Source: Azoarcus taiwanensis (GTDB lineage Bacteria; Pseudomonadota; Gammaproteobacteria; Burkholderiales; Rhodocyclaceae). From it: 64,000 nt of DNA. The translations under genes and the position numbers were made by a program. Positions within the stretch are counted from its first letter, which is position 1. Every line of letters starts with the position of its first letter. The stretch is taken from the NCBI RefSeq assembly GCF_012910885.1, contig NZ_WTVM01000001.1, forward strand, positions 1 through 64,000, given 5' to 3'. Below the pieces are notes generated by a model. It searched no databases. It was given only the letters and a program-made list of their open reading frames with translations, and was not told the origin of the DNA. This document shows positions 1 through 64,000 of this stretch, in pieces.

Positions 1-186
1 AATACCGAGCACCCACATCTTATCGGTTGTTCAAATTTTTAAAGAACCGCTGACCAAGCAGCGAAGAAGCGGAATTATGAAGAAGACCAAACAACTCGTC
101 AACCCCCAGAAGCACTCAAATCCAAACGCGCTTCACTTCCCCCTCCAACCCCGACAGCCACAAAAACAACCCGCCGCCGAAGCAAG
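1..186 (-). promoter_or_regulatory. rRNA operon leader with boxA-like antiterminator
   Basis: Read on the minus strand, positions 48-40 give GGTTCTTTA, close to the boxA core TGCTCTTTA. It is followed by an A/T-rich stretch and an ACCGATAAG..GTGGGTGCTC segment typical of the leader just before 16S rRNA in beta- and gammaproteobacteria. The 16S gene itself would begin beyond the left edge of the window, so this is inference from the leader alone. The transcript start is placed about 7 bases after the -10 box. No coding region was seen between 1 and 256. Confidence 0.72.
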
Positions 187-192
187 CCGCGC

Positions 193-220
193 ATTATAAA
201 CAGAACAAACGCAGCGTCAA
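193..220 (-). promoter_or_regulatory. sigma70 promoter, rRNA-type
   Basis: On the minus strand a -35 box TTGACG (220-215), a 16-base spacer and a perfect -10 box TATAAT (198-193) are followed by the GC-rich discriminator GCGCGG. That discriminator is typical of stringently controlled stable-RNA promoters. It lies downstream of tyrS and drives transcription towards the boxA leader at the left edge. Confidence 0.75.
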
Positions 221-256
221 CTCCAGTTGGATCACTTTTGGATCGGAACACGACCC

Positions 257-1453
257 TCAACGCAGCGTTACGCGCGCAAACCGTCGCTTCCCAACCTGCA
301 GCACGACGGCTTCCCCAGTCGGGAGCACGAGATCCTTGTCGTCGATTCGCTCACCATCAAGACGCACCGCACCCTGTGCGATCATTCGCATCGCCTCCGA
401 GGTAGACCCCGTTAGGCCCGCTTGCTTGAGAACCTGCACTATCGAAAGCCCACCCTCGGCAGCCTGCACGACCACCTCAGGCAGGTCGTCGGGCAACTGC
501 CCGCGACGAAAACGGGCCTCGAAATCTTCGGCAGCCTCCTCGGCCTCGCGTCTGCTGTGAAAGCGCTCCACCAGCTCCTGCGCCAGGAGCACCTTGATGT
601 CGCGGGGGTTTCGCCCCTCCGCCACGGCAGCGCGCATGCTTTCGATCTCGGTCAGCGGACGGAAGGACAGCAGCTCATAGTAGCGCCACATCAGGTCGTC
701 GGAGACCGACATCACCTTGCCAAAGATTTCGCGCGGCGCTTCGGAGATACCGATGTAGTTGCCCAGCGACTTCGACATCTTATTGACGCCATCCAACCCC
801 TCCAGAAGAGGCATTGTGAGCACGCACTGCGGCGCCTGACCATAGTGTCGCTGCAACTCCCTTCCCACCAGAAGGTTGAATTTCTGGTCCGTCCCGCCGA
901 GCTCGACGTCCGCCTTCATCGCCACGGAGTCGTAGCCCTGACAAAGAGGATAGAGGAACTCGTGAATCGCGATCGACTGCCCAGTGGCATAGCGTTTCGA
1001 GAAGTCATCTCTCTCCAGCATCCGTGCAACGGTATGCAGAGACGCCAACCGGATCATGCCGGCGGAGCCAAGACCTTCCATCCAATCGGAATTGAAGCAG
1101 ATCCTCGTCTTGTCCGGATCGAGGATCTTGAACACCTGCTCCTGATAGGTTTTCGCGTTCTCGAGGATCTGCTCGCGCGAAAGCGGCGGGCGGGTTGTGT
1201 TCTTGCCGGACGGATCACCAATCATTCCGGTGAAGTCGCCGATGAGGAACATGACCTCGTGACCCAACTCCTGGAAATGGCGGAGCTTGTTGATGAGCAC
1301 GGTGTGGCCGAGGTGCAGATCAGGTGCAGTCGGATCGAAACCGGCCTTGACGCGCAGCGGCAGACCGGCCTCAAGGCGCGAAACCAGCTCGGATTCGACG
1401 ATAAGCTCCTCGGCACCACGTTTGATGTGCGCGAGCGCCTCGCTGACATACAT
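257..1453 (-). CDS. tyrS: Tyrosyl-tRNA synthetase
   Basis: Cytosolic class I aminoacyl-tRNA synthetase that charges tRNA-Tyr with tyrosine using ATP. The 398-residue protein has the HIGH-type signature HLGH at residues 47-50, the KMSKS loop near residue 226, and a C-terminal S4-like RNA-binding domain from about residue 330. It is full length for the family. The start is supported by GGAGG a few bases upstream on the minus strand. It is divergent from the M23 peptidase gene, with a 75-base gap, and is followed by an rRNA-operon promoter in the same direction. Confidence 0.97.
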
Positions 1454-1528
1454 CAGAAACCCTCCAGACTATGCGGCAATGTGCAAACTTTTGGTAGAAT
1501 CGTACAAATTTTTTGCCAAAGGGATCAC

Positions 1529-2866
1529 ATGCAGACGGAAAAAGCCGAGATTCTAGCGGAACGCCCGGGCAAATACTCACCTGTCAGGCGTTATTCGGTA
1601 TTGAGTGCGCTGGTCGCAACAACACTCCTCGGCGCCGTGGTGGCAACTGCAGTGGCACCAGGCGACAATCAGATGCCTTTCGAACCGGAGCTCGTCATCG
1701 AGCGACTGGGCATTCCGGAAATGGTGACTGTTGAACATGACAGCGCCCTGCCCTATGTGTTCGACGAACGGATCCAGCCCGGCGACACGATTCAAACGAT
1801 ACTTCGCCGTCTGGGCATCTCCGACGCCGAAGTCATCGCGTTTCTGATGAGCGACGAAGATGCGCGCAACGTGTTGCGCCAACTTCGCGCGGGAAGGTCT
1901 CTCGTCGCGACCACGAATGCGGAGGGGTTGCTGTCGAGCCTGAACCTTCCCGTCGGACGGGGCGCCGAACGGTTCATTATCGAACGAACCCCCAACGGCA
2001 TCGAGAAGGTTGGCGAGAGCGTGGCCGCAGTCGACACCTTGGTCGAGATGCGTTCCGGGACAATCACGCACTCGCTTTACGGCGCGACCGACGCCGCCGG
2101 CGTACCGGAAAGCGTCGCCAACCGTTTCGCCCAGATCTTCGGTACTCAGATCGATTTCACACGTGACCTGCGCGAAGGCGATCGTTTCAGCGTAGTTTAT
2201 GAAACGGTGTACGACCAAGGCGTCCCGGTGAGTGCCGGCCGCATTCTCGCAGCCGAATTCGTGAACCAGGGCCAGACCCATACCGTCGTCCTCTATCGCG
2301 AAGCCGATGGGAATGAAGCTTATTACACGCCCGACGGCCGCGGCCTGAACCAGGCCTTCCTGCGCTATCCGCTGGAATTCACGCGAATTTCCTCGAGTTT
2401 CGGTCGTCGGATGCATCCCATTCACCGCAACTGGCGAAGCCACAACGGCACTGACTTCGCTGCACCTACCGGCACGCCGATCATGGCTTCGTCCGATGGA
2501 CGAGTGAGCTTTGTAGGCAGCCAGCGCGGTTACGGCAACACCGTCATTCTGCAGCACCGAGACAACTATTCGACGCTGTATGCGCACATGAACGGTTTCG
2601 CGAAGGGCCTTTCCAACGGCCAGCGGATACGTCAAGGGCAGATCATCGGTTACGTTGGGATGACCGGGTGGGCAACCGGGCCGCACTTGCACTACGAGAT
2701 CCGCATCAACAATGTGCCGCACGACCCAATGAAGATTGCCCTTCCCCAGGTTCAGCCACTCAGCAAGGACGAAATTGGCCGGTTCAAGGTCGACACTGCT
2801 CCCATGCTGGACCGCCTGGCATTGCTGAACTACCAGCCATTGGCTGTCGCCAGGCTGCAAGACTAA
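1529..2866 (+). CDS. M23 family murein DD-endopeptidase (MepM-like)
   Basis: Predicted envelope peptidase that cleaves peptidoglycan cross-links. The 445-residue protein has a short cytoplasmic N-terminus, one membrane/signal segment at about residues 24-43, an OapA/LysM-like region, and a C-terminal LytM/M23 domain. Zinc-ligand motifs are HNGTD (about 304-308) and HLHYE (about 385-389). Both are intact, so the enzyme should be active rather than a degenerate NlpD/EnvC activator. The start ATG is preceded by AAAGGG; the frame is open further upstream, but that part lies antisense to tyrS and has no support. A strong terminator follows. Confidence 0.9.
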   Translation: MQTEKAEILAERPGKYSPVRRYSVLSALVATTLLGAVVATAVAPGDNQMPFEPELVIERLGIPEMVTVEHDSALPYVFDERIQPGDTIQTILRRLGISDAEVIAFLMSDEDARNVLRQLRAGRSLVATTNAEGLLSSLNLPVGRGAERFIIERTPNGIEKVGESVAAVDTLVEMRSGTITHSLYGATDAAGVPESVANRFAQIFGTQIDFTRDLREGDRFSVVYETVYDQGVPVSAGRILAAEFVNQGQTHTVVLYREADGNEAYYTPDGRGLNQAFLRYPLEFTRISSSFGRRMHPIHRNWRSHNGTDFAAPTGTPIMASSDGRVSFVGSQRGYGNTVILQHRDNYSTLYAHMNGFAKGLSNGQRIRQGQIIGYVGMTGWATGPHLHYEIRINNVPHDPMKIALPQVQPLSKDEIGRFKVDTAPMLDRLALLNYQPLAVARLQD

Positions 2867-2892
2867 GCATTTCAAGCAGTCAGAAAATCAAA

Positions 2893-2917
2893 GGGCTCCG
2901 CAGGAGCCCTTTTTTTT
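2893..2917 (+). terminator. Rho-independent terminator after M23 peptidase
   Basis: A perfect 7-bp stem GGGCTCC/GGAGCCC with a 3-base loop is followed by eight T residues. It lies 26 bases after the M23 stop codon and separates it from the convergent erpA. Confidence 0.92.
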
Positions 2918-2933
2918 CGACAGCGGACGGCAT

Positions 2934-3284
2934 TCAGGCCGAGAACGAGGATCCGCAACCGCAGGTGCTTGTCGCGTTCGGATTGCGAATCACGAACTGA
3001 GAACCTTCGATCCCCTCGGTGTAATCGATCTCGGCGCCGACCAGGTACTGATAGCTCATGGGGTCGACGAGCAAGGTTACGCCGTTCTTCTCAAACGGCG
3101 TGTCGTCTTCATTCACCTCTTCATCGAAGGTGAAACCATACTGAAACCCGGAGCAACCGCCACCGCTTACGAAGACACGAAGCTTGAGGTCGGGATTGCC
3201 TTCCTCGTCGATCAGCTCCTTGACCTTGTTGGCGGCGCTGTCCGTGAAGACGAGCAGTTCTGGGGTTTCGACTGCAGTATTCAT
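2934..3284 (-). CDS. erpA: Iron-sulfur cluster insertion protein ErpA
   Basis: A-type Fe-S carrier that passes clusters to apoproteins in the cytosol. It has 116 residues, the usual ErpA length. The three cluster-ligand cysteines are present: C44 in GGGCSGF and C108/C110 in the C-terminal CGCG motif. The start was chosen at 3284 because GAGGAG lies just upstream and the protein then begins MNTAVETPE as in beta-proteobacterial ErpA; upstream in-frame starts would add a non-conserved tail. It is convergent with the M23 peptidase gene and lies downstream of argC. Confidence 0.95.
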
Positions 3285-3424
3285 TGTCACTCCTCTGTTG
3301 AGTTTCGGGGCGTCACTCATGTGTCTGATTCGACGTTTGCCCGATTGCGCTGTTGGACTTGCGATTTTAGACCTAGTTCCACCACACTGCACTGCCTCGG
3401 TGCGGTTCGAACCTGCAGATTCGT

Positions 3425-4453
3425 TCAGGGGCTCACCGGAACGATGTCCAGTCCGGCGCGCTCATCCAGACCAAACATGATGTTCATGTTCTGTACAGCC
3501 TGTCCCGCCGCACCTTTGACCAGGTTGTCGATAACCGACAGCACGACGACCACATCACCGCCCTGCGGACGGTGAACGGCGATGCGGCACATGTTGCTTG
3601 CACGAACCGTGCGCGTCTCGGGGTGCGCCCCCGCAGGCATGACATCGACAAAGGGCTCGTCTCGATAGCGGCTCTCGAACAAGGCCTGAAGGTCGGCCTC
3701 ACCGGTCAGCGTCGCATAGAGGGTTGCGTGAATACCGCGAATCATCGGCAGCAGATGTGGCACGAAGGTCAGGCCGACTGGCTGTCCGCTCAACAGCGAC
3801 AACCCCTGTCGGATCTCCGGCAGATGACGATGCCCCGCAACGCCGTATGCCTTGAAGCTGTCAGCCGCCTCGGCAAGAAGCGTGTGGATTTCCGCTTTAC
3901 GCCCAGCACCGGAGACACCAGACTTGGCGTCGGCCACCAGTCGTTCGAGATCGACGAGTCCAGCTTCAATAAGCGGCAGAAAACCCAACTGCACGGCGGT
4001 CGGGTAGCAACCGGGATTGGCAAGAACCCGCGCACCACGAATCTGCTCACGGTTCAATTCAGGCAACCCATAGACGGCTTCAGCGACCAGCTCGGGGGCC
4101 GCGTGCTCCATGCCGTACCACTTTTGCCACTCGGCGACGTCACGGATACGGAAGTCCGCGGCTAGATCGACGATGCGCACGCCGGCATCCACCAGCTCGC
4201 GCGCCTGATTCATCGCGATGCCATTGGGCGTGGCGAAGAAGACGACATCGCATGCAGCCAGATCGGCGTCCTGAGGCGTCACGAAAGCCAGATCGACCCA
4301 CCCGCGGAGACTCGGAAACATGTCGGCGACTGCAGTGCCTGCATCACCTCGGGAGGTAATGGCCTGCAGCGCCACCCCCGGATGCCTGGCAAGCAGTCGC
4401 AGGAGCTCCACGCCCGTGTATCCGGTACCACCGACGACACCAACCTTGATCAT
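3425..4453 (-). CDS. argC: N-acetyl-gamma-glutamyl-phosphate reductase
   Basis: Third step of arginine biosynthesis: NADPH-dependent reduction of N-acetylglutamyl phosphate to the semialdehyde. The 342-residue protein has an N-terminal Rossmann motif GGTGYTG at residues 9-15, the catalytic cysteine in NPGCYP near residue 147, and the GHRHLPEI histidine motif. Length and order fit the 340-350-residue ArgC subtype. It lies downstream of rpsI on the same strand, but the rpsI terminator separates them. No other arg genes are adjacent. Confidence 0.96.
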
Positions 4454-4515
4454 GCGTAAATCTCCTTGAAAGAGGCGCTGAAGAACGCCGACATTATCTC
4501 ACGCTCGCCAGAAAC

Positions 4516-4540
4516 AAAAAGCCGCCCCTCGGGCGGCTTT
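4516..4540 (-). terminator. Rho-independent terminator after rpsI
   Basis: On the minus strand a GCCGCCC/GGGCGGC stem with a GAG loop is followed by a T run (4520-4516). It ends the rplM-rpsI transcript and insulates argC. Confidence 0.9.
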
Positions 4541-4559
4541 CTGACGAAGCGCGTTTGAA

Positions 4560-4952
4560 TTAGCGCTTGGAGAACTGCTTGCGACGACGCGCCTTGCGCA
4601 AGCCGACTTTCTTACGCTCGACCTCGCGAGCATCACGAGTCACGAAACCCGCCTTGCGGAGTTCGCCCTTGAGCTCAGCGTCGTAATCAATCAGCGCACG
4701 AGTGATGCCGTGACGCACTGCGCCCGCCTGACCAGACTCACCGCCGCCAACGACGTTGACCATGATGTCGAAGCGGTTCTCGTTTTCGGTTAGAACCAGG
4801 GGCTGGCGAACGATCATACGACCGGTTTCACGCGAGAAGAACTCGTCTACCGGCTTGCCATTGACGACGATGTTGCCGCTGCCCGGCTTGATAAAGACAC
4901 GTGCGACCGCGGTTTTGCGACGGCCGGTACCGTAGTTGTAGCTAACAGCCAT
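4560..4952 (-). CDS. rpsI: 30S ribosomal protein S9
   Basis: Small-subunit protein whose C-terminal tail reaches the P-site tRNA. The 130-residue protein starts [19 protein letters not shown] and ends in the conserved QFSKR tail. The start at 4952 has AGGAG upstream. It follows rplM by 13 bases, the near-universal L13-S9 operon. Confidence 0.98.
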
Positions 4953-4965
4953 GGATCGGCTCCTG

Positions 4966-5394
4966 TCAGATCTCGAGAACTTTGGGCTGCTGCGCGCTGT
5001 GCGGATGCTCTGCACCCGCGTAGCACTTCAGCTTCTTGAGCATCGCGTAGCCCAGCGGACCCTTCGGCAGCATTCCCTTCACTGCTTTCTCGAGCACGCG
5101 CGCCGGAAAGCGCTGCTGCATCTTGGTAAAACTGGTTTCGTAGATACCGCCCGGGAAACCGGTATGACGGTAGTACTTCTTGTCGGTGGCCTTGTTGCCG
5201 GTCACCCGCAGCTTGTCGACGTTGACGACGACGATGTAGTCGCCGGTATCGACGTGCGGAGTGTAGATGGCCTTGTGCTTGCCACGAAGACGACGGGCTA
5301 CTTCTGCTGCGAGACGGCCAAGAACCTTGTCCGATGCATCGACAACAAACCAATCGCGCGTGACTTCATGCGGCTTGGCAGAAAACGTTTTCAT
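4966..5394 (-). CDS. rplM: 50S ribosomal protein L13
   Basis: Early-assembly large-subunit protein. The 142-residue protein has the family motifs [11 protein letters not shown] near the N-terminus and GDYIVVVN, and HTGFPGG near the middle. The start at 5394 gives the standard MKTFSAKP N-terminus and has GAGGA upstream; longer in-frame extensions are not conserved. It is the first gene of rplM-rpsI, with its own sigma70 promoter at 5451-5480. Confidence 0.98.
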
Positions 5395-5450
5395 TCGAAT
5401 CCTCGATCTTGTCCGGCCTCGCGAGACGGCCAATAAACGGAAAGCTCGCA

Positions 5451-5480
5451 ATGTTAAATGAAGCGCCCGCCAGGTGTCAA
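5451..5480 (-). promoter_or_regulatory. sigma70 promoter for rplM-rpsI
   Basis: On the minus strand a consensus -35 TTGACA (5480-5475), an 18-base spacer and -10 TAACAT (5456-5451) lie about 57 bases upstream of the rplM start. They sit just after the terminator at 5532-5502, which separates this promoter from the upstream small transcript. Confidence 0.7.
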
Positions 5481-5501
5481 ACCCGATGGGCGAAAGAATG
5501 C

Positions 5502-5596
5502 AAAAAAAACGCAGTCCGCGTGGGACTGCGTTAAATCCACACCAAAGGAGGAGGGTGGAGGAGACACCGGGTGAATCGAGCAATTCGATTCGGTTG
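5502..5596 (-). ncRNA. Putative Fur-regulated small RNA (about 95 nt)
   Basis: Seen: a complete small transcription unit without a plausible ORF. After a promoter with an overlapping Fur box comes a 7-bp 5' hairpin (GAATCGA at 5591-5585 pairing with TCGATTC at 5579-5573). An unpaired C/U-rich segment follows with two anti-Shine-Dalgarno motifs, CUCCUCC (5563-5557) and CCUCCUCCUUU (5554-5544). The unit ends in a 10-bp terminator stem (5532-5523 with 5517-5508) and eight U. Known: Fur-repressed sRNAs (RyhB, PrrF, NrrF) lower iron-protein synthesis under iron limitation. Inferred: this is a functional analogue; I do not recognise its sequence. The 5' end is estimated from the -10 box. Confidence 0.72.
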
Positions 5597-5631
5597 AGAA
5601 TGATTATCCACACCCATCTCCCAGGCCGCAA
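5595..5631 (-). promoter_or_regulatory. sigma70 promoter with overlapping Fur box
   Basis: On the minus strand a -35 TTGCGG (5631-5626), a 17-base spacer and -10 GATAAT (5608-5603) are present. Positions 5595-5609 read TGAGAAT-G-ATTATCC on the plus strand, matching 12 of 14 bases of the 7-1-7 Fur consensus TGATAAT-N-ATTATCA and covering the -10 box. Fe-Fur would block RNA polymerase here. The promoter fires away from yhfA towards the small transcript. The remaining bases up to 5927 hold nothing else I can support. Confidence 0.75.
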
Positions 5632-5927
5632 GTGTTTTTTGTGCGCCGCACTACAAATCTTTTGATTTCGCGATAGACTGAATTTATACACCCCGTTTCT
5701 CTTGATCTGGCTCAATTCGCTTCGTCGAGAATCTCGTTTGCTCTGACGTCAATCCGCAGAATACCCGTTTCGGGCGACGCAATTGCTGCACTGCACCACG
5801 CATTCGTCACGCTTTGAGTCTCGGACGGGCCGGCTACCCGTCGAACTACATCCGCTACAATGCCGCGACTGTTTGCCTCCGGCCGCCCCGGATCGAGAGG
5901 CAGCCCAAAACTGGATTGGAGTCAGGC

Positions 5928-6347
5928 ATGGAATGTTCGGTCAAGTGGATTGGTGATGCAGCGTTCGTAGCGGAAACCGGCTCAGGTCATCTCGTGGCGA
6001 TGGATGGCGCACCTGAGGCAGGAGGGCGCAATCTCGCTCCGCGTCCGATGGAAATGCTGCTGGCGGGGGCCGGCGGCTGCAGCGCTTTCGACGTCGTGCT
6101 TATTCTGAAGAGAGGGCGTCACCCCGTTCGCGACTGCGAAGTCCGATTGAGTGCGGTCCGTGCCGAGACCGACCCCAAGGTGTTCACCCATATCCATTTC
6201 CATTTCGTCGTCAGCGGCAAGGGCCTGAAGGCCGAGGCGGTAGAACGGGCGGTCAAGCTGTCGGCGGAGAAATACTGCTCGGCATCGATCATGCTCGGCA
6301 AGTCCGCCGAAATCACCCATGATTACGAGGTCGTCGATAGCGACTGA
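5928..6347 (+). CDS. yhfA: OsmC family protein, YhfA type
   Basis: Small OsmC-fold protein of 139 residues; the wider family reduces organic peroxides with a cysteine pair, but YhfA itself has no settled function. Cysteines occur at the expected family positions, in the GGCSAFDV motif (about residue 50) and in KYCSASIM (about residue 118). The start at 5928 was preferred because it gives the YhfA-like N-terminus MECSVKW; upstream in-frame residues are not conserved. It stands alone, convergent with coq7. Confidence 0.88.
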   Translation: MECSVKWIGDAAFVAETGSGHLVAMDGAPEAGGRNLAPRPMEMLLAGAGGCSAFDVVLILKRGRHPVRDCEVRLSAVRAETDPKVFTHIHFHFVVSGKGLKAEAVERAVKLSAEKYCSASIMLGKSAEITHDYEVVDSD

Positions 6348-6383
6348 CGCCCCTCGCATCCGAACCGAAAGAGGTCGAGGCGG

Positions 6384-7004
6384 TCAGATCCGATAGCTCG
6401 TGGCGGTCATGACCCTGGACATGACCCTCATCAGTCCCTTCACTGGCATTGGCAAGTCATGCGCACCGAGGCGCACTGCCATATCCGCGTGTTCCCGTTC
6501 GTCTTCACGCATCTGCTCGAGAATGGCGCGCGACCGCGCGTCACCTTCCGGCAAGCGCTCCAGGTGATCGGACAGGTGCGCCTCAACCTGACGCTCGGTC
6601 TCGGCCAGAAAGCCGAGGTTCCAGCGATCGCCCAGTCTGCCGGCAAGCATGCCAAGCGACAGGGAGCCCGCATAGAAGATCGGATTGAGGAGGCTCTTGT
6701 GTCCGCCGAGCTCGGCAATCCGTTGCTCGGTCCAGGCCAAATGCTCGGTTTCCTCGCGCGATGCCTGTTCGAGCTCCCGCTTCACCGACTCTGATCGACA
6801 CGTGATCGCCTGCCCTTGGTACAGGGCCTGCGCGCACACCTCCCCGCAATGGTTGATCCTCATCAGCGCGGCTGCGGTTCGGCGCTCGCCCTCGTCATGG
6901 GTCAGATCCGGCGCTTCGGCACCGGGCGTCGGTCTCGCACTCGCAGCTGGCGCAAAAAGCGTTCGCAGGGCACGGTCGAACTGAATGATGGCCTGGTCAA
7001 TCAT
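6384..7004 (-). CDS. coq7: 2-polyprenyl-3-methyl-6-methoxy-1,4-benzoquinone monooxygenase
   Basis: Di-iron hydroxylase of ubiquinone biosynthesis that adds the last ring hydroxyl (demethoxyubiquinone hydroxylase). The 206-residue protein carries the ferritin-like di-iron ligand motifs NHCGEVCA, EETEHL and EREHADMA in order. It belongs to the bacterial Coq7 type used instead of UbiF. The gene is single and is followed by the convergent yhfA. Confidence 0.95.
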   Translation of the reverse strand: MIDQAIIQFDRALRTLFAPAASARPTPGAEAPDLTHDEGERRTAAALMRINHCGEVCAQALYQGQAITCRSESVKRELEQASREETEHLAWTEQRIAELGGHKSLLNPIFYAGSLSLGMLAGRLGDRWNLGFLAETERQVEAHLSDHLERLPEGDARSRAILEQMREDEREHADMAVRLGAHDLPMPVKGLMRVMSRVMTATSYRI

Positions 7005-7053
7005 GTTGGCTCCACTCCGGATCGACGCTCGACGTAAGCGCCTGATCCAAGGT

Positions 7054-7596
7054 TCAAGGCGTCACACGCCGCCGGTCCTGCCGTAACAGGCGCAGCGCTT
7101 CCGCAGCCGAGCGCGGCGCCGCCGGCCCGTCGCAGAAATAGTCGAAGGCGAGCGCGGCCCGCGGCCGGTTGTAAGCGTTGTCGATGATGGGCTCCCATTC
7201 GGAGCGCCGCGCCGGCGCCCATTCTCCGTCGGCGCGGCCAAGGGCGTAGATTCGCCGCTCACCTGTTGCGCACCGGATGCCTTCGAAGCTCACGTTCTCG
7301 GCACCTCCCGGTGTACGCACGATCAACACATAGCGAATCACGCCGTCGTCACCTACTGTCAGCGTACGCTCGTCCAGGTAGAAACGGTTTGAACTGGCGG
7401 CACTGACGAAAAACTGACGCAGAGAGGACTCCGCAGGCGGTTCAGGGTAGCTGACTACACCTTCGGCCCAGTTCGGGTCGGGGTCGGAAAAGAGCCCGGC
7501 CTGCACGCCTGAAGCGGCACCGAGAAAAAACAAAAACCCCGCCAGACCCAAGGCCCTGCGGGGATTCAGGAAGAAGTACGAATCGATCGAAGCCAT
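7054..7596 (-). CDS. CNP1-like exported protein
   Basis: Predicted periplasmic or envelope protein of 180 residues with an N-terminal signal-like hydrophobic segment (about residues 14-33). The body (RFYLDERTLTVG, IRYVLIVRTPGGAENVSFEGIRC) matches the CNP1-like family known from Neisseria and other betaproteobacteria, whose function is not established. It lies 49 bases upstream of coq7 on the same strand and may be cotranscribed. Confidence 0.8.
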   Translation of the reverse strand: MASIDSYFFLNPRRALGLAGFLFFLGAASGVQAGLFSDPDPNWAEGVVSYPEPPAESSLRQFFVSAASSNRFYLDERTLTVGDDGVIRYVLIVRTPGGAENVSFEGIRCATGERRIYALGRADGEWAPARRSEWEPIIDNAYNRPRAALAFDYFCDGPAAPRSAAEALRLLRQDRRRVTP

Positions 7597-7645
7597 GAGC
7601 GAATGTTAGCAGAGCCACTCCAGCTTGTGCGGTCGCTCGCGTCTC

Positions 7646-8239
7646 TCAGTCCAGATCGGATACCAGCTCGGCGAGCGTCTCGGGTGACAGGCCGTCGAGG
7701 TGCATCGGATACTCCTTGTGATCGCATCCGACTTTCATCTGAGCGCCGGACTTGAGCGCGGCGCACATCGGCGGGGTGAGCTCGAAGCGCAGGAAGTGCA
7801 CCGCCGAGGTCTTGTCCTCCGTGGTTCGCTCGAGATCCTCATCCGCAATCGCATACACGCGCTTCTGCCCCTCGACTTCGACGAACACCTGGTTCTCGAT
7901 GCCCCGCAGCCGCCTGAGCGCAGCCTTGCGCTCGAGCTCCAAGGTGTACTCGATCATCATCGTCGCCTTGAAGTTGCTGCCATCCGGCACGAGCGGATTG
8001 TAAGCATCGAGCTCATCCTGAATGCCTTCGCTCTCGAAGATCTTCTCAACCCGCAACATTTCCTGGATCTGGTAACGCATCAACTCCTCGTTTTCGAAAA
8101 TCAGGGTCAGATGTTCGCCCAGATGAACGGTGCGCCGCTTGCGCAGCGCGATGATGCGCTCGCGAATCTGCGGGCGTTGCTTGTGGTATTGCTCGAGCGA
8201 AAGCAGGGATTCGGGGGTAATCTTGGTTGCCATCATCAT
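7646..8239 (-). CDS. DUF3501 family protein
   Basis: Uncharacterised cytosolic protein of about 197 residues, charged and largely alpha/beta, with no membrane segment. The family is repeatedly found beside a rubrerythrin and a GlpC-like Fe-S oxidoreductase, exactly as here (16-base gap to the oxidoreductase), so a shared role in peroxide or redox handling is inferred. The start is uncertain: three consecutive ATG codons (8239, 8236, 8233) follow GTGGA, and a further ATG at 8251 lacks a ribosome site. Confidence 0.85.
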   Translation of the reverse strand: MMMATKITPESLLSLEQYHKQRPQIRERIIALRKRRTVHLGEHLTLIFENEELMRYQIQEMLRVEKIFESEGIQDELDAYNPLVPDGSNFKATMMIEYTLELERKAALRRLRGIENQVFVEVEGQKRVYAIADEDLERTTEDKTSAVHFLRFELTPPMCAALKSGAQMKVGCDHKEYPMHLDGLSPETLAELVSDLD

Positions 8240-8255
8240 CGTTCCACTCATTCGG

Positions 8256-9599
8256 TTAGTCGGTGAGGCCGTAAGCCTTGGCGAGCAGCGTCAGGGGATG
8301 GGCCATTTCGGCCTTCTTCATGCCGGCCTCCGCCATACCCTGCTCGATGTGATGCCCGGCCAGCTGGCAATCCGAACTGATGTAGTCCGGCTCGGCCTCG
8401 CCCATCGCCCTGAAGACCGGCCGGCCAATCTTCATCGCGGTGGCGTGATATTCCTTCTTGACCCCCCAGGTGCCGGAATGACCCGAGCAGCGCTCCACGA
8501 CCTTCACCTCGGTATCGGGTATGAGCTGCAGGGTTTCGGCGGTCTTCTTGCCGACGTTCTGCACGCGTGAATGACACGGCACGTGGTAGCCAACCTTGCC
8601 CAGCGGAGTCTTGAAGTCGGTTTTCAACAGCCCATCCTTGTGGCGGGCGATGAAGTATTCGAACGGGTCCCACATTGCCCCCTTGACCACCTGGGTCTCG
8701 GCGCACTCGGGGAACATCAGCGGGAGTTCCTGCTTGAAGGTCAAGGTACAGGATGGAATTGGCGTCACGATCGCGTAGCCCTCGGCTGCGAGCTTCGCCA
8801 ACCGGGGCATGTTCACCTCCTTGTTGGCCGCGACCGCGTCCAGGGCGCCCAGCTCGAGCTTGGGCATGCCGCAGCAGGCTTCCTTTTCGACGATGACGTA
8901 GGGAATCTCGTTGTAACGAAGCACATTGAGCAGGTCGCGACCGATCCCGGGCTCGTTGAAGTTGATGTAGCAGGTCGCGTAGATCGCCACCTTGCCGGGC
9001 GTGCGCTCACCATCGATCACCTTGGGCGCATCGGACTTGGGCGCTATCGCACGGAACTTCTTGGGTGCGTAGGGTGGTATCCACGCCTTCTTGTCGACGC
9101 CGAGCATGCGCTCCATCGCCGAGCGCATTGCACCGGTCTTGTTCACCGCATTCACCGTGGCGGTGACAATCGGAATGCCGGCGAACTTGCCAAGCGTATC
9201 GGTGGAAGAAAGCAGCTTGTCGCGGAGCGTGGTCTCGCCCTTCTTGTGCTTGACCGCCTTCGCACGCAGCATGAGGTGCGGAAAGTCCAGATTCCACGGG
9301 TGCGGCGCAACGTAGGGACACTTGGTCATGTAGCAGACGTCACACAGGTAGCACTGGTCGACCACTTTCCAGAAGTCCCGCTTGGCCACCCCCTCAACCT
9401 CGCCCTCCTCGGTTTCGTCGACGAGATCGAACAGGACCGGAAACGCGTTGCAAAGACTCAAACAGCGGCGGCACCCATGGCAGATGTCGAAGACGCGCTC
9501 CAGCTCTTCGTTCAGTTTCTCTTCGTTGTAGAAGTCCGGGCTCTTCCAGTCCAGGGGGTGCCGCGTTGGCGCCTCCAGGTTTCCTTCGCGTACGCTCAT
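8256..9599 (-). CDS. GlpC-like Fe-S oxidoreductase
   Basis: Predicted electron-transfer protein of 447 residues. The N-terminal half has two 4Fe-4S motifs, CHGCRRCLSLC (about residue 40) and CYLCDVCYMTKCP (about residue 85). The C-terminal half has two cysteine-rich CCG-type domains (EACCGMPKLE and the segment CHSRVQNVGKK..RCSGHSGTWG) as in heterodisulfide reductase subunit HdrB/GlpC. It sits between rubrerythrin and DUF3501 genes and could be the reductant for the rubrerythrin. The ATG at 9599 was chosen because GAGGAG precedes it; a GTG six bases upstream is less likely. Confidence 0.88.
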   Translation of the reverse strand: MSVREGNLEAPTRHPLDWKSPDFYNEEKLNEELERVFDICHGCRRCLSLCNAFPVLFDLVDETEEGEVEGVAKRDFWKVVDQCYLCDVCYMTKCPYVAPHPWNLDFPHLMLRAKAVKHKKGETTLRDKLLSSTDTLGKFAGIPIVTATVNAVNKTGAMRSAMERMLGVDKKAWIPPYAPKKFRAIAPKSDAPKVIDGERTPGKVAIYATCYINFNEPGIGRDLLNVLRYNEIPYVIVEKEACCGMPKLELGALDAVAANKEVNMPRLAKLAAEGYAIVTPIPSCTLTFKQELPLMFPECAETQVVKGAMWDPFEYFIARHKDGLLKTDFKTPLGKVGYHVPCHSRVQNVGKKTAETLQLIPDTEVKVVERCSGHSGTWGVKKEYHATAMKIGRPVFRAMGEAEPDYISSDCQLAGHHIEQGMAEAGMKKAEMAHPLTLLAKAYGLTD

Positions 9600-9720
9600 G
9601 GCCACTCCTCACGTTGCATGCGGGGGAATCAGCAGACCACGCCGTGCCGGGTCGTGCCCGCGCACGGCACATGAAAACCCGGGCTGCGCGGTGCGCAAGC
9701 CCGGGCACCGGGGGCAACGC

Positions 9721-10143
9721 TCAGTCAACCAGCGCGTCAAGCGCCTTCTGATAGCGGTTGGCGTGAGAACGCTCGGCCTTGGCAAGCGTCTCGAACCAGT
9801 CGGCGATCTCGTCGAACCCCTCCTCGCGCGCCGTCTTGGCCATACCGGGGTACATGTCGGTGTACTCGTGGGTCTCACCGGCCACCGCGGACATCAAATT
9901 CTCACGGGTAGCGCCGATCGGCATGCCGGTCGCCGGATCGCCCGACTGCTCGAGAAACTCGAGATGACCATGGGCGTGGCCGGTTTCACCTTCGGCGGTG
10001 GAGCGGAACAGCGCAGCAACATCATTCTGACCCTCGATGTCGGCCTTGTTCGCGAAGTACAGATACCGACGGTTGGCCTGCGATTCACCTGCGAACGCTT
10101 CCTTCAAACAGGCTTCGGTCTTCGATCCTTTCAATTGAGGCAT
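9721..10143 (-). CDS. Rubrerythrin (ferritin-like domain only)
   Basis: Non-heme di-iron peroxidase that reduces hydrogen peroxide in the cytosol. The 140-residue protein contains the four-helix ferritin-like domain with the di-iron motifs [32 protein letters not shown] and [10 protein letters not shown]. The C-terminal rubredoxin domain of classical rubrerythrin is absent, so electrons must come from another protein, plausibly the Fe-S oxidoreductase encoded next. GGAGAG precedes the start. No near-perfect OxyR or Fur site was found in the 213 bases upstream. Confidence 0.93.
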
Positions 10144-10299
10144 CCTTCTCTCCTGTCGCTACGAAGTGGTGTAGAGGACCGTAACGCACCCAAAGAATGA
10201 TTCTGGATACGTTCCAGTGCGACCACTCTAGACCAAGCGACAACACGCAGGTCATTGCGATTAGCTAATACCTGAATAGACTCCGTTTATCGGGCCAGG

Positions 10300-10336
10300 C
10301 ACAACAAAACGAGGATCGCAACCGGCGATCCCCGTT
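10300..10336 (-). terminator. Probable terminator after rppH
   Basis: A 12-bp stem (10308-10319 with 10325-10336, one mismatch) with a short loop ends, on the minus strand, in TTTTGTTGT. The U tract is interrupted, so strength is uncertain. Confidence 0.6.
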
Positions 10337-10356
10337 TCGAGAAAGAATCCGTCGAG

Positions 10357-10887
10357 TCAGACGTCGCGCGCTTCGGCCAGCGATCGATAGGCCTCGGGCA
10401 GTTCGAACGCGCGGTGCCGGAACAAATGCAAAGCCAACTCGGACAATGCCTGTTGATAAACCCCGCGCTTGAAGTCGATGACCGTGTCCAGCGGCACCCA
10501 GTACTCACTCCAGCGCCAGGCATCGAACTCCGGCTTGCGGCAGGTTCGCAAGCAGACATCGCTGTCGCGCCCTACCAGACGCAGCAGAAACCAGACCTGC
10601 TTTTGTCCTTTGTAGGTATTGCGCCACTCGCGCCTGATCCAGTGTTTCGGAACGTCGTACCTCAACCAGCCGCGCGTTCGACCCAGGATCTTGACGTGTT
10701 CCGGCTTGAGCCCGACCTCCTCGTACAGTTCCCGGTACATCGCCTGGCGTGGTGATTCGCCATGCTTGATGCCACCTTGCGGGAATTGCCAGGAATGCTC
10801 TCGAACACGTTTTCCCCAAAAAACCTCGTTACGCGCATTGACCAGAATGATGCCGACGTTCGGGCGATAGCCTTCCCGATCGAGCAT
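10357..10887 (-). CDS. rppH: RNA pyrophosphohydrolase
   Basis: Nudix hydrolase that removes pyrophosphate from the 5' end of triphosphorylated mRNA, triggering decay. The 176-residue protein carries a complete Nudix box at residues 38-60 (GG-x5-E-x7-RELYEEVG) and the RppH-type start [15 protein letters not shown]. It is divergent from proS, a common arrangement in betaproteobacteria. Confidence 0.95.
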
Positions 10888-11119
10888 GATCTAACCCTTG
10901 ATTCTTGAATTGTTGCAATTTTTCCACAGAAGCCGGTGGTTTGAAAGCGCGCACTGACGCCGGTTCCCGGTTCCATTCGTGCGCCCGTCGGCACACCGAC
11001 TGGGCAATACAGCGGAACGCAGTGGCCGCGACCGTCCGGTATGCAGCACACCGTCTTGCGATTGCTGCCAGACTGCTAGAATCGCGACTTTGACACCCTG
11101 TTGCCCGGACACCCAAAGA

Positions 11120-12844
11120 ATGCTCGCCAGCCGTTTCTTCATCTCCACTCTCAAGGAAGCCCCGTCCGACGCCGAAGTCACGAGCCAGAAGCTCATGCTT
11201 CGCGCCGGACTGATTCGCAAGGTCGCGGCCGGCATCTACACCTGGATGCCAATGGGTCTTCGCTCCTTGCGCAAAGTCGAGACCATTGTGCGCGAGGAAA
11301 TGAATCGCGCGGGTGCGATCGAGGTGTTGATGCCGGCGGTGCAACCGGCCGAACTGTGGCAGGAGTCTCAGCGCTGGGAGGCCTACGGACCCGAGCTGCT
11401 GCGCCTCAAGGACCGCCATGACCGCGATTTCGTCGTAGGCCCGACCCACGAAGAGGTAATCACCGACGTCGCGCGCCGCGAGCTGAAGAGCTATCGCCAG
11501 TTACCCAGGCACTTTTACCAGGTGCAGACCAAGTTTCGCGACGAGATCCGCCCGCGCTTCGGCGTCATGCGCGGGCGCGAGTTCACGATGAAGGACGGCT
11601 ATTCATTCCACGCCGACTACGCGGATCTCGAGCGGGAATACCGCAACATGTACGACACCTACACCCGCATCTTCACCCGGCTCGGCCTCGATTTCCGCGC
11701 GGTGGCGGCCGACACCGGATCAATCGGGGGCACCGGCTCGCACGAGTTCCATGTCATCGCCGAGACCGGTGAGGATGACATCGCCTACTGTCCCGACTCC
11801 GACTTCGCCGCCAACGTGGAACTGGCCGAAGCGTTCGGCCCGGGCGTCGCACGCCCCAGCCCCTCGCGCAGCCTGGAGAAGGTGCATACCCCTGGCGTCA
11901 AGACCATTGCGGATCTGGCCGACTATCTCAAGATCCCGGTCGAAACCACAGTCAAGGCGATCGTCGTCAAAGGCGACGAAACGCCTGCGGGCGAGCCGGT
12001 GCTGTTGATGGTGCGCGGCGACCACGAACTCAACGCGATCAAGGCACAAAAGATCGAGGGCATACTGTCTCCGCTGACCTTCGCCTCGCCGGAGGACATC
12101 CTCGTGGCTTTCGGTGCCAACCCCGGCTCGCTCGGCCCGATCGGCTTCAAGGGGCGGGTGATAATGGATCGCACGGTGGCTGCAATGGCCGATTTCGTCA
12201 TCGGCGCCAACGACGATGACTGGCACTACGTCGGCGCGAACATCGGCCGCGACTTCGAAGAGCCCGAAGTCGCCGACTTGCGCAATGTGGTCGCCGGCGA
12301 CCCCTCGCCGGACGGCAAGGGGTCGCTGGAAATCTGCCGTGGCATCGAAGTCGGCCACATCTTCCAGCTGCGCACCAAGTACTCCGAAGCGATGTGCTGC
12401 CGCTTCCTCGACGAAAACGGGCGCGAACAGCACATGGAGATGGGCTGCTACGGCATCGGCGTGACCCGAATCCTCGGTGCGGCAATCGAGCAGAACAACG
12501 ACGCGCGCGGCATCATCTGGCCACAGGCCATCGCCCCGTTCGAGCTCGTGCTGTGCCCGGTGGGTCTCGGCAAGTCAGACGCGGTCCGCGAGCATGCTAC
12601 CCGGCTCTACGAGTCTCTGCTGGAGGCCGGCATCGATGTCATCCTCGACGACCGCAACGAACGGCCGGGCGTGATGTTTGCCGACTGGGAGCTCATCGGC
12701 GTACCTCACCGGGTCGTCATCGGGGACCGAGGTCTCAAGGACGGGCTCATCGAGTACCAGGGGCGACGTGACGTCGAAGCACTGCAAATCCCGCTCGCCC
12801 AGGCGGTCGACTTCATCCGCGGCAAGCTGACAACAGCGAGCTGA
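11120..12844 (+). CDS. proS: Prolyl-tRNA synthetase (bacterial type with editing domain)
   Basis: Class II synthetase charging tRNA-Pro. It has 574 residues, the normal length for the bacterial type, which has an INS editing domain between motifs 2 and 3 (about residues 220-410). Motif 2 ([20 protein letters not shown]) and the anticodon-binding domain with [17 protein letters not shown] at the C-terminus are clear. The start at 11120 gives the conserved [15 protein letters not shown]; the frame is open upstream, but those residues are not conserved. The lytic transglycosylase gene follows after 4 bases. Confidence 0.96.
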
Positions 12845-12848
12845 CACC

Positions 12849-13508
12849 ATGTCTCTCGGCCGCATCCCGCGTCGCGTAACAGGCATTCTGGCAGTGGCCA
12901 TCGGCTGCTCTATGGCGTTGCCTGCGATGGCCGGGCCGCAGCAGTACGAGCCAATGTCTGCGAGCGTGCGTGCTGCGCTTCACGCTGCGGTGAGTGATCG
13001 CGGTGTGCCGGAACTGCTGATCGAGGACGAGATCGAGCGCGAGCGCTGGCTCACCACGATGTCCGAGCGCCTGCGCCGCTGGGTGCCGGACGAACGCTAC
13101 CGCGAAGAGTTGCTGGTCACCATCCACTACGAGGCCACCCGCGCCGGCCTCGACCCGCAGCTGGTGCTGGCTGTCATTCAGGTGGAAAGCGCGTTCCGCA
13201 AGTACGCAATTTCCAGCGCGGGCGCGCGCGGCTACATGCAGATCATGCCCTTCTGGGTCGATGTCATCGGCCGGCCCGACGACAACCTGTTCCACATGCG
13301 CACGAACCTGCGCTACGGCAGCATCATCCTGCGCCATTATCTCGACATCGAAAAAGGCGACCTCTTCCGCGCGCTCGGGCGTTACAACGGCAGTCTCGGT
13401 CGAGCAACCTACCCGAATCTGGTGCGCACTGCGTGGGAAGGCAACTGGATCTACCCGACCCTGCAGCTCGCTGCCGACGACAACGTCGATACACGCGCGC
13501 CCAACTGA
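12849..13508 (+). CDS. Lytic transglycosylase, SLT domain
   Basis: Predicted periplasmic enzyme that cleaves the MurNAc-GlcNAc bond of peptidoglycan. The 219-residue protein has a signal peptide (about 1-28, ending AMA) and an SLT catalytic domain at about residues 95-200, with catalytic E113 in QVESAFRKYA, the GARGYMQIMP motif and GRYNGS. The 4-base gap after proS suggests cotranscription. It is convergent with lrp. Confidence 0.9.
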   Translation: MSLGRIPRRVTGILAVAIGCSMALPAMAGPQQYEPMSASVRAALHAAVSDRGVPELLIEDEIERERWLTTMSERLRRWVPDERYREELLVTIHYEATRAGLDPQLVLAVIQVESAFRKYAISSAGARGYMQIMPFWVDVIGRPDDNLFHMRTNLRYGSIILRHYLDIEKGDLFRALGRYNGSLGRATYPNLVRTAWEGNWIYPTLQLAADDNVDTRAPN

Positions 13509-13530
13509 TCGGCGTCCCACGCTCGACCGC

Positions 13531-13995
13531 TCACGCTGCCTCCACCGGCAAGACCGTGTCGTACTTGACCTCCCGCAGCACCACCGCGGTCCTCACGTTC
13601 GCAACACCGGGCAGCGTGAAGATGCGCTGATGGAGAAAACGGTCGTAGGCCTTCATGTCCTCGACGACGACCTTGAGAATATAGTCCGCATCGCCGGTGG
13701 TGCTGTAACACTCGATCACCTCGGGATGGGCCAGCACCGCCCGCTCGAACTCCTCGACCGTATTGCCCGCGTGCCGCAACAGGGTGACATGTGCGAGCAG
13801 GCACTCCTTGAGCCCGACGGCTTCACGGTCGATCAGCACAGTGTGACGACGTATCAGTCCGGCACGCTCGATTTCCTTTAGCCGCCGCCAGCACGGTGTC
13901 GCCGACAGGCCGACCCTGCGCGACAACTCCTGTACTGACAGCCGGCTGTCCTTCTGCAATTCGTACAGCAAACGACGGGAAATCCGATCAAGCAT
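13531..13995 (-). CDS. Lrp/AsnC family transcriptional regulator
   Basis: DNA-binding regulator of 154 residues: N-terminal winged HTH (LDRISRRLLYELQKDSRLS, about 1-60) and a C-terminal RAM ligand-binding domain. The GDADYILKV motif is the amino-acid-binding region of the family. The ATG at 13995 is preferred because AGAGG lies 7 bases upstream; an ATG at 14001 is too close to it. It is divergent from the indolepyruvate ferredoxin oxidoreductase gene with a 159-base spacer, so it is a candidate regulator of that gene. Confidence 0.9.
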   Translation of the reverse strand: MLDRISRRLLYELQKDSRLSVQELSRRVGLSATPCWRRLKEIERAGLIRRHTVLIDREAVGLKECLLAHVTLLRHAGNTVEEFERAVLAHPEVIECYSTTGDADYILKVVVEDMKAYDRFLHQRIFTLPGVANVRTAVVLREVKYDTVLPVEAA

Positions 13996-14154
13996 TCTCA
14001 TTCCTCTAATGTTCTGATTGGAGTCAAGTTATTCTCAAGATACTCCGAATCGCGAATGAATAGGAACGCATGATCCACTCCGCAGCTCTAGACTGAAAAA
14101 ACACAAGAATGCGCCGGCACGCACTGCGATGCCAGGCGCTAACGGAGAGAGACA

Positions 14155-17100
14155 ATGCAAAGCCATGCCGCACAAGTGGGCGGGGGCGACTTGCCGACCG
14201 TTGAAGTCGACATCCCCCGCGAATCCGAGCCCGTCGTCCGCAACGGTTACCACCTGACCGACAATCTCAAGGCCGGGGGCGGCACAGTGTTTCTGACCGG
14301 CATTCAGGCGCTGGTGCGCCTGCCCCTGATGCAGGCCGCCCTCGATCGCAGCCGTGGGCTGGAAACCGCGGGTTTCATCAGCGGCTACCGGGGTTCGCCA
14401 CTCGGCGGATTCGACCAGGCGCTGTGGAAGGCCAGAGGCATGCTCGCCGACGCACACATAGAGTTCCTCCCGGCGATCAATGAGGAACTCGGCGGCACCG
14501 CGGTGCTCGGCAGCCAGCAGGTGGAGAACGACCCCGATCGCGAGGTCGATGGCGTATTCGCCATGTGGTACGGCAAGGGGCCGGGTGTGGACCGTGCCGG
14601 CGACGCGCTCAAGCACGGCAACGTCTATGGTTCGTCACCCAACGGCGGCGTACTCGTGGTGGCGGGCGACGACCACGGCTGTGTGTCCTCGTCGATGCCG
14701 CACCAGAGCGACCTCACGATGCAGTCGTGGAGCATGCCGGTGCTGCACCCGGGCAACGTCGCCGAATACCTGGAGTTCGGTCTCTACGGCTGGGCCTTGT
14801 CCCGCTTTTCGGGCAACTGGGTGGGCTTCAAGGCCATCTCCGAAGTTGTCGAAAGCGGCATGACCGTCGATCTCGACCGGGTGCGCACGGATTTTCCACC
14901 ACCAGCGCACTTTGCGCCGCCGGGTGGCGGTCTGCACTACCGCTGGCCTGACTTGCCCAGCCTCGCCCTCGAGGCCCGCCTCGAGCTCAAGCTCGACGCG
15001 GTGCGCGCCTTCGCCCGCGACAACAGCATCGACCGCTGGATAACAACCGCAGCACAGGCCGACCTTGGCATCGTCACCGTCGGCAAGGCCCACTACGACT
15101 TCCTCGAAGTTTTGCGTCGTCTAGGGCTGTCGCTGAAAGATCTTGAGCAGGCAGGCATCCGGATCTACAAGGTCGGCCTGGTGTTTCCGCTGGAGCCGAC
15201 CCGTATCGATGCGCTGGTGAGCGGCTTGCGCGAGGTGCTGGTCATTGAGGAGAAGGCACCCGTCGTCGAGCGCCAGCTCAAGGAGATGCTCTACAACCGG
15301 AGCGGCGCGCGGCCGGTCGTGATCGGCAAGCAAAACCGCGAGGGACCCCCACTGCTTTCCGCCCTCGGTGAGTTGCGCCCGTCACGCATCATGCCGGCAT
15401 TTGCAGAATGGCTGGCAGCGCACAAACCGGCGCTGGACCGTCGCGAACATGTGCGCGACTTCACCGCACCGGAACTGCTGTCGAACGAAGGCGACGCGGT
15501 GCGGCGACTGCCCTACTTCTGCTCCGGCTGTCCGCACAATACATCGACCCGGGTACCGGAAGGCTCGATAGCGCAGGCCGGCATCGGCTGTCATTTCATG
15601 GCCTCCTGGATGGAGCGGTCGACCACCGGCCTGATTCAGATGGGGGGCGAGGGCGTGGACTGGGCGGCTCACAGCCGCTTCACCGGTCGCAAGCACGTGT
15701 TCCAGAACCTCGGCGACGGCACCTACTTCCACTCAGGTGTGCTCGCCATCCGTCAGGCGATCGCGGCACGCGCCAACATCACCTACAAGATCCTCTACAA
15801 CGACGCGGTGGCGATGACCGGAGGCCAGCCGGTGGACGGCGTCATCGGCGTCGAACGCATCGCGCGGCAGGTGGAGGCTGAAGGGGTACGAAAGCTCGCC
15901 ATCGTCAGCGACGAACCGGAAAAGTACCGCGGCCAGGAGAGTCTGTTCCCGCCAGGCACTAATTTTCACCACCGCGGCGAGCTCGATGCCGTTCAACGCG
16001 AGTTGCGCGTGATAGACGGCGTAACCTGTCTGATCTACGACCAGACCTGCGCAGCCGAGAAGCGGCGCCGGCGAAAGAAGGGAGAGTATCCCGACCCGGA
16101 CAGACGAATCTTCATCAACGCCGAGGTCTGCGAGGGCTGCGGCGATTGCGGCACGCAGTCAAACTGCCTGTCGGTGCTGCCGCTGGAGACCGAGCTCGGC
16201 CGCAAACGCCAGATCGAGCAATCCTCATGCAACAAGGATTACTCCTGTGTGCAGGGCTTCTGCCCAAGCTTCGTATCGGTCGAAGGCGCTCGTTTGCGCA
16301 AGCGCGTTGCGAGGCTGTCCGGCGACCGCCTCGGCGAGCTCATCGAACACCTGCCGCAGCCCCGACCGAAGCTCGAGGATGCACCCTACGACATGTTGAT
16401 CACCGGCATCGGCGGCACCGGCGTGGTCACCATCGGGGCGCTGGTCAGTATGGCGGCCCACCTGGACGGCTTCGCCAGCTCGCAGCTCGATTTCATGGGC
16501 TTCGCCCAGAAGGGTGGCGCGGTACTGGCTTTCATCCGCTGGGCCAGGCGGCCGGAACTGCTCAATCAGGTCCGCATCGATACCCAGCAGGCCGACCTGC
16601 TTCTTGCCTGCGACCTGGTCGTCGGCGCCAGCGCCGACGCGCTACAGACAGTACGCCACGGGCGTACCCGCATCATTGCGAGCAGCCATCGAAACCCCAC
16701 CGACACCTTCGTGCGCAACCCGGACGCCAGCCTGCATGCCGAGGCACTCGAGGACAAGCTTCGCTTCGCCGCCGGTGCGGATGCACTCGAGATGGTGGAT
16801 GCCTATGATTTGGCTCTGCGTCTGCTGGGCGACTCGATCGGCGCCAACATGCTGCTCCTCGGCTATGCCTGGCAACGTGGCCGCGTGCCGGTTTCGCTGG
16901 CCGCAATCGAACGGGCGATCGAACTCAACGGTGTCGCGGTGGAGATGAACCGCATGGCCTTCCACCTCGGCCGGCTGACCGCAGAGCAGCTAGCCACGGT
17001 GCTGGAGCTGGCGGAGGAGCCAAAGCCGGAGCCGATGACGCTCGAGGGGCTCGTCGCACATCGAGTGCAACACCTGACCGGCTACCAGGACGCCGCCTAT

Positions 17101-17760
17101 GCCGCCCGCTACACCGAACTGGTCGCGCGCACCCGTGCCGCAGAAGAGGCGCTCGGCGCCGATCCGGCACTGCCGCTCACCCACGCGGTGGCGCGCGGTT
17201 ACGCCAAACTTCTCGCTTACAAGGACGAATACGAGGTCGCACGGCTGTTCACCGACGGGCGCTTCCGTCAGGCACTGGAAGAGACCTTCGACGGCGACTT
17301 CACCCTCGCCTTCCACATGGCACCCCCGATTCTGGTCAGGAGCAAGGACGGGCGACCACCGGCCAAGGTCCGCTACGGCTCATGGATGCACAAGGCCATG
17401 CGCTGGCTGGCACGAGGCAAACGGCTTCGCGGCACCTGGCTCGACCCCTTTGGACGCAACCCCGAGCGGCGCATGGAGCGTGCGTTGTCTGAACACTACG
17501 CGGCGTTGATCGAATCGCTGCTGCCGCGGCTCTCGAGCGAGAACCTCGCAACCGCTACGGAACTGGCCTCGCTCGCCGAGCGGATTCGGGGCTTCGGCCA
17601 TGTCAAGGCTCGCTGCCTTGCCGAAGTGTTGAAGCAGGAGGCGACGCTCGCGCATCGCTTGGGCCTCGCGCCAGTTCTCGCCGATGCGGTACCCGAAAAA
17701 ATGCTCGATCAGGCCCGCGCGGGAGGCCTCAAGGGCATCCCGGTCGTCACCCTGCGATGA
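14155..17760 (+). CDS. Indolepyruvate ferredoxin oxidoreductase, fused long form
   Basis: Thiamine-diphosphate and Fe-S enzyme that oxidatively decarboxylates aryl pyruvates (indolepyruvate, phenylpyruvate) to aryl-acetyl-CoA with ferredoxin reduction. The 1201 residues comprise an IorA-like part with the TPP motif GDGTYFHSG (about 520), a cysteine-rich Fe-S segment CEGCGDCGTQSNC (about 658-670) with further cysteines, an IorB-like gamma domain beginning GIGGTGVVT (about 748), and a C-terminal domain (about 960-1190). This is the single-chain form rather than separate iorA and iorB. GGAGAGAG precedes the start. It stands alone opposite a divergent Lrp regulator. Confidence 0.92.
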   Translation: MQSHAAQVGGGDLPTVEVDIPRESEPVVRNGYHLTDNLKAGGGTVFLTGIQALVRLPLMQAALDRSRGLETAGFISGYRGSPLGGFDQALWKARGMLADAHIEFLPAINEELGGTAVLGSQQVENDPDREVDGVFAMWYGKGPGVDRAGDALKHGNVYGSSPNGGVLVVAGDDHGCVSSSMPHQSDLTMQSWSMPVLHPGNVAEYLEFGLYGWALSRFSGNWVGFKAISEVVESGMTVDLDRVRTDFPPPAHFAPPGGGLHYRWPDLPSLALEARLELKLDAVRAFARDNSIDRWITTAAQADLGIVTVGKAHYDFLEVLRRLGLSLKDLEQAGIRIYKVGLVFPLEPTRIDALVSGLREVLVIEEKAPVVERQLKEMLYNRSGARPVVIGKQNREGPPLLSALGELRPSRIMPAFAEWLAAHKPALDRREHVRDFTAPELLSNEGDAVRRLPYFCSGCPHNTSTRVPEGSIAQAGIGCHFMASWMERSTTGLIQMGGEGVDWAAHSRFTGRKHVFQNLGDGTYFHSGVLAIRQAIAARANITYKILYNDAVAMTGGQPVDGVIGVERIARQVEAEGVRKLAIVSDEPEKYRGQESLFPPGTNFHHRGELDAVQRELRVIDGVTCLIYDQTCAAEKRRRRKKGEYPDPDRRIFINAEVCEGCGDCGTQSNCLSVLPLETELGRKRQIEQSSCNKDYSCVQGFCPSFVSVEGARLRKRVARLSGDRLGELIEHLPQPRPKLEDAPYDMLITGIGGTGVVTIGALVSMAAHLDGFASSQLDFMGFAQKGGAVLAFIRWARRPELLNQVRIDTQQADLLLACDLVVGASADALQTVRHGRTRIIASSHRNPTDTFVRNPDASLHAEALEDKLRFAAGADALEMVDAYDLALRLLGDSIGANMLLLGYAWQRGRVPVSLAAIERAIELNGVAVEMNRMAFHLGRLTAEQLATVLELAEEPKPEPMTLEGLVAHRVQHLTGYQDAAYAARYTELVARTRAAEEALGADPALPLTHAVARGYAKLLAYKDEYEVARLFTDGRFRQALEETFDGDFTLAFHMAPPILVRSKDGRPPAKVRYGSWMHKAMRWLARGKRLRGTWLDPFGRNPERRMERALSEHYAALIESLLPRLSSENLATATELASLAERIRGFGHVKARCLAEVLKQEATLAHRLGLAPVLADAVPEKMLDQARAGGLKGIPVVTLR

Positions 17761-17778
17761 GACCGGGCATGACGCGGA

Positions 17779-18390
17779 TCAGGTGCCGGTCTCCGTCTTG
17801 CTCTCTGCGGCTTCGGGCTTCGCTGACGACGTCGATGCGCCGGCCACCCGGCGCCCGGCATCGCCAGCGTCGAGTGCGCGGATATCACCAGAGATCTGGC
17901 CGCCTTCCTCGATAAAGATCTTGCCGTAGCGGATCTTGCCGCTCACCTTGCCGGTAGCATGGATGATCAACTGACTGCGCGCGGTGAGCTCACCGTCGAA
18001 GCTGCCATTGATCTCGGCAACGTCGATACCAACGGTACCCGAGTACGAACCATTCTCGGCAATGCGCAGCACACGACTGTCCATCGTCGCCTCGACCCGA
18101 CCTTCGACGACCAGGGTGTCGCAGTCGAGGATTTCGGCACCTTTGAGCTTGACGTCCGGGCCAACGATGAGCCGGCTCTCGCCAGGCTTGGCAGCCTCTT
18201 CCCGGCGCGATGCACTCGCGAGCGCACTGCCGGCACCAAAACTCGAGGACGGTGCGCTGCCACTTTCGCGGGGCATACCGCCTGAATCACTCATCCCGCC
18301 GGTTGCACCCGTGGGGGCGCCTGCCGGGCGACCACTGCGCAGCGCCTGGGGTTCGTTGGTCTTGGGAAAGAGATTGGGCTTGTTGAACAT
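17779..18390 (-). CDS. Bactofilin family cytoskeletal protein
   Basis: Polymer-forming protein (DUF583) that assembles into filaments at the membrane and can organise cell-shape or cell-wall enzymes. The 203-residue protein has a disordered N-terminus (about 1-80, rich in G, S, P, A) and a central right-handed beta-helix (about 85-185) with repeated G/V patterns such as GSYSGTVGIDVAEINGSFDG. The ATG at 18390 has AGGAG upstream; longer starts are unlikely. No M23 peptidase partner gene lies next to it. It is convergent with the oxidoreductase gene. Confidence 0.9.
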   Translation of the reverse strand: MFNKPNLFPKTNEPQALRSGRPAGAPTGATGGMSDSGGMPRESGSAPSSSFGAGSALASASRREEAAKPGESRLIVGPDVKLKGAEILDCDTLVVEGRVEATMDSRVLRIAENGSYSGTVGIDVAEINGSFDGELTARSQLIIHATGKVSGKIRYGKIFIEEGGQISGDIRALDAGDAGRRVAGASTSSAKPEAAESKTETGT

Positions 18391-18604
18391 GATTTCTCCT
18401 GGCAAGCATCGGGACGGGCACTCGGAACGGCCGATCGCCGCCGCAGCCCCACCTCGATTCAATACGACGTTGAGCTGCACAGTTTACGCCCCTGCCGCAT
18501 GATTCCCGGCGCGGGGAAAGATATCTTTACAAACAAGCCCGGGCGGGCAGACAAGACGCCATAAGCATAGTGCCGGACATCCACCCGGTACCGGCTGCCA
18601 ATCC

Positions 18605-20053
18605 TCAGGCAGTGCCGCCGACAGTCAGACCATCGATACGCAGAGTCGGTTGCCCGACCCCCACCGGCACACTCTGCCCCTCCTTGCCGCAAGTGCCCAC
18701 ACCGGGATCCAGCGCCATGTCGTTACCGATCATCGACACCCGCGTCAGCGCGTCCGGGCCGTTTCCGATCAGGGTCGCCCCCTTGACCGGACGGGTCACC
18801 CGGCCGTTCTCGATGAGATAGGCCTCGGAAGTCGAAAAAACGAACTTGCCCGAGGTGATGTCCACCTGTCCGCCGCCGAAGTTCACCGCATACAGGCCCT
18901 TCTTCACCGAGCGCAGGATCTCCTCCGGATCATGCCCACCATTGAGCATGTAGGTGTTGGTCATCCGCGGCATCGGCAGGTGAGCATACGACTCACGCCT
19001 GCCGTTACCGGTCGGCGCCACACCCATCAGACGGGCATTCATGATGTCCTGCATGTAGCCGGTGAGGACGCCGTCCTCGATCAGTACCGTGCGTTCGGTA
19101 GGATTGCCCTCGTCGTCGATGGTCAGCGAACCGCGACGATCCGCGATGGTGCCGTCGTCAACCACCGTGACCCCGGGCGCGGCGACCCGCTGGCCGATCC
19201 GGCCCGAAAACGCCGAACTGCCCTTGCGGTTGAAATCGCCCTCGAGCCCGTGGCCGATGGCTTCGTGCAAGAGGATGCCGGGCCAGCCCGGTCCGAGCAC
19301 GACGGTCATCGTAGCGGCCGGGGCGGGTCCGGCACCGAGATTGACCCGCGCCTGATGCACCGCCGCCCTGGCGTATTCACGCAGCCGCTCGTCGTCGAAC
19401 CAGGCATAGTCAAAGCGACCGCCACCGCCTGCACTACCCTGCTCGCGGCGGCCGTTCTCTTCCATGATGACCGATAGCGACACCCGCACCAGAGGCCTGA
19501 CATCGGCCGCAAGCCGGCCGTCACTCCGGGCCACCAGCACGACCTCCCAGGTGCCGGCGACATGAGCCATGACCTGGGTCACCCGAGGATCCTCGGCACG
19601 CGCAAATCCCTCGAGCCTCTCGAGCAAGGCAACCTTCGCGGCATCGTCGAGCGAACCCAGCGGATCGTCAGCGCGGTAGAGCGCCTTGTCGGCGCGACGC
19701 CGAGATGTCGCAGCTGCCTTGCCGCTGCCGCCGGCATCGGCGATCGCCCGCGTCGCCTCCGCCGCGGCGGTCAGCGCCGGCAAGGAGATATCGTCAGAAT
19801 AGGCGAAGGCGGTCTTGTCGCCTGACACCGCGCGAACGCCGACGCCCTGCTCGATGTTGAAACTGCCGGACTTGACGATGCCCTCTTCCAGGCTCCAGGC
19901 CTCGGACCGGTGATACTGGAAATACAGATCGGCATAATCGAGCCGATGGTGCAACAGAGTGCCGAAGACCCGCTCGATCTCCGCGTGACCAAGCTGGTTG
20001 GGGTCAAGCAGGTAACGATCGGCGATTGCGAGAGCGTCAGTCTGATGAGTCAT
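18605..20053 (-). CDS. tldD: Metalloprotease TldD
   Basis: Subunit of the TldD/TldE protease, which degrades unfolded or modified peptides in the cytosol; the zinc site lies in TldD. The 482-residue protein has the [11 protein letters not shown] motif (HExxxH) and a C-terminal conserved cysteine in [10 protein letters not shown]. The start at 20053 was chosen because the protein then begins [16 protein letters not shown]. The nitrilase gene ends 72 bases upstream, and the order yhdP-nitrilase-tldD is conserved in betaproteobacteria. The 214 bases between tldD and bactofilin show no clear feature. Confidence 0.95.
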
Positions 20054-20125
20054 GCTTTCTTCCAGTGAATACGCGAACGCTTGTGGGACAAGCGACACGG
20101 TAAAACGATCAATGAGGCGCCCGGT

Positions 20126-20950
20126 TCACAAACGGCGGTGGCGCAGCGCAGGCAGGCTCTCGCGCACCGCGGCAATGCGGGACGGCTCGAGCAGCCCGGC
20201 AACCACGCCCTCCCCCTCGTCGCGACAGGCCAGAATCTCGCCCCAGGGGTCGACGATCATGCTGTGGCCCCAGGTCACCCTGCCGCTGGGATGGCGCCCG
20301 CCCTGAGCCGGCGCCATCACATAGCACTGATTCTCGATCGCACGGGTACGCAGCAGTATTTCCCAGTGCGCTTTGCCGGTGGTGTAGGTGAACGCCGACG
20401 GCACCAGAATCAGATCCACCGCACCCATTGCCCGATAGAGCTCCGGAAAGCGCAGGTCGTAACACACGGAGAGCCCCACCCGACCGACTGCCGAATCGAA
20501 GGTGACCACGCTGTCGCCAGGCTCGATGGTTTCGGCTTCGTCGTAGCGTTCTTGCCCGCGCGAAAAGCCGAACAAATGAATCTTGTCATAGCGGGCCACC
20601 CGCTTTCCGTCCGGTCCGCACACCAACGTCGTGTTGCGCACCTTGCCATCGGCCTCGGCAACCAATGGCACCGTGCCGCCAACCAGCCAGATGCCGTGGC
20701 GACTGGCGGTTTCGCTGAGAAAGTCCTGGAGCCGGCCCACGCCATCACGCTCGCGGATAGCGACTTTGGCGCGCTCGTCGCCACTGATGATCGCAAAGTA
20801 CTCCGGCAGCGCGACAAGCTGCGCCCCGCCCTCCGCGGCCTCGGCGACGAGACGGGCAGCCACCTCAAGATTGGGGCCGACATCCGGCCCCGACACCATT
20901 TGCACCGCGGCGATCTGACCACCGACGGCATTCACAGCTTGCTGCGTCAT
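20126..20950 (-). CDS. Carbon-nitrogen hydrolase (Nit1/deaminated glutathione amidase type)
   Basis: Nitrilase-superfamily amidase of 274 residues with the complete catalytic triad: E50 in LPEYF, K123 in YDKIHLF and C163 in SVCYDLRFPE. The DLRFPELYR signature fits the Nit1/YbeM group, which repairs deaminated glutathione; the substrate here is inferred. The start overlaps the yhdP stop by ATGA, so it is translationally coupled to yhdP and lies in the same operon as tldD. Confidence 0.88.
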   Translation of the reverse strand: MTQQAVNAVGGQIAAVQMVSGPDVGPNLEVAARLVAEAAEGGAQLVALPEYFAIISGDERAKVAIRERDGVGRLQDFLSETASRHGIWLVGGTVPLVAEADGKVRNTTLVCGPDGKRVARYDKIHLFGFSRGQERYDEAETIEPGDSVVTFDSAVGRVGLSVCYDLRFPELYRAMGAVDLILVPSAFTYTTGKAHWEILLRTRAIENQCYVMAPAQGGRHPSGRVTWGHSMIVDPWGEILACRDEGEGVVAGLLEPSRIAAVRESLPALRHRRL

Positions 20951-23900
20951 TGAACTGGCTCCTGAGAACCCTCGGTACCGCGCGCCGTACCGCTCAGTTT
21001 TTCCACCCGGGGGTCCGCCCAGGTACCGGTGATCTCATACGTGTAGGCAAACATGCGTTCGATCGGATCGGCCATGATCCGCTGTGCGAGCAGCGCGACG
21101 ACACCGGCCACGGGGTTGATCAGGCCCGCAGCCGCGCCGACTGCAACCGATTCGCTGAGCGTGGGCTGCACGATGACACGCAAGTCCTGGGTTTCGCGGT
21201 TGAGATCAGCCTTGCCGGTGACCCAGATCTTGGCCGCGGGTCCGGCAATCCGCAGATCCTCGGTGGCCATCACCCCACGATCCATGGTGATGCTACCGGA
21301 AACGCTTTCGAAGGCGAAACCTTCACTGAACACATCGCGAAAGTCGAGTGCCAGACGGCGCGGCAGAGCCTGCAGGCTCAACACACCGAGAAGACGCCCC
21401 ACCCCGGGCTCAAGCTGGCGAAACTGGCCGTCGGCCGCATCGACGTCAAATGCGCCTGACAGAGACGGATAATGCAATCGCAACGGCGTCCCCTGCCAGC
21501 TCGCCCTGCCCTCCAGACTGGCTCGACCGCGACTGACCACGTCGGGATAGCCCACGCGTCCAAGCAGGGCGCCGACATCGCTGGATTCGAGGCGAAAGTC
21601 CAGCTCGGTCAGCAGGTCGCTCCCGGTCAACCAACGACCCGACCCGCGGAGTCGATCCGTGTCATTGGCGATCTCGAAACGGTCGAGACGCCAGAACGGA
21701 TTCTCGTTTCTGGCTTCCAGCGCAAGGCGACCAAGGCTGCGACCACGGAGAACAAAATCGTCAGCCACGATGTCCAGCGCGGGCAGCCGGCGCAGCGGCT
21801 CCGCGTCTTCGTCACGCGCCGTCGTCTCCGCAGGGCGTTCGCCGGCCTGGCCGAGCGCAAGCCTGGTCAGCCGCGCCGAGAGCACGCCGCCATCAGTTTC
21901 CCGCCAGTCGAAACTGCCGGCGACACGGTCGCTCGCAACACGCCCGCGCCAGCCTCTCGCATCAAAGAGGGCACCGAGTTCGGCATCACGAAAATCCTGA
22001 CCGAAGAGCGTCAAGCGACCGAGTGAGACATCGGCCGCGCCCTGCGCGAACAAGGCGGCGAGCCAGCCCCGGTCCTCGCCATTGCCGGTGAACACCGCGC
22101 GTCGCCAGGCGTCGGCATCCAGTGCATCGAACGCGGCGGTGATCTTGATGCCTGCGTCGATCTCGTCCAGCGCCCGACCCCATGCCATACCACCACGGCT
22201 GAGCCGCATCGCATCGCCCTGACCGGAGAGCGCCAGCGCGAGCGATGCACGCCCGCCGAGATCGAGCGCAATCGTCCGCACTGCGCCGCGCTCGCGCAGC
22301 CGCATCTCGAAAACACTTGGCCACGGCTCCGTCGCTCGCTTGTTCAGGGGCTGCGGCAGACTGGACGAAACGCCCTCGAGTGCGGTCTCGACACGCACAT
22401 CGACCCCCGCTTCGACGACATCGATGTCCGCGCTCCAGGCAGTGCTGCCCGAAAGATGGACCAGCCACGGCCAATCCTGATGCTCCCGCAGGCCGCGCAC
22501 CGTCGCGCCCCCCTCGGCGCGAAAACGCGCACGGCCGCCTTCGTCGGTGCTGGCGCGCACTCTCAAGGCCTCGCCCAGCATTCTGCCGGTTGCCTCGGGT
22601 ATCTCGAAGTTGCGCTCTGAGAATCGCACGCGACCTCGCGCCTCGGTCACTTCCGGCAAACCCTCGATAAGACTCAGGCGATTGCCGCTGAAGCCGTATT
22701 CACCATTGACCCGTGTCGCAGACAGGTTGCGAATCGGCAGCGCCAGTTCCAGGTTCAGCTGCCCGTTCCCTGTCGCCCGGATGCCATCGGTGAAGGCGCC
22801 GGCAACGCCACGCACCGGGCTCTGTTCGATGAAGCGCAGAAAATCGGCCGTCGCCCCGCGCGCCTGCCCGCTGACGCTGAGCAGTTCGCCTCCCTCTGCA
22901 CCAAACGCCGGAATCTCCGCGACCACGTCGCCAAGCGCCACGCCGAGTATGTTCGCGCGCTCGGTCTCGATGCGCATGCCACGGCCCTCGAAGCGCAGCT
23001 CGCCATCGATGTCGTCGATTGCCGGCCAGCCCTCCGCATAATCGAGGCCGACCCCGGACACCCGCGCAGTCACCAGAAACTGGCCCTCCGCTCCATCATC
23101 GAACGGAAAGCGATCGAGCTCTCCGCGCAACTGCAGCCGTGCATCCTGGATAGTGCCGCCCTCGAGCGCCGATGCCAGCCAACTCCGTGCGGCTGGATTC
23201 ATCACAAGCGGCAGATAGCGTGGCACCGCAGCCCCATCGCCACGCGTGAGGCGCGCGACCATGTCGATTTCTCCTCGTCGCCCTACCCCGAGCCGGTAAG
23301 CACCCGATAAGGTGCCAGCCGCGTCTTCATTCTCGAAGCGCAGCTCACTGACCGAAATCGCGTATTGGCCATCACGGCGAGCCCAGCTGCCCTCGCCCGA
23401 GATCTGCTCCAGAGGAATGGTCGGGTTCGGAAAAACCGCGGGCAGCGACACCGCCGCCTCGCTGGCTGCGACCCGGAACCGACCGCCATCGCGGTCGCCG
23501 TCGACCATGCCCGTTAAACCGGTGACGCCCGGCAGCTGCCCGATCGCCTGCGACGAGAAATCGTCGAAGGTGGCACGTAACTGCCACTGAACCACAGAGG
23601 AGCCCCCTTGCCGCCAATCCGCCCGGAAGTCCCTGACGACGCCCGAGACCTGCGTCTGTTCGATCAGCTCACGCATCTCGGACGACAACGGCAGGTAGCC
23701 GGCCAGCCTGCCGGCCTGTGCGAGATCAGCCCGGTCGAACGACACCCGCGCCCCGCGGGCAAACCGATCCAGCGGGCCGTCGGTTTCCAGTTCGAAATCC
23801 AGCGGGCCGACGCGCTCGCCATCGGCGGCAGTAAAACCCAGTCCCCTTAAAGAGAGTGAGAAGCGGTCGAGCGACGCGATGCTGATTCGGCCGTCGACGT

Positions 23901-24840
23901 CGGTGAGTTCGAGTCGCGGCAGCGCCGGAGCCAGGCGAACCGCGAGATCAGCCAGCGCAAGGTCGAGGGTTGCGGCCTGAATCACCCCGCGCCTCAAATC
24001 GAGCCAGGCCCTCAGATTGCCGTAGCCACCCGGCATCTCGGGCAGATCCAGCCAGAACTGGGCTGCGGTGAAATCCAGCTCGTCGATGGCGAAGTAGAGC
24101 TGACCATTCCAGGTCTCACGATCGAAGGCGTCGGGACTGTCGAGATCCCCGCGCAGTTCGAGCCCCTGCCACAAGTGGCCCAGGGCCGAGGTGCGGATAG
24201 CGAAGCGGTGGCGCCCAAGCTCCGAGGTCAAGCGGAAATCCACTTGCTCGACCACCAGTGGAGCCGCGGCACGCGACCAATCCAGCCATTGCACCCTGGC
24301 GCCGAGCATCAACACCTCACGCTGAGCCAGCGCCCATGCAAGCAGCGCACTTGCAGCCTGGTTCTCGACCGCCTGCTCGCGCTCGAGGCCGATCTCACCC
24401 ACCCCCATACGCCCATCGATCTCACGATGCACCGTTAGCCGGGGTGAGTGGATGACCAGGCGGTGAAAGTGGGGTTGCCACAGCGCGAGCGATGACCACG
24501 CCAGCGTGGCATCAACCTCATCGAAGCCGAGCACCGTCTCGCCTTGCGGGCCGACGACGCGCAGTCCGCGAACATGCAGGCGGGGCCGGAATCCGTGCCA
24601 ATCGGCGGAAAGCGACTCGATACGAACCGGGGCGCCAATTGCCTGCTCCAGCGCGGCTTCGACGGTGGGTACGTAGTCCTGCGCCCTCGGCATCACGACT
24701 TCGCGCAGAACCAGCGCTGACAACAGGACGGCGAACACTACAAGCATGCCCACATTGACCAGCGCGCGATTCAACGCACTGCCCGAACGCTGCTCGGATG
24801 AGGCCGCTGTCTGTCTGTCAGGCGGAGAAGTGTTGTCCAT
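20947..24840 (-). CDS. yhdP: YhdP family AsmA-like envelope protein
   Basis: Large bridge-like protein thought to carry phospholipids from inner to outer membrane together with TamB/YdbH. The 1297 residues include an N-terminal inner-membrane anchor (about 28-46), a DUF3971/AsmA-type body rich in beta strands through the periplasm, and a conserved C-terminal region ending in TYEITGTWADPRVEKL. Length matches E. coli YhdP (about 1270). It is the first gene of yhdP-nitrilase-tldD and is divergent from glnE. Confidence 0.93.
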   Translation of the reverse strand: MDNTSPPDRQTAASSEQRSGSALNRALVNVGMLVVFAVLLSALVLREVVMPRAQDYVPTVEAALEQAIGAPVRIESLSADWHGFRPRLHVRGLRVVGPQGETVLGFDEVDATLAWSSLALWQPHFHRLVIHSPRLTVHREIDGRMGVGEIGLEREQAVENQAASALLAWALAQREVLMLGARVQWLDWSRAAAPLVVEQVDFRLTSELGRHRFAIRTSALGHLWQGLELRGDLDSPDAFDRETWNGQLYFAIDELDFTAAQFWLDLPEMPGGYGNLRAWLDLRRGVIQAATLDLALADLAVRLAPALPRLELTDVDGRISIASLDRFSLSLRGLGFTAADGERVGPLDFELETDGPLDRFARGARVSFDRADLAQAGRLAGYLPLSSEMRELIEQTQVSGVVRDFRADWRQGGSSVVQWQLRATFDDFSSQAIGQLPGVTGLTGMVDGDRDGGRFRVAASEAAVSLPAVFPNPTIPLEQISGEGSWARRDGQYAISVSELRFENEDAAGTLSGAYRLGVGRRGEIDMVARLTRGDGAAVPRYLPLVMNPAARSWLASALEGGTIQDARLQLRGELDRFPFDDGAEGQFLVTARVSGVGLDYAEGWPAIDDIDGELRFEGRGMRIETERANILGVALGDVVAEIPAFGAEGGELLSVSGQARGATADFLRFIEQSPVRGVAGAFTDGIRATGNGQLNLELALPIRNLSATRVNGEYGFSGNRLSLIEGLPEVTEARGRVRFSERNFEIPEATGRMLGEALRVRASTDEGGRARFRAEGGATVRGLREHQDWPWLVHLSGSTAWSADIDVVEAGVDVRVETALEGVSSSLPQPLNKRATEPWPSVFEMRLRERGAVRTIALDLGGRASLALALSGQGDAMRLSRGGMAWGRALDEIDAGIKITAAFDALDADAWRRAVFTGNGEDRGWLAALFAQGAADVSLGRLTLFGQDFRDAELGALFDARGWRGRVASDRVAGSFDWRETDGGVLSARLTRLALGQAGERPAETTARDEDAEPLRRLPALDIVADDFVLRGRSLGRLALEARNENPFWRLDRFEIANDTDRLRGSGRWLTGSDLLTELDFRLESSDVGALLGRVGYPDVVSRGRASLEGRASWQGTPLRLHYPSLSGAFDVDAADGQFRQLEPGVGRLLGVLSLQALPRRLALDFRDVFSEGFAFESVSGSITMDRGVMATEDLRIAGPAAKIWVTGKADLNRETQDLRVIVQPTLSESVAVGAAAGLINPVAGVVALLAQRIMADPIERMFAYTYEITGTWADPRVEKLSGTARGTEGSQEPVQ

Positions 24841-24964
24841 GTCGAATACGGTCCGGCGGACTTGGCTACAATCGCAAGCGGGCGATCACTCGCGGTTCGC
24901 CGCTGCATGCATGCCGAGTCCGCATCGAATCGAGCATTTTAACAATGAACCGGATACTCACCCG

Positions 24965-27697
24965 ATGTCTTTCGATTCTCAACAATTGCCACACGGCATC
25001 AGCAATGCTGCAAGCTTCTCGCGCTACCTCGCCCGCATGCTGCAGAGCCGGCCATGGCTTGCCGAACGGCTTCGCGAATCGATCACCGAGCCGCTCGATG
25101 CAGACACGATGCGAAACTGGCTCACAGGACAAGCGCCGGATGAAGCCGGCCTGCCCGCGGCACTGAGGCGACTGCGCATCTGGGTGATGTGCCACCTCAT
25201 CACCCGCGACATCAATGGCAATGCGGACCTCGCCGAGGTGACCGAAACCATGACGGTGCTGGCCGAGACCTGCATCCGGGCAGCGCACGACAGCGCCCGC
25301 AACGCGCTGGTCCGCCGCCACGGCGAACCACTCTCGCGGACCGGCTGGATACAGGAGTTGCTCATCATCGGCATGGGCAAGCTCGGCGGCAGGGAGCTCA
25401 ACGTCTCGTCCGACATCGATCTTATTTTCGTCTATCCGGAAGATGGCGACACCGGTGGCGACAAAGTGATCAGCAACTTCGAATTCTTCGAGCGCCTCGG
25501 CAAGCGCATCATCAAGACGCTTTCGGAGGTAACCGAGGAAGGACAGGTCTTTCGGGTCGACATGCGGCTGCGTCCCAACGGCGACTCCGGACCGTTGGTG
25601 TGCTCGTTCGACATGCTTGAGAACTACTTCATTACTCAAGGCCGCGAGTGGGAGCGTTACGCGTGGATAAAGGCGCGGGTGCTCGACGGCGAACGTTTCC
25701 GCGAACTCGAGTCCGTCGCTCGTCCTTTCGTTTTTCGCAAGTACCTCGACTTCGGTGCGATCAATGCGATGCGCGACCTCCATGCCCAGATCCGGCGCGA
25801 GGTCACGCGCCGCGACCGCGCCGACAACGTCAAGCTCGGACCGGGCGGGATCCGCGAGATCGAGTTCATCGCCCAGGTCTTCCAGCTGATTCGCGGCGGA
25901 CGCGACCCCGGGCTGCAGATCCGTCCGACGCTGAAGGTGCTCGGCGAACTCGCGCAGCGGGGCATTCTCGCACCCGATACGGTCGCCGAACTTAGCGAGG
26001 CCTATGTATTCCTGCGCAATCTCGAACATCGTCTGCAGTATCTCGATGACGCCCAGACCCACGATCTGCCCGCCGAAGAGAGCGACCGCAAGCTGATCGC
26101 CCAGGCGGCGGGTTTCGACAGTTTCGACGCGCTGCACCAGCAACTCGAGGTGTGGCGGAGCGTGGTCAGCCGTCATTTCGACGACGTGTTCAGCGATCCC
26201 AGCGAAGAAGCCCACAAACTCGATCGCGTGTGGAGCACCAGCGATTCACCGGACGACGTCGACCCGATCCTCGCCGAGCTCGGTTACGACGACCCCCAGG
26301 CGGTATCACGTCGCCTGGGGGCAATCCATTCCAGTTCGCGTTACCAGCAGCTGCCCAACCATATCCGCAGCCGTCTGGACGCACTGATGCCCCGGGTCGT
26401 CGAGGCAGCCGCGGCGACCCAGAGCCCGGATCAGACCCTGTTCCGCTGCCTCGAGCTGATGGAAACCATTTCCCGCCGTGGCGCGTATCTGGCCCTTCTG
26501 CAGCAATATCCGCAAGCCCTGAAGCGGGTCGCGGACCTCATGGGCGCATCGAGTTGGGCGGCGCAATACCTCACTCGCCATCCGATTCTGCTCGATGAAC
26601 TGCTGGACGATCGAAATCTGGAAACCGAACCGGACTGGCCCCGTCTGCGTGCGGAACTGAGCGCCGCACTCGACGCCGAGGAGCCCGACATGGAGCGGCA
26701 GATGGACATGATGCGCGAACAGCATCATGCCCAGGTCTTCCGGCTGCTGACCCAGGACATCGCCGGCAAACTCACGGTCGAACGGCTTGCCGACCACTTG
26801 TCGGCACTGGCCGACCTCATTCTCGAGCTGACCGTGCCGCTGGTATGGCGAAAGATCAAGAAGGCCCACCGCGACACCCCGGCCTTCGCGGTAATTGCCT
26901 ACGGCAAGCTGGGCGGCAAAGAGCTCGGTTACGCTTCGGACCTCGACATAATCTTCCTGTTCGACGACGACGCCCCGGAGGCCATGGAGGTCTATTCCCG
27001 GCTCGCGCAGCGTATCAACACCTGGCTGTCCACCCAGACCGCGGCAGGCACTCTGTTCGAAACCGATCTGCGCCTGCGCCCCAACGGCGACGCCGGTCTG
27101 CTCGTAACCTCGCTCGAGGCTTTTCGCAAGTATCAGCTCGAGGCGGCTTGGGTGTGGGAGCACCAGGCACTGACCCGGGCGCGGTTCGCCGCCGGAGACC
27201 CGCGTATCGGTGAGGGCTTCGAGCGTATTCGCTGCGAGATCCTGCGTCAGAAACGCGACCCGGCTCGGTTGCGCGAGGAGGTGCTCGCGATGCGCCGCCG
27301 CATGCGCGACGCCCACGCCGGCAAGAGCGAACTGTTCGCTCTCAAGCATGACCATGGTGGCCTCATCGATGTCGAGTTTCTCATCCAGTACCTGGTGCTG
27401 TGGCATTCGCATCAACATCAGGCGCTGACCGAGAATCTGGGCAACATCGCGCTGCTGCGGATCGCCGGCGAGCTGGGCCTGATCCCGTCAGAGCTCGCGC
27501 TTCAGTGCGGTGACGCCTACCGCCTGTTGCGGCGCCTGCAACACCGCCAGCGACTCAACGGCCAGCCCTCGCGCGTCGCTGTGGAGCAGGTCGAAACAGC
27601 GCGCGCGCCGGTGATGCAGCTTTGGAGATTCGTATTCGGCACCACGGAAGCGGACCCATACGCCGACACGGAGCCTGCGCGCTTGCAGCAAAGCTGA
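24965..27697 (+). CDS. glnE: Bifunctional glutamine synthetase adenylyltransferase/adenylyl-removing enzyme
   Basis: Controls glutamine synthetase by adding AMP to, or phosphorolytically removing it from, its tyrosine, in response to PII and glutamine. The 910-residue protein has two nucleotidyltransferase domains: GMGKLGGRELNVSSDIDL (about 136-153, adenylyl-removing half) and YGKLGGKELGYASDLD (about 644-659, adenylylating half), each followed by helical GlnD-like domains. Both DxD motifs are intact. The start at 24965 (MSFDSQQLP) is preferred on length; in-frame starts further upstream exist. It is divergent from yhdP and followed by a CYTH-CHAD gene, as in many proteobacteria. Confidence 0.95.
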   Translation: MSFDSQQLPHGISNAASFSRYLARMLQSRPWLAERLRESITEPLDADTMRNWLTGQAPDEAGLPAALRRLRIWVMCHLITRDINGNADLAEVTETMTVLAETCIRAAHDSARNALVRRHGEPLSRTGWIQELLIIGMGKLGGRELNVSSDIDLIFVYPEDGDTGGDKVISNFEFFERLGKRIIKTLSEVTEEGQVFRVDMRLRPNGDSGPLVCSFDMLENYFITQGREWERYAWIKARVLDGERFRELESVARPFVFRKYLDFGAINAMRDLHAQIRREVTRRDRADNVKLGPGGIREIEFIAQVFQLIRGGRDPGLQIRPTLKVLGELAQRGILAPDTVAELSEAYVFLRNLEHRLQYLDDAQTHDLPAEESDRKLIAQAAGFDSFDALHQQLEVWRSVVSRHFDDVFSDPSEEAHKLDRVWSTSDSPDDVDPILAELGYDDPQAVSRRLGAIHSSSRYQQLPNHIRSRLDALMPRVVEAAAATQSPDQTLFRCLELMETISRRGAYLALLQQYPQALKRVADLMGASSWAAQYLTRHPILLDELLDDRNLETEPDWPRLRAELSAALDAEEPDMERQMDMMREQHHAQVFRLLTQDIAGKLTVERLADHLSALADLILELTVPLVWRKIKKAHRDTPAFAVIAYGKLGGKELGYASDLDIIFLFDDDAPEAMEVYSRLAQRINTWLSTQTAAGTLFETDLRLRPNGDAGLLVTSLEAFRKYQLEAAWVWEHQALTRARFAAGDPRIGEGFERIRCEILRQKRDPARLREEVLAMRRRMRDAHAGKSELFALKHDHGGLIDVEFLIQYLVLWHSHQHQALTENLGNIALLRIAGELGLIPSELALQCGDAYRLLRRLQHRQRLNGQPSRVAVEQVETARAPVMQLWRFVFGTTEADPYADTEPARLQQS

Positions 27698-27817
27698 ATC
27701 GGCTGTCGGCCGGCCCGATTTCGGCTGTAACACAAACGCATTCGGGCCCGGAGTACAATCGGCCGCTCGAATCACAGACTTCGTGCCGGAGCGCAAGCTC
27801 CGACACAGTCCACACCG

Positions 27818-29335
27818 ATGAGCCAGGAAATCGAACTCAAGCTGGCCCTGCCGCGCAAGGCCCTTCCCGCGCTGCGCCGCCACCCCATCGTGCAGGCGGC
27901 CGCCAAACCCGGCCCGACCCGCACGCTGGACAATACCTACTTCGATACCGCCGACCTGGCCCTGCGCAAGCGCCGTATCGCCGTGCGAACCCGTCGCCAG
28001 GGGCGCCTGCTGTTGCAGACCGTCAAATGCTCGGCGCAATCGACTGGCGGGCTGACGAGTCGCCCGGAGTGGGAGCGGCCGTTCGACGGCGGTTTCGATT
28101 TCAGCGAGGTAGACGCGGGTGCGGTGCGAAAGCTGCTGGAGGCCCGCCGAGACGAACTGGTGCCGGTGTTCTCCACTCGCTTCCGGCGTGAAACACGCGA
28201 GCACTGCGAACGCGACGTCCGCATACTGCTGATGATCGACACCGGCGAGGTCGTGTGTGGTGAGCATGTCGCACCGATCTGCGAGCTTGAACTCGAGTTG
28301 GTCGAGGGCAAGCCGCTCGACCTGTTGCTGCTCGCCTGCCGCCTCGCCGCCGATCTGCCATTGGTGCCAAGCGACGTCAGCAAGGCCGAGCGAGGCTTTC
28401 GCCTGCACAACGGCCAGCAGGCCGAACCCCTGCGCGCGGCGGCTTCGACGATCACGCCCGATCAAGGCCCGGTCGAAGCCTTCACCACGCTGGCATTCAG
28501 TTGCGTGCAGCAATGGCAGGCGAACGCCATCGGCGCCATGGACAGCACGAACCCGGAGTTCATCCATCAGCTGCGGGTGTCCCAGCGACGTCTGCGGTCC
28601 CTGCTGCGCTTGTTTGCCCCCGCCCTGCCGGAAACCTTCGTCGCCGACTGGAGCGAGCGCCTGCGCAACAATGCGAACAGCTTCGGGGATGCCCGTGATC
28701 TGGATGTGCTCAGCGACGAGATCCTCGCGCCGGTGGCCGGCACCACCGCAGACGAGGATGCCGCCCTCGGCCGTCTGCAGGAGAAGGTGCGCATCGAACG
28801 TGACCGCGCGCGTGACGCGGCGCTTGCCCGGCTGGATCCAGCCGAACAAGGACGTCTGATCATCGGCTTCATGGCCGCCCTGCACGCGATGCCGGAAAAC
28901 GCACTGCACCGTTCGGTCGACCTGCGCACCTTCGCCCGGCTGCAGCTGAGCCGGATACGCAAGCGCGTAAAAAGGCGTTTCGAAGCTGCCCGAACGCTCA
29001 TACCGGCGCGCCTGCACGCCCTGCGTATCGCGCTCAAGCAACTGCGCTACGGCATCGAGTTCTTCACACCTCTGCTGCATCCCCGCGAAGTGGTTCGCTT
29101 CGGCAAGTCCCTCGCCAAAGCGCAGAATGCGCTGGGTTTCATCAACGATCTCGATGTCGCGCGTCATCGCCTGTCCGCGATGGCGGGTGACGATGTCGAA
29201 CTCGCACGCGCGGCAGCTTTCAGCTGCGGTTGGCACGGCCCGCAATACGCCAAGGCATGTCGCAATTCGATTCGGGAACTCGCTCCGCTGCTCAAGGAAA
29301 GCGCTCGCTGGAAGAAGCTCACTCAGGGCAAGTAA
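27818..29335 (+). CDS. ygiF: CYTH-CHAD domain protein (YgiF-like inorganic triphosphatase)
   Basis: The 505-residue protein has an N-terminal CYTH domain (about 1-205) with the diagnostic ExExK motif EIELK at residues 4-8, and a C-terminal CHAD helical domain (about 220-495) rich in H, R and K, expected to bind polyphosphate. E. coli YgiF of the same architecture hydrolyses inorganic triphosphate and lies next to glnE, as here. It lies 120 bases after glnE and 83 bases before sixA. Confidence 0.9.
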   Translation: MSQEIELKLALPRKALPALRRHPIVQAAAKPGPTRTLDNTYFDTADLALRKRRIAVRTRRQGRLLLQTVKCSAQSTGGLTSRPEWERPFDGGFDFSEVDAGAVRKLLEARRDELVPVFSTRFRRETREHCERDVRILLMIDTGEVVCGEHVAPICELELELVEGKPLDLLLLACRLAADLPLVPSDVSKAERGFRLHNGQQAEPLRAAASTITPDQGPVEAFTTLAFSCVQQWQANAIGAMDSTNPEFIHQLRVSQRRLRSLLRLFAPALPETFVADWSERLRNNANSFGDARDLDVLSDEILAPVAGTTADEDAALGRLQEKVRIERDRARDAALARLDPAEQGRLIIGFMAALHAMPENALHRSVDLRTFARLQLSRIRKRVKRRFEAARTLIPARLHALRIALKQLRYGIEFFTPLLHPREVVRFGKSLAKAQNALGFINDLDVARHRLSAMAGDDVELARAAAFSCGWHGPQYAKACRNSIRELAPLLKESARWKKLTQGK

Positions 29336-29418
29336 CTGCACTGTAATCTTCTTCTGCAACAATCCGTGGCTTGCCGACGCAGCCGTGCGCGGCAAGCTCG
29401 AAAACGAAGGAGGAGGCA

Positions 29419-29877
29419 ATGGACCTGCTGTTGTGGCGCCACGCAGAAGCGGTGGATGGCACACCGGACCATGCGCGCGAACTGACCCCGCGAGGCATCA
29501 AGCAAGCACAACGCATAGCAGACTGGCTGAAACGCAACAGACCGCAGCGGCTCAAGGTGATGGTCAGCCCGACGGTGCGCACCAGGCAGACGGCCGAAGC
29601 ATTCACCGACGACTTCGAGATCGTCTCCGCGCTTGGGCCCGAGCGGACAGTGGCCGACATACTCGCCGCCACCGGCTGGCCGGATGCTTCCGGCGCCTGT
29701 CTCATCGTGGGGCACCAACCCACCCTAGGACGGATCGCGGCACTGCTGCTATCCGGAACCGAGGCCGACTGGACCGTCAAGAAAGGCGGGCTGTGGTGGT
29801 TCACCAACCGGGTCCGCAACGGTGAAACCCAGACCGTCTTGCGCACCGTCATCGCCAACGACTTGCTGGACAAGTAG
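29419..29877 (+). CDS. sixA: Phosphohistidine phosphatase SixA
   Basis: Small histidine phosphatase that dephosphorylates phosphohistidine on HPt or PTS proteins. The 152-residue protein has the RHG-type motif at R7-H8 in LLLWRHAEA and the second histidine in VGHQPTLG. The start at 29419 has a strong AAGGAGGAGG site upstream (29407-29416). This site is fully complementary over 10 bases to the C/U-rich segment of the putative sRNA near 5.5 kb. It follows the CYTH-CHAD gene. Confidence 0.92.
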   Translation: MDLLLWRHAEAVDGTPDHARELTPRGIKQAQRIADWLKRNRPQRLKVMVSPTVRTRQTAEAFTDDFEIVSALGPERTVADILAATGWPDASGACLIVGHQPTLGRIAALLLSGTEADWTVKKGGLWWFTNRVRNGETQTVLRTVIANDLLDK

Positions 29878-29901
29878 GATCAGCACGCAACCAGTGCAGA
29901 A

Positions 29902-29930
29902 CCCGGCCCGGGCAAAGAAACCGGGCCGGG
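29902..29930 (+). terminator. Hairpin after sixA, possible terminator
   Basis: A perfect 10-bp GC stem (CCCGGCCCGG with CCGGGCCGGG) and a 9-base loop lie 24 bases after the sixA stop. No T tract follows, so it may be Rho-dependent or only an mRNA-stabilising end. Confidence 0.45.
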
Positions 29931-30067
29931 CATTCCTACTCGGATCCGTTCGGTCACCAACCACACAGAGCGCTGGGGCTTTTTCCCCCCGGCCAACAGG
30001 CGTATCCTTCGGCCAACGCTCATCCACCGGAGCTCCGGTGGCATGACCAAAACGACCGAAGCGAGAA

Positions 30068-30994
30068 ATGAACACGACCCCTGAAAACGGAACGATCCGT
30101 GACGATGACGGCGTCAGACGCGTCTTCTACGACGGTTACTGGATCAAGGCATACGAGGCCCCGCAGAACAGCCTCGTCGAAAAGCGACGCCTCATCGAGG
30201 CCCTCACCCGCCGGCTGTTCAACCATGTCGAGCATGGCATCAACATCCCCGGCAAGCGTCTCAAGGAGGCCCGTGCGGCTTTCGAGGAGGAAACCGATCC
30301 GGAGCGCAAACGGGTCAAAGGCGCCATGCTGGCAGGCGCCCTCTTCAACCGCGCCACCGACATCTTCACCAAACTGGTCGACCTCCAGCAGGAGGGCGTC
30401 GATGTGACCCAGGACAGCGCGCTGATGCGAGAATGCGGCCAGTGCCTGCAGGAGGCGCTGAACCTCGGCAAACTGGTTCGCCATATCAGCGGCGACGAGG
30501 GCATCGACGAGTTGTGGGGTGAACCCTTTCGTGCCTTTTCGATCCCGATCGAGGCCTTCTACGAGAGTCGGTACATCAAGATCGCCCAGGCCCTGCGCAA
30601 CATCGATCGGCTGACCGAGACGATGTGCGCAGCGTTCGGTCCCAACCCGCTATTCGAGGGCGCGGCTGTGGAGATCAGCCGACTCGGCACCGCGGCCAAA
30701 CGCAAATGCGAGACCCTGCGCACTGACGCCGACATCTTCAACATCTGGACAGATTTCGCGGTAGCGCACGAGCACCTCGAGGCTTTCATGCCCAAGCTCG
30801 CCGGGGCTGCCACACCCGACCTCCTCCAGCTCGCTGCCGACGGCCAGCAGTTGCTGCGCCAGGGTGGAGAGCTGATCAGCTACGTGACGCGAGCACGCGT
30901 CACAATGCCGAAAAGCACCCGCGAATACATCGAGCGCTGCGAGCGCTACGCGCAACTCGTCACCGCGCGTTTCAGCAGCCACGCGACCAACTGA
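30068..30994 (+). CDS. Conserved hypothetical protein, unrecognised
   Basis: The 308-residue protein appears soluble, acidic to neutral and almost wholly alpha-helical, with no signal peptide, membrane segment or recognised motif. Cysteines occur at MRECGQCLQ, KRKCETL and IERCERY. Codon use matches neighbouring genes and the ATG has a purine-rich GAAGCGAGA upstream, so it is a real gene. It is preceded by the sixA hairpin and convergent with mnmA. I do not recognise the family; no function is proposed. Confidence 0.75.
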   Translation: MNTTPENGTIRDDDGVRRVFYDGYWIKAYEAPQNSLVEKRRLIEALTRRLFNHVEHGINIPGKRLKEARAAFEEETDPERKRVKGAMLAGALFNRATDIFTKLVDLQQEGVDVTQDSALMRECGQCLQEALNLGKLVRHISGDEGIDELWGEPFRAFSIPIEAFYESRYIKIAQALRNIDRLTETMCAAFGPNPLFEGAAVEISRLGTAAKRKCETLRTDADIFNIWTDFAVAHEHLEAFMPKLAGAATPDLLQLAADGQQLLRQGGELISYVTRARVTMPKSTREYIERCERYAQLVTARFSSHATN

Positions 30995-31035
30995 GTGCTT
31001 GCAGTCAGGCAACGGAGCAATCAGTTGGCGCGGTC

Positions 31036-31062
31036 GCTTCGTTCACACGCGGTGAGCGAAGC
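31036..31062. terminator. Hairpin between convergent genes
   Basis: A 10-bp stem (GCTTCGTTCA with TGAGCGAAGC, one G-U) lies between two convergent stop codons. It could serve both strands, but neither side has a T tract. Confidence 0.4.
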
Positions 31063-31070
31063 GCACCACG

Positions 31071-32195
31071 TCACTCGATAATGCCGCCGCCAAGGCACAC
31101 CGTCGACTCGTAGACGACGACGCTTTGTCCCGGCGTTAGCGCCCATTGCGGCTGCGCGAACGCGATCTCGGCCCGGCCGCCTTCGATGCGGTCTATCTCG
31201 CACGGCATGTCGGTGCTGCGATAGCGGGGCTTGGCGGTATAAACCCAGTGAGTATGGGGATCGCGCCCGGCGATCCAGTTGAGCTGCGCTGCGCTCAGTC
31301 TGTCACGCAGAAGCGCGGGATGCTCATGCCCCTGAACCACATAAAGCACATTGCGTTCGACGTCCTTACCGGCCACGTACCAGGCATCATGCTCACCTGC
31401 GGCGTCCTGATGTCCCTTGATGCCGCCAATATGCAAGCCCTTGCGCTGACCGATGGTGTGATACATCAACCCCTGATGCTCGCCCAACAGCACATCGTCG
31501 TCGAGGGCGCGAATCTCACCCGGGCGTGCCGGGAGGTAGCGCATCAGGAACTCGCGGAAAGGGCGCTCGCCAATAAAGCAGATGCCGGTCGAGTCCTTTT
31601 TTTCGGCGACATGCATCCCGGCCTCGGCCGCCATGCGACGCACCTCGCGCTTGTACAGGTCACCGAGCGGAAACAGGGTTTTGGACAGCTGGGCCTGATT
31701 CAGACGGTAGAGGAAGTAGCTCTGATCCTTGGTGCCGTCCTCGGCCTTGAGCAACTGGAACTCACTGCGGCCGTCGTTGTGCCACTCGCGCACCCGGGCA
31801 TAGTGTCCGGTGGCGATACGTTCGGCACCGAGTTGCATCGCGTGATCGAGAAAGCAGCGGAACTTGATCTCGGAGTTGCAGAGGATGTCGGGGTTCGGCG
31901 TCCGCCCCGCCTCGTACTCGGCGAGAAACTCGGCAAACACCCGATCCTTGTACTCGGCCGAAAAATTCACCACCTCGAGGTCGATACCGAGCACGTCGCA
32001 AACCGAAGCGACATCCACGAGATCCTGCCGAGTCGAGCAGTACTCGGAGTCGTCGTCGTCCTCCCAGTTCTTCATGAACAGGCCGGTGACCTGATAGCCC
32101 TGCTGCTTGAGCAACATCGCCGCAACCGACGAGTCTACACCGCCGGACATGCCCACCACGACCTTCGCGCCGTTGGGGTCCGTTTTACTGGACAT
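31071..32195 (-). CDS. mnmA: tRNA-specific 2-thiouridylase MnmA
   Basis: Thiolates U34 of Glu, Gln and Lys tRNAs, using ATP to activate the base and persulfide sulfur as donor. The 374-residue protein has the PP-loop SGGVDSS (17-23) and two catalytic cysteines, in ILCNSEIKF (about 108) and [11 protein letters not shown] (about 208). The upstream small gene overlaps its start by 11 bases, suggesting coupled translation. The nudJ-mnmA neighbourhood is also found in E. coli. Confidence 0.96.
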
Positions 32196-32904
32196 TCGGT
32201 CCTTCTCCCTTCAACCAGTCCGCCAGCGGCAGGATCACCGCCGGCTCACCATGATCGACAAACCAGCTGTCGACCGCAAATCGCGCACCGGGGGCAACCG
32301 CCAGGCCGTTACCCCCTTCCACTTCGAGGTCGTCGAGCACGTCCGGGCAATCGCACAGCATCAGCAGATAACCGACATAATCCATTTCCCGCTCATCGAC
32401 CGAACCCACGGCCGGTGCATCAGACTCTTCGATCACTGCCGAAAAGTGCTGGAGAATGAGGCGGGCCCGCCGCGCCGGCTCGACCACACGGTGAAATCGC
32501 ATCCACCCCCTTGCTTCGAGCAATTCGAGTAACCGGGTGGTCGAGGTCGAGTGATCGATGCAGTCCATGCGTCCTTCAACCCCCGCATCTCGAAGATTTC
32601 CCGCTCGATCGGCAAAGATCGGGGTCTGCTCACCGGCGACCCGGTAGAGCCGTGCCAGTGCCTGAGCGATCGCCTCGCGCTCCGATTCGGCATCCGCAGC
32701 CTGCGCCAACAACTCGCGCACATCTACCAGATCCACCCCGCGAAACCATACCGGAACCTCGGCATTGCAGCCGTAATTGAAGCACAAATCGATGGACGCA
32801 TCCGATGCCGCCTGGGCGACGACAGAAAACAGCATGAACCCTGCGAGCACCGCTCGTAACACCCAAGCACGGACGCGGCAAGGCGAAACCATCACGCGCA
32901 TCAT
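32185..32904 (-). CDS. Exported hypothetical protein
   Basis: The 239-residue protein has an N-terminal signal segment (about residues 10-34, ending AQAA), so it is predicted periplasmic. Four or more cysteines occur in the mature part ([26 protein letters not shown]), which could form disulfides. It begins at an ATGA overlap with nudJ and overlaps mnmA by 11 bases, so all three are probably cotranscribed. In-frame residues further upstream lie antisense-shifted within nudJ and are excluded. I do not recognise the family. Confidence 0.75.
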
Positions 32905-33353
32905 GCCGCGTAATGTCTGATCAGCGACAAATCGTGTCGTTTCCCGGCACACCAGTCTTCGACACACTGCATCACGAGCGGGCTGCGATGGCGGTCGGCA
33001 CAATCGCGCAACTCGTCCCGACTCAACCACAGGGCGCGGACAATGCCCTCGTCCAGCACGTGATCGGTGTCCAGCGACGCCACCACACCACCGAATGCAA
33101 AGCGGAGATACGTGATGTCGCCCTGCGGACGCGGCCACTGATAGATTCCCACGAGACTGTCGGGCACGAAACGATGACCGGTCTCCTCCAGCGCCTCCCT
33201 CACGGCTGCTTCGAGCAACGACTCTCCTGGCTCGAGATGGCCCGCGGGTTGATTGAAACGTAGCCCCTCGTCTGTCTGCTCCTCGACCATCAAGAACTGC
33301 CCATCCCGCTCGGCAATTGCCGCCACGGTCACGTTGGGCTTCCACTGTCGCAT
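32901..33353 (-). CDS. nudJ: NUDIX hydrolase NudJ-like
   Basis: Small phosphohydrolase of 150 residues. The N-terminus (KPNVTVAAIAERDGQFLMVEE) and the Nudix box GHLEPGESLLEAAVREALEE match E. coli NudJ, which removes phosphate from hydroxymethylpyrimidine diphosphate and nucleoside di/triphosphates. The ATG at 33353 (or the adjacent 33356) has GGAG upstream; a longer frame reaching 33557 lacks conservation. The gene is near mnmA as in E. coli. Confidence 0.87.
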   Translation of the reverse strand: MRQWKPNVTVAAIAERDGQFLMVEEQTDEGLRFNQPAGHLEPGESLLEAAVREALEETGHRFVPDSLVGIYQWPRPQGDITYLRFAFGGVVASLDTDHVLDEGIVRALWLSRDELRDCADRHRSPLVMQCVEDWCAGKRHDLSLIRHYAA

Positions 33354-33539
33354 CATCCGACTCCACGCACGCCGGCCGGAACCCGCCCAGCAGTCAAAGG
33401 CCAAAATTGTATCGCGTGCGCCCCCTTGGGGCTTGCCCTGATTCGCAATGGCGGCCGGTACGCGCGAACGAAAACTGGCCTTGTTCAGATGCAACCGCTC
33501 GTAAACCCTTAGCGCAACTCGCATATCACTGGAGACTGT

Positions 33540-33568
33540 TTGATGGGAGCGCCGCAAAAACGTAGAAT
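33540..33568 (+). promoter_or_regulatory. sigma70 promoter for nqr operon
   Basis: TTGATG (33540-33545), a 17-base spacer and TAGAAT (33563-33568) lie about 130 bases upstream of nqrA. The 345-base gap 33354-33698 otherwise holds a short GC hairpin (GCGACCG/CGGTCGC near 33615-33640) in the predicted leader and no ORF I can support. Confidence 0.6.
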
Positions 33569-33614
33569 AGCGCGGATTTTTTCACGCCGACGCAGAGCGG
33601 CAGCAACAGTCTGA

Positions 33615-35059
<1,445 letters not shown>

Positions 35060-35060
<1 letters not shown>

Positions 35061-36274
35061 TGTCACGCATGCGACGTTTCCTCGACAGCATCGAACCGCA
35101 GTTTCACAAGGGCGGCCGGTTCGAGAAGTACTACGCTGTCTACGAGATGGTGGATACGTTCATGTATTCACCCAACAATTCCACACGCACTGCCCCGCAC
35201 GTGCGTGACACCATCGACCTCAAGCGCATGATGAGCTACGTGGTCGTGGCGCTGATTCCCTGCATCATCTGGGCGTGGTTCAACTCGGGCTACCAGGCCA
35301 ACCTGGCGCTGGCCGAGCTCGGCGTCGCCCGAGACGACTGGCGCGGCGGCCTGCTGTCGATGTTCGGTATCGGCTTCAACCCGTCCAACCCATTCGCCAA
35401 CCTGGTGCACGGTTTCCTGCTTTTCCTGCCAATCTACCTGACGACCCTGATCGTCGGCGGTCTGTGGGAAGTGTTGTTCGCCACGGTGCGCAACCACGAG
35501 GTCAACGAAGGCTTCCTCGTCACCTCGATGCTGTTCACGCTGACGCTGCCGCCGGAGATGCCTCTTTGGATGGTGGCCGTCGGCATCAGTTTCGGTGTCG
35601 TGATCGGCAAGGAGGTATTTGGCGGCACTGGCAAGAACTTCCTCAACCCGGCACTGACCGGGCGGGCGTTCCTGTACTTCGCCTATCCTGCCGAGATCTC
35701 GGGTGATCAGGTCTGGGTCGCGGTCGACGGCTGGTCTCACGCCACTCCGCTCGGACTCGGCGAAACCGGCGGCATGGCGGCGATCGCCGAGAGCGGCCTG
35801 ACCTGGTGGCAGGCTTTCGTCGGCCTGATGCCGGGCTCACTGGGCGAGACTTCGACGCTGGCGATCCTCATCGGTATGGCGTTCCTGCTCTACACCCGCA
35901 TCGCCTCGTGGCGGATCATGCTTGGCGTGGTCATCGGCGTGATCGCCACCTCGCTGCTGTTCAACCTGCTCGCAAGCGACGCGCGACCGATGATGGCGAT
36001 GCCGTTCTACTGGCACTTCGTCGTGGGCGGCCTGACCTTCGGCCTCGTCTTCATGGCGACCGACCCGGTCTCTGCCTCGATGACCAACACCGGCCGCCTG
36101 GTGTTCGGCATCCTGATCGGCTTCATGACCGTCCTGATACGCGCGATCAACCCCGCCTTCCCCGAGGGCATCATGCTGGCGATCCTGTTCGCCAACCTGT
36201 TCGCGCCTCTCATCGACTACGTCGTCATCCAATCGAACATCCGACGGAGGGAGCGCCGCCATGTCAGCGCCTGA
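35060..36274 (+). CDS. nqrB: Na+-translocating NADH:quinone reductase subunit B
   Basis: Integral membrane subunit carrying riboflavin and a covalently attached FMN; forms part of the sodium path. The 404-residue protein has about ten hydrophobic segments. The covalent FMN threonine motif is SHATPLG, T229, equivalent to the Vibrio T236 site. It starts within the nqrA stop codon. Confidence 0.96.
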
Positions 36275-37088
36275 TCAGAAATCAGCCGGCGGCCCGCTGG
36301 GAGCCATCCTGGCGCTGCCGAACGACAATCCCAAGAAGACCATCTTCATGGCACTCGCGGTCTGCCTGTCCTGCTCGATCGTGGTCGCCTCGGCCGCAGT
36401 CGGCCTGCGCCCGCTGCAGGTCGCCAACCAGGAAGCCGATCGCATTCGCAACATCGTCGAGGTTGCTGGCGTACAACGCCCCGGCCAGACTTTCCAGGAG
36501 GCGTTTCAGGCTATCGAGCCGGTGCTCATCCGGCTGACAGATGGCCAGGCCACCGACGCGCACGACGTCAACACCTTCAGCATCGAACGGGCCAGCAAGG
36601 ACCCGCAGCTGTCCAGGGCGCTGATCCGCGCAGAGGATCCCGCCAATATCAAGCGCCTGCCGTCCTACATGCCGGTGTACAAGGTGCGCGGCGGTGACGG
36701 CGACATCGAAACCCTGATTCTGCCGGTGCATGGCGCAGGTCTGTGGTCGACGCTCTACGGTTTCCTCGCACTGGAGGGCGACATGCGCACCATCCAGGGT
36801 CTCAAGTTCTACCAGCACGCCGAGACCCCCGGTCTTGGTGGAGAGGTGGACAACCCGAACTGGCGCGCACTATGGAACGGCAAGGTCGCATTCGACGACG
36901 CCGGCCGCCCTGTGATCGAAGTGATCAAGGGCACGGTCGAGGCCACCACCCCGAACGCCGAGCACCGGATCGACGGCCTCGCCGGTGCGACGCTGACTGC
37001 GCGCGGCGTCGAGAACCTGATCAACTTCTGGCTGGGAGACAGCGGCTACGGCCCGCTGCTGGCCCGCCTGCGTGCAGAGAGGGGCTAA
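36261..37088 (+). CDS. nqrC: Na+-translocating NADH:quinone reductase subunit C
   Basis: Membrane-anchored periplasmic subunit with a covalent FMN. The 275-residue protein has one N-terminal transmembrane helix (about 30-50) and an FMN-binding domain whose attachment motif DGLAGATLT places the flavin threonine at about residue 244. It overlaps nqrB by 14 bases. FMN attachment needs ApbE, which is not encoded in this operon. Confidence 0.95.
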   Translation: MSAPDQKSAGGPLGAILALPNDNPKKTIFMALAVCLSCSIVVASAAVGLRPLQVANQEADRIRNIVEVAGVQRPGQTFQEAFQAIEPVLIRLTDGQATDAHDVNTFSIERASKDPQLSRALIRAEDPANIKRLPSYMPVYKVRGGDGDIETLILPVHGAGLWSTLYGFLALEGDMRTIQGLKFYQHAETPGLGGEVDNPNWRALWNGKVAFDDAGRPVIEVIKGTVEATTPNAEHRIDGLAGATLTARGVENLINFWLGDSGYGPLLARLRAERG

Positions 37089-37091
37089 GCC

Positions 37092-37754
37092 ATGGCTGAA
37101 ACAACAAAGGACCTGATCAATAAGCCGATCGCCGACAACAATCCGATCATCCTGCAGGTGCTCGGAATCTGTTCGGCGCTGGCGGTCACCACCAAGATGT
37201 CCACCGCACTGACGATGAGCCTCGCGCTAATCGCAGTGCTGTGTGCCTCCAACGTGATCATCAGCCTGATCCGCAATCACATCCCGTCGAGCGTGCGGAT
37301 CATCATCCAGATCACCATCATTGCCTCGCTGGTGATCGTGGTCGATCAGCTGCTCAAGGCCTTCGCCTACGGTCTGTCCAGGGAACTGTCGGTGTTCGTC
37401 GGCTTGATCATCACCAACTGCATCGTGCTCGGTCGTGCAGAAGCTTTCGCACTGAAGAATCCGCCGCTTCCGGCCTTCTGGGACGGTCTCGGCAACGCGC
37501 TGGGCTACAGCGCCATTCTCATGGCAGTTGGCTTCATCCGCGAACTGTTGGGTTCAGGCTCGCTGTTCGGCGTTCAGATTCTGACGCTGGCCAAGGACGG
37601 CGGCTGGTATGTGCCCAACGGCATGCTGCTGCTGCCGCCGAGCGCGTTCTTCATCATCGGCCTGATCATCTGGGGCGTACGCACCTGGAAGCCGGCTCAA
37701 GTGGAGAAACCCGACTTCAAGATCCAGACTGCACAACAGTCCGAGGTGTCGTAA
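37092..37754 (+). CDS. nqrD: Na+-translocating NADH:quinone reductase subunit D
   Basis: Integral membrane subunit of 220 residues with about six helices. It shares with NqrE a cysteine pair that holds an iron centre inside the membrane: C27 in LGICSAL and a second in [13 protein letters not shown] near residue 111. It starts 3 bases after nqrC and is immediately followed by nqrE. Confidence 0.96.
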
Positions 37755-38363
37755 ATGGCAAACTACTTCAACCTGTTCATCAGCGCGGTCTTCGTCGAGA
37801 ACCTCGCGCTCGCGTTCTTCCTCGGGATGTGCACCTTCCTGGCCATCTCCAAGCAGGTCAGTGCGGCCTTTGGCCTCGGCGTCGCGGTGGTCTTCATTCA
37901 GGCCCTCACGGTACCGGTGAACCACCTGATCTACTACTACCTGCTCCGCGACGGCGCACTGGCCTGGGCCGGTATGCCGGAGGTCAACCTGAGCTTCCTC
38001 GGCCTGATCTGCTACATCGGCGTCATTGCTGCACTGGTGCAGATCCTCGAGATGTTTCTCGACAAGTACGTGCCGGCGCTCTACAACGCGCTGGGGGTGT
38101 ACATGCCGCTGATCACGGTGAACTGCGCGATCCTCGGCGGCACGCTGTTCATGGTCGAGCGTGACTACAACCTGGGCGAGAGCATCACCTACGGCATCGG
38201 CACCGGCGTCGGCTGGGCGCTCGCGATCACCGCGCTGGCGGGCATTCGCGAGAAGCTCAAGTACTCCGACATCCCTGCCGGCCTCCAGGGTCTGGGCATC
38301 ACGTTCATCGCAACGGGTCTGATGTCGCTCGGCTTCATGGCCTTCTCCGGCATCCAGCTCTGA
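37755..38363 (+). CDS. nqrE: Na+-translocating NADH:quinone reductase subunit E
   Basis: Integral membrane partner of NqrD, 202 residues and about six helices. The paired iron-site cysteines are C26 in [10 protein letters not shown] and the cysteine in [13 protein letters not shown]. The start codon directly follows the nqrD stop. Confidence 0.96.
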
Positions 38364-38382
38364 CGCGACGAGGAATCTCCAA

Positions 38383-39603
38383 ATGGCAGAAATCATTCTA
38401 GGTGTCATCTTTTTCGCCGCCATCGTGCTGGCGCTGGTATTCATCATTCTCAGCGCGCGCTCGAAGCTGGTCGCCCAGGGCAACGTCAAGATCAACATCA
38501 ACAACGAGAAGACCATCGAAGTGCCCACCGGCGGCAAGCTGCTCGGCGCACTGGCCGACGCCGGCATCTTCGTCGGCTCGGCCTGCGGCGGCGGCGGCAC
38601 CTGCGCACAGTGCAAGGTCAAGGTCTTCGAAGGCGGCGGCGCGATCCTGCCGACCGAGACCGGTCACATCAACAAGCGTCAGGCCCGCGAGGGCGAGCGC
38701 CTGTCGTGTCAGGTCGCGGTCAAGCAGGACATGAAGATCGAGGTTCCCGAGGAAGTCTTCGGCGTCAAGAAGTGGGAGTGCACCGTGCGCTCCAACGACA
38801 ACGTCGCGACCTTCATCAAGGAGCTCGTCCTCGAGCTGCCGGCCGGTGAGCATGTCGACTTCCGCGCTGGTGGCTACATCCAGATCGAAGCGCCCCCTCA
38901 CACCGTGAACTTCAAGGACTTCGACATCCACGAACGCTTCCACGAAGACTGGGACCGCTTCAACGTCTGGCAGTACGTCTCCAAGGTCGACGAGGACGTG
39001 GTGCGCGCCTACTCGATGGCGAACTACCCCGAAGAAGAGGGCATCATCATGCTCAACGTTCGGATCGCCACGCCGCCGCCGCGCGCCGAGGGTGTCCCGC
39101 CGGGCAAGATGTCGTCCTTCATCTTCAATCTCAAGGCAGGCGACAAGGTCACGATCTCCGGGCCGTTCGGCGAGTTCTTCGCTCGCGACACCGACGCCGA
39201 GATGGTCTTCATTGGCGGCGGCGCCGGCATGGCGCCGATGCGCTCGCACATCTTCGACCAGCTCCGCCGGATCAAGACCAAGCGCAAGGTCTCCTTCTGG
39301 TACGGCGCCCGTTCCAAGCGCGAAATGTTCTACGTCGAGGATTTCGATATGCTCGCGCGCGAGAACGAAAACTTCGAATGGCATGTCGCACTATCAGACC
39401 CGCTGCCCGAAGATAACTGGGAAGGCTATACCGGCTTCATCCACAACGTGCTCTACGAGCACTACCTCAAGAACCACCCGGCGCCGGAGGATTGCGAGTT
39501 CTACATGTGCGGACCACCGATGATGAACGCGGCCGTGATCCAGATGCTGCTCGACCTGGGCGTCGAACGCGAAAACATCATGCTGGACGACTTCGGCGGA
39601 TGA
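38383..39603 (+). CDS. nqrF: Na+-translocating NADH:quinone reductase subunit F
   Basis: Entry point for electrons: oxidises NADH with FAD and passes them to a 2Fe-2S cluster. The 406-residue protein has an N-terminal membrane helix (about 3-24), a plant-type ferredoxin domain with C68, C74, C77 ([10 protein letters not shown]) and a fourth cysteine in RLSCQV near 109, then FAD- and NAD-binding domains ([22 protein letters not shown]) and the C-terminal [10 protein letters not shown] motif. A GC hairpin (39612-39635) follows before nqrM. Confidence 0.97.
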
Positions 39604-39655
39604 CGCCTCGCGCCGGGGTGCCGAGGCGCCCCGGCCAAACACTGCAGGAGGCTTT

Positions 39656-39853
39656 ATGTCGATGTTTCTGGTTACTTTCTTTGTCATGGCTCTGGCCATC
39701 GTCGGCATGGCGATTGGCGTTATCGCGGGTCGCAAACCGATTGCAGGCAGTTGCGGTGGCATGAACAAGATGGGTATCGAGTGTCAGGCCGGGTGCGACA
39801 AGCCTTGCCCCAAGCGACTCGCCCGTCTGCAGGCACAAGAACAGAACAACTGA
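39656..39853 (+). CDS. nqrM: Nqr maturation protein NqrM (DUF539)
   Basis: Small membrane protein required to mature Na+-NQR, thought to deliver iron to the NqrD/NqrE cysteine site. The 65-residue protein has one N-terminal helix (about 4-24) and four conserved cysteines (C33, C43, C47, C51). GGAGG precedes the start. In most operons apbE lies between nqrF and nqrM; here it is missing. Confidence 0.93.
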   Translation: MSMFLVTFFVMALAIVGMAIGVIAGRKPIAGSCGGMNKMGIECQAGCDKPCPKRLARLQAQEQNN

Positions 39854-39865
39854 AAAGGAGAGACC

Positions 39866-40261
39866 ATGCTCCGATCACTGCTCGTCAAGGACTACATGTC
39901 CGGAGATCCGCTCAGCTTTCATCCCGAGATGGACGTGCTGGACGCCATTCACAACCTGCTCAAGCACGAGATGACCGGCGCCCCGGTCGTCGACCACCTG
40001 GGAAAAGTCGTGGGCTTCCTGTCCGAGAAGGACTGCATCAAGGTGGCGTTGAACTCTTCCTACCACGAACAGCGCGGTGGTCAGGTCCGTGAATTCATGA
40101 CCAAGGACGTGCTGACCCTCGAGGGCGACGCCACCCTGACAGATGCAGCTGAACTGTTCCTGGCCAAACCCTTTCGCAGCTATCCGGTCGTGAGCGAAAG
40201 CAAACTGATCGGCCAGCTCAACCGAAGCCATATTCTCAAGGCGCTCGAGAAGCTCTGGTGA
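39866..40261 (+). CDS. CBS-domain protein
   Basis: The 131-residue protein consists of a tandem CBS pair (Bateman module, about 5-60 and 78-130), which in other proteins binds adenosine nucleotides. GGAGAG precedes the start, 12 bases after nqrM and before the operon terminator, so it is cotranscribed with nqr. A role in sensing energy charge for the Nqr complex is a guess from position only. Confidence 0.85.
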   Translation: MLRSLLVKDYMSGDPLSFHPEMDVLDAIHNLLKHEMTGAPVVDHLGKVVGFLSEKDCIKVALNSSYHEQRGGQVREFMTKDVLTLEGDATLTDAAELFLAKPFRSYPVVSESKLIGQLNRSHILKALEKLW

Positions 40262-40285
40262 TTCTGTTCAAACGAGAAATCGCGA

Positions 40286-40311
40286 AAGCAGCCTTCGGGC
40301 TGCTTTTTTTT
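40286..40311 (+). terminator. Rho-independent terminator of the nqr operon
   Basis: The stem AAGCAGCC/GGCTGCTT with a TTCG tetraloop is followed by a run of T. It lies 24 bases after the CBS gene stop. Confidence 0.93.
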
Positions 40312-40332
40312 GCCCTCTGATGCTCAGAGGGC
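40312..40332. terminator. Second hairpin between convergent operons
   Basis: A perfect 9-bp stem GCCCTCTGA/TCAGAGGGC with a TGC loop begins one base after the T run of the nqr terminator and 29 bases before the hybE stop. It has no T tract of its own; it may help end the opposing hydrogenase transcript. Confidence 0.5.
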
Positions 40333-40360
40333 GGCCGGACGCCCTTGCACCTGGTTCAGA

Positions 40361-40921
40361 TCAGACCCGCCTGCCGAGCAGGAACGTTCGCCGTGTCAGG
40401 CCTTGCGGCTCGCTGTCCGACCGATCCGCTTGTGGCATGAGTACCGGCGCTGCCTGCAAGCAGGCGTCAATCGCCTCGGCCGCGATCGCTCTCGCACAGG
40501 CCTGAGACTCGATACCTTGCGCAGGCGCGATCAGCGGACAATACAGGAACGGCCCCAAGCCGTTCTCGCCTACATCGGCGATGAACGCCATCTCACCTAC
40601 CGGCAGTTCGCAGCGAACTCGCTCGCCCTGTCCTGCGTCACGCCATAGCGCGCCCCCGCCGAACACCAGCGTAAGAAGAATGCTCCAGGGCGTGATCACC
40701 ACCGCCAGCCAGTCTCCTGCCAACCGCCGGCATTGCGCAACCTCGACCTCAAGCGCCGGATTCAGAAACGGCAAGCCCGCCATGCGTGTCGTGGCGATCG
40801 CAGCGTAGTGAGCCGCGAGCACCGGTGAGGGGTCATCAACACGAATCGTCGCCGGTAGCGCCGCAGGCGCACGCAGCGCAGGCACTCGGACGTTGCGCAG
40901 AAAGCCCTGAGTCTCGCTCAT
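40361..40921 (-). CDS. hybE: [NiFe]-hydrogenase assembly chaperone HybE/HupJ
   Basis: Cytosolic chaperone family (HybE, HupJ, HoxT) that helps keep the Tat-exported small subunit from leaving before the large subunit is mature. The 186-residue protein has the family segments RMAGLPFLNPALEVEV, AVVITPWSILLTL and LPVGEMAFIAD. There is no fused rubredoxin. It is the last gene of the structural operon and overlaps hupF by ATGA. Confidence 0.85.
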   Translation of the reverse strand: MSETQGFLRNVRVPALRAPAALPATIRVDDPSPVLAAHYAAIATTRMAGLPFLNPALEVEVAQCRRLAGDWLAVVITPWSILLTLVFGGGALWRDAGQGERVRCELPVGEMAFIADVGENGLGPFLYCPLIAPAQGIESQACARAIAAEAIDACLQAAPVLMPQADRSDSEPQGLTRRTFLLGRRV

Positions 40922-41184
40922 GCGAGATCCCTGAAATGGGTCGCGGGGTCATAATCACCGTCGAGCGAAGCCGCCAACGCAGCGAGCGCATCCTCGATCA
41001 ACGCGAGTTCCCCCGGTTCGACCACTTCCTTGGCGAATCCGAGCGCAACCAGCACCCAGGTGCCCAACCCCTGCGGACCGACCAGCAGCATGTTGACCTG
41101 CTGTCGACGCCCGGCACGCTCGACGATGGCCAGATCGCCGTCCGCGAGGTTCTCCACGACCTGCATCGGGACGGACAGGCACAT
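40918..41184 (-). CDS. hupF: HypC-family hydrogenase chaperone HupF/HoxL
   Basis: HypC paralogue of 88 residues that binds the large-subunit precursor and the Fe(CN)2CO unit through its N-terminal cysteine. It starts MCLSVPMQVVE, with C2 as the key residue. A second HypC is encoded at 56246-56488; this one lies in the structural operon, so it is assigned the HupL-dedicated role known for HupF/HoxL. The ATGA overlap with hybE indicates coupling. Confidence 0.9.
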   Translation of the reverse strand: MCLSVPMQVVENLADGDLAIVERAGRRQQVNMLLVGPQGLGTWVLVALGFAKEVVEPGELALIEDALAALAASLDGDYDPATHFRDLA

Positions 41185-41185
41185 C

Positions 41186-41713
41186 TCAGTGAGCTCCGGC
41201 GACGACCTTGCGAGGTTGCGTGGGGTAACCGCCTTCGGCCAGCGCCCGACGCACCGCGTCGATTACCTGCGGCATCACCGCCTCGATCTCGGCAGTCAAG
41301 CCCATCGCGGTCGAGACCTCGACCGGCTGGACGCCGACGATGACGATCCTCCTCGGCGCACGGCCGGTCAGCAGCATGGTCGCGAAGACGTCGGACAGTC
41401 CGACCTGATGAGGAGACAGACGCGTGCGAAAGAAAGCCGGCACCTCGTCGTCCTGCAACACGACGACGCTGGCCGGGGGTTTGCCGACCCGGACGCAGTC
41501 GACCACGACCAGCAGGTCAAGGTCCTCCAGGTCGTCGAGCATCTCCATAGCGCTGGTGCCGCCATCGAGCACCGACAACCCCGACGGGAGATCATGCGTC
41601 GCGGCAAACCGCGTCACCGCCTCGACCCCGACGCCTTCATCGGTTAGCAGAATGTTCCCCACCCCGAGCAGGACTGCCCGCTGCGGGTCGGTTGCGGCGT
41701 CGAGACTGGTCAT
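41186..41713 (-). CDS. hupD: Hydrogenase maturation endopeptidase HupD/HybD
   Basis: Ni-dependent protease that removes the C-terminal tail of the large subunit after nickel insertion. The 175-residue protein has the family N-terminus LLGVGNILLTDEGVGVEAV, whose E and following D/H residues bind the active-site nickel (DEG motif, DGGT near 60, and SPHQVG near 115). The start at 41713 lies directly after the hupL stop. Only one such protease is present, fitting one large subunit with a cleavable tail. Confidence 0.93.
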   Translation of the reverse strand: MTSLDAATDPQRAVLLGVGNILLTDEGVGVEAVTRFAATHDLPSGLSVLDGGTSAMEMLDDLEDLDLLVVVDCVRVGKPPASVVVLQDDEVPAFFRTRLSPHQVGLSDVFATMLLTGRAPRRIVIVGVQPVEVSTAMGLTAEIEAVMPQVIDAVRRALAEGGYPTQPRKVVAGAH

Positions 41714-41715
41714 CG

Positions 41716-43428
41716 TCAAGCCGCCTTCACTTGCACGACCTGATTGTGCTCGGTGTCGAGTACATGCACCGCACACGCCAGGCAGGGGTCGAATGAATGC
41801 ACCGTCCGCAACACCTCGAGCGGTTGATCCGGATCGGCAACCGGGTTGCCGACCAGCGACGCCTCGTAGGCACCCGGCCGCTCCTTATTGTCGCGCGGGG
41901 CGGCATTCCAGGTAGTCGGCACCACGCACTGGTAGTTCTTGATCTTGCCGTTGTCGATGACGACCCAGTGCGACAGTATGCCCCGCGGTGCTTCATGAAA
42001 GCCGAAGCCGCGCTGCTCGCCGCGCGGGAAAGTCGGCGCGTTGAAGGTCGACTTGTCGCCGCTGGCCATATTGGCAATCAACAGGTCCCACTGTTTCGCC
42101 AGTTCGTCCACCTGGACCGCGCACGAGATCGCGCGAGCGGCATGACGGCCGATCGTCGAATGCATCGCGTCCAGCCCGACCTCGATACCCGCTATGGACG
42201 ACACCCGGTTCAACGTCTCGGTTGCATAACGCGTCGTCGGCTCGTGGCCGGCCGCCAGCATCGTCATCACCCGGGCCAGAGGCCCCACCTGCATCGGTTT
42301 GTCGTAATACGTCGGAGACTTCATCCAGGAGTATTTGCCGTCGTCCTGAAAGTCGGTGTAGTGCGGCGTGGTCTCTCCCTCGTAGGGGTGCAATGAGGCG
42401 TTCTCACCACCTTTGTACGTATACCAGGAGTGCTTGATCGCCTCGCTGACGCCGTCGCGAAACCCGGCGTCGGCGAAGCTGCCGATCGGCGTGTATTGGC
42501 CCAGGTCGCCATTGGCGACATAGCCCCCGGGCAGGGCGAACCGGGTGCCCTTGGTGTCGAGCGGGATGTCCGGCGATGCAAGATAGTCGACGATGCCGCG
42601 GCCGTAGGTGGTCCACTCCGGGTAGAAGGCACCGATCACGCCGACGTCGACGAGGTACACGTTCTTCACGAAGTCCTCGAGCTTGCCGATCCACTCGCGC
42701 ACCGCCATCAGCCGCTCCATGGTCAGCACCGCCTGTGAATCGGTGGCGATCGGGTTGGCCACTCCGCCCACCGCGACGTTCTGGATGTGCGGCGTTTTCG
42801 AACCGAGAATGGAAACGATCTTGTTCGCGTGACGCTGAACCTCCAGGGCCTGCAGATAATGCGCCACTGCGATCAGGTTCACCTCCGGCGGCAGCTTCAT
42901 CGCCGGGTGTCCCCAGTAGCCGTTGGTGAAGATGCCGAGCTGACCGGTGGCGACGAAACCGGAGATGCGATCCTTCACCTTGCGGAACTCGTGCCTGGAG
43001 TTGCCAGACCACGTCGAGAGGCTTTCGGCCAGCGCCGACGCCTTGTCGGGGTCGGCCTTGAGTGCATTGACGACATCGACCCAATCGAGCGCCGACAGGT
43101 GGTAGAAGTGCACGATATGGTCGTGTACCGCATGCGCGAGAATGATCAGGTTGCGAATGTACTGGGCGTTGAGGGGGATCTCGAGATCCAGCGCATTCTC
43201 CACCGCGCGCACCGAACAGATCGCGTGAACCGTGGTGCAGACGCCGCAGATACGCTGGGTGATCGCCCATGCGTCGCGCGGGTCACGCCCGATCAGGATG
43301 TTCTCCACACCGCGATACATCTGGCCCGACGACCAGGCCTTGCTCACCTGCCCATCGTCCACCTCCACGTCGACTCGCAGGTGTCCTTCGATGCGCGTGA
43401 CCGGGTCAATCGTGATTCGTTGCGTCAT
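41716..43428 (-). CDS. hupL: Uptake [NiFe]-hydrogenase large subunit
   Basis: Catalytic subunit that splits H2 at a Ni-Fe(CN)2CO site. The 570-residue protein has the L1 motif RICGVC (C61, C64) and the C-terminal DPCLACAVH (C549, C552). A 15-residue tail follows H555 and would be cut off by HupD. It is 12 bases downstream of hybB. Together with HybA and HybB partners this fits the hydrogenase-2-like group 1 enzymes (HybC). Confidence 0.96.
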   Translation of the reverse strand: MTQRITIDPVTRIEGHLRVDVEVDDGQVSKAWSSGQMYRGVENILIGRDPRDAWAITQRICGVCTTVHAICSVRAVENALDLEIPLNAQYIRNLIILAHAVHDHIVHFYHLSALDWVDVVNALKADPDKASALAESLSTWSGNSRHEFRKVKDRISGFVATGQLGIFTNGYWGHPAMKLPPEVNLIAVAHYLQALEVQRHANKIVSILGSKTPHIQNVAVGGVANPIATDSQAVLTMERLMAVREWIGKLEDFVKNVYLVDVGVIGAFYPEWTTYGRGIVDYLASPDIPLDTKGTRFALPGGYVANGDLGQYTPIGSFADAGFRDGVSEAIKHSWYTYKGGENASLHPYEGETTPHYTDFQDDGKYSWMKSPTYYDKPMQVGPLARVMTMLAAGHEPTTRYATETLNRVSSIAGIEVGLDAMHSTIGRHAARAISCAVQVDELAKQWDLLIANMASGDKSTFNAPTFPRGEQRGFGFHEAPRGILSHWVVIDNGKIKNYQCVVPTTWNAAPRDNKERPGAYEASLVGNPVADPDQPLEVLRTVHSFDPCLACAVHVLDTEHNQVVQVKAA

Positions 43429-43440
43429 TGTTCATTCTCC

Positions 43441-44601
43441 TCAGTGGGTGGCTGGCGCGTGTTCGCGCGGCAGCACCGGGAAACGCCGTGTGATGATGAT
43501 GTAGGCCAGGATCTTCAGCGCGAAGATGCCGATGGTGACCACGAGCTCACCCACCGACGGGAAGTAGCTCCAGTGCGCGCCCGGGTCGTAGCCGATCAGA
43601 TAGGCATTGATGCGCAGCAGGATGCCGCCCATCAGCAGTGCGACGCCGCCCAGGAACAGATTGGCAGGATTTCGACGCGCCTCGCTCGAGCGCAGCAGGT
43701 AGAAGGTCAGCGCAAAGCAAGCAATCTCCAGCCAGAAGAAGATCGCCTGCAGGCTGCCCTCGAAAGCGTAGCCAAGCGCGCCGCGAGCGATCAGATCCGC
43801 GAAACGGAAGGCCAGAAAGCCGGCGAGCAGCCACAGCATCAGGCGGGCCATCGGATTGAGCAGATGCACCTCGACCGAGCGTCGATAGCCGGCGGCCGCT
43901 ACACAGCTTTCGAACAGGATGATCGCGTAGCCCATCAACATGGCAGTCAGCAGGAAGATCAGCGGCAACCACATGGTCTGCCACAGGGGATGGACCTGGT
44001 GGCCAAACACGATCAACAGCGACCCGAGCGAGGACTGGTGCATCATCGGCAGCACCATGCCGAGGCCGATGAAGATGTACATCGTCCCGACCAGCTTCTT
44101 GCGGGCATGCTTCAGCCCGAACTTCTCGAGGATCGCGGGGGAAAACTCGATCCACAGCACCATGATGTAGAGCGACACGCACAACGCGACCTCGAACATC
44201 ACCGAGTTGACGTGTGCATAGCCCGGCAGAAAGATGTGGTAGAAGTTCCAGTAACGCCCCAGGTCGAAAAGCACACCCACGCCGGCCAGCGTGTAGCCGA
44301 GCAGACTCGCGAGCAACGCGGGACGGATGAGTGGATGGTATTCACCGCGGTTGAAGATGTAGACCAGCGCCGCCACCGCGAAACCACCGCAGGCAAAGGC
44401 CGAACCGATCACCACGTCAGCCACCACCCAGATGCCCCAGGGATAGCCGTCGTTGAGGTTGGTGACCGCGCCCAGGCCGTGAATGAAACGTACCCCAAGC
44501 ACCGCCAGCGCGAGAATCACCAGCATCGCCAGAAAGAAGGTGACCGGCGTGAACAACCGCCCGCCTACCGGCGCATGCTCGACATGACCGTGCGAACTCA
44601 T
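43441..44601 (-). CDS. hybB: HybB/NrfD-family membrane subunit
   Basis: Integral membrane quinone-reducing anchor of hydrogenase-2-type enzymes. The 386-residue protein has about nine or ten transmembrane helices and the NrfD/PsrC-family pattern (NDGYPWGIWVVADV near residue 52, LGRYWNFYHIF near 115). It carries no heme motif, unlike the cytochrome b of HupC/HoxZ systems. It overlaps hybA by ATGA. Confidence 0.93.
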   Translation of the reverse strand: MSSHGHVEHAPVGGRLFTPVTFFLAMLVILALAVLGVRFIHGLGAVTNLNDGYPWGIWVVADVVIGSAFACGGFAVAALVYIFNRGEYHPLIRPALLASLLGYTLAGVGVLFDLGRYWNFYHIFLPGYAHVNSVMFEVALCVSLYIMVLWIEFSPAILEKFGLKHARKKLVGTMYIFIGLGMVLPMMHQSSLGSLLIVFGHQVHPLWQTMWLPLIFLLTAMLMGYAIILFESCVAAAGYRRSVEVHLLNPMARLMLWLLAGFLAFRFADLIARGALGYAFEGSLQAIFFWLEIACFALTFYLLRSSEARRNPANLFLGGVALLMGGILLRINAYLIGYDPGAHWSYFPSVGELVVTIGIFALKILAYIIITRRFPVLPREHAPATH

Positions 44602-45581
44602 TTCTCACCTCCTTCTTCATCGTCATGACGGCTGTTGCGCCGGGCTGCCCAGGTCATCGCACCAAACAGCGCGAGCGGCAACACCAGTCCGCTGTACAGG
44701 CCGTGCTGCAAGCCCTCCGAGCGCGACGCGTAGGAGTATTCCGGCAGGGCCGGCAAGCCGAGCTTCTGGTGCGGAATCGCGCCGATATGCAAGACCTGGG
44801 TGCCACCGCCCTCGTGCTCGCCGTAGATGTGCTGCTGATAGTTCGCGACCGGCCCTTCCCAACTTTGGTCCGGCCCGTTGGTGATGTCGCCACGGGGATA
44901 GACCGTCGTGCCGCCGGGCTCGAGCGCAACCCGACGCCGAGCCTCTTCGAGCAGGTCGCCGACCTTTCCGAACAGCGTTGCCCCGGTCGGACAAACCTCG
45001 GCGCAGGCCGCGTACTGGCCGTCCTCCGTGCGATGACGGCAGAGTTCGCACTTGCCGATCGCGCCGGTCGGTGAATCGTAGTCGTACTTGGGGATCCCGA
45101 ACGGGCAGGCGGCGACGCAATAGCGGCACCCGATGCAAATGTTGGCGTCGTACTCGACGATGCCGGTGACCTTGTCCTTGGTCATCGCCGACACCGGACA
45201 CGCCGACACACAGGACGGATCAACGCAGTGATAGCAGGAGGCCTTGGTGAAGGCATAGCCGTTCTCGACCGAATCCTTCTGGGACAGATCGCCGTCCTTG
45301 TACACCTTGATCACGTTGAAAGTTCGCGCCGTAGTGTCCAGCGGCGTGTCCCACAGGGCATCGACCGGCGAGTTGTAGTCGAGCGGCAGGTCGTTGACCT
45401 CCTTGCACGCCGATACGCAGGCCTTGCACCCGATGCACAGGGTGCCATCGAACAGCAGACCCACCGCGTCGGGCGAGCGCTCCGGCATCGGCCGGGCTTC
45501 AGCGCGCGGGGCAACTGCCGCCGCCGCGACCGCACCGGTTCCAGCCAGAGTTCCTCTCAGGAAATCGCGCCGGGATGTCAT
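44598..45581 (-). CDS. hybA: HybA-like periplasmic ferredoxin subunit
   Basis: Electron-transfer subunit linking the hydrogenase small subunit to HybB. The 327-residue protein starts with a Tat signal (SRRDFLRG at residues 3-10) and holds about four 4Fe-4S clusters: CIGCKACVSAC, CYHCVDPSCVSACP, CIGCRYCVAACP and CELC..CAEVCP. A single C-terminal membrane helix (about 293-311) anchors it. The start is set by the ATGA overlap with hupS. Confidence 0.93.
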   Translation of the reverse strand: MTSRRDFLRGTLAGTGAVAAAAVAPRAEARPMPERSPDAVGLLFDGTLCIGCKACVSACKEVNDLPLDYNSPVDALWDTPLDTTARTFNVIKVYKDGDLSQKDSVENGYAFTKASCYHCVDPSCVSACPVSAMTKDKVTGIVEYDANICIGCRYCVAACPFGIPKYDYDSPTGAIGKCELCRHRTEDGQYAACAEVCPTGATLFGKVGDLLEEARRRVALEPGGTTVYPRGDITNGPDQSWEGPVANYQQHIYGEHEGGGTQVLHIGAIPHQKLGLPALPEYSYASRSEGLQHGLYSGLVLPLALFGAMTWAARRNSRHDDEEGGEK

Positions 45582-46747
45582 GCCGAGCCTCCGTCCTTGT
45601 CGGTGCGCTCGGCCGGTGCGTCGGCCGGACGAGCCTTGCCGAGGTTGCGGGCCAGCATGGCGCCAGCGCCTGCCGCCGCACCGGCCACGGCGGCGATGAC
45701 TGCGGCCTCGCCGGTCTTCGCCCCGCTGCCCTGCTGCTCGTGGATGCGGGGGAAGCTGATCGGCGGATGAACGCTCTTGAGTTGCGCCAGCGTGTGGATC
45801 GGCTTTTCGAACCCGACACCCTGCTCGGTACAGCCGATACAGGGGTGGCCGCAGCCGACCGGCCAGGTGCCGGCGCCGACGTCGCCGAACAACACCGTCG
45901 GACAGTTGGCATAGGTTTCCGGGCCCTTGCAACCCAGCTTGTAAAGGCAATAGCCCTTGCGGTGCCCCTCGTCACCGAACTCCATCGCAAAGCGACCGGC
46001 ATCGAAATGCGCGCGACGTTCGCAATGGTCGTGAATCAGGCGCGAGTAGGCGAAAAGCGGTCGCCCCTCATGATCGACTTCCGGCAAAGTGCCGAATGTC
46101 AGGAAATGCACCACCGTCGCCAGGAAGTTGTAGGGATTGGGCGGGCACCCGGGGATATTCACGACCGGTCTGTCGAGGATGCTGTCGACACCGGTGGCAC
46201 CCGTGGGATTCGGCGACGTCGAAGGCATGCCACCCCAGGCGGCACAGGAACCGATCGCGATCACCGCTGCGGCGTCCGCCGCACATTCTCGGGCCAGGTC
46301 GATCGCAGTGTGCCCGCCTATCTTGCAATAGATGCCGTTTTCACGGGTCGGGATCGCGCCTTCGATCACGAGCAGATACTTGCCCTTGTTCTCGGTCATC
46401 GCCTGAATTCGGGCGGCCTCGAACTGGTGGCCGGCCGCCGCGAACAGGGTTTCGTGGTAGTCGAGCGATATGACGTCGAGAATCAACTTCTCCAACGTCG
46501 GATGCTCGGCACGCAACATGGATTCGGTGCAACCGGTGCATTCCTGAAAATGCAGCCAGATCACCGACGGTCGCCGTGCTTGTTCGATCGCCTTCTGTAT
46601 CTGGGCTTCCGCGCCCCGACTCAGTCCCAGCGTGGTTGCCAGCGTCGCGCAGAATTGCATGAAGCCGCGCCGCGTCATGCCAAGTCGGTCTTCGATGGGC
46701 CGCGCGTACCAGGCTTCGGCAAGTTCCTTGAGTTCCTTGTGCATCAT
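45578..46747 (-). CDS. hupS: Uptake [NiFe]-hydrogenase small subunit
   Basis: Fe-S subunit (HybO/HupS) that carries electrons from the active site. The 389-residue precursor has a Tat signal TRRGFM at residues 25-30, a proximal-cluster motif CTGC (C70, C73), further cluster ligands (PGCPPNP, DHCERR, GCKGP, PCIGCTE), and a C-terminal hydrophobic helix (about 348-364). CTGC, not CTCC, means the extra cysteine of O2-tolerant [4Fe-3S] enzymes is missing at this position. GGGGGAG precedes the start, and a sigma54-type promoter lies about 45 bases upstream. Confidence 0.95.
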   Translation of the reverse strand: MMHKELKELAEAWYARPIEDRLGMTRRGFMQFCATLATTLGLSRGAEAQIQKAIEQARRPSVIWLHFQECTGCTESMLRAEHPTLEKLILDVISLDYHETLFAAAGHQFEAARIQAMTENKGKYLLVIEGAIPTRENGIYCKIGGHTAIDLARECAADAAAVIAIGSCAAWGGMPSTSPNPTGATGVDSILDRPVVNIPGCPPNPYNFLATVVHFLTFGTLPEVDHEGRPLFAYSRLIHDHCERRAHFDAGRFAMEFGDEGHRKGYCLYKLGCKGPETYANCPTVLFGDVGAGTWPVGCGHPCIGCTEQGVGFEKPIHTLAQLKSVHPPISFPRIHEQQGSGAKTGEAAVIAAVAGAAAGAGAMLARNLGKARPADAPAERTDKDGGSA

Positions 46748-46791
46748 CTCCCCCGTGGATCGTCGATTCGATCGGATGTATGCACTCCACT

Positions 46792-46807
46792 AACAAGAAA
46801 CGTGCCT
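46792..46807 (-). promoter_or_regulatory. Candidate sigma54 promoter of the hup structural operon
   Basis: On the minus strand the 16-mer AGGCACGTTTCTTGTT fits the -24/-12 consensus TGGCACG-N4-TTGCW except for the first base and GT in place of GC at -12. The predicted start is about 30 bases before the hupS ATG. The neighbouring HoxA-type activator has the sigma54-contact motif, supporting the call. Deviation at -12 leaves doubt. Confidence 0.55.
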
Positions 46808-46879
46808 GCTCCCTAAGTCACTATTATTCCGCGTGTTTTTGGAAAAAAGGCCGCCTGACTGTCACTTCTGGAGCAAAGC

Positions 46880-46896
46880 GGCTTCGCACTGCAAAC
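46880..46896. promoter_or_regulatory. Candidate HoxA upstream site at hupS
   Basis: GGCTTCGCACTGCAAAC lies about 75-90 bases upstream of the -24/-12 element. It shares GGCTT-YG-(C)ACTGCAAAC with a site upstream of hoxV (60472-60487), suggesting a common activator-binding element. Assignment to HoxA is inferred. Confidence 0.45.
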
Positions 46897-46909
46897 CCGT
46901 CACCGGTAA

Positions 46910-46933
46910 GCGGGCTTCCAGTACCGAGCCCGC
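46910..46933 (-). terminator. Hairpin after hoxJ
   Basis: A 7-bp stem (AGCCCGC with GCGGGCT) and a 10-base loop lie 1 base after the kinase stop on the minus strand. Only two T follow, so termination would be weak and some read-through into hupS is possible. Confidence 0.4.
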
Positions 46934-46934
46934 G

Positions 46935-48299
46935 TCAGCGTGCCGCCCGGTCGCGCGGCAGGCTCAGGGTGAACACCGCGCCACCCTCCGGTCGGTTCTC
47001 CGCGCGCAAGCTTCCACGGTGACGCTCGACGATGCCGTAGCTGATCGCCAGCCCGAGCCCCGTACCCTTGCCCACCGGTTTGGTCGTGAAAAAGGGGTCA
47101 AACACGTGCGGCAGATGCGCGGGACCGATGCCCGGTCCATTATCGAAGAAACGCAGCTGCACCTCGTCACCGAGGATTTCGGCCACGATCTCGAGGCTTG
47201 GCGCTTCGATATCGGCGGTCGCATCGCAGGCGTTCTGCACCAGATTCATGACCACCTGTTGCAGCTGCCCGGCGGAGCCGGATACCGGCAGGGATACCGG
47301 CAGGGACAGACTCACGCGAAACTGCTCTCGAGCGGCCTTGGTGACCCAGCGCACAGCCCGTTCGACGACCTCGACCAGATCCAGGGACTTGTTCTCGTCG
47401 CGGTCTATCGCCGAGAAGCGCTTCAGGCCGTCGACGATGTCGCGGGTGCGTTCTGCACCCTCGATCGTGCCTTCGATGAGCGGAGACAGGTCCGACAGGA
47501 TGCGGTCGATCCGCAAGTCCTCACGCAGCGCCGCCAGTCCCTCCGGAGACATGCCTGCATGCACCGCGTCGAGATACTCGTGCATGCGTTCTGCGTAGCG
47601 GCGCAGGGCATGCGTGTTGCCGAGAATGAAGCTGATCGGATTGTTGAGTTCGTGCGCCACCCCGGCCACCAGCCGGCCAAGAGACGCCATCTTTTCGGAG
47701 TGCAGCAACTGCTGCTGGGTGCGTTTGAGATCCTCGTGCGCACGGTGAAGCGCCTGGTAGGCACGGCGCAACTCACCCACCGGGCGGCCGGTCACCACCA
47801 TGCCGAGGGACTTTCCGACCGCGCTATATCGCGGCGTGCAGTTGAGCGACACTGGCACCGGCGTGCCGTCATAGGCACGCAGCGGAAGCTCGCAATCGTA
47901 CATGCCCTTGTCCCCGGCCATCGCCAGCAGAGATTGCGCCTGCCGGCGAGAGGTTTCGTCGGCAAACAGCTCGGTGATGCTCGTTCCCCGCAGTTGCTCG
48001 GCCGAGCGGCCGCAGAAGTCTTCGAGCGAACTGTTGACGTCTTCGATCACGCCCAGGCGGTCGCAGACGACGAGAATGTCCGACATCGAGGTCAGCACCG
48101 AGAGGATGAACTGCTGCGACTCCTCCAGGCGTGCGTTCTTTTCTTCGAGCGCCACCTCGTACTGCAGCAAGTCGGAATACACCTCATCCATCTTCTGGAT
48201 GACGTCCATCCACACCTCTTCCCCGACGCCGACCAGCTCGCTGCCCGGGCTGACGCGCCGCCTCGCGCCAGGTCTATCGCTTGGAGGGTTGTCGCTCAT
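46935..48299 (-). CDS. hoxJ: H2-sensing histidine kinase HoxJ/HupT
   Basis: Soluble sensor kinase that receives the H2 signal from the regulatory hydrogenase and phosphorylates the HoxA-type regulator. The 454-residue protein has no membrane segment: a coiled-coil start, a PAS domain (about 50-175), a HisKA domain with the phosphohistidine in VAGVAHELNNP (about 216), and an HATPase domain (NLVQNACDA, GTGLGLAI). In the known systems, PAS contacts the hydrogenase and phosphorylation inactivates HoxA. GGAG precedes the start at 48299. A 12-bp tandem repeat adds a duplicated SLPV near residue 335. Confidence 0.92.
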   Translation of the reverse strand: MSDNPPSDRPGARRRVSPGSELVGVGEEVWMDVIQKMDEVYSDLLQYEVALEEKNARLEESQQFILSVLTSMSDILVVCDRLGVIEDVNSSLEDFCGRSAEQLRGTSITELFADETSRRQAQSLLAMAGDKGMYDCELPLRAYDGTPVPVSLNCTPRYSAVGKSLGMVVTGRPVGELRRAYQALHRAHEDLKRTQQQLLHSEKMASLGRLVAGVAHELNNPISFILGNTHALRRYAERMHEYLDAVHAGMSPEGLAALREDLRIDRILSDLSPLIEGTIEGAERTRDIVDGLKRFSAIDRDENKSLDLVEVVERAVRWVTKAAREQFRVSLSLPVSLPVSGSAGQLQQVVMNLVQNACDATADIEAPSLEIVAEILGDEVQLRFFDNGPGIGPAHLPHVFDPFFTTKPVGKGTGLGLAISYGIVERHRGSLRAENRPEGGAVFTLSLPRDRAAR

Positions 48300-48318
48300 G
48301 TCACGCTCCAAAGAAACC

Positions 48319-49779
48319 CTAATGGACAGTGCACACCATGCACGGATCGAAGGACCGCACGATGTGCTGCACCGCCAGCGGTACTGTCTCATTGTCACCC
48401 ACCGGCGCCCCCACCAACGCCTGCTCGAGCGCGCCGGGCACGCCCGCACGGTCGCGCGGCGAGAAATTCCAGGTCGTCGGTGCGACGATCTGATAACTGC
48501 CTACTCTGCCCCGCCGGATCACCAGCCAGTGGCCCAGGGCGCCGCGCGCCGCCTCGACGAGGCCGACTCCACTGGCTTCGTCCGGCAGCTCGCCGTGCAC
48601 GCAGAAATGCTCGCCGGGCCGTATCTCTCGCACCCAGCGCTCCATTGCCGGCACGACCAGTGCGAGTTCCAGAAGGCGCGCAAGCACCCGCGCGAAAACG
48701 CTTCCGCCGTCGCGGGTGACGACATCAACGATCAGCGGATGTCCGGCGACGAACTGCCGTGCCAAGGCGCCGCACTCCGCGACCTCCCCCGCCAGACGCG
48801 GGGCCTTGCACCAGGTGTAGGCGTCGGGTTTGTCGAGGAGCGGCAGCGTCCGGCCATGAAGAGGATGCCGCGCTTCATCGTCCATCAGCCAGGCATGGCT
48901 GACATCCTCGGTGATCTCAGCCGGGTCGAAGGCGCGTCCGGCCTCGCCGACACCTCGTACGCCCCGCGCGAACAGGTGCCGGCCTTCAATCTCATAGGCT
49001 CCGAACGCCAGATACAGCTCGCTCCCTCGTCCCAGCCGCTGCAAGCCCAGTTCCCTGGCAATCGCCAGAAAGCGGGCAAAGTCGGACGCATCCGCAGCGC
49101 GCTGTTGCGCCCACGCGTGCAAGGCATCGCTCGAAGCAATCGCCGAGATTTCCTCGAGTGGCGCGCCGAACAGCGTTTGTTCCAGCCAGCTGCGAAATGC
49201 GCGCAACAGGGTAAGCAGGCGTACCTTCTCGTTGGCGGCCACCGCACGCGACGCCCCTCCGGGCTGCAAGGCCAGCGTATGCGGCCATTTGCCCGACAGC
49301 ATCCCGGTCAGATGCAAAAACGCAGCCCGTGCGGGCAAGACCGCTGCCGGCGCGCTGCCTTCCACCGCCTTGAAACGTTGGCGGGCATCATCGAACCACG
49401 ACCGCCTGCGATACGCATCCCTGGCGAAATCCGGCATGAAGAAAAGGTAGAAATGCGTCAGGTGGTCGGCAAGGTTCTCCGCTGCAAGCACGAGATTCGC
49501 AACCCGTTCACCATTCGGCGGGGCGATCAGCCCGGTCGCGTCACGCAAGGCCGCAGCCACCGCCGCCGACTGCGACACCGAACAGATGCCACAGATGCGT
49601 GGCACCAGCACCATCGCATCGTGCGGGTGCTTGCCCTCCATGATCTGCTCGAATCCACGATACAGCGGCGAGCTGACGCGAGCAGCTTCAACCCGGCCGG
49701 CGACCACATCAAGATCCACCTCGAGGTCACCCTCGACCCGGTTGAACGGCCCGACGAGAATGCGGCGTGCGTCGCTCAC
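48319..49779 (-). CDS. hoxC: Regulatory [NiFe]-hydrogenase large subunit HoxC/HupV
   Basis: Cytosolic H2-sensor subunit with an active-site Ni-Fe centre. The 486-residue protein has RICGICSVSQ and ends precisely at DPCMVCTVH (C480, C483, H486). The absence of any C-terminal tail after this histidine is diagnostic of sensor hydrogenases, which need no protease step. The start is a GTG overlapping the hoxB stop as GTGA. Confidence 0.95.
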   Translation of the reverse strand: MSDARRILVGPFNRVEGDLEVDLDVVAGRVEAARVSSPLYRGFEQIMEGKHPHDAMVLVPRICGICSVSQSAAVAAALRDATGLIAPPNGERVANLVLAAENLADHLTHFYLFFMPDFARDAYRRRSWFDDARQRFKAVEGSAPAAVLPARAAFLHLTGMLSGKWPHTLALQPGGASRAVAANEKVRLLTLLRAFRSWLEQTLFGAPLEEISAIASSDALHAWAQQRAADASDFARFLAIARELGLQRLGRGSELYLAFGAYEIEGRHLFARGVRGVGEAGRAFDPAEITEDVSHAWLMDDEARHPLHGRTLPLLDKPDAYTWCKAPRLAGEVAECGALARQFVAGHPLIVDVVTRDGGSVFARVLARLLELALVVPAMERWVREIRPGEHFCVHGELPDEASGVGLVEAARGALGHWLVIRRGRVGSYQIVAPTTWNFSPRDRAGVPGALEQALVGAPVGDNETVPLAVQHIVRSFDPCMVCTVH

Positions 49780-50780
49780 CGGGACCCCTTGAATCGCGTC
49801 TGCCGGATCGCCGGCGGCACCAGCGCGTGATCGGAGGTGGCATTGGCACGTACGCGCTGCGGGGTCGCCGATTTGGACAGCGCCGCAAGCGCCACGAACC
49901 AGGCCTTGGGCATGTCGGAGGGCAGCCCGATGGGAATACCGGCCACCTTGGGCGTCTGCGCAAACGGGTGCCCGGGTTCTTCGAAGCCGGGTTCGGTGCA
50001 GCCGATGCAGCTGTAACCACCCGTGGTGCATGAGCCGGTGCCGTTCCACGGCCGGACATTGCAGTCGGCATGCGCCTGCGTGCCCTTGCAGCCGAGGTTT
50101 TCCATCAGACAGCCCAGTTCGGAGATGTGGCGCGCCGCGGCCTTGAACTCATAGTATTCGTTGCGATTGCAGCCATGATGCACGAGTTGTTCGGCATAGA
50201 AGCGCGGCCGCCCGAACGCATCGAGATCATCCGGGCCGAACTCGCCCATCGCCAATGCCAGCAGGGTCTCGACAACCCAGCCGGGGTGCGTCGGACAACC
50301 GGCCACATTGATGACCTGCATGCCACTGGTCGCGCGAAATTGCGGCCCGAGCAAACCGCCCGGATGCTCGTCCTCGAACTGCAGCCCACAGGCCTCGGTC
50401 GGATTCGGCCCGGCACCGCAGACGCCGCCGAAGGCCGCACAACTGCCCACCGCCACGACGTATCGTGCCACTGCGGCAAGCTCGACGACCCAGTCGATCA
50501 TCGGCCGCCCGGTACCGGCCAGCATGTGAAACCGGCCGCTTCCACCAGGACCGCGCAAGAGTGCACCCTCGACACACAACACATCAAGCGGCGTACGACG
50601 CTCGATGCACGCTCGCAGGATATCCACCGCTTCGGACCCCGTCGCTTCGGACAGGGCCGGATGCCAGAGCAACTCAAGGTCGCCGTCGCGGAGCACACCA
50701 ACGACGTCGCCGGGCTCATGACACAGCAGCGACATCGTGCAGCCTCCGCAACCACCGGACTGCAGCCAGAGCAGATTCAT
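49776..50780 (-). CDS. hoxB: Regulatory [NiFe]-hydrogenase small subunit HoxB/HupU
   Basis: Fe-S partner of HoxC. The 334-residue protein starts MNLLWLQSGGCGGCTMS and lacks a Tat signal or C-terminal anchor, as expected for the soluble sensor. Cluster ligands include CGGC (about residues 11-14), GSCAAFGG, AGCPTHPG, HHGCNRNE, NLGCKG and CIGCTEPG. AGGAGG precedes the start; hoxA ends 19 bases upstream. Confidence 0.94.
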   Translation of the reverse strand: MNLLWLQSGGCGGCTMSLLCHEPGDVVGVLRDGDLELLWHPALSEATGSEAVDILRACIERRTPLDVLCVEGALLRGPGGSGRFHMLAGTGRPMIDWVVELAAVARYVVAVGSCAAFGGVCGAGPNPTEACGLQFEDEHPGGLLGPQFRATSGMQVINVAGCPTHPGWVVETLLALAMGEFGPDDLDAFGRPRFYAEQLVHHGCNRNEYYEFKAAARHISELGCLMENLGCKGTQAHADCNVRPWNGTGSCTTGGYSCIGCTEPGFEEPGHPFAQTPKVAGIPIGLPSDMPKAWFVALAALSKSATPQRVRANATSDHALVPPAIRQTRFKGSR

Positions 50781-50799
50781 GGCCTTCCTCCTTCGAACA

Positions 50800-52248
50800 T
50801 CACTTGCGTCGCTCCAGCCCATATCGCACCAGCTTGTTGCGCAGGCCGACCCGCGACAGCCCGAGCTCGCTTGCCGCGTGAGTCTTGTTCCAGCGGTGAC
50901 GCAGCATGGTTTCATTCACGATACGCGCCTCGAGCGCTTCGAGGCGCGTCTTCAGATCGCCATCGAGCCCTGCAAGCAGGGAAAGCTCAGCCTCCTGGTG
51001 GTCGTCTGCGGCCCGCAGCACACGTGGCGAAAGATGCGCAACCGACAGCCGGTCGCCGTCGGCGAGCGCCGCCATGCGCATGATCTCGTTGCGCAACTCG
51101 CGGACATTGCCCGGCCAGCGATAAGCGATGAGGCATGAAAGAATCTCCTCATCGAACGGCCTGTACGCGCGCCCCAGGCTTTCGCCGATGAGATCGAGGT
51201 GATGCCGGGCGATCAGGGGAATGTCCATCGGCCGGTCACGCAGCGGTGGCACGGCAATCGTGATCGCGGCAAGGCGGTAGTAGAGATCTTCCCGGAACCG
51301 ACCGGCACGCACCTCGGCTTCGAGGTCGCGATTGGTCGCCGCCACCACCCGCGCATCCACCGACACGGGCCGACTCGCCCCCACCGGGCGCACCTCGCCT
51401 TCCTGCAGCACGCGCAACAGCTTGACCTGGAAGGCCGCGGAGGTCTCGCCGATCTCGTCGAGCAGAATGGTCCCGCCGTCGGCCTGCCGGAACAGACCTT
51501 CACGATCCTCGGTGGCACCGGTGTACGCGCCGCGGCGCGCCCCGAAGAGCTCGGACTCGAGCAGCGTATCCGGCACTGCGCCACAGTTTTCGACGACGAA
51601 ACCGTGCTCGGCACGCGCGCTGCCGTAGTGCAAGGCGCGCGCCAGCAACTCCTTGCCGGTGCCGGATTCCCCGGTCAGGAGCACCGGTATGTCGAAGTCG
51701 GCAATGCGCGCGACCAGATCACACAGCGCGTTCATCGGCGAATCCGGCGCCCGCAGCAAGGCATCCGGCGCAAAGCGGCGGCGCAGAGTCGCGCGCTTGC
51801 CCGACACACGCTGCGTCAGCACCGGCCCGGACACCTTGAGTTCGAGCGACAAGCGCTGGTTTTCGCTCTGCAGACGATGCATCTCGGCCGCCGAGCGCAG
51901 CGTCAGCAACAGCTGATCAGGCTGCCAGGGCTTCATCAGATACTGATAGATACCGCCGTCGTTGATCCCTGCGATGATGTCTTCCGAGTCGGTATAGCCG
52001 GAGATGATGATGCGCACTACGTCCGGCCAGCGCTCGCGCACTTCGCGCAGCAGTTGCACGCCGGACGTGCCCGGCATGCGCTGGTCGCACAGCGCGATCT
52101 GAATCCACTCGCGCTCCAGCACCGCAACAGCCTCGGCCGCGGAAGACGCGGTGAATACCTCGAAATCCTCGTCCAGGGTACGTCGCAAGGCCTCCTGCGA
52201 TCGGACTTCATCATCGACGACCAGTACGGTGGGCAGGCGTGAGGACAT
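50800..52248 (-). CDS. hoxA: NtrC-family hydrogenase regulator HoxA/HupR
   Basis: Sigma54-dependent activator of hydrogenase genes. The 482-residue protein has a receiver domain (about 7-120) with phosphoacceptor D55 in ALCDQRMPG, an AAA+ domain with Walker A GESGTGKE, the sigma54-contact loop GAYTGA (the common GAFTGA with Y), Walker B GGTILLDEIGE, and a Fis-type HTH at the C-terminus (THAASELGLSRVGLRNKL). In Ralstonia the unphosphorylated form activates. It lies between hoxX and hoxBCJ. The start at 52248 follows the hoxX stop by 13 bases. Confidence 0.94.
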   Translation of the reverse strand: MSSRLPTVLVVDDEVRSQEALRRTLDEDFEVFTASSAAEAVAVLEREWIQIALCDQRMPGTSGVQLLREVRERWPDVVRIIISGYTDSEDIIAGINDGGIYQYLMKPWQPDQLLLTLRSAAEMHRLQSENQRLSLELKVSGPVLTQRVSGKRATLRRRFAPDALLRAPDSPMNALCDLVARIADFDIPVLLTGESGTGKELLARALHYGSARAEHGFVVENCGAVPDTLLESELFGARRGAYTGATEDREGLFRQADGGTILLDEIGETSAAFQVKLLRVLQEGEVRPVGASRPVSVDARVVAATNRDLEAEVRAGRFREDLYYRLAAITIAVPPLRDRPMDIPLIARHHLDLIGESLGRAYRPFDEEILSCLIAYRWPGNVRELRNEIMRMAALADGDRLSVAHLSPRVLRAADDHQEAELSLLAGLDGDLKTRLEALEARIVNETMLRHRWNKTHAASELGLSRVGLRNKLVRYGLERRK

Positions 52249-52261
52249 GGCGGCCGTTCGT

Positions 52262-54034
52262 TCAGGCGGTGTTGGAAATCGGCTCGGACCGCTCACCGGC
52301 CTGGTCCGGCACCCGCCAGCCCAGGTCCCGGTGGCGCGCGAGATGGCGCGGCGTCCACGAGTGCGGACTCTTCAACACGAAGTGATAGCGTGCGACGTGA
52401 TAGCTTGGATCGAAGCCGTAGAAGTTGCGCCGCATGTGCGCCAGTTCGGACGCCCGATACTCGGCCAACGGTCTGGCCGCCTCGTCGGCCGCCCGCCGCG
52501 CGGCCTTGCGCGCGATCCGCTGCGCCAGCGCCGGGTCGTTCGCGAGCGCCTGCGCGCGCTGCGCGCAGACCTTGGCGAAGGCCTCGCGCCCGCCCGCGAG
52601 CACCGCATCGGCAAAGCCGCTGGCGACCGCCTTGCGCGCAAGTAGCGGCAGCCGGTTGTGCATGATGGCCGCAGCGTCCTCGGCGCCGACGCGCCGCGGC
52701 AGCAGATAGGTCCAGTATTCCGAGCCGTAAAGATTGCCCATGTTGCGGTAGTGCGGGTTGAGGATCACCCCGTCACGCAACCACACCTCGTCGGCCGCCA
52801 GCGCCAGAAAGCAGCCACCGGCGCCGGCATTGCCGCGCACCGCGGCCACGGTGAGCTTGTCGGTCATGGTCAGAATCGCAAGACAGGCGTCGTCGATCGC
52901 GTTGATGTTGCGCCACGACTCGTCTGCGGGCGAGTCCGCAGCTTCGATGGCATTCAGGTGAATGCCGTTGGACCAGAAATCGCCACCGCCTTCAAGCACC
53001 AGCACCCGCGTCGGCCGCTGCGCGGCCTCGTGCAGTGCGGCAGTCAGCGCCTCGCACTGCGTGGTGGACATCGCACCGTTGTAGAACTCGAAAGCGAGAT
53101 ACCCGACCCGGCCATCGGCGCTCTCACGGTAGTGCAGCTCGCCCCCGGCCGGGCTCCGTGAGAGTGAAGATGGATGGGTCGCCCACTCGGGCAAGGCCGC
53201 CGCCTCGGCGGCGAAGGCCTCGGCCGCCGGCAACTTGAAGGGATGGGGTGCGTCGGCCCGCTTGACATGGCCGATCCACACCGCACCGTCGCAGGTCGCA
53301 CGCAACAAAGCCCCGCCACGACGCGCGACCAACTCGCCAGGCGCCCCAGGCGGACAATCGACCACCGCCGGCGATGCGTCGAACAGATGACAGCGGGTAC
53401 CGAACAGCTCATCGGCCACTCCCGGGAAGCCGTCGGCGGCGCGAATGCGCGCGAGCACACGGGCGGTCGGCTCGCGCTGCCAGTCGATGGCACGGTCGTG
53501 CTGGCGCATCAGCGGTCGCGCCTGTCCTCGGGTTTGGCCGAAAGCGGCCAGTGGAGTCGGTTGCCAGCACCCGGCACGCCAGTCCGGCACCCGTGAAAGC
53601 GCCTCGCGCACCGCATCGAGGGCCGCTTCGGTGACCTCGTTGCGGTACAGGCTCGCCTTGGTCGCCGCGCGCATCGGAAAGCCGACGCTGGCCCATACCG
53701 GCCCGGCATCCATCTCCGCTTCAGCCTGCAGCACGGTGACCCCCCAATCGGGTTCGTCGTTCATGATCGCGCAGTCCAGCGCCGAAGGACCGCGGTCGCC
53801 GACGATGCCGGGGTGCACGATGAGGACGAGTTCGCGCTGCCAGACCGATGCCGGCACCGCACGCTTCAGGAAGGAGGCGACGACCACGTCCGGCTTGAAC
53901 AGTGCTACCGCCTCCTCGGTCACCGAGTCGGCGATGTCGAGCTCCACCGACACCGTGTGCCCCTCTTCCGCCAGTTCGGCATAGAGACGCTGGGTCAGGC
54001 TGTTGAAACTGTGGGTGAGCAGCAGCACACGCAT
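52262..54034 (-). CDS. hoxX: Hydrogenase maturation factor HoxX/HypX
   Basis: Makes the active-site CO ligand in air-grown bacteria from formyl-tetrahydrofolate. The 590-residue protein has an N-terminal formyltransferase-like domain (about 1-270, with IVHPGIVGDRGPSALDCAI and the DWGVTVLQAE region) and a C-terminal enoyl-CoA-hydratase-like domain (about 280-550, with GGGDFWSNGIHLN and AVRGNAGAGGCFLALAAD). It starts 2 bases after the hypE stop. Its presence implies hydrogenase assembly under oxic conditions. Confidence 0.94.
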   Translation of the reverse strand: MRVLLLTHSFNSLTQRLYAELAEEGHTVSVELDIADSVTEEAVALFKPDVVVASFLKRAVPASVWQRELVLIVHPGIVGDRGPSALDCAIMNDEPDWGVTVLQAEAEMDAGPVWASVGFPMRAATKASLYRNEVTEAALDAVREALSRVPDWRAGCWQPTPLAAFGQTRGQARPLMRQHDRAIDWQREPTARVLARIRAADGFPGVADELFGTRCHLFDASPAVVDCPPGAPGELVARRGGALLRATCDGAVWIGHVKRADAPHPFKLPAAEAFAAEAAALPEWATHPSSLSRSPAGGELHYRESADGRVGYLAFEFYNGAMSTTQCEALTAALHEAAQRPTRVLVLEGGGDFWSNGIHLNAIEAADSPADESWRNINAIDDACLAILTMTDKLTVAAVRGNAGAGGCFLALAADEVWLRDGVILNPHYRNMGNLYGSEYWTYLLPRRVGAEDAAAIMHNRLPLLARKAVASGFADAVLAGGREAFAKVCAQRAQALANDPALAQRIARKAARRAADEAARPLAEYRASELAHMRRNFYGFDPSYHVARYHFVLKSPHSWTPRHLARHRDLGWRVPDQAGERSEPISNTA

Positions 54035-54036
54035 GG

Positions 54037-55092
54037 TCAGCAGATCCTCGGCAATTGTTCGCCCGACAGCCAATCGACCATCCGGCGCCCGCCAAATCCG
54101 GTCCGCACCTGGACGAAGCGGTTGGCGTCCTCGGTGATCACGCCGATGCGCGCGGCACTCGCACCCAGCGGGTGCGCGCGCATCGCGGCCAGCAAGCCGT
54201 CGGCTTCGGATTCGGGGCAGACCGCGACGAGCTTGCCTTCGTTGGCGACATAGAGCGGATCCAGGCCGAGCAACTCGCATGCGGCATCGACCTGCGGCAG
54301 CACCGGTATTGCCGATTCGAGCAGCTCCATGCCAACCCCGGACTGGGCGGCGATTTCGTTCAGCGTCGTCGCCAGACCACCGCGGGTCGGGTCGCGCAGT
54401 ACCCGCAGCCCCGGGGCGGCGGCGCGCATGGCCTCTGCCAGCCCATGCAGGGCCGCAGTGTCGGAGCGGATCTCGGCATCGAAGGCCAGTGACTCGCGCT
54501 GCGCCATGATCGCCATGCCATGGTCACCCACCGTTCCGGAGACAAGGACGACATCGCCGGGCCGCGCATTCGCACCACTCAGCTCGCAGCCAACCGCCAG
54601 CGCCCCGACACCGGTCGTGGTGATGAATACCCCATCGCCCTTGCCGCGCTCGACGACCTTGGTATCGCCGGTGACCACCGGCACGCCGGCCTCGCGCGAT
54701 GCGGCGGCCATCGACTCGACGATGCGCTTCAGGTCCGCGAGCGGAAAACCCTCTTCGAGCACGAAGGCCGCCGCAAGATAGAGCGGGCGGGCGCCCATGA
54801 CCACGAGATCGTTGATCGTGCCATGCACCGACAGACAGCCGATGTCGCCACCGGGGAAGAACAGCGGACTGATCACATGGGCGTCGGTCGCCATCACCAG
54901 CCGCTCGCCGTCGGCCAGCGCCGGCAGCACCGCAGCATCGTCGCCCCGGTCGAGATAGGCGTTGCAGAAGGCGGGGGCAAACAGCTCGCCGATCAGTTGC
55001 GCCATCGCCCGTCCGCCTGCGCCGTGCCCCATGTCGATGCAGCCCTGGCGGACGTCGAGCGGACGCACGTAGCCGGGTTTCACCACACTCAT
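54037..55092 (-). CDS. hypE: Hydrogenase maturation protein HypE
   Basis: Dehydrates the thiocarbamate on its own C-terminal cysteine to thiocyanate, giving the CN ligands. The 351-residue protein has the PurM-like ATP-binding fold (MGHGAGGRAM, GDDAAVLP) and ends in the required PRIC-COOH cysteine. The ATGA overlap with hypD couples translation. Confidence 0.97.
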   Translation of the reverse strand: MSVVKPGYVRPLDVRQGCIDMGHGAGGRAMAQLIGELFAPAFCNAYLDRGDDAAVLPALADGERLVMATDAHVISPLFFPGGDIGCLSVHGTINDLVVMGARPLYLAAAFVLEEGFPLADLKRIVESMAAASREAGVPVVTGDTKVVERGKGDGVFITTTGVGALAVGCELSGANARPGDVVLVSGTVGDHGMAIMAQRESLAFDAEIRSDTAALHGLAEAMRAAAPGLRVLRDPTRGGLATTLNEIAAQSGVGMELLESAIPVLPQVDAACELLGLDPLYVANEGKLVAVCPESEADGLLAAMRAHPLGASAARIGVITEDANRFVQVRTGFGGRRMVDWLSGEQLPRIC

Positions 55093-56249
55093 GTGCTCGT
55101 CTCCATGGTCTCGACCTTCAGCGGCACATCGCGGAAGCGGCCGTAGTTGTAATGTGCGGCACACGCACCCTCGCTCGACACCATGCACGAACCCATCGGG
55201 TTCTCCGGTGTGCATACCGTGCCGAAGAGCTTGCAGTCGGTCGGTCTTCTGACGCCGCGCAGAATCGCGCCGCATTCGCATGCCTTGTTGTCGGGTACCG
55301 GCTGGTAGGTCAGATCGAAACGCGTCTCGGCATCCCATCGCGCGAATGGCGGTCGTATGCGCAGGGCCGAATAAGGCACCTCACGCAAGCCGCGCCACTC
55401 GAAACTGCGCCGCAGCTCGAAGGTCTCGGCCACCAGCGCCTGGGCCTTGAGGTTGCCCTCCCGGCTGACCGCCCGGCTGAACTCGTTCTCGACCTCCGCC
55501 CGACCCTGGTTGACCTGGCGGATCAGCATGCGGATGGCCTGCATCACGTCCAGTGGTTCGAAACCGGCGATGACCACCGGTTTGCGGTATTCCTCGGCGA
55601 AGAACTCGTAGGGGCGGCTGCCGATGACGGTGGACACATGGGCCGGCCCGACGAAGCCATCCAGCGGCACGGTACCCAGACGCCGGACCTCGGGCGACTC
55701 GAGAATGCTCGAGATTGCCGAGGGCGTCAGCACGTGATTGCAGATCACGCTGAAGTTGCCGAGCCCCTGCTCCCGTGCGGCGCGCAGCACGAGCGCGGTC
55801 GGCGGTGTCGTCGTCTCGAAGCCGATCGCAAAAAACACCACCTCGCGCCCCAGGTTGGCCTGCGCCAGCGCCAGCGCATCCGCGGCGGAGTACACCATGC
55901 GGATGTCGGCACCACGGGCCTTGGCCTTGAGCATCGACAGACCACCCGACGCCGGCACCCGCAGGCAGTCGCCATAGGTGCAGATGATGACCTCCGGGCG
56001 AGCCAGCGCGAGCCCGATGGCCATGTCGATCCGCCCGACCGGGAGCACGCAGACCGGACAGCCCGGCCCGTGGATCATGCGAACGTTGGCCGGCAGCAGA
56101 TCGGTCACGCCATAGCGCGAGATCGCGTGCGTATGTCCGCCGCAGAACTCCATGAACGCATAGTCCCGGCCTGTATCGGCCTCACGGGCAATCGCGACGG
56201 CCAGGGTCGCCGCGAGTTCGCCGTCGCGGAATTCATCGACGTACTTCAC
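55089..56249 (-). CDS. hypD: Hydrogenase maturation protein HypD
   Basis: Fe-S scaffold that, with HypC, holds iron while CN and CO ligands are attached. The 386-residue protein has the catalytic-cysteine motifs MEFCGGHTHAI (about residue 36) and GPGCPVCVLPVG (about 64-75), and C-terminal 4Fe-4S cysteines (ECGAILRG, CKLFGTVC, MGSCMVSSEGACAAHY). ATGA overlaps link it to hypC and hypE. Confidence 0.97.
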   Translation of the reverse strand: MKYVDEFRDGELAATLAVAIAREADTGRDYAFMEFCGGHTHAISRYGVTDLLPANVRMIHGPGCPVCVLPVGRIDMAIGLALARPEVIICTYGDCLRVPASGGLSMLKAKARGADIRMVYSAADALALAQANLGREVVFFAIGFETTTPPTALVLRAAREQGLGNFSVICNHVLTPSAISSILESPEVRRLGTVPLDGFVGPAHVSTVIGSRPYEFFAEEYRKPVVIAGFEPLDVMQAIRMLIRQVNQGRAEVENEFSRAVSREGNLKAQALVAETFELRRSFEWRGLREVPYSALRIRPPFARWDAETRFDLTYQPVPDNKACECGAILRGVRRPTDCKLFGTVCTPENPMGSCMVSSEGACAAHYNYGRFRDVPLKVETMETST

Positions 56250-56488
56250 GCGGCCTCCGGGGTACTGCCTGGATCGATACCGGCTTCGGCGAACAGCGCC
56301 AGTGTGCGCGCCGCCTCCTCCGGGTCGAGTCTCGACAAGGCGTAGCCGACATGGACGATGACATAGTCGCCGACCACGACATCCTCGACCAGGGCCAGCG
56401 AAACCGTCTTCTTCACGCCCCCGAGGTCGACGGTGCAGTTTTCATCATCGAGCAACGCGACGACACGCGCCGGAATGGCCAAACACAT
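56246..56488 (-). CDS. hypC: Hydrogenase maturation chaperone HypC
   Basis: General HypC of 80 residues beginning MCLAIPARVV, with the essential C2 after Met removal. It forms the HypCD scaffold and delivers Fe(CN)2CO to the large subunits. It differs from the HupF paralogue at 40918-41184 and lies inside the hyp block, overlapping hypD by ATGA. Confidence 0.96.
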   Translation of the reverse strand: MCLAIPARVVALLDDENCTVDLGGVKKTVSLALVEDVVVGDYVIVHVGYALSRLDPEEAARTLALFAEAGIDPGSTPEAA

Positions 56489-56491
56489 CTT

Positions 56492-57667
56492 TCAACTCTC
56501 CGTCATGCTTGTTTCGGCGCCCGCCGCGAGCATCATCGCCGCGACCCGCGCCTGCCCCAGGCCGAGGCCGGCATCGCCCGGCGACAACTGAAGCGCTTCG
56601 AACACCCGGAGGCCGCGCGCGCGCAAGCGCTGGCGCAGACCGGACGAAACGATGGCATTCAGAAAACAACCGCCCGACAGCGCGACGGTTTCCGTACCAC
56701 ACGTCTCGGCAGCTCGCGCCACCCAGACGTCGAGCGCCTCGACCAGTCCGGCATGAAAGCGCGCGGCACCCCGTCCGGGGTCCCGGTCATCGGCCAGGTG
56801 TGCGCACAAGGGCAGCAGGTCTACCCGGCCGCGCTCGTCGATACGCCAGTCACCGGCTTCCGGTGTGACCGGGCCGTATTCGCGTGCGGCCCGCTCCAGC
56901 GCAATGGCTGCCTCAGCCTCGAAGCGCATCACCTCGCACACGCCCAGAAGTCCGGCCACGGCATCGAACCAGCGCCCCATGCTGCTGGTGAGCGGACACA
57001 GATGCGCGCGTTCGAGCACTTGGGCGAGTCGGCCAGCAGACGGCTGCGCTGCAAAGCGGCGTGCAATCTCATCACCGCGGCCAAGCCGGTGCAGGACGGC
57101 GGCCGCCATTCGCCAGGGCTCCCGAGCCGCACGGTCGCCGCCCGCCAGGGGCAGTGGCACCAAATGCCCGAGCCGTTCGAAGCGCGCCCCGTGGGTGAGC
57201 AGCAACTCGCCGCCCCAGGCCTCACCGTCGCTGCCCAGGCCGACGCCATCGAGCGCGAGTCCCAGCGCAGGTCCGTCGAATTCGGTCAGCCAGCCGTTTT
57301 CGCTCAGCACAGTTTCGACATGGGCATGGTGGTGCTGCACCGCCAGCGCCGGCACGCCCAGCCGTTGTGCAATCAGTTGCGCCAGCCGCGACGAGTGAAA
57401 GTCCGGATGAAGGTCGTGCGCCACCGCCATCGGCGTGCAATCGATGTGGTCGAGCAAGGCTTCGGCCACCCGCTCCAGTTCGGCACAGGCCTGCGGCCGG
57501 TCGAGATCACCGACATCGAGCCCGAACACCGCCCCGCCTTCGCCCAGCAGACAGGGTGTGTTCTTGAAGTACGCGCCCAACGCAAGCACCGGCGCGGCCA
57601 TCCGTAGGCGCGGCAGCGACAGCGTCGCTCCAATCGCAGTCGTCGGATTCGGCAGCGGCGCGTTCAT
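56492..57667 (-). CDS. hypF: Short HypF, carbamoyltransferase domain only
   Basis: HypF normally has about 750 residues (acylphosphatase, zinc fingers, YrdC, Kae1-like domain). This one has 391 and begins directly at the Kae1-like domain ([17 protein letters not shown]). The metal motif [10 protein letters not shown] (about 110-119) and the C-terminal [10 protein letters not shown] and [12 protein letters not shown] are intact. A similarly short HypF1 in Ralstonia eutropha is known to be functional. The start overlaps the hypB stop by ATGA and the reading frame is clean, so this is not a decaying gene. Confidence 0.9.
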
Positions 57668-58722
57668 CGAGCCTGGGGCGCGGAGCGATCCCGACGCGCG
57701 CGCTGAAGGCCGGCGTCGATCCAGGCCAGCCATTCGTCGAAGCCCTCGCCGGTTCGCGCGGACACCCGGATCACGACCAACGCCGGGTTCACCCGACGGG
57801 CGTAATCGATCGCGCGCTCGGTGTCGAAATCCAGATACGGAAGCAGATCGATCTTGTTCAGCAACATGAGGTCGGCGGCAGCGAACATGTCGGGATACTT
57901 GAGCGGCTTGTCCTCGCCCTCGGTGACCGACAGGATCGCGACCTTGTGCGCCTCGCCCAGGTCAAACGCCGCCGGACAGACGAGATTGCCAACATTCTCG
58001 ATCAGCAGCAGGCTGTCGTCGGCCGGCGCCAGCTTGCGCAGCCCGCGGGCGACCATGTCGGCGTCGAGGTGACAACCCTTGCCGGTATTGATCTGCAGCG
58101 CGGGCACACCGGTCTCGCGGATTCGTTCGGCGTCGAACTCGGTCTGCTGGTCGCCTTCGATGACGGTCACCGCGACACGGTCGGCCAGCTCACGAATGGT
58201 GCGCACCAGCAGGCTGGTCTTGCCCGAACCCGGGCTGGAAACCAGATTCAGCGCGAAGATGCCACGGGCGGCGAACTCGCGCCGGTTGATCGCAGCCAGC
58301 GCGCCATTCTTGCCGAGGATGTCCTGCTCGATCTTAAGCATCTGCGACTGTGACATGCCGGGTACGTGGGCATGTGCCGGTCCCGTGCCAAAGTGCATGT
58401 GCCCGGCGCCCTCGCTCACATGTTCGACGCCGGCATGCGCTTCGCCATGGGTATGATCATGCGGATGTGAGTGGGCATGACCGTGACGCGTGCCGTCTGC
58501 GTGAAGATGCACATGCTCGTGCTCATCCGGCGCATGATCGTGGTCGTGAGGATGCTCGTGCGGGTGGCTGTGCCGGGTGCCGTCCAGATGCACATGCTCG
58601 TGCTCATGCTCGCCGACCGGCCGCCACGCGACCGTCTTGCCGCTGACCGGTCGCGCCTTCGGACGCCTCGCCGCAGTGCCAATCTTCGCCCCGCCACCGC
58701 CGCAACCGCACACCGTACACAT
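57664..58722 (-). CDS. hypB: Hydrogenase nickel incorporation GTPase HypB, His-rich
   Basis: GTP-dependent nickel donor to the hydrogenase precursor. The 352-residue protein starts MCTVCGCGG (high-affinity Ni site). It has a histidine-rich stretch (about 38-122) with roughly 28 His, made of two imperfect tandem copies around EHEHVHL and DGTRHxH. A SIMIBI GTPase domain follows with P-loop GSGKTS near 165 and NKIDLLPY. The His-rich insert probably stores nickel. The start gives the CxxCGCG motif. HypA is 94 bases upstream. Confidence 0.96.
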
Positions 58723-58816
58723 CTTGTCGCTCCTCAATGAGAAAGTCGCCGTGGCGACGCGTGCCGCGCCCCGCATGGCAGCAGGTGTAACCGAAAAACT
58801 CTCCGGATTCTTTGAT

Positions 58817-59158
58817 TCATTCGACTTCCAGCTCCTTGACCCGCATCTCGGTTCCGCTCGTGGGACGCACCTGGTAGCCGCCACAGTCCGGGCAGGCGTC
58901 GAACAGGCTCGAGATCGGCACGTTTCCGGCACACTCGATGCACCACCCCTGACCCGGCACGTTCTCCACCTCGACGTTCGCACCATCGGCCACCGAATCG
59001 CGCAGGACGACCTCGAGACAGAATCGCAACGCATCCACTTCCACCGAGGCGAGGGTGCCGATTTCCAGCACGACGGTCTTGACCTTGCATCCGGGCCGGT
59101 CGCGAACCGCGTTCTCGACGATGCCGCGCACACTCTCGGCCAGCGCCATTTCATGCAT
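58817..59158 (-). CDS. hypA: Hydrogenase nickel incorporation protein HypA
   Basis: Nickel chaperone that pairs with HypB. The 113-residue protein begins MHEMALAES, giving the Ni-binding MHE N-terminus, and has the structural zinc site CIEC..CPDC (about 73-92). The start at 59158 overlaps the hoxV stop by 8 bases. An in-frame start 24 bases upstream would hide the MHE motif and is rejected. Confidence 0.96.
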
Positions 59159-60290
59159 ACCCACCTCCGTCATCCACTGCATCCACCAACTCGAGGGAGT
59201 ACTCGACGCAGGGATCGAGCGACAGGGTCAGCGCTCGCAATCGCCGTAACGCGGTTTCGCGATCAGGTGCGGTCCATCCCGACGCTTCCCGTTCGAACGG
59301 GCCACCCGGACAGAAATTCCATTCGGTCGGCGCGACGATCGCGTAGTCGACAACGGTGTCACCATCGACACTCACGACATGCAGCAAGGTGCCTCGGGCG
59401 CTTTCGACGCTCGCGAGGCCGATGCCATCCTGCATCGCCATCGCATCCACCAGCGGCAGCACGTCATCCGCCAGCGGGCGACGCAAGCGGCTGGCACAGT
59501 CCACTAGGTCGACGACGCGCGCGAACAGACGGGCGGCGATACGGTGCCTGTGGGCGATCAGGCTGGACACCATTCGGCTGTCCGCCTGCCGCGCAAGAAC
59601 CCCGTTCTCGCACGGCACGCCCGCCAGCGTGGGCGCCCGACAGTATGCGGGCGACGGCAGACCACCCAGGCAGGCCACCCAATCCGCAGCCGGGCGCGGC
59701 CTGACCAACGCCATGTCCGCGGACTCCGGCACCGACGCCCCCATGTCGAGCAGCGCGGCGAGCACCTCACCGACATCACCGCTGGCGCGCGCACATTCCA
59801 CGAATTCGCTCAACGTAACCGGTTCGCGTGCCGATCGGAAAAAACCGCCGAACAAGTCCAGTACGACAAGGTCCAACAACTCCCCGCCGACGTCGAAGGC
59901 CGACTCAGGCCGCTCGGCGATGCCGCGCAAACGCTTGTGAAAGGATGCGAAACGGCTTCTGCGCTCAGGCATGTCGAACAAGGCCGGCCAGTCGATGAGC
60001 AGGCGCCAGAGGTGCTCTTGCGCGGTCTCCACCGCGACCGCACGCTCCGCCTCCTGCGCGTCGAGCTTGCTCAAGTCGTCACCCCGGGCAGCCGCGCACG
60101 CTGCCCGCGCTGCGAGGCCTTGAGCTCTTCCGCAAAGACTGAACATGACCGGCACCAGTGACACGGCCTCGTCCACCGAGCGGCCAGCCAGCACTGAGGC
60201 CGCCATCGGCCGGCTGTTCTCGACGCTGACCGCGCTCACAGCCCGGCCGTCCCACTGCGCCCGAAGATGCAGACCGCCCAGGCCATTCAT
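59151..60290 (-). CDS. hoxV: Hydrogenase scaffold protein HoxV/HupK
   Basis: Large-subunit-like maturation scaffold thought to receive Fe(CN)2CO before transfer to the hydrogenase. The 379-residue protein resembles NiFe large subunits but has lost most metal ligands: the first motif is [10 protein letters not shown] (single Cys) and the C-terminal one is [12 protein letters not shown] (single Cys). [12 protein letters not shown] matches the large-subunit VPTTWN segment. It is the first gene after the sigma54 promoter at 60412-60427 and overlaps hypA. Confidence 0.88.
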
Positions 60291-60411
60291 CGGTCGGCTC
60301 CGGGACAGGCGTCATAGCGCCGGCCATCGTTCGTCATGCGACGCGCCGGGGTCGGCTCAAGACAGGAACAGGGAGGGAGGCTGAGGCGCGTAAACATCAT
60401 CGTTCTCCGTC

Positions 60412-60427
60412 TGCAGGAAGCGTGCCA
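60412..60427 (-). promoter_or_regulatory. sigma54 promoter of the hoxV-hyp-hox operon
   Basis: The minus strand reads TGGCACGCTTCCTGCA, with GG-N10-GC spacing and near-perfect agreement with the -24/-12 consensus. The expected transcript start is about 110 bases upstream of hoxV. It sits in the 387-base gap between cbiO and hoxV. Confidence 0.78.
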
Positions 60428-60471
60428 CGCGGCACTGATCCGCAGAACCCCGTTTGCGAGGCTGCGGCGCA

Positions 60472-60582
60472 GGCTTTGACTGCAAACAAAGTATGCACCT
60501 GCCACTCAAAACGACAAACCCGCTTCCAGACAACAAGAGGTCATGTCGCTTGCAGATGGCATGGCACACTTCGACTGCAAAG
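60472..60582. promoter_or_regulatory. Candidate HoxA upstream sites at hoxV
   Basis: Two copies of a GACTGCAAA-centred element occur: 60472-60487 (GGCTTTGACTGCAAAC) and 60568-60582 (ACTTCGACTGCAAAG). They lie about 45-60 and 140-155 bases upstream of the -24 box, in the range of enhancer sites of NtrC-family activators. The same element appears upstream of hupS at 46880-46896. The rest of the 387-base gap (60291-60677) shows no ORF. Confidence 0.5.
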
Positions 60583-60677
60583 AGTCTTACCGCTTTCACC
60601 CCGCGCTAGTGGCTTGCCAGCGTGGACAACGCCGTCGCGCCGCGAGAACAACATCGCGGGTCCTGATCTGACTGACT

Positions 60678-61436
60678 CTAGGCGTCGGAACGCGGATGCT
60701 GATGATGCCGGACGTGGTGCGGGTGAAGTGAATGGGGACGCTCCTGCCCATGCGCTTCCATCAGGGCCACATCACCGAACACTGCCGCCACCTGACCGTT
60801 GGCGACCATCCTGCCTGCATCCAGTAGCAGCGCACGGTCACAGACCTCCAGTAGAAACTCGAGGTCGTGAGAGGCAATCAGCATGGCCTGTTGTGCGGAT
60901 TGCAGCAATCTGATCAAGCAACGACGGTTGCGGAGATCCAGTCCGCTGGTCGGTTCGTCACACAGCAACAATCGAGGTTGCAGAGCGAGCGCACCCGCGA
61001 TGCACACAATCCGTTTTTCACCGCCCGAAAGATGGTGCACCGGACGCTGAGCCAACTCGCTGGCACCCACGACTGCCAAGGACGAGGCTACCCGTTCGGC
61101 GACTGCATCGGCGTCAAGACCCAGGTTACGCGGCCCAAAAGCCACATCGTCTTCAACCGTCGGGCAAAACAATTGGTCATCCGCTTGCTGGAAGATCAGG
61201 CCCACATCAGGATGAAAAGCGCCCGGCTTCACCTCGTTGCCAAAAAGATTGATTCGCCCGGACACAGGCTTGAGGATGCCCGCAATCGCCAGAAACAGAC
61301 TGCTCTTGCCTGCACCGTTGGGGCCAACCAGCGCGACCCGCTCACCACTGGCGATTCGCAGACTGAGGTCAGTGAGCACCTCTGCCCGGTCCTGATAGGC
61401 GAGGCAGAGGTCATCAATGGCGAGCGCCACGCTCAT
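60678..61436 (-). CDS. cbiO: ECF-type nickel/cobalt importer ATPase CbiO
   Basis: ATP-binding subunit that powers CbiMQ. The 252-residue protein has Walker A GPNGAGKSS (about 36-44), Q-loop FQQADDQLF, signature LSGGEKRI and Walker B LLLCDEPTSGLD. The C-terminal tail (about 228-250) has nine or so His residues, an unusual addition that may sense or bind metal. The start overlaps cbiQ by ATGA. Nickel is the likely substrate given the hydrogenase genes downstream. Confidence 0.93.
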   Translation of the reverse strand: MSVALAIDDLCLAYQDRAEVLTDLSLRIASGERVALVGPNGAGKSSLFLAIAGILKPVSGRINLFGNEVKPGAFHPDVGLIFQQADDQLFCPTVEDDVAFGPRNLGLDADAVAERVASSLAVVGASELAQRPVHHLSGGEKRIVCIAGALALQPRLLLCDEPTSGLDLRNRRCLIRLLQSAQQAMLIASHDLEFLLEVCDRALLLDAGRMVANGQVAAVFGDVALMEAHGQERPHSLHPHHVRHHQHPRSDA

Positions 61437-62227
61437 GTTGTATGCCACTCAAGGATGAAAACCAACGCGGCCAAAGCCCCGCCACTCATCAGGAAAACCA
61501 GATCCGCGACGTTCAGGGGCGGCATGCGTACGGATAGACCTCGGGCACCGTAGCCCCGCGCTTGCATCGCGCTGTAGACTCGCTCGGATCGCTCATGACT
61601 GCGTAGCAACAAGGCGGCGATCAGCCAGGCATGCTCACGCACTCGGGACAGAAGCGACAGCACCGCCCCGCCACGATGACCCTTGCCTCCGCGCACCTGC
61701 ATCGCCAGGTGCATCTGGTGCAGATCGTGGTGGGCGACTTCGATGTAGCGCACCACCAGCATCGCCAGATCGGTCATCAAGACCGGCACACCGAGTGCTC
61801 TCAGGGCACGCAGATGATCAAACAGCGCACCGCAACCGAGCAAGGCATTCGCCACCGTGAAAATGGCCAGAAAACGCACCCCGATCAATGCGGCAGCCTC
61901 GACGCCTTCGCGGTATAGCGCAACTGGCCCCACTTGCATGAGAACACTGGACCCACTGACGAAGGGGAGCAAAATCACCAGCAGGCCGATCAGCAAGACC
62001 GCCACGCGCAAGCGCCGCAACAGAGCCCCCCATGCGAGCCCCGATAGCCCATAGACACCAGCGGCAATAAGAACCAGCACAGGCAGCAACGCGACTTGGG
62101 ACACGGCAGCGAACGCGAAGGCGTGCAGCAACAGCAGCACGATCCGGACCCTGGGGTCGCGACGCGACAACACCGCGCTTGATCCGGTCGACTGTGGCAC
62201 GAACGCCTGTATCCCCAACCGGCTCAT
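61433..62227 (-). CDS. cbiQ: ECF-type nickel/cobalt importer membrane subunit CbiQ
   Basis: Transmembrane coupling (T) component. The 264-residue protein has about five helices and a cytoplasmic coupling region with the characteristic ARG motifs (AMQVRGGKG and AMQARGYG, the latter near 225). It is coupled by ATGA overlaps to cbiM and cbiO. Confidence 0.93.
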   Translation of the reverse strand: MSRLGIQAFVPQSTGSSAVLSRRDPRVRIVLLLLHAFAFAAVSQVALLPVLVLIAAGVYGLSGLAWGALLRRLRVAVLLIGLLVILLPFVSGSSVLMQVGPVALYREGVEAAALIGVRFLAIFTVANALLGCGALFDHLRALRALGVPVLMTDLAMLVVRYIEVAHHDLHQMHLAMQVRGGKGHRGGAVLSLLSRVREHAWLIAALLLRSHERSERVYSAMQARGYGARGLSVRMPPLNVADLVFLMSGGALAALVFILEWHTT

Positions 62228-62862
62228 ACCCGCACCAGCAGAGCGGGGTCAATGCGCACGAACAGGGCGACGAGCGTAGCGGTCACCAACCCCTCCAGCA
62301 ACATCACCGGCACATGAGCAATGACGAAAACCCGCAGTGCCTGTTGCTCAAGCGCAGAATCGAGCTCCGCCGGCATCTGCCATAACAGCAACAGAACAAA
62401 CAGCAGCGCAGAAGCCGCCACCGCAAAAGCGCCGGCAACAAACCCGAACAGAGCATCGCTGCGCGGACTTCGACTGAGCTTGCGCCCCAGCACAAACACC
62501 GCATAGCTGGCGAGCGCTGGCAGGCCGAAGATCAAACCATTCAGACCCAGCGTTGTGATGCCGCCATGGCCGAACATCACGGCCTGCAGCAACAGGCCGA
62601 CCAGAATGGCGGGAAATGCAAACCAACCCAGCACGGCACCCAGCAGCCCATTGAGAACCAGATGCACGCTTACCGGTGGCAGCGGCAGGTAGATCAGCGA
62701 CGCTATAAAGAAGGCTGCTGTGAGCATGGCGGCGCGCGGCAGTTCGCGGCGCGGATCAGGCTTCCGCTCAATGCGACGCAGGCATGCCCAGGCGATCAGA
62801 CCGCTGGCGACATAGCCAGCAAGCGCAAGCGGCAAGGGCACGATCCCGTCAGGCAGATGCAT
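62224..62862 (-). CDS. cbiM: ECF-type nickel importer substrate-binding subunit CbiM/NikM
   Basis: Membrane S component that binds the metal. The 212-residue protein has about six or seven helices. The start was set at ATG 62862, giving MHLPDG: the family binds metal with the N-terminal amine and H2, so a TTG start six bases upstream (adding two residues) is disfavoured. No separate CbiN/NikN gene follows. VSVHLVLNGLLGAVLG carries the second conserved His region. Confidence 0.9.
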   Translation of the reverse strand: MHLPDGIVPLPLALAGYVASGLIAWACLRRIERKPDPRRELPRAAMLTAAFFIASLIYLPLPPVSVHLVLNGLLGAVLGWFAFPAILVGLLLQAVMFGHGGITTLGLNGLIFGLPALASYAVFVLGRKLSRSPRSDALFGFVAGAFAVAASALLFVLLLLWQMPAELDSALEQQALRVFVIAHVPVMLLEGLVTATLVALFVRIDPALLVRV

Positions 62863-62864
62863 GA

Positions 62865-63356
62865 TCAACGCGGCCGTTTGAAGTACAGGGCGGTGCCGAT
62901 GAAGCCCCAGATTATGGCGGCGGCCATCAGCGCCTTCTGCAGCGGATCAGGCCCAGTCGCCGAAGTCGATAAAGGCAGCGCCGCTTCGGCAGCGGGAACA
63001 CTGGTGGGTTCGAGACGAATCTCGCCCATCGCTCCATGACCGGCCTGACGGACCTGCACCGCCCACGCACCGTCAATTGCCGGGTCAGGTACGAAGCGGT
63101 ACACGCCCGACTCGTCAGTCAGCCCCTGGAGCCACACTCGGGCGGGCGCATCAGGCGCGTAGATACGTACCTGCGCGCTGACCATCGGCTCGCCGCTGTC
63201 ATAGGCCGCCCGAACCTCGACGCCACGCGCAGGCGACAACTGAATATAGGCCGCATGCGCAAACGCCTGCCCGGTCGCAGCACACACGGCAGCCGCGGCG
63301 CCGGTGATCAGAACCCGGCGCGCGCCAACGGCCCACATCAAACCCGACTCAGTCAT
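62865..63356 (-). CDS. NikL-like auxiliary protein of nickel importer
   Basis: The 163-residue protein has an N-terminal signal/anchor (about 14-33, ending FAHAAY), a carboxypeptidase-regulatory-like beta domain (VRAAYDSGEPMVSAQVRIYAPD..), and a C-terminal transmembrane helix (about 140-158). Small proteins of this layout (NikL) accompany NikMQO nickel importers lacking CbiN. Position directly before cbiM (2-base gap) supports that role; sequence identity to NikL was not tested. It overlaps the upstream gene by 8 bases. Confidence 0.72.
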   Translation of the reverse strand: MTESGLMWAVGARRVLITGAAAAVCAATGQAFAHAAYIQLSPARGVEVRAAYDSGEPMVSAQVRIYAPDAPARVWLQGLTDESGVYRFVPDPAIDGAWAVQVRQAGHGAMGEIRLEPTSVPAAEAALPLSTSATGPDPLQKALMAAAIIWGFIGTALYFKRPR

Positions 63357-64000
63357 CAACCAGGGCCACTGCGCAGTGGCCCTCGCCCACATGGCCAAGA
63401 TGCAGGCCGTTGAGGCTGAACGTCTGACGCTCACCGCCGCCAGCAAAAGGCGCAAAGCCAAGTGCGTCCACGTTCATTGGATCATCGGCCGCCTTGTCGG
63501 CACGACCAAAAAGATGATCAAGGTGCAGGGTGATCTCGACCTCGCCAGGCGCACCAGCGGTCACGAAGCCCTTGCGCTCGTGACCAACGTATTCACCGCA
63601 TCGGTGATGAACGGCATCGCGACTGGCAATATGAAACGCCACGCGCGTGCCATCCTTCTCCGCCTCGCCGATAAGGACCAGGCTATCACCGGCATGCTTG
63701 CCATCAGGTGCGGGCAGCATGCTCCACGCCAGGGCATTGTAGTGCCCGGCAGGTGCAGGCAACTCCGCCAAAGTGACCATGTCATCACCATCAGCCTGAG
63801 TCACCAGGTCAATCGTCACCACGCCAGGCAAAGCCACCTGCGCCTGACCGGTGATTTCGCCTCCAGCCTGCGGCTCGAACGCCGGGCTCGCCTGATGGGC
63901 GACGACATCGCCAAGCGTAACCTGGATGTGGGAAAAGCTCAGCGCCCAGCCATCCTTGGTAAGACGCGGCGCCACGAATCCGCCTGTGGCCAGATCCTCA
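63349..64000 (-). CDS. Uncharacterised probable exported protein, 5' end outside window
   Basis: The reading frame is open to the right edge without a start, so the gene is partial (at least 216 residues). The visible part is beta-rich with several His and acidic residues (GHYNALAWSM, AFHIASRDAVHHRC, VGHERKGFV, LHLDHLFGRADKAADDP, LHLGHVGEGHCAVAL), suggesting metal binding. It overlaps the NikL-like gene by 8 bases and so belongs to the nickel-transport operon. I do not recognise the family. Confidence 0.72.
   Translation of the reverse strand, partial: EDLATGGFVAPRLTKDGWALSFSHIQVTLGDVVAHQASPAFEPQAGGEITGQAQVALPGVVTIDLVTQADGDDMVTLAELPAPAGHYNALAWSMLPAPDGKHAGDSLVLIGEAEKDGTRVAFHIASRDAVHHRCGEYVGHERKGFVTAGAPGEVEITLHLDHLFGRADKAADDPMNVDALGFAPFAGGGERQTFSLNGLHLGHVGEGHCAVALVDD

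Follow-up and report, generated by a model that had tools for sequence, protein, structure and literature searches.

A stretch of 64,000 nucleotides of the Azoarcus taiwanensis genome (contig NZ_WTVM01000001.1, positions 1 to 64,000; hereafter the window) carries a compact transcription unit at 5502-5631. A family search of the neighbours places rplM behind the unit's terminator and a divergent OsmC-like gene and coq7 on the other flank. An earlier note on this DNA had proposed a self-contained unit here without naming a strand; the proposal holds, and the unit can now be assigned to the minus strand. Read from the sequence, it consists of a promoter, an operator-like palindrome, a conserved RNA and a terminator (Table 1). 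The -35 and -10 boxes and their spacing were confirmed, as was a Fur-like box that matches TGATAATNATTATCA at 12 of 14 positions and lies over the -10. Identity of the RNA as an rplM leader is ruled out, because the terminator sits between the two. A separate sigma-70-like promoter (TTGACA, 18, TAACAT; 5451-5480, minus strand) lies between the sRNA terminator and rplM, and is presumably rplM's own.

Table 1. Features of the transcription unit and its downstream neighbour, in window coordinates
Feature	Position	Strand	Basis
-35 box TTGCGG	5626..5631	-	read in sequence
-10 box GATAAT, 17-base spacer	5603..5608	-	sequence coordinates
Fur-like box GGATAATCATTCTCA across -10 and predicted transcript start	5595..5609	-	12/14; genome scan
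PhaR-type palindrome GTAGTGCGGCGCACAAA, core TGCGGCGCA at 5642-5650	5638..5654	-	2/17 mismatches to YTKNTGCRNYGCANMAR
Predicted sRNA, ~95 nt	5502..5596	-	fold z -5.68, terminator scan; start inferred from -10
5' hairpin region	5566..5594	-	one pair with two-sided change among 19 sequences
RF02278 match	5501..5566	-	62.7 bits, cut-off 50, E 3e-10
First CUCCUCC (anti-Shine-Dalgarno) stretch	5557..5563	-	kept in 19/19 orthologues
Second CUCCUCC (anti-Shine-Dalgarno) stretch	5547..5553	-	kept in 19/19 orthologues
Intrinsic terminator, 10 pairs and T-run	5502..5532	-	terminator scan, fold
rplM (ribosomal protein L13), downstream neighbour	4966..5394	-	PF00572, E 1.4e-46

The RNA and its family

The predicted transcript of about 95 nt, with the 5' hairpin and strong terminator originally described, was recovered by folding and by a terminator scan. 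Its folding energy is -34.1 kcal/mol, against a mean of -18.6 in 200 shuffles; in the fold, a middle hairpin lies between the 5' hairpin and the terminator, whose stem of 10 pairs leads into a T-run. The C/U-rich core is likewise present, but its description as unpaired was wrong in part: it forms a hairpin that leaves the CUCCUCC stretches exposed. Across 19 aligned rplM-type orthologues (18 of 22 transcripts, leaving out L012, L054, L143 and L216, plus L114), a 33-nt core has a single variable position, and that in one sequence only. Stem positions are paired in 99.6% of cases against 99.2% in shuffles, a narrow difference because most pairs are invariant; two-sided changes are seen at two pairs, one belonging to the 5' stem and the other to the terminator. 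That the unit is an unexpressed relic is very improbable, with core, stems and terminator maintained over these 19 orthologues and members of the family detected as RNA in three other genera.

To which family does the RNA belong? The Rfam covariance-model search proposed as a check identified it as RF02278 (Betaproteobacteria toxic sRNA). The match spans the whole model (positions 1-64 of 64) and is the sole one to reach its cut-off in the whole window among 4227 Rfam families searched. The RNA also shows the family's layout of two hairpins and CU-rich stretches, in which the second hairpin is an intrinsic terminator. The small RNA reading is therefore borne out by the family match and by the conserved core, stems and terminator. 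The claim that the RNA is undescribed does not survive, because members of RF02278 are already in print. The feature is the rplM-linked member of this "double-hairpin" sRNA family, and the RNA itself is of a known kind. With the search at the locus relaxed to E up to 10, it added a weak full-length NmsRb match and two chance-level matches. Membership in the NmsR family (RF02877) was rejected, as the full-length match at 5503-5593 (minus strand) reaches only 29.1 bits against a cut-off of 52. NmsR / NgncR_162-163 of Neisseria are likewise anti-Shine-Dalgarno sRNAs of central metabolism, but differ in being tied to the stringent response.

RF02278 matches occur in 141 of 150 sampled genomes of the same family (112 above the cut-off) and in 252 of 399 genomes of the order (153 above it). 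A core pattern was found 151-1137 nt upstream of rplM in 29 of 80 mostly named rplM loci, 76 of which offered at least 400 nt of upstream sequence; the other 51 lack the core by this pattern, which variant cores may escape. The linkage was seen in Thauera, Azonexus, Dechloromonas, Cupriavidus, Paraburkholderia, Burkholderia and Pandoraea, among others. The A. taiwanensis genome has a second RF02278 copy on another contig (C44:21074), with an identical 30-base core and different flanks. This C44 copy (L001, 1460-1564) is without the 5' hairpin and has a promoter of TTGCAT, 17, TACTAT. Elsewhere in the sample, one genome has five RF02278 copies within ~3.5 kb (G044:C1:3305531-3309062), a tandem expansion.

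Published members come from other genera. The Burkholderia cenocepacia RNAs ncS03, ncS05, ncS27 and ncS62 are RF02278 RNAs, and an upstream motif common to three of the four has been reported (PMC4603805, PMC5688073). Of these, ncS27/bdhR has two hairpins, CU-rich loops and a length of about 92-95 nt. In Burkholderia loci L070 and L076 the core lies 713-724 nt upstream of rplM, matching the rplM linkage in the window, so that ncS27 itself is probably the rplM-linked copy. Four members are described in Herbaspirillum (Hsnc059/063/086/107; PMC7011215). Inhibition of E. coli growth on cloning marks the RF02278 toxic sRNAs; S17 of Bordetella pertussis, a relative, is reported to be non-toxic, to be kept in betaproteobacteria and to repress through ribosome-binding sites (PMC11722255). 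According to the same account, a conserved 5' segment of 27 nt is identical among diverse betaproteobacteria and Aromatoleum has a likely homologue; the S17 promoter (-35 TTGCAT, 17, -10 TACTAT) has the boxes and spacing of the C44 copy. S17, whose likeness is taken from its published description, differs in its 190-nt precursor, its Bvg dependence and its position beside coq7. Processing has been described for both ncS27 (PMC5688073) and S17 (PMC11722255), and by analogy the 5' hairpin region of the window RNA is likely removed in the same way.

A PhaR-type palindrome at RF02278 promoters

When the upstream regions are compared side by side, a TGC-N3-GCA element stands out as conserved. In Ralstonia eutropha the site of PhaR, the sensor of polyhydroxybutyrate (PHB) granules, has been deduced as YTKNTGCRNYGCANMAR (PMC12849132), and the PhbF site of Herbaspirillum is given as TG[N]TGC[N]3GCAA (PMC3206438); the element fits both. 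The window palindrome agrees with YTKNTGCRNYGCANMAR at 15 of 17 positions (12 of the 14 defined ones) and ends 6 bases upstream of the -35; at the C44 copy the match is perfect and shares bases with the -35. With duplicates merged, 141 upstream regions were compared, and 115 of them contain TGCRNYGCA, where dinucleotide shuffles predict 5.25; it is present in 1 of 140 control windows. The 141 regions derive from 152 loci, after removal of L121 and L123 (core off-centre) and L221 and L241 (core absent). When the set is thinned to 86 representatives with a likeness below 70%, 65 have the pattern, against 0.56 expected under base shuffling, and the next half-site occurs in 5. It is absent from 26 of the 141 regions, including both rplM-linked loci of Cupriavidus (L053, L059) and both of Burkholderia (L070, L076); the two Burkholderia loci differ from the window copy in lacking the palindrome and also the 12/14 Fur-like box.

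The same palindrome is found at phasin promoters of these genomes. Within the 320 bases before the phasin domain it occurs in 19 of 28 phasin genes from eight of the genomes (28 of 30 loci, with L267 and L281 left out), 11 of the 19 carrying two copies at 55-60 bases, and after the domain it occurs in 0 of the 28. A. taiwanensis encodes PhaR (PF07879, 110.2 bits) and has three phasin genes, of which those at C199 and C125 have sites with at most one mismatch directly before them. At that threshold the genome has 80 PhaR-motif sites against 33 for the reversed pattern, so the motif alone is not specific; of eight perfect sites only that of the C44 copy was recognised as related, and most are not at recognisable PHB genes. 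Single matches were consequently not taken as proof, and the case is built on conservation, on the phasin genes and on a comparison with genomes that lack PhaR.

PhaR is encoded by 265 of the 399 genomes of the order. Outside the family of A. taiwanensis, the strict palindrome is present at 23 of 38 sRNA loci in genomes with PhaR and at 0 of 26 in genomes without it (Fisher p 1e-7, a value inflated by its disregard of common descent). The loci were hand-picked among the best RF02278 matches listed, a subset of the RF02278 genomes of the order, and 38 of 42 and 26 of 27 were kept, dropping L290, L292, L298 and L306 (off-centre) and L318 (core absent). The contrast also appears within families: in f4 the palindrome is present at 7 of 8 loci with PhaR and missing from the sole PhaR-less genome, and in f9 at 4 of 8 with PhaR and 0 of 1 without. 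In f42 it is found at 0 of 3 loci with PhaR and 0 of 9 without. The 15 of 38 loci in PhaR-encoding genomes that lack the motif include these three and 3 of 4 in f30. In the family of A. taiwanensis, two PhaR-less genomes have the sRNA: one keeps two sites, and the site of the other is off by one base. The PhaR gene of the former may be hidden in an assembly gap, since its two genus-mates encode PhaR. RF02278 is missing in 3 of 6 PhaR-less genomes of this family and in 6 of 144 PhaR-encoding ones. Joint loss of the sRNA and PhaR is ruled out across the order, where many PhaR-less genomes retain the sRNA, which is therefore independent of PhaR.

PhaR-less loci have a different element. An approximate TATTAGA-N5-CTAAT, a pattern drawn up after the sequences were seen, lies near the sRNA promoter at 23 of 26 PhaR-less loci and 3 of 38 PhaR-encoding ones, namely the three f42 loci that lack the PhaR motif. 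It lies upstream of the RF02278 core at L311, L313-L317, L319-L328 and L330-L336, and also at L293, L337 and L338. Operators at the sRNA gene can therefore change hands. This bears on a second reading of the palindrome, in which it is real but is read by a regulator other than PhaR or forms part of the core promoter. The naming of the regulator from the motif only and the many genomic motif sites away from PHB genes speak for such a reading, as does the exchange of palindromes in PhaR-less families. Against it, the identical palindrome recurs before phasin genes in these genomes and is gone where PhaR is gone, in all 26 such loci outside the family. Its distance from the core also varies, about -41 in the second-copy type and, for the rplM type, mostly between -70 and -115, which is unlike a core promoter element. 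Another reader of the site, or a core promoter role, seems unlikely. What would be expected of a PhaR-regulon member was found instead: a promoter palindrome that is conserved, a PhaR gene together with phasin palindromes, and absence of the palindrome where PhaR is absent, with one exception in the family itself. From the identity of the motif alone, we infer that PhaR binds at the palindrome.

The Fur-like box

Could iron be an input as well? The earlier note took the unit to be Fur-repressed, and compared it with RyhB, PrrF and NrrF, which share a Fur-linked design with BrrF. The RyhB, PrrF and NrrF families have Rfam entries, and they are absent from the cmscan results for the locus at E up to 10. 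Orthology with BrrF is ruled out, as BrrF sits downstream of hemP (PMC7377471) and the neighbours in the window are the rplM, OsmC and COQ7 genes.

The box itself is rare. Sites matching at 12 of 14 positions or better number two in the 4.2 Mb genome, against 0 for a reversed-pattern control, and the other one (L167, C24:10017) is found 76 bases ahead of a gene whose product has a TonB-receptor plug domain. In the one congeneric genome compared, the corresponding sequence is TGATAATTATTCCCA, also 12/14, in an otherwise diverged promoter. A looser consensus, TGAKAATNATTMTCA, was drawn up after the site was seen; with one mismatch allowed, the window box is unique in its own genome and its counterpart is one of three sites in the congener. 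Two mismatches give nine sites in the former and thirteen in the latter, with one control site each. Among the congener's two-mismatch sites, one is followed by a TonB-receptor gene at a distance of 115 bases and another by a globin gene at 103 bases. Two further suspected iron genes beside Fur-like sites had no Pfam match and were set aside.

Conservation of the box in close relatives, set beforehand as a test, does not extend beyond the genus: 12/14 is reached in the single congener and in 0 of 84 other aligned promoters, which rules out Fur control as a trait of RF02278 as a whole. Across the 86 promoters of the alignment, conservation covers the -10 and the last bases ahead of the transcript and leaves out the middle ATT. 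The PhaR-type palindrome is better conserved than the Fur-like box. When alignment columns are shuffled, at least one locus reaches 12/14 in 39% of runs and at least two in 8%; by the looser score these values fall to 11% and 0.6%. Random draws based on 34 orthologues of similar sequence bring an individual locus to 12/14 in 2.0% of cases and to the looser score in 0.4%.

Repression by Fur in this genus, with or without PhaR, which would have the sRNA made under iron limitation, is a tentative proposal. It draws on the position of a box of such rarity over the -10, on its twin before a TonB-receptor gene, on the return of 12/14 in a diverged congeneric promoter and on the low chance expectation under the looser score. 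Set against these are the 84 other promoters and the unkept ATT, the ease with which column shuffles produce 12/14 somewhere, and the dependence of the two 12/14 loci on each other, both being from the same genus. Low iron is also reported to cause no significant change of ncS03, ncS05 and ncS27 in Burkholderia (PMC5688073 Table 2). What remains of the original claim is a box shared by both genus genomes compared, and it is possible that the box is a genus-level Fur site.

Carbon storage as the proposed signal

The preferred reading, to which we assign a probability of about 0.7, is that the rplM-linked RF02278 sRNA is repressed by PhaR until PHB granules titrate the repressor away, and then damps mRNAs of carbon uptake and catabolism. 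In a cell without PHB, PhaR would hold the sRNA promoter off. Under carbon excess granules would form and PhaR would be titrated onto them, as described for the phasin gene phaP1 (PMC12849132), and the sRNA would be made together with the phasins. If the sRNA acts like ncS27 and S17, its CUCCUCC loops would then pair with Shine-Dalgarno regions in many mRNAs for carbon uptake and catabolism and lower their translation. The net effect would be to match carbon import to storage, and iron may act as a further input in this genus through the Fur-like box at the -10.

Several published observations are in keeping with control by PhaR. Glucose medium, biofilm growth and starvation induce ncS03, ncS05 and ncS27 (PMC5688073), and the rise in glucose medium was counted for the PhaR reading. 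A precedent comes from Sinorhizobium meliloti, where the sRNA gene mmgR also has a PhaR site, is directly repressed by PhaR and is bound by it in EMSA (PMC12542648), although MmgR differs in belonging to the alphaproteobacterial alpha-r8 family. Repression of targets by the window RNA is a prediction carried over from the relatives. Overexpression of ncS27 slows growth (PMC5688073), a review lists carbon-source genes among those affected by NcS27 (PMC10987360), and in both bacteria with studied targets the family or its relatives affect many genes (PMC10987360, PMC11722255).

The new element is the PhaR-type palindrome that the sequences suggest at RF02278 promoters. Sass et al. wrote in 2017 that the regulator of sRNA accumulation was yet to be found (PMC5688073), the S17 authors postulate an unidentified repressor at its promoter (PMC11722255), and a review calls riboregulation of PHB synthesis in Cupriavidus undeciphered. 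The published accounts of the family, as far as their text was available, name no regulator. The available text of PMC5688073, PMC11722255, PMC7011215 and PMC4603805 contains no statement of a PhaR-RF02278 link, and the 2019 NcS27 paper may contain one; PMC7011215 mentions PHB once, in a reference, and "phar" occurs in PMC4603805 only within "Pharmaceutical".

More broadly, and with somewhat less assurance, RF02278 sRNAs may well be the RNA arm of a PHB-granule sensor in much of Betaproteobacteria. Lineages that lost PhaR would have re-operated the sRNA through TATTAGA-N5-CTAAT, this genus would have added Fur, and PhaR could be the repressor postulated for S17. If true, PhaR would hold the phasin and sRNA genes off jointly and granules would release both, so that stored carbon lowers carbon import. 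A PhaR operator offers one testable answer to when this widespread RNA is made, and would link carbon storage to uptake at the RNA level, like the alphaproteobacterial PhaR-MmgR pair. As a side observation, PhaR-type palindromes (perfect, perfect and with one mismatch) also lie before genes that by eye resemble clpS, glutamate synthase and inorganic pyrophosphatase (L155, L156 and L163, respectively).
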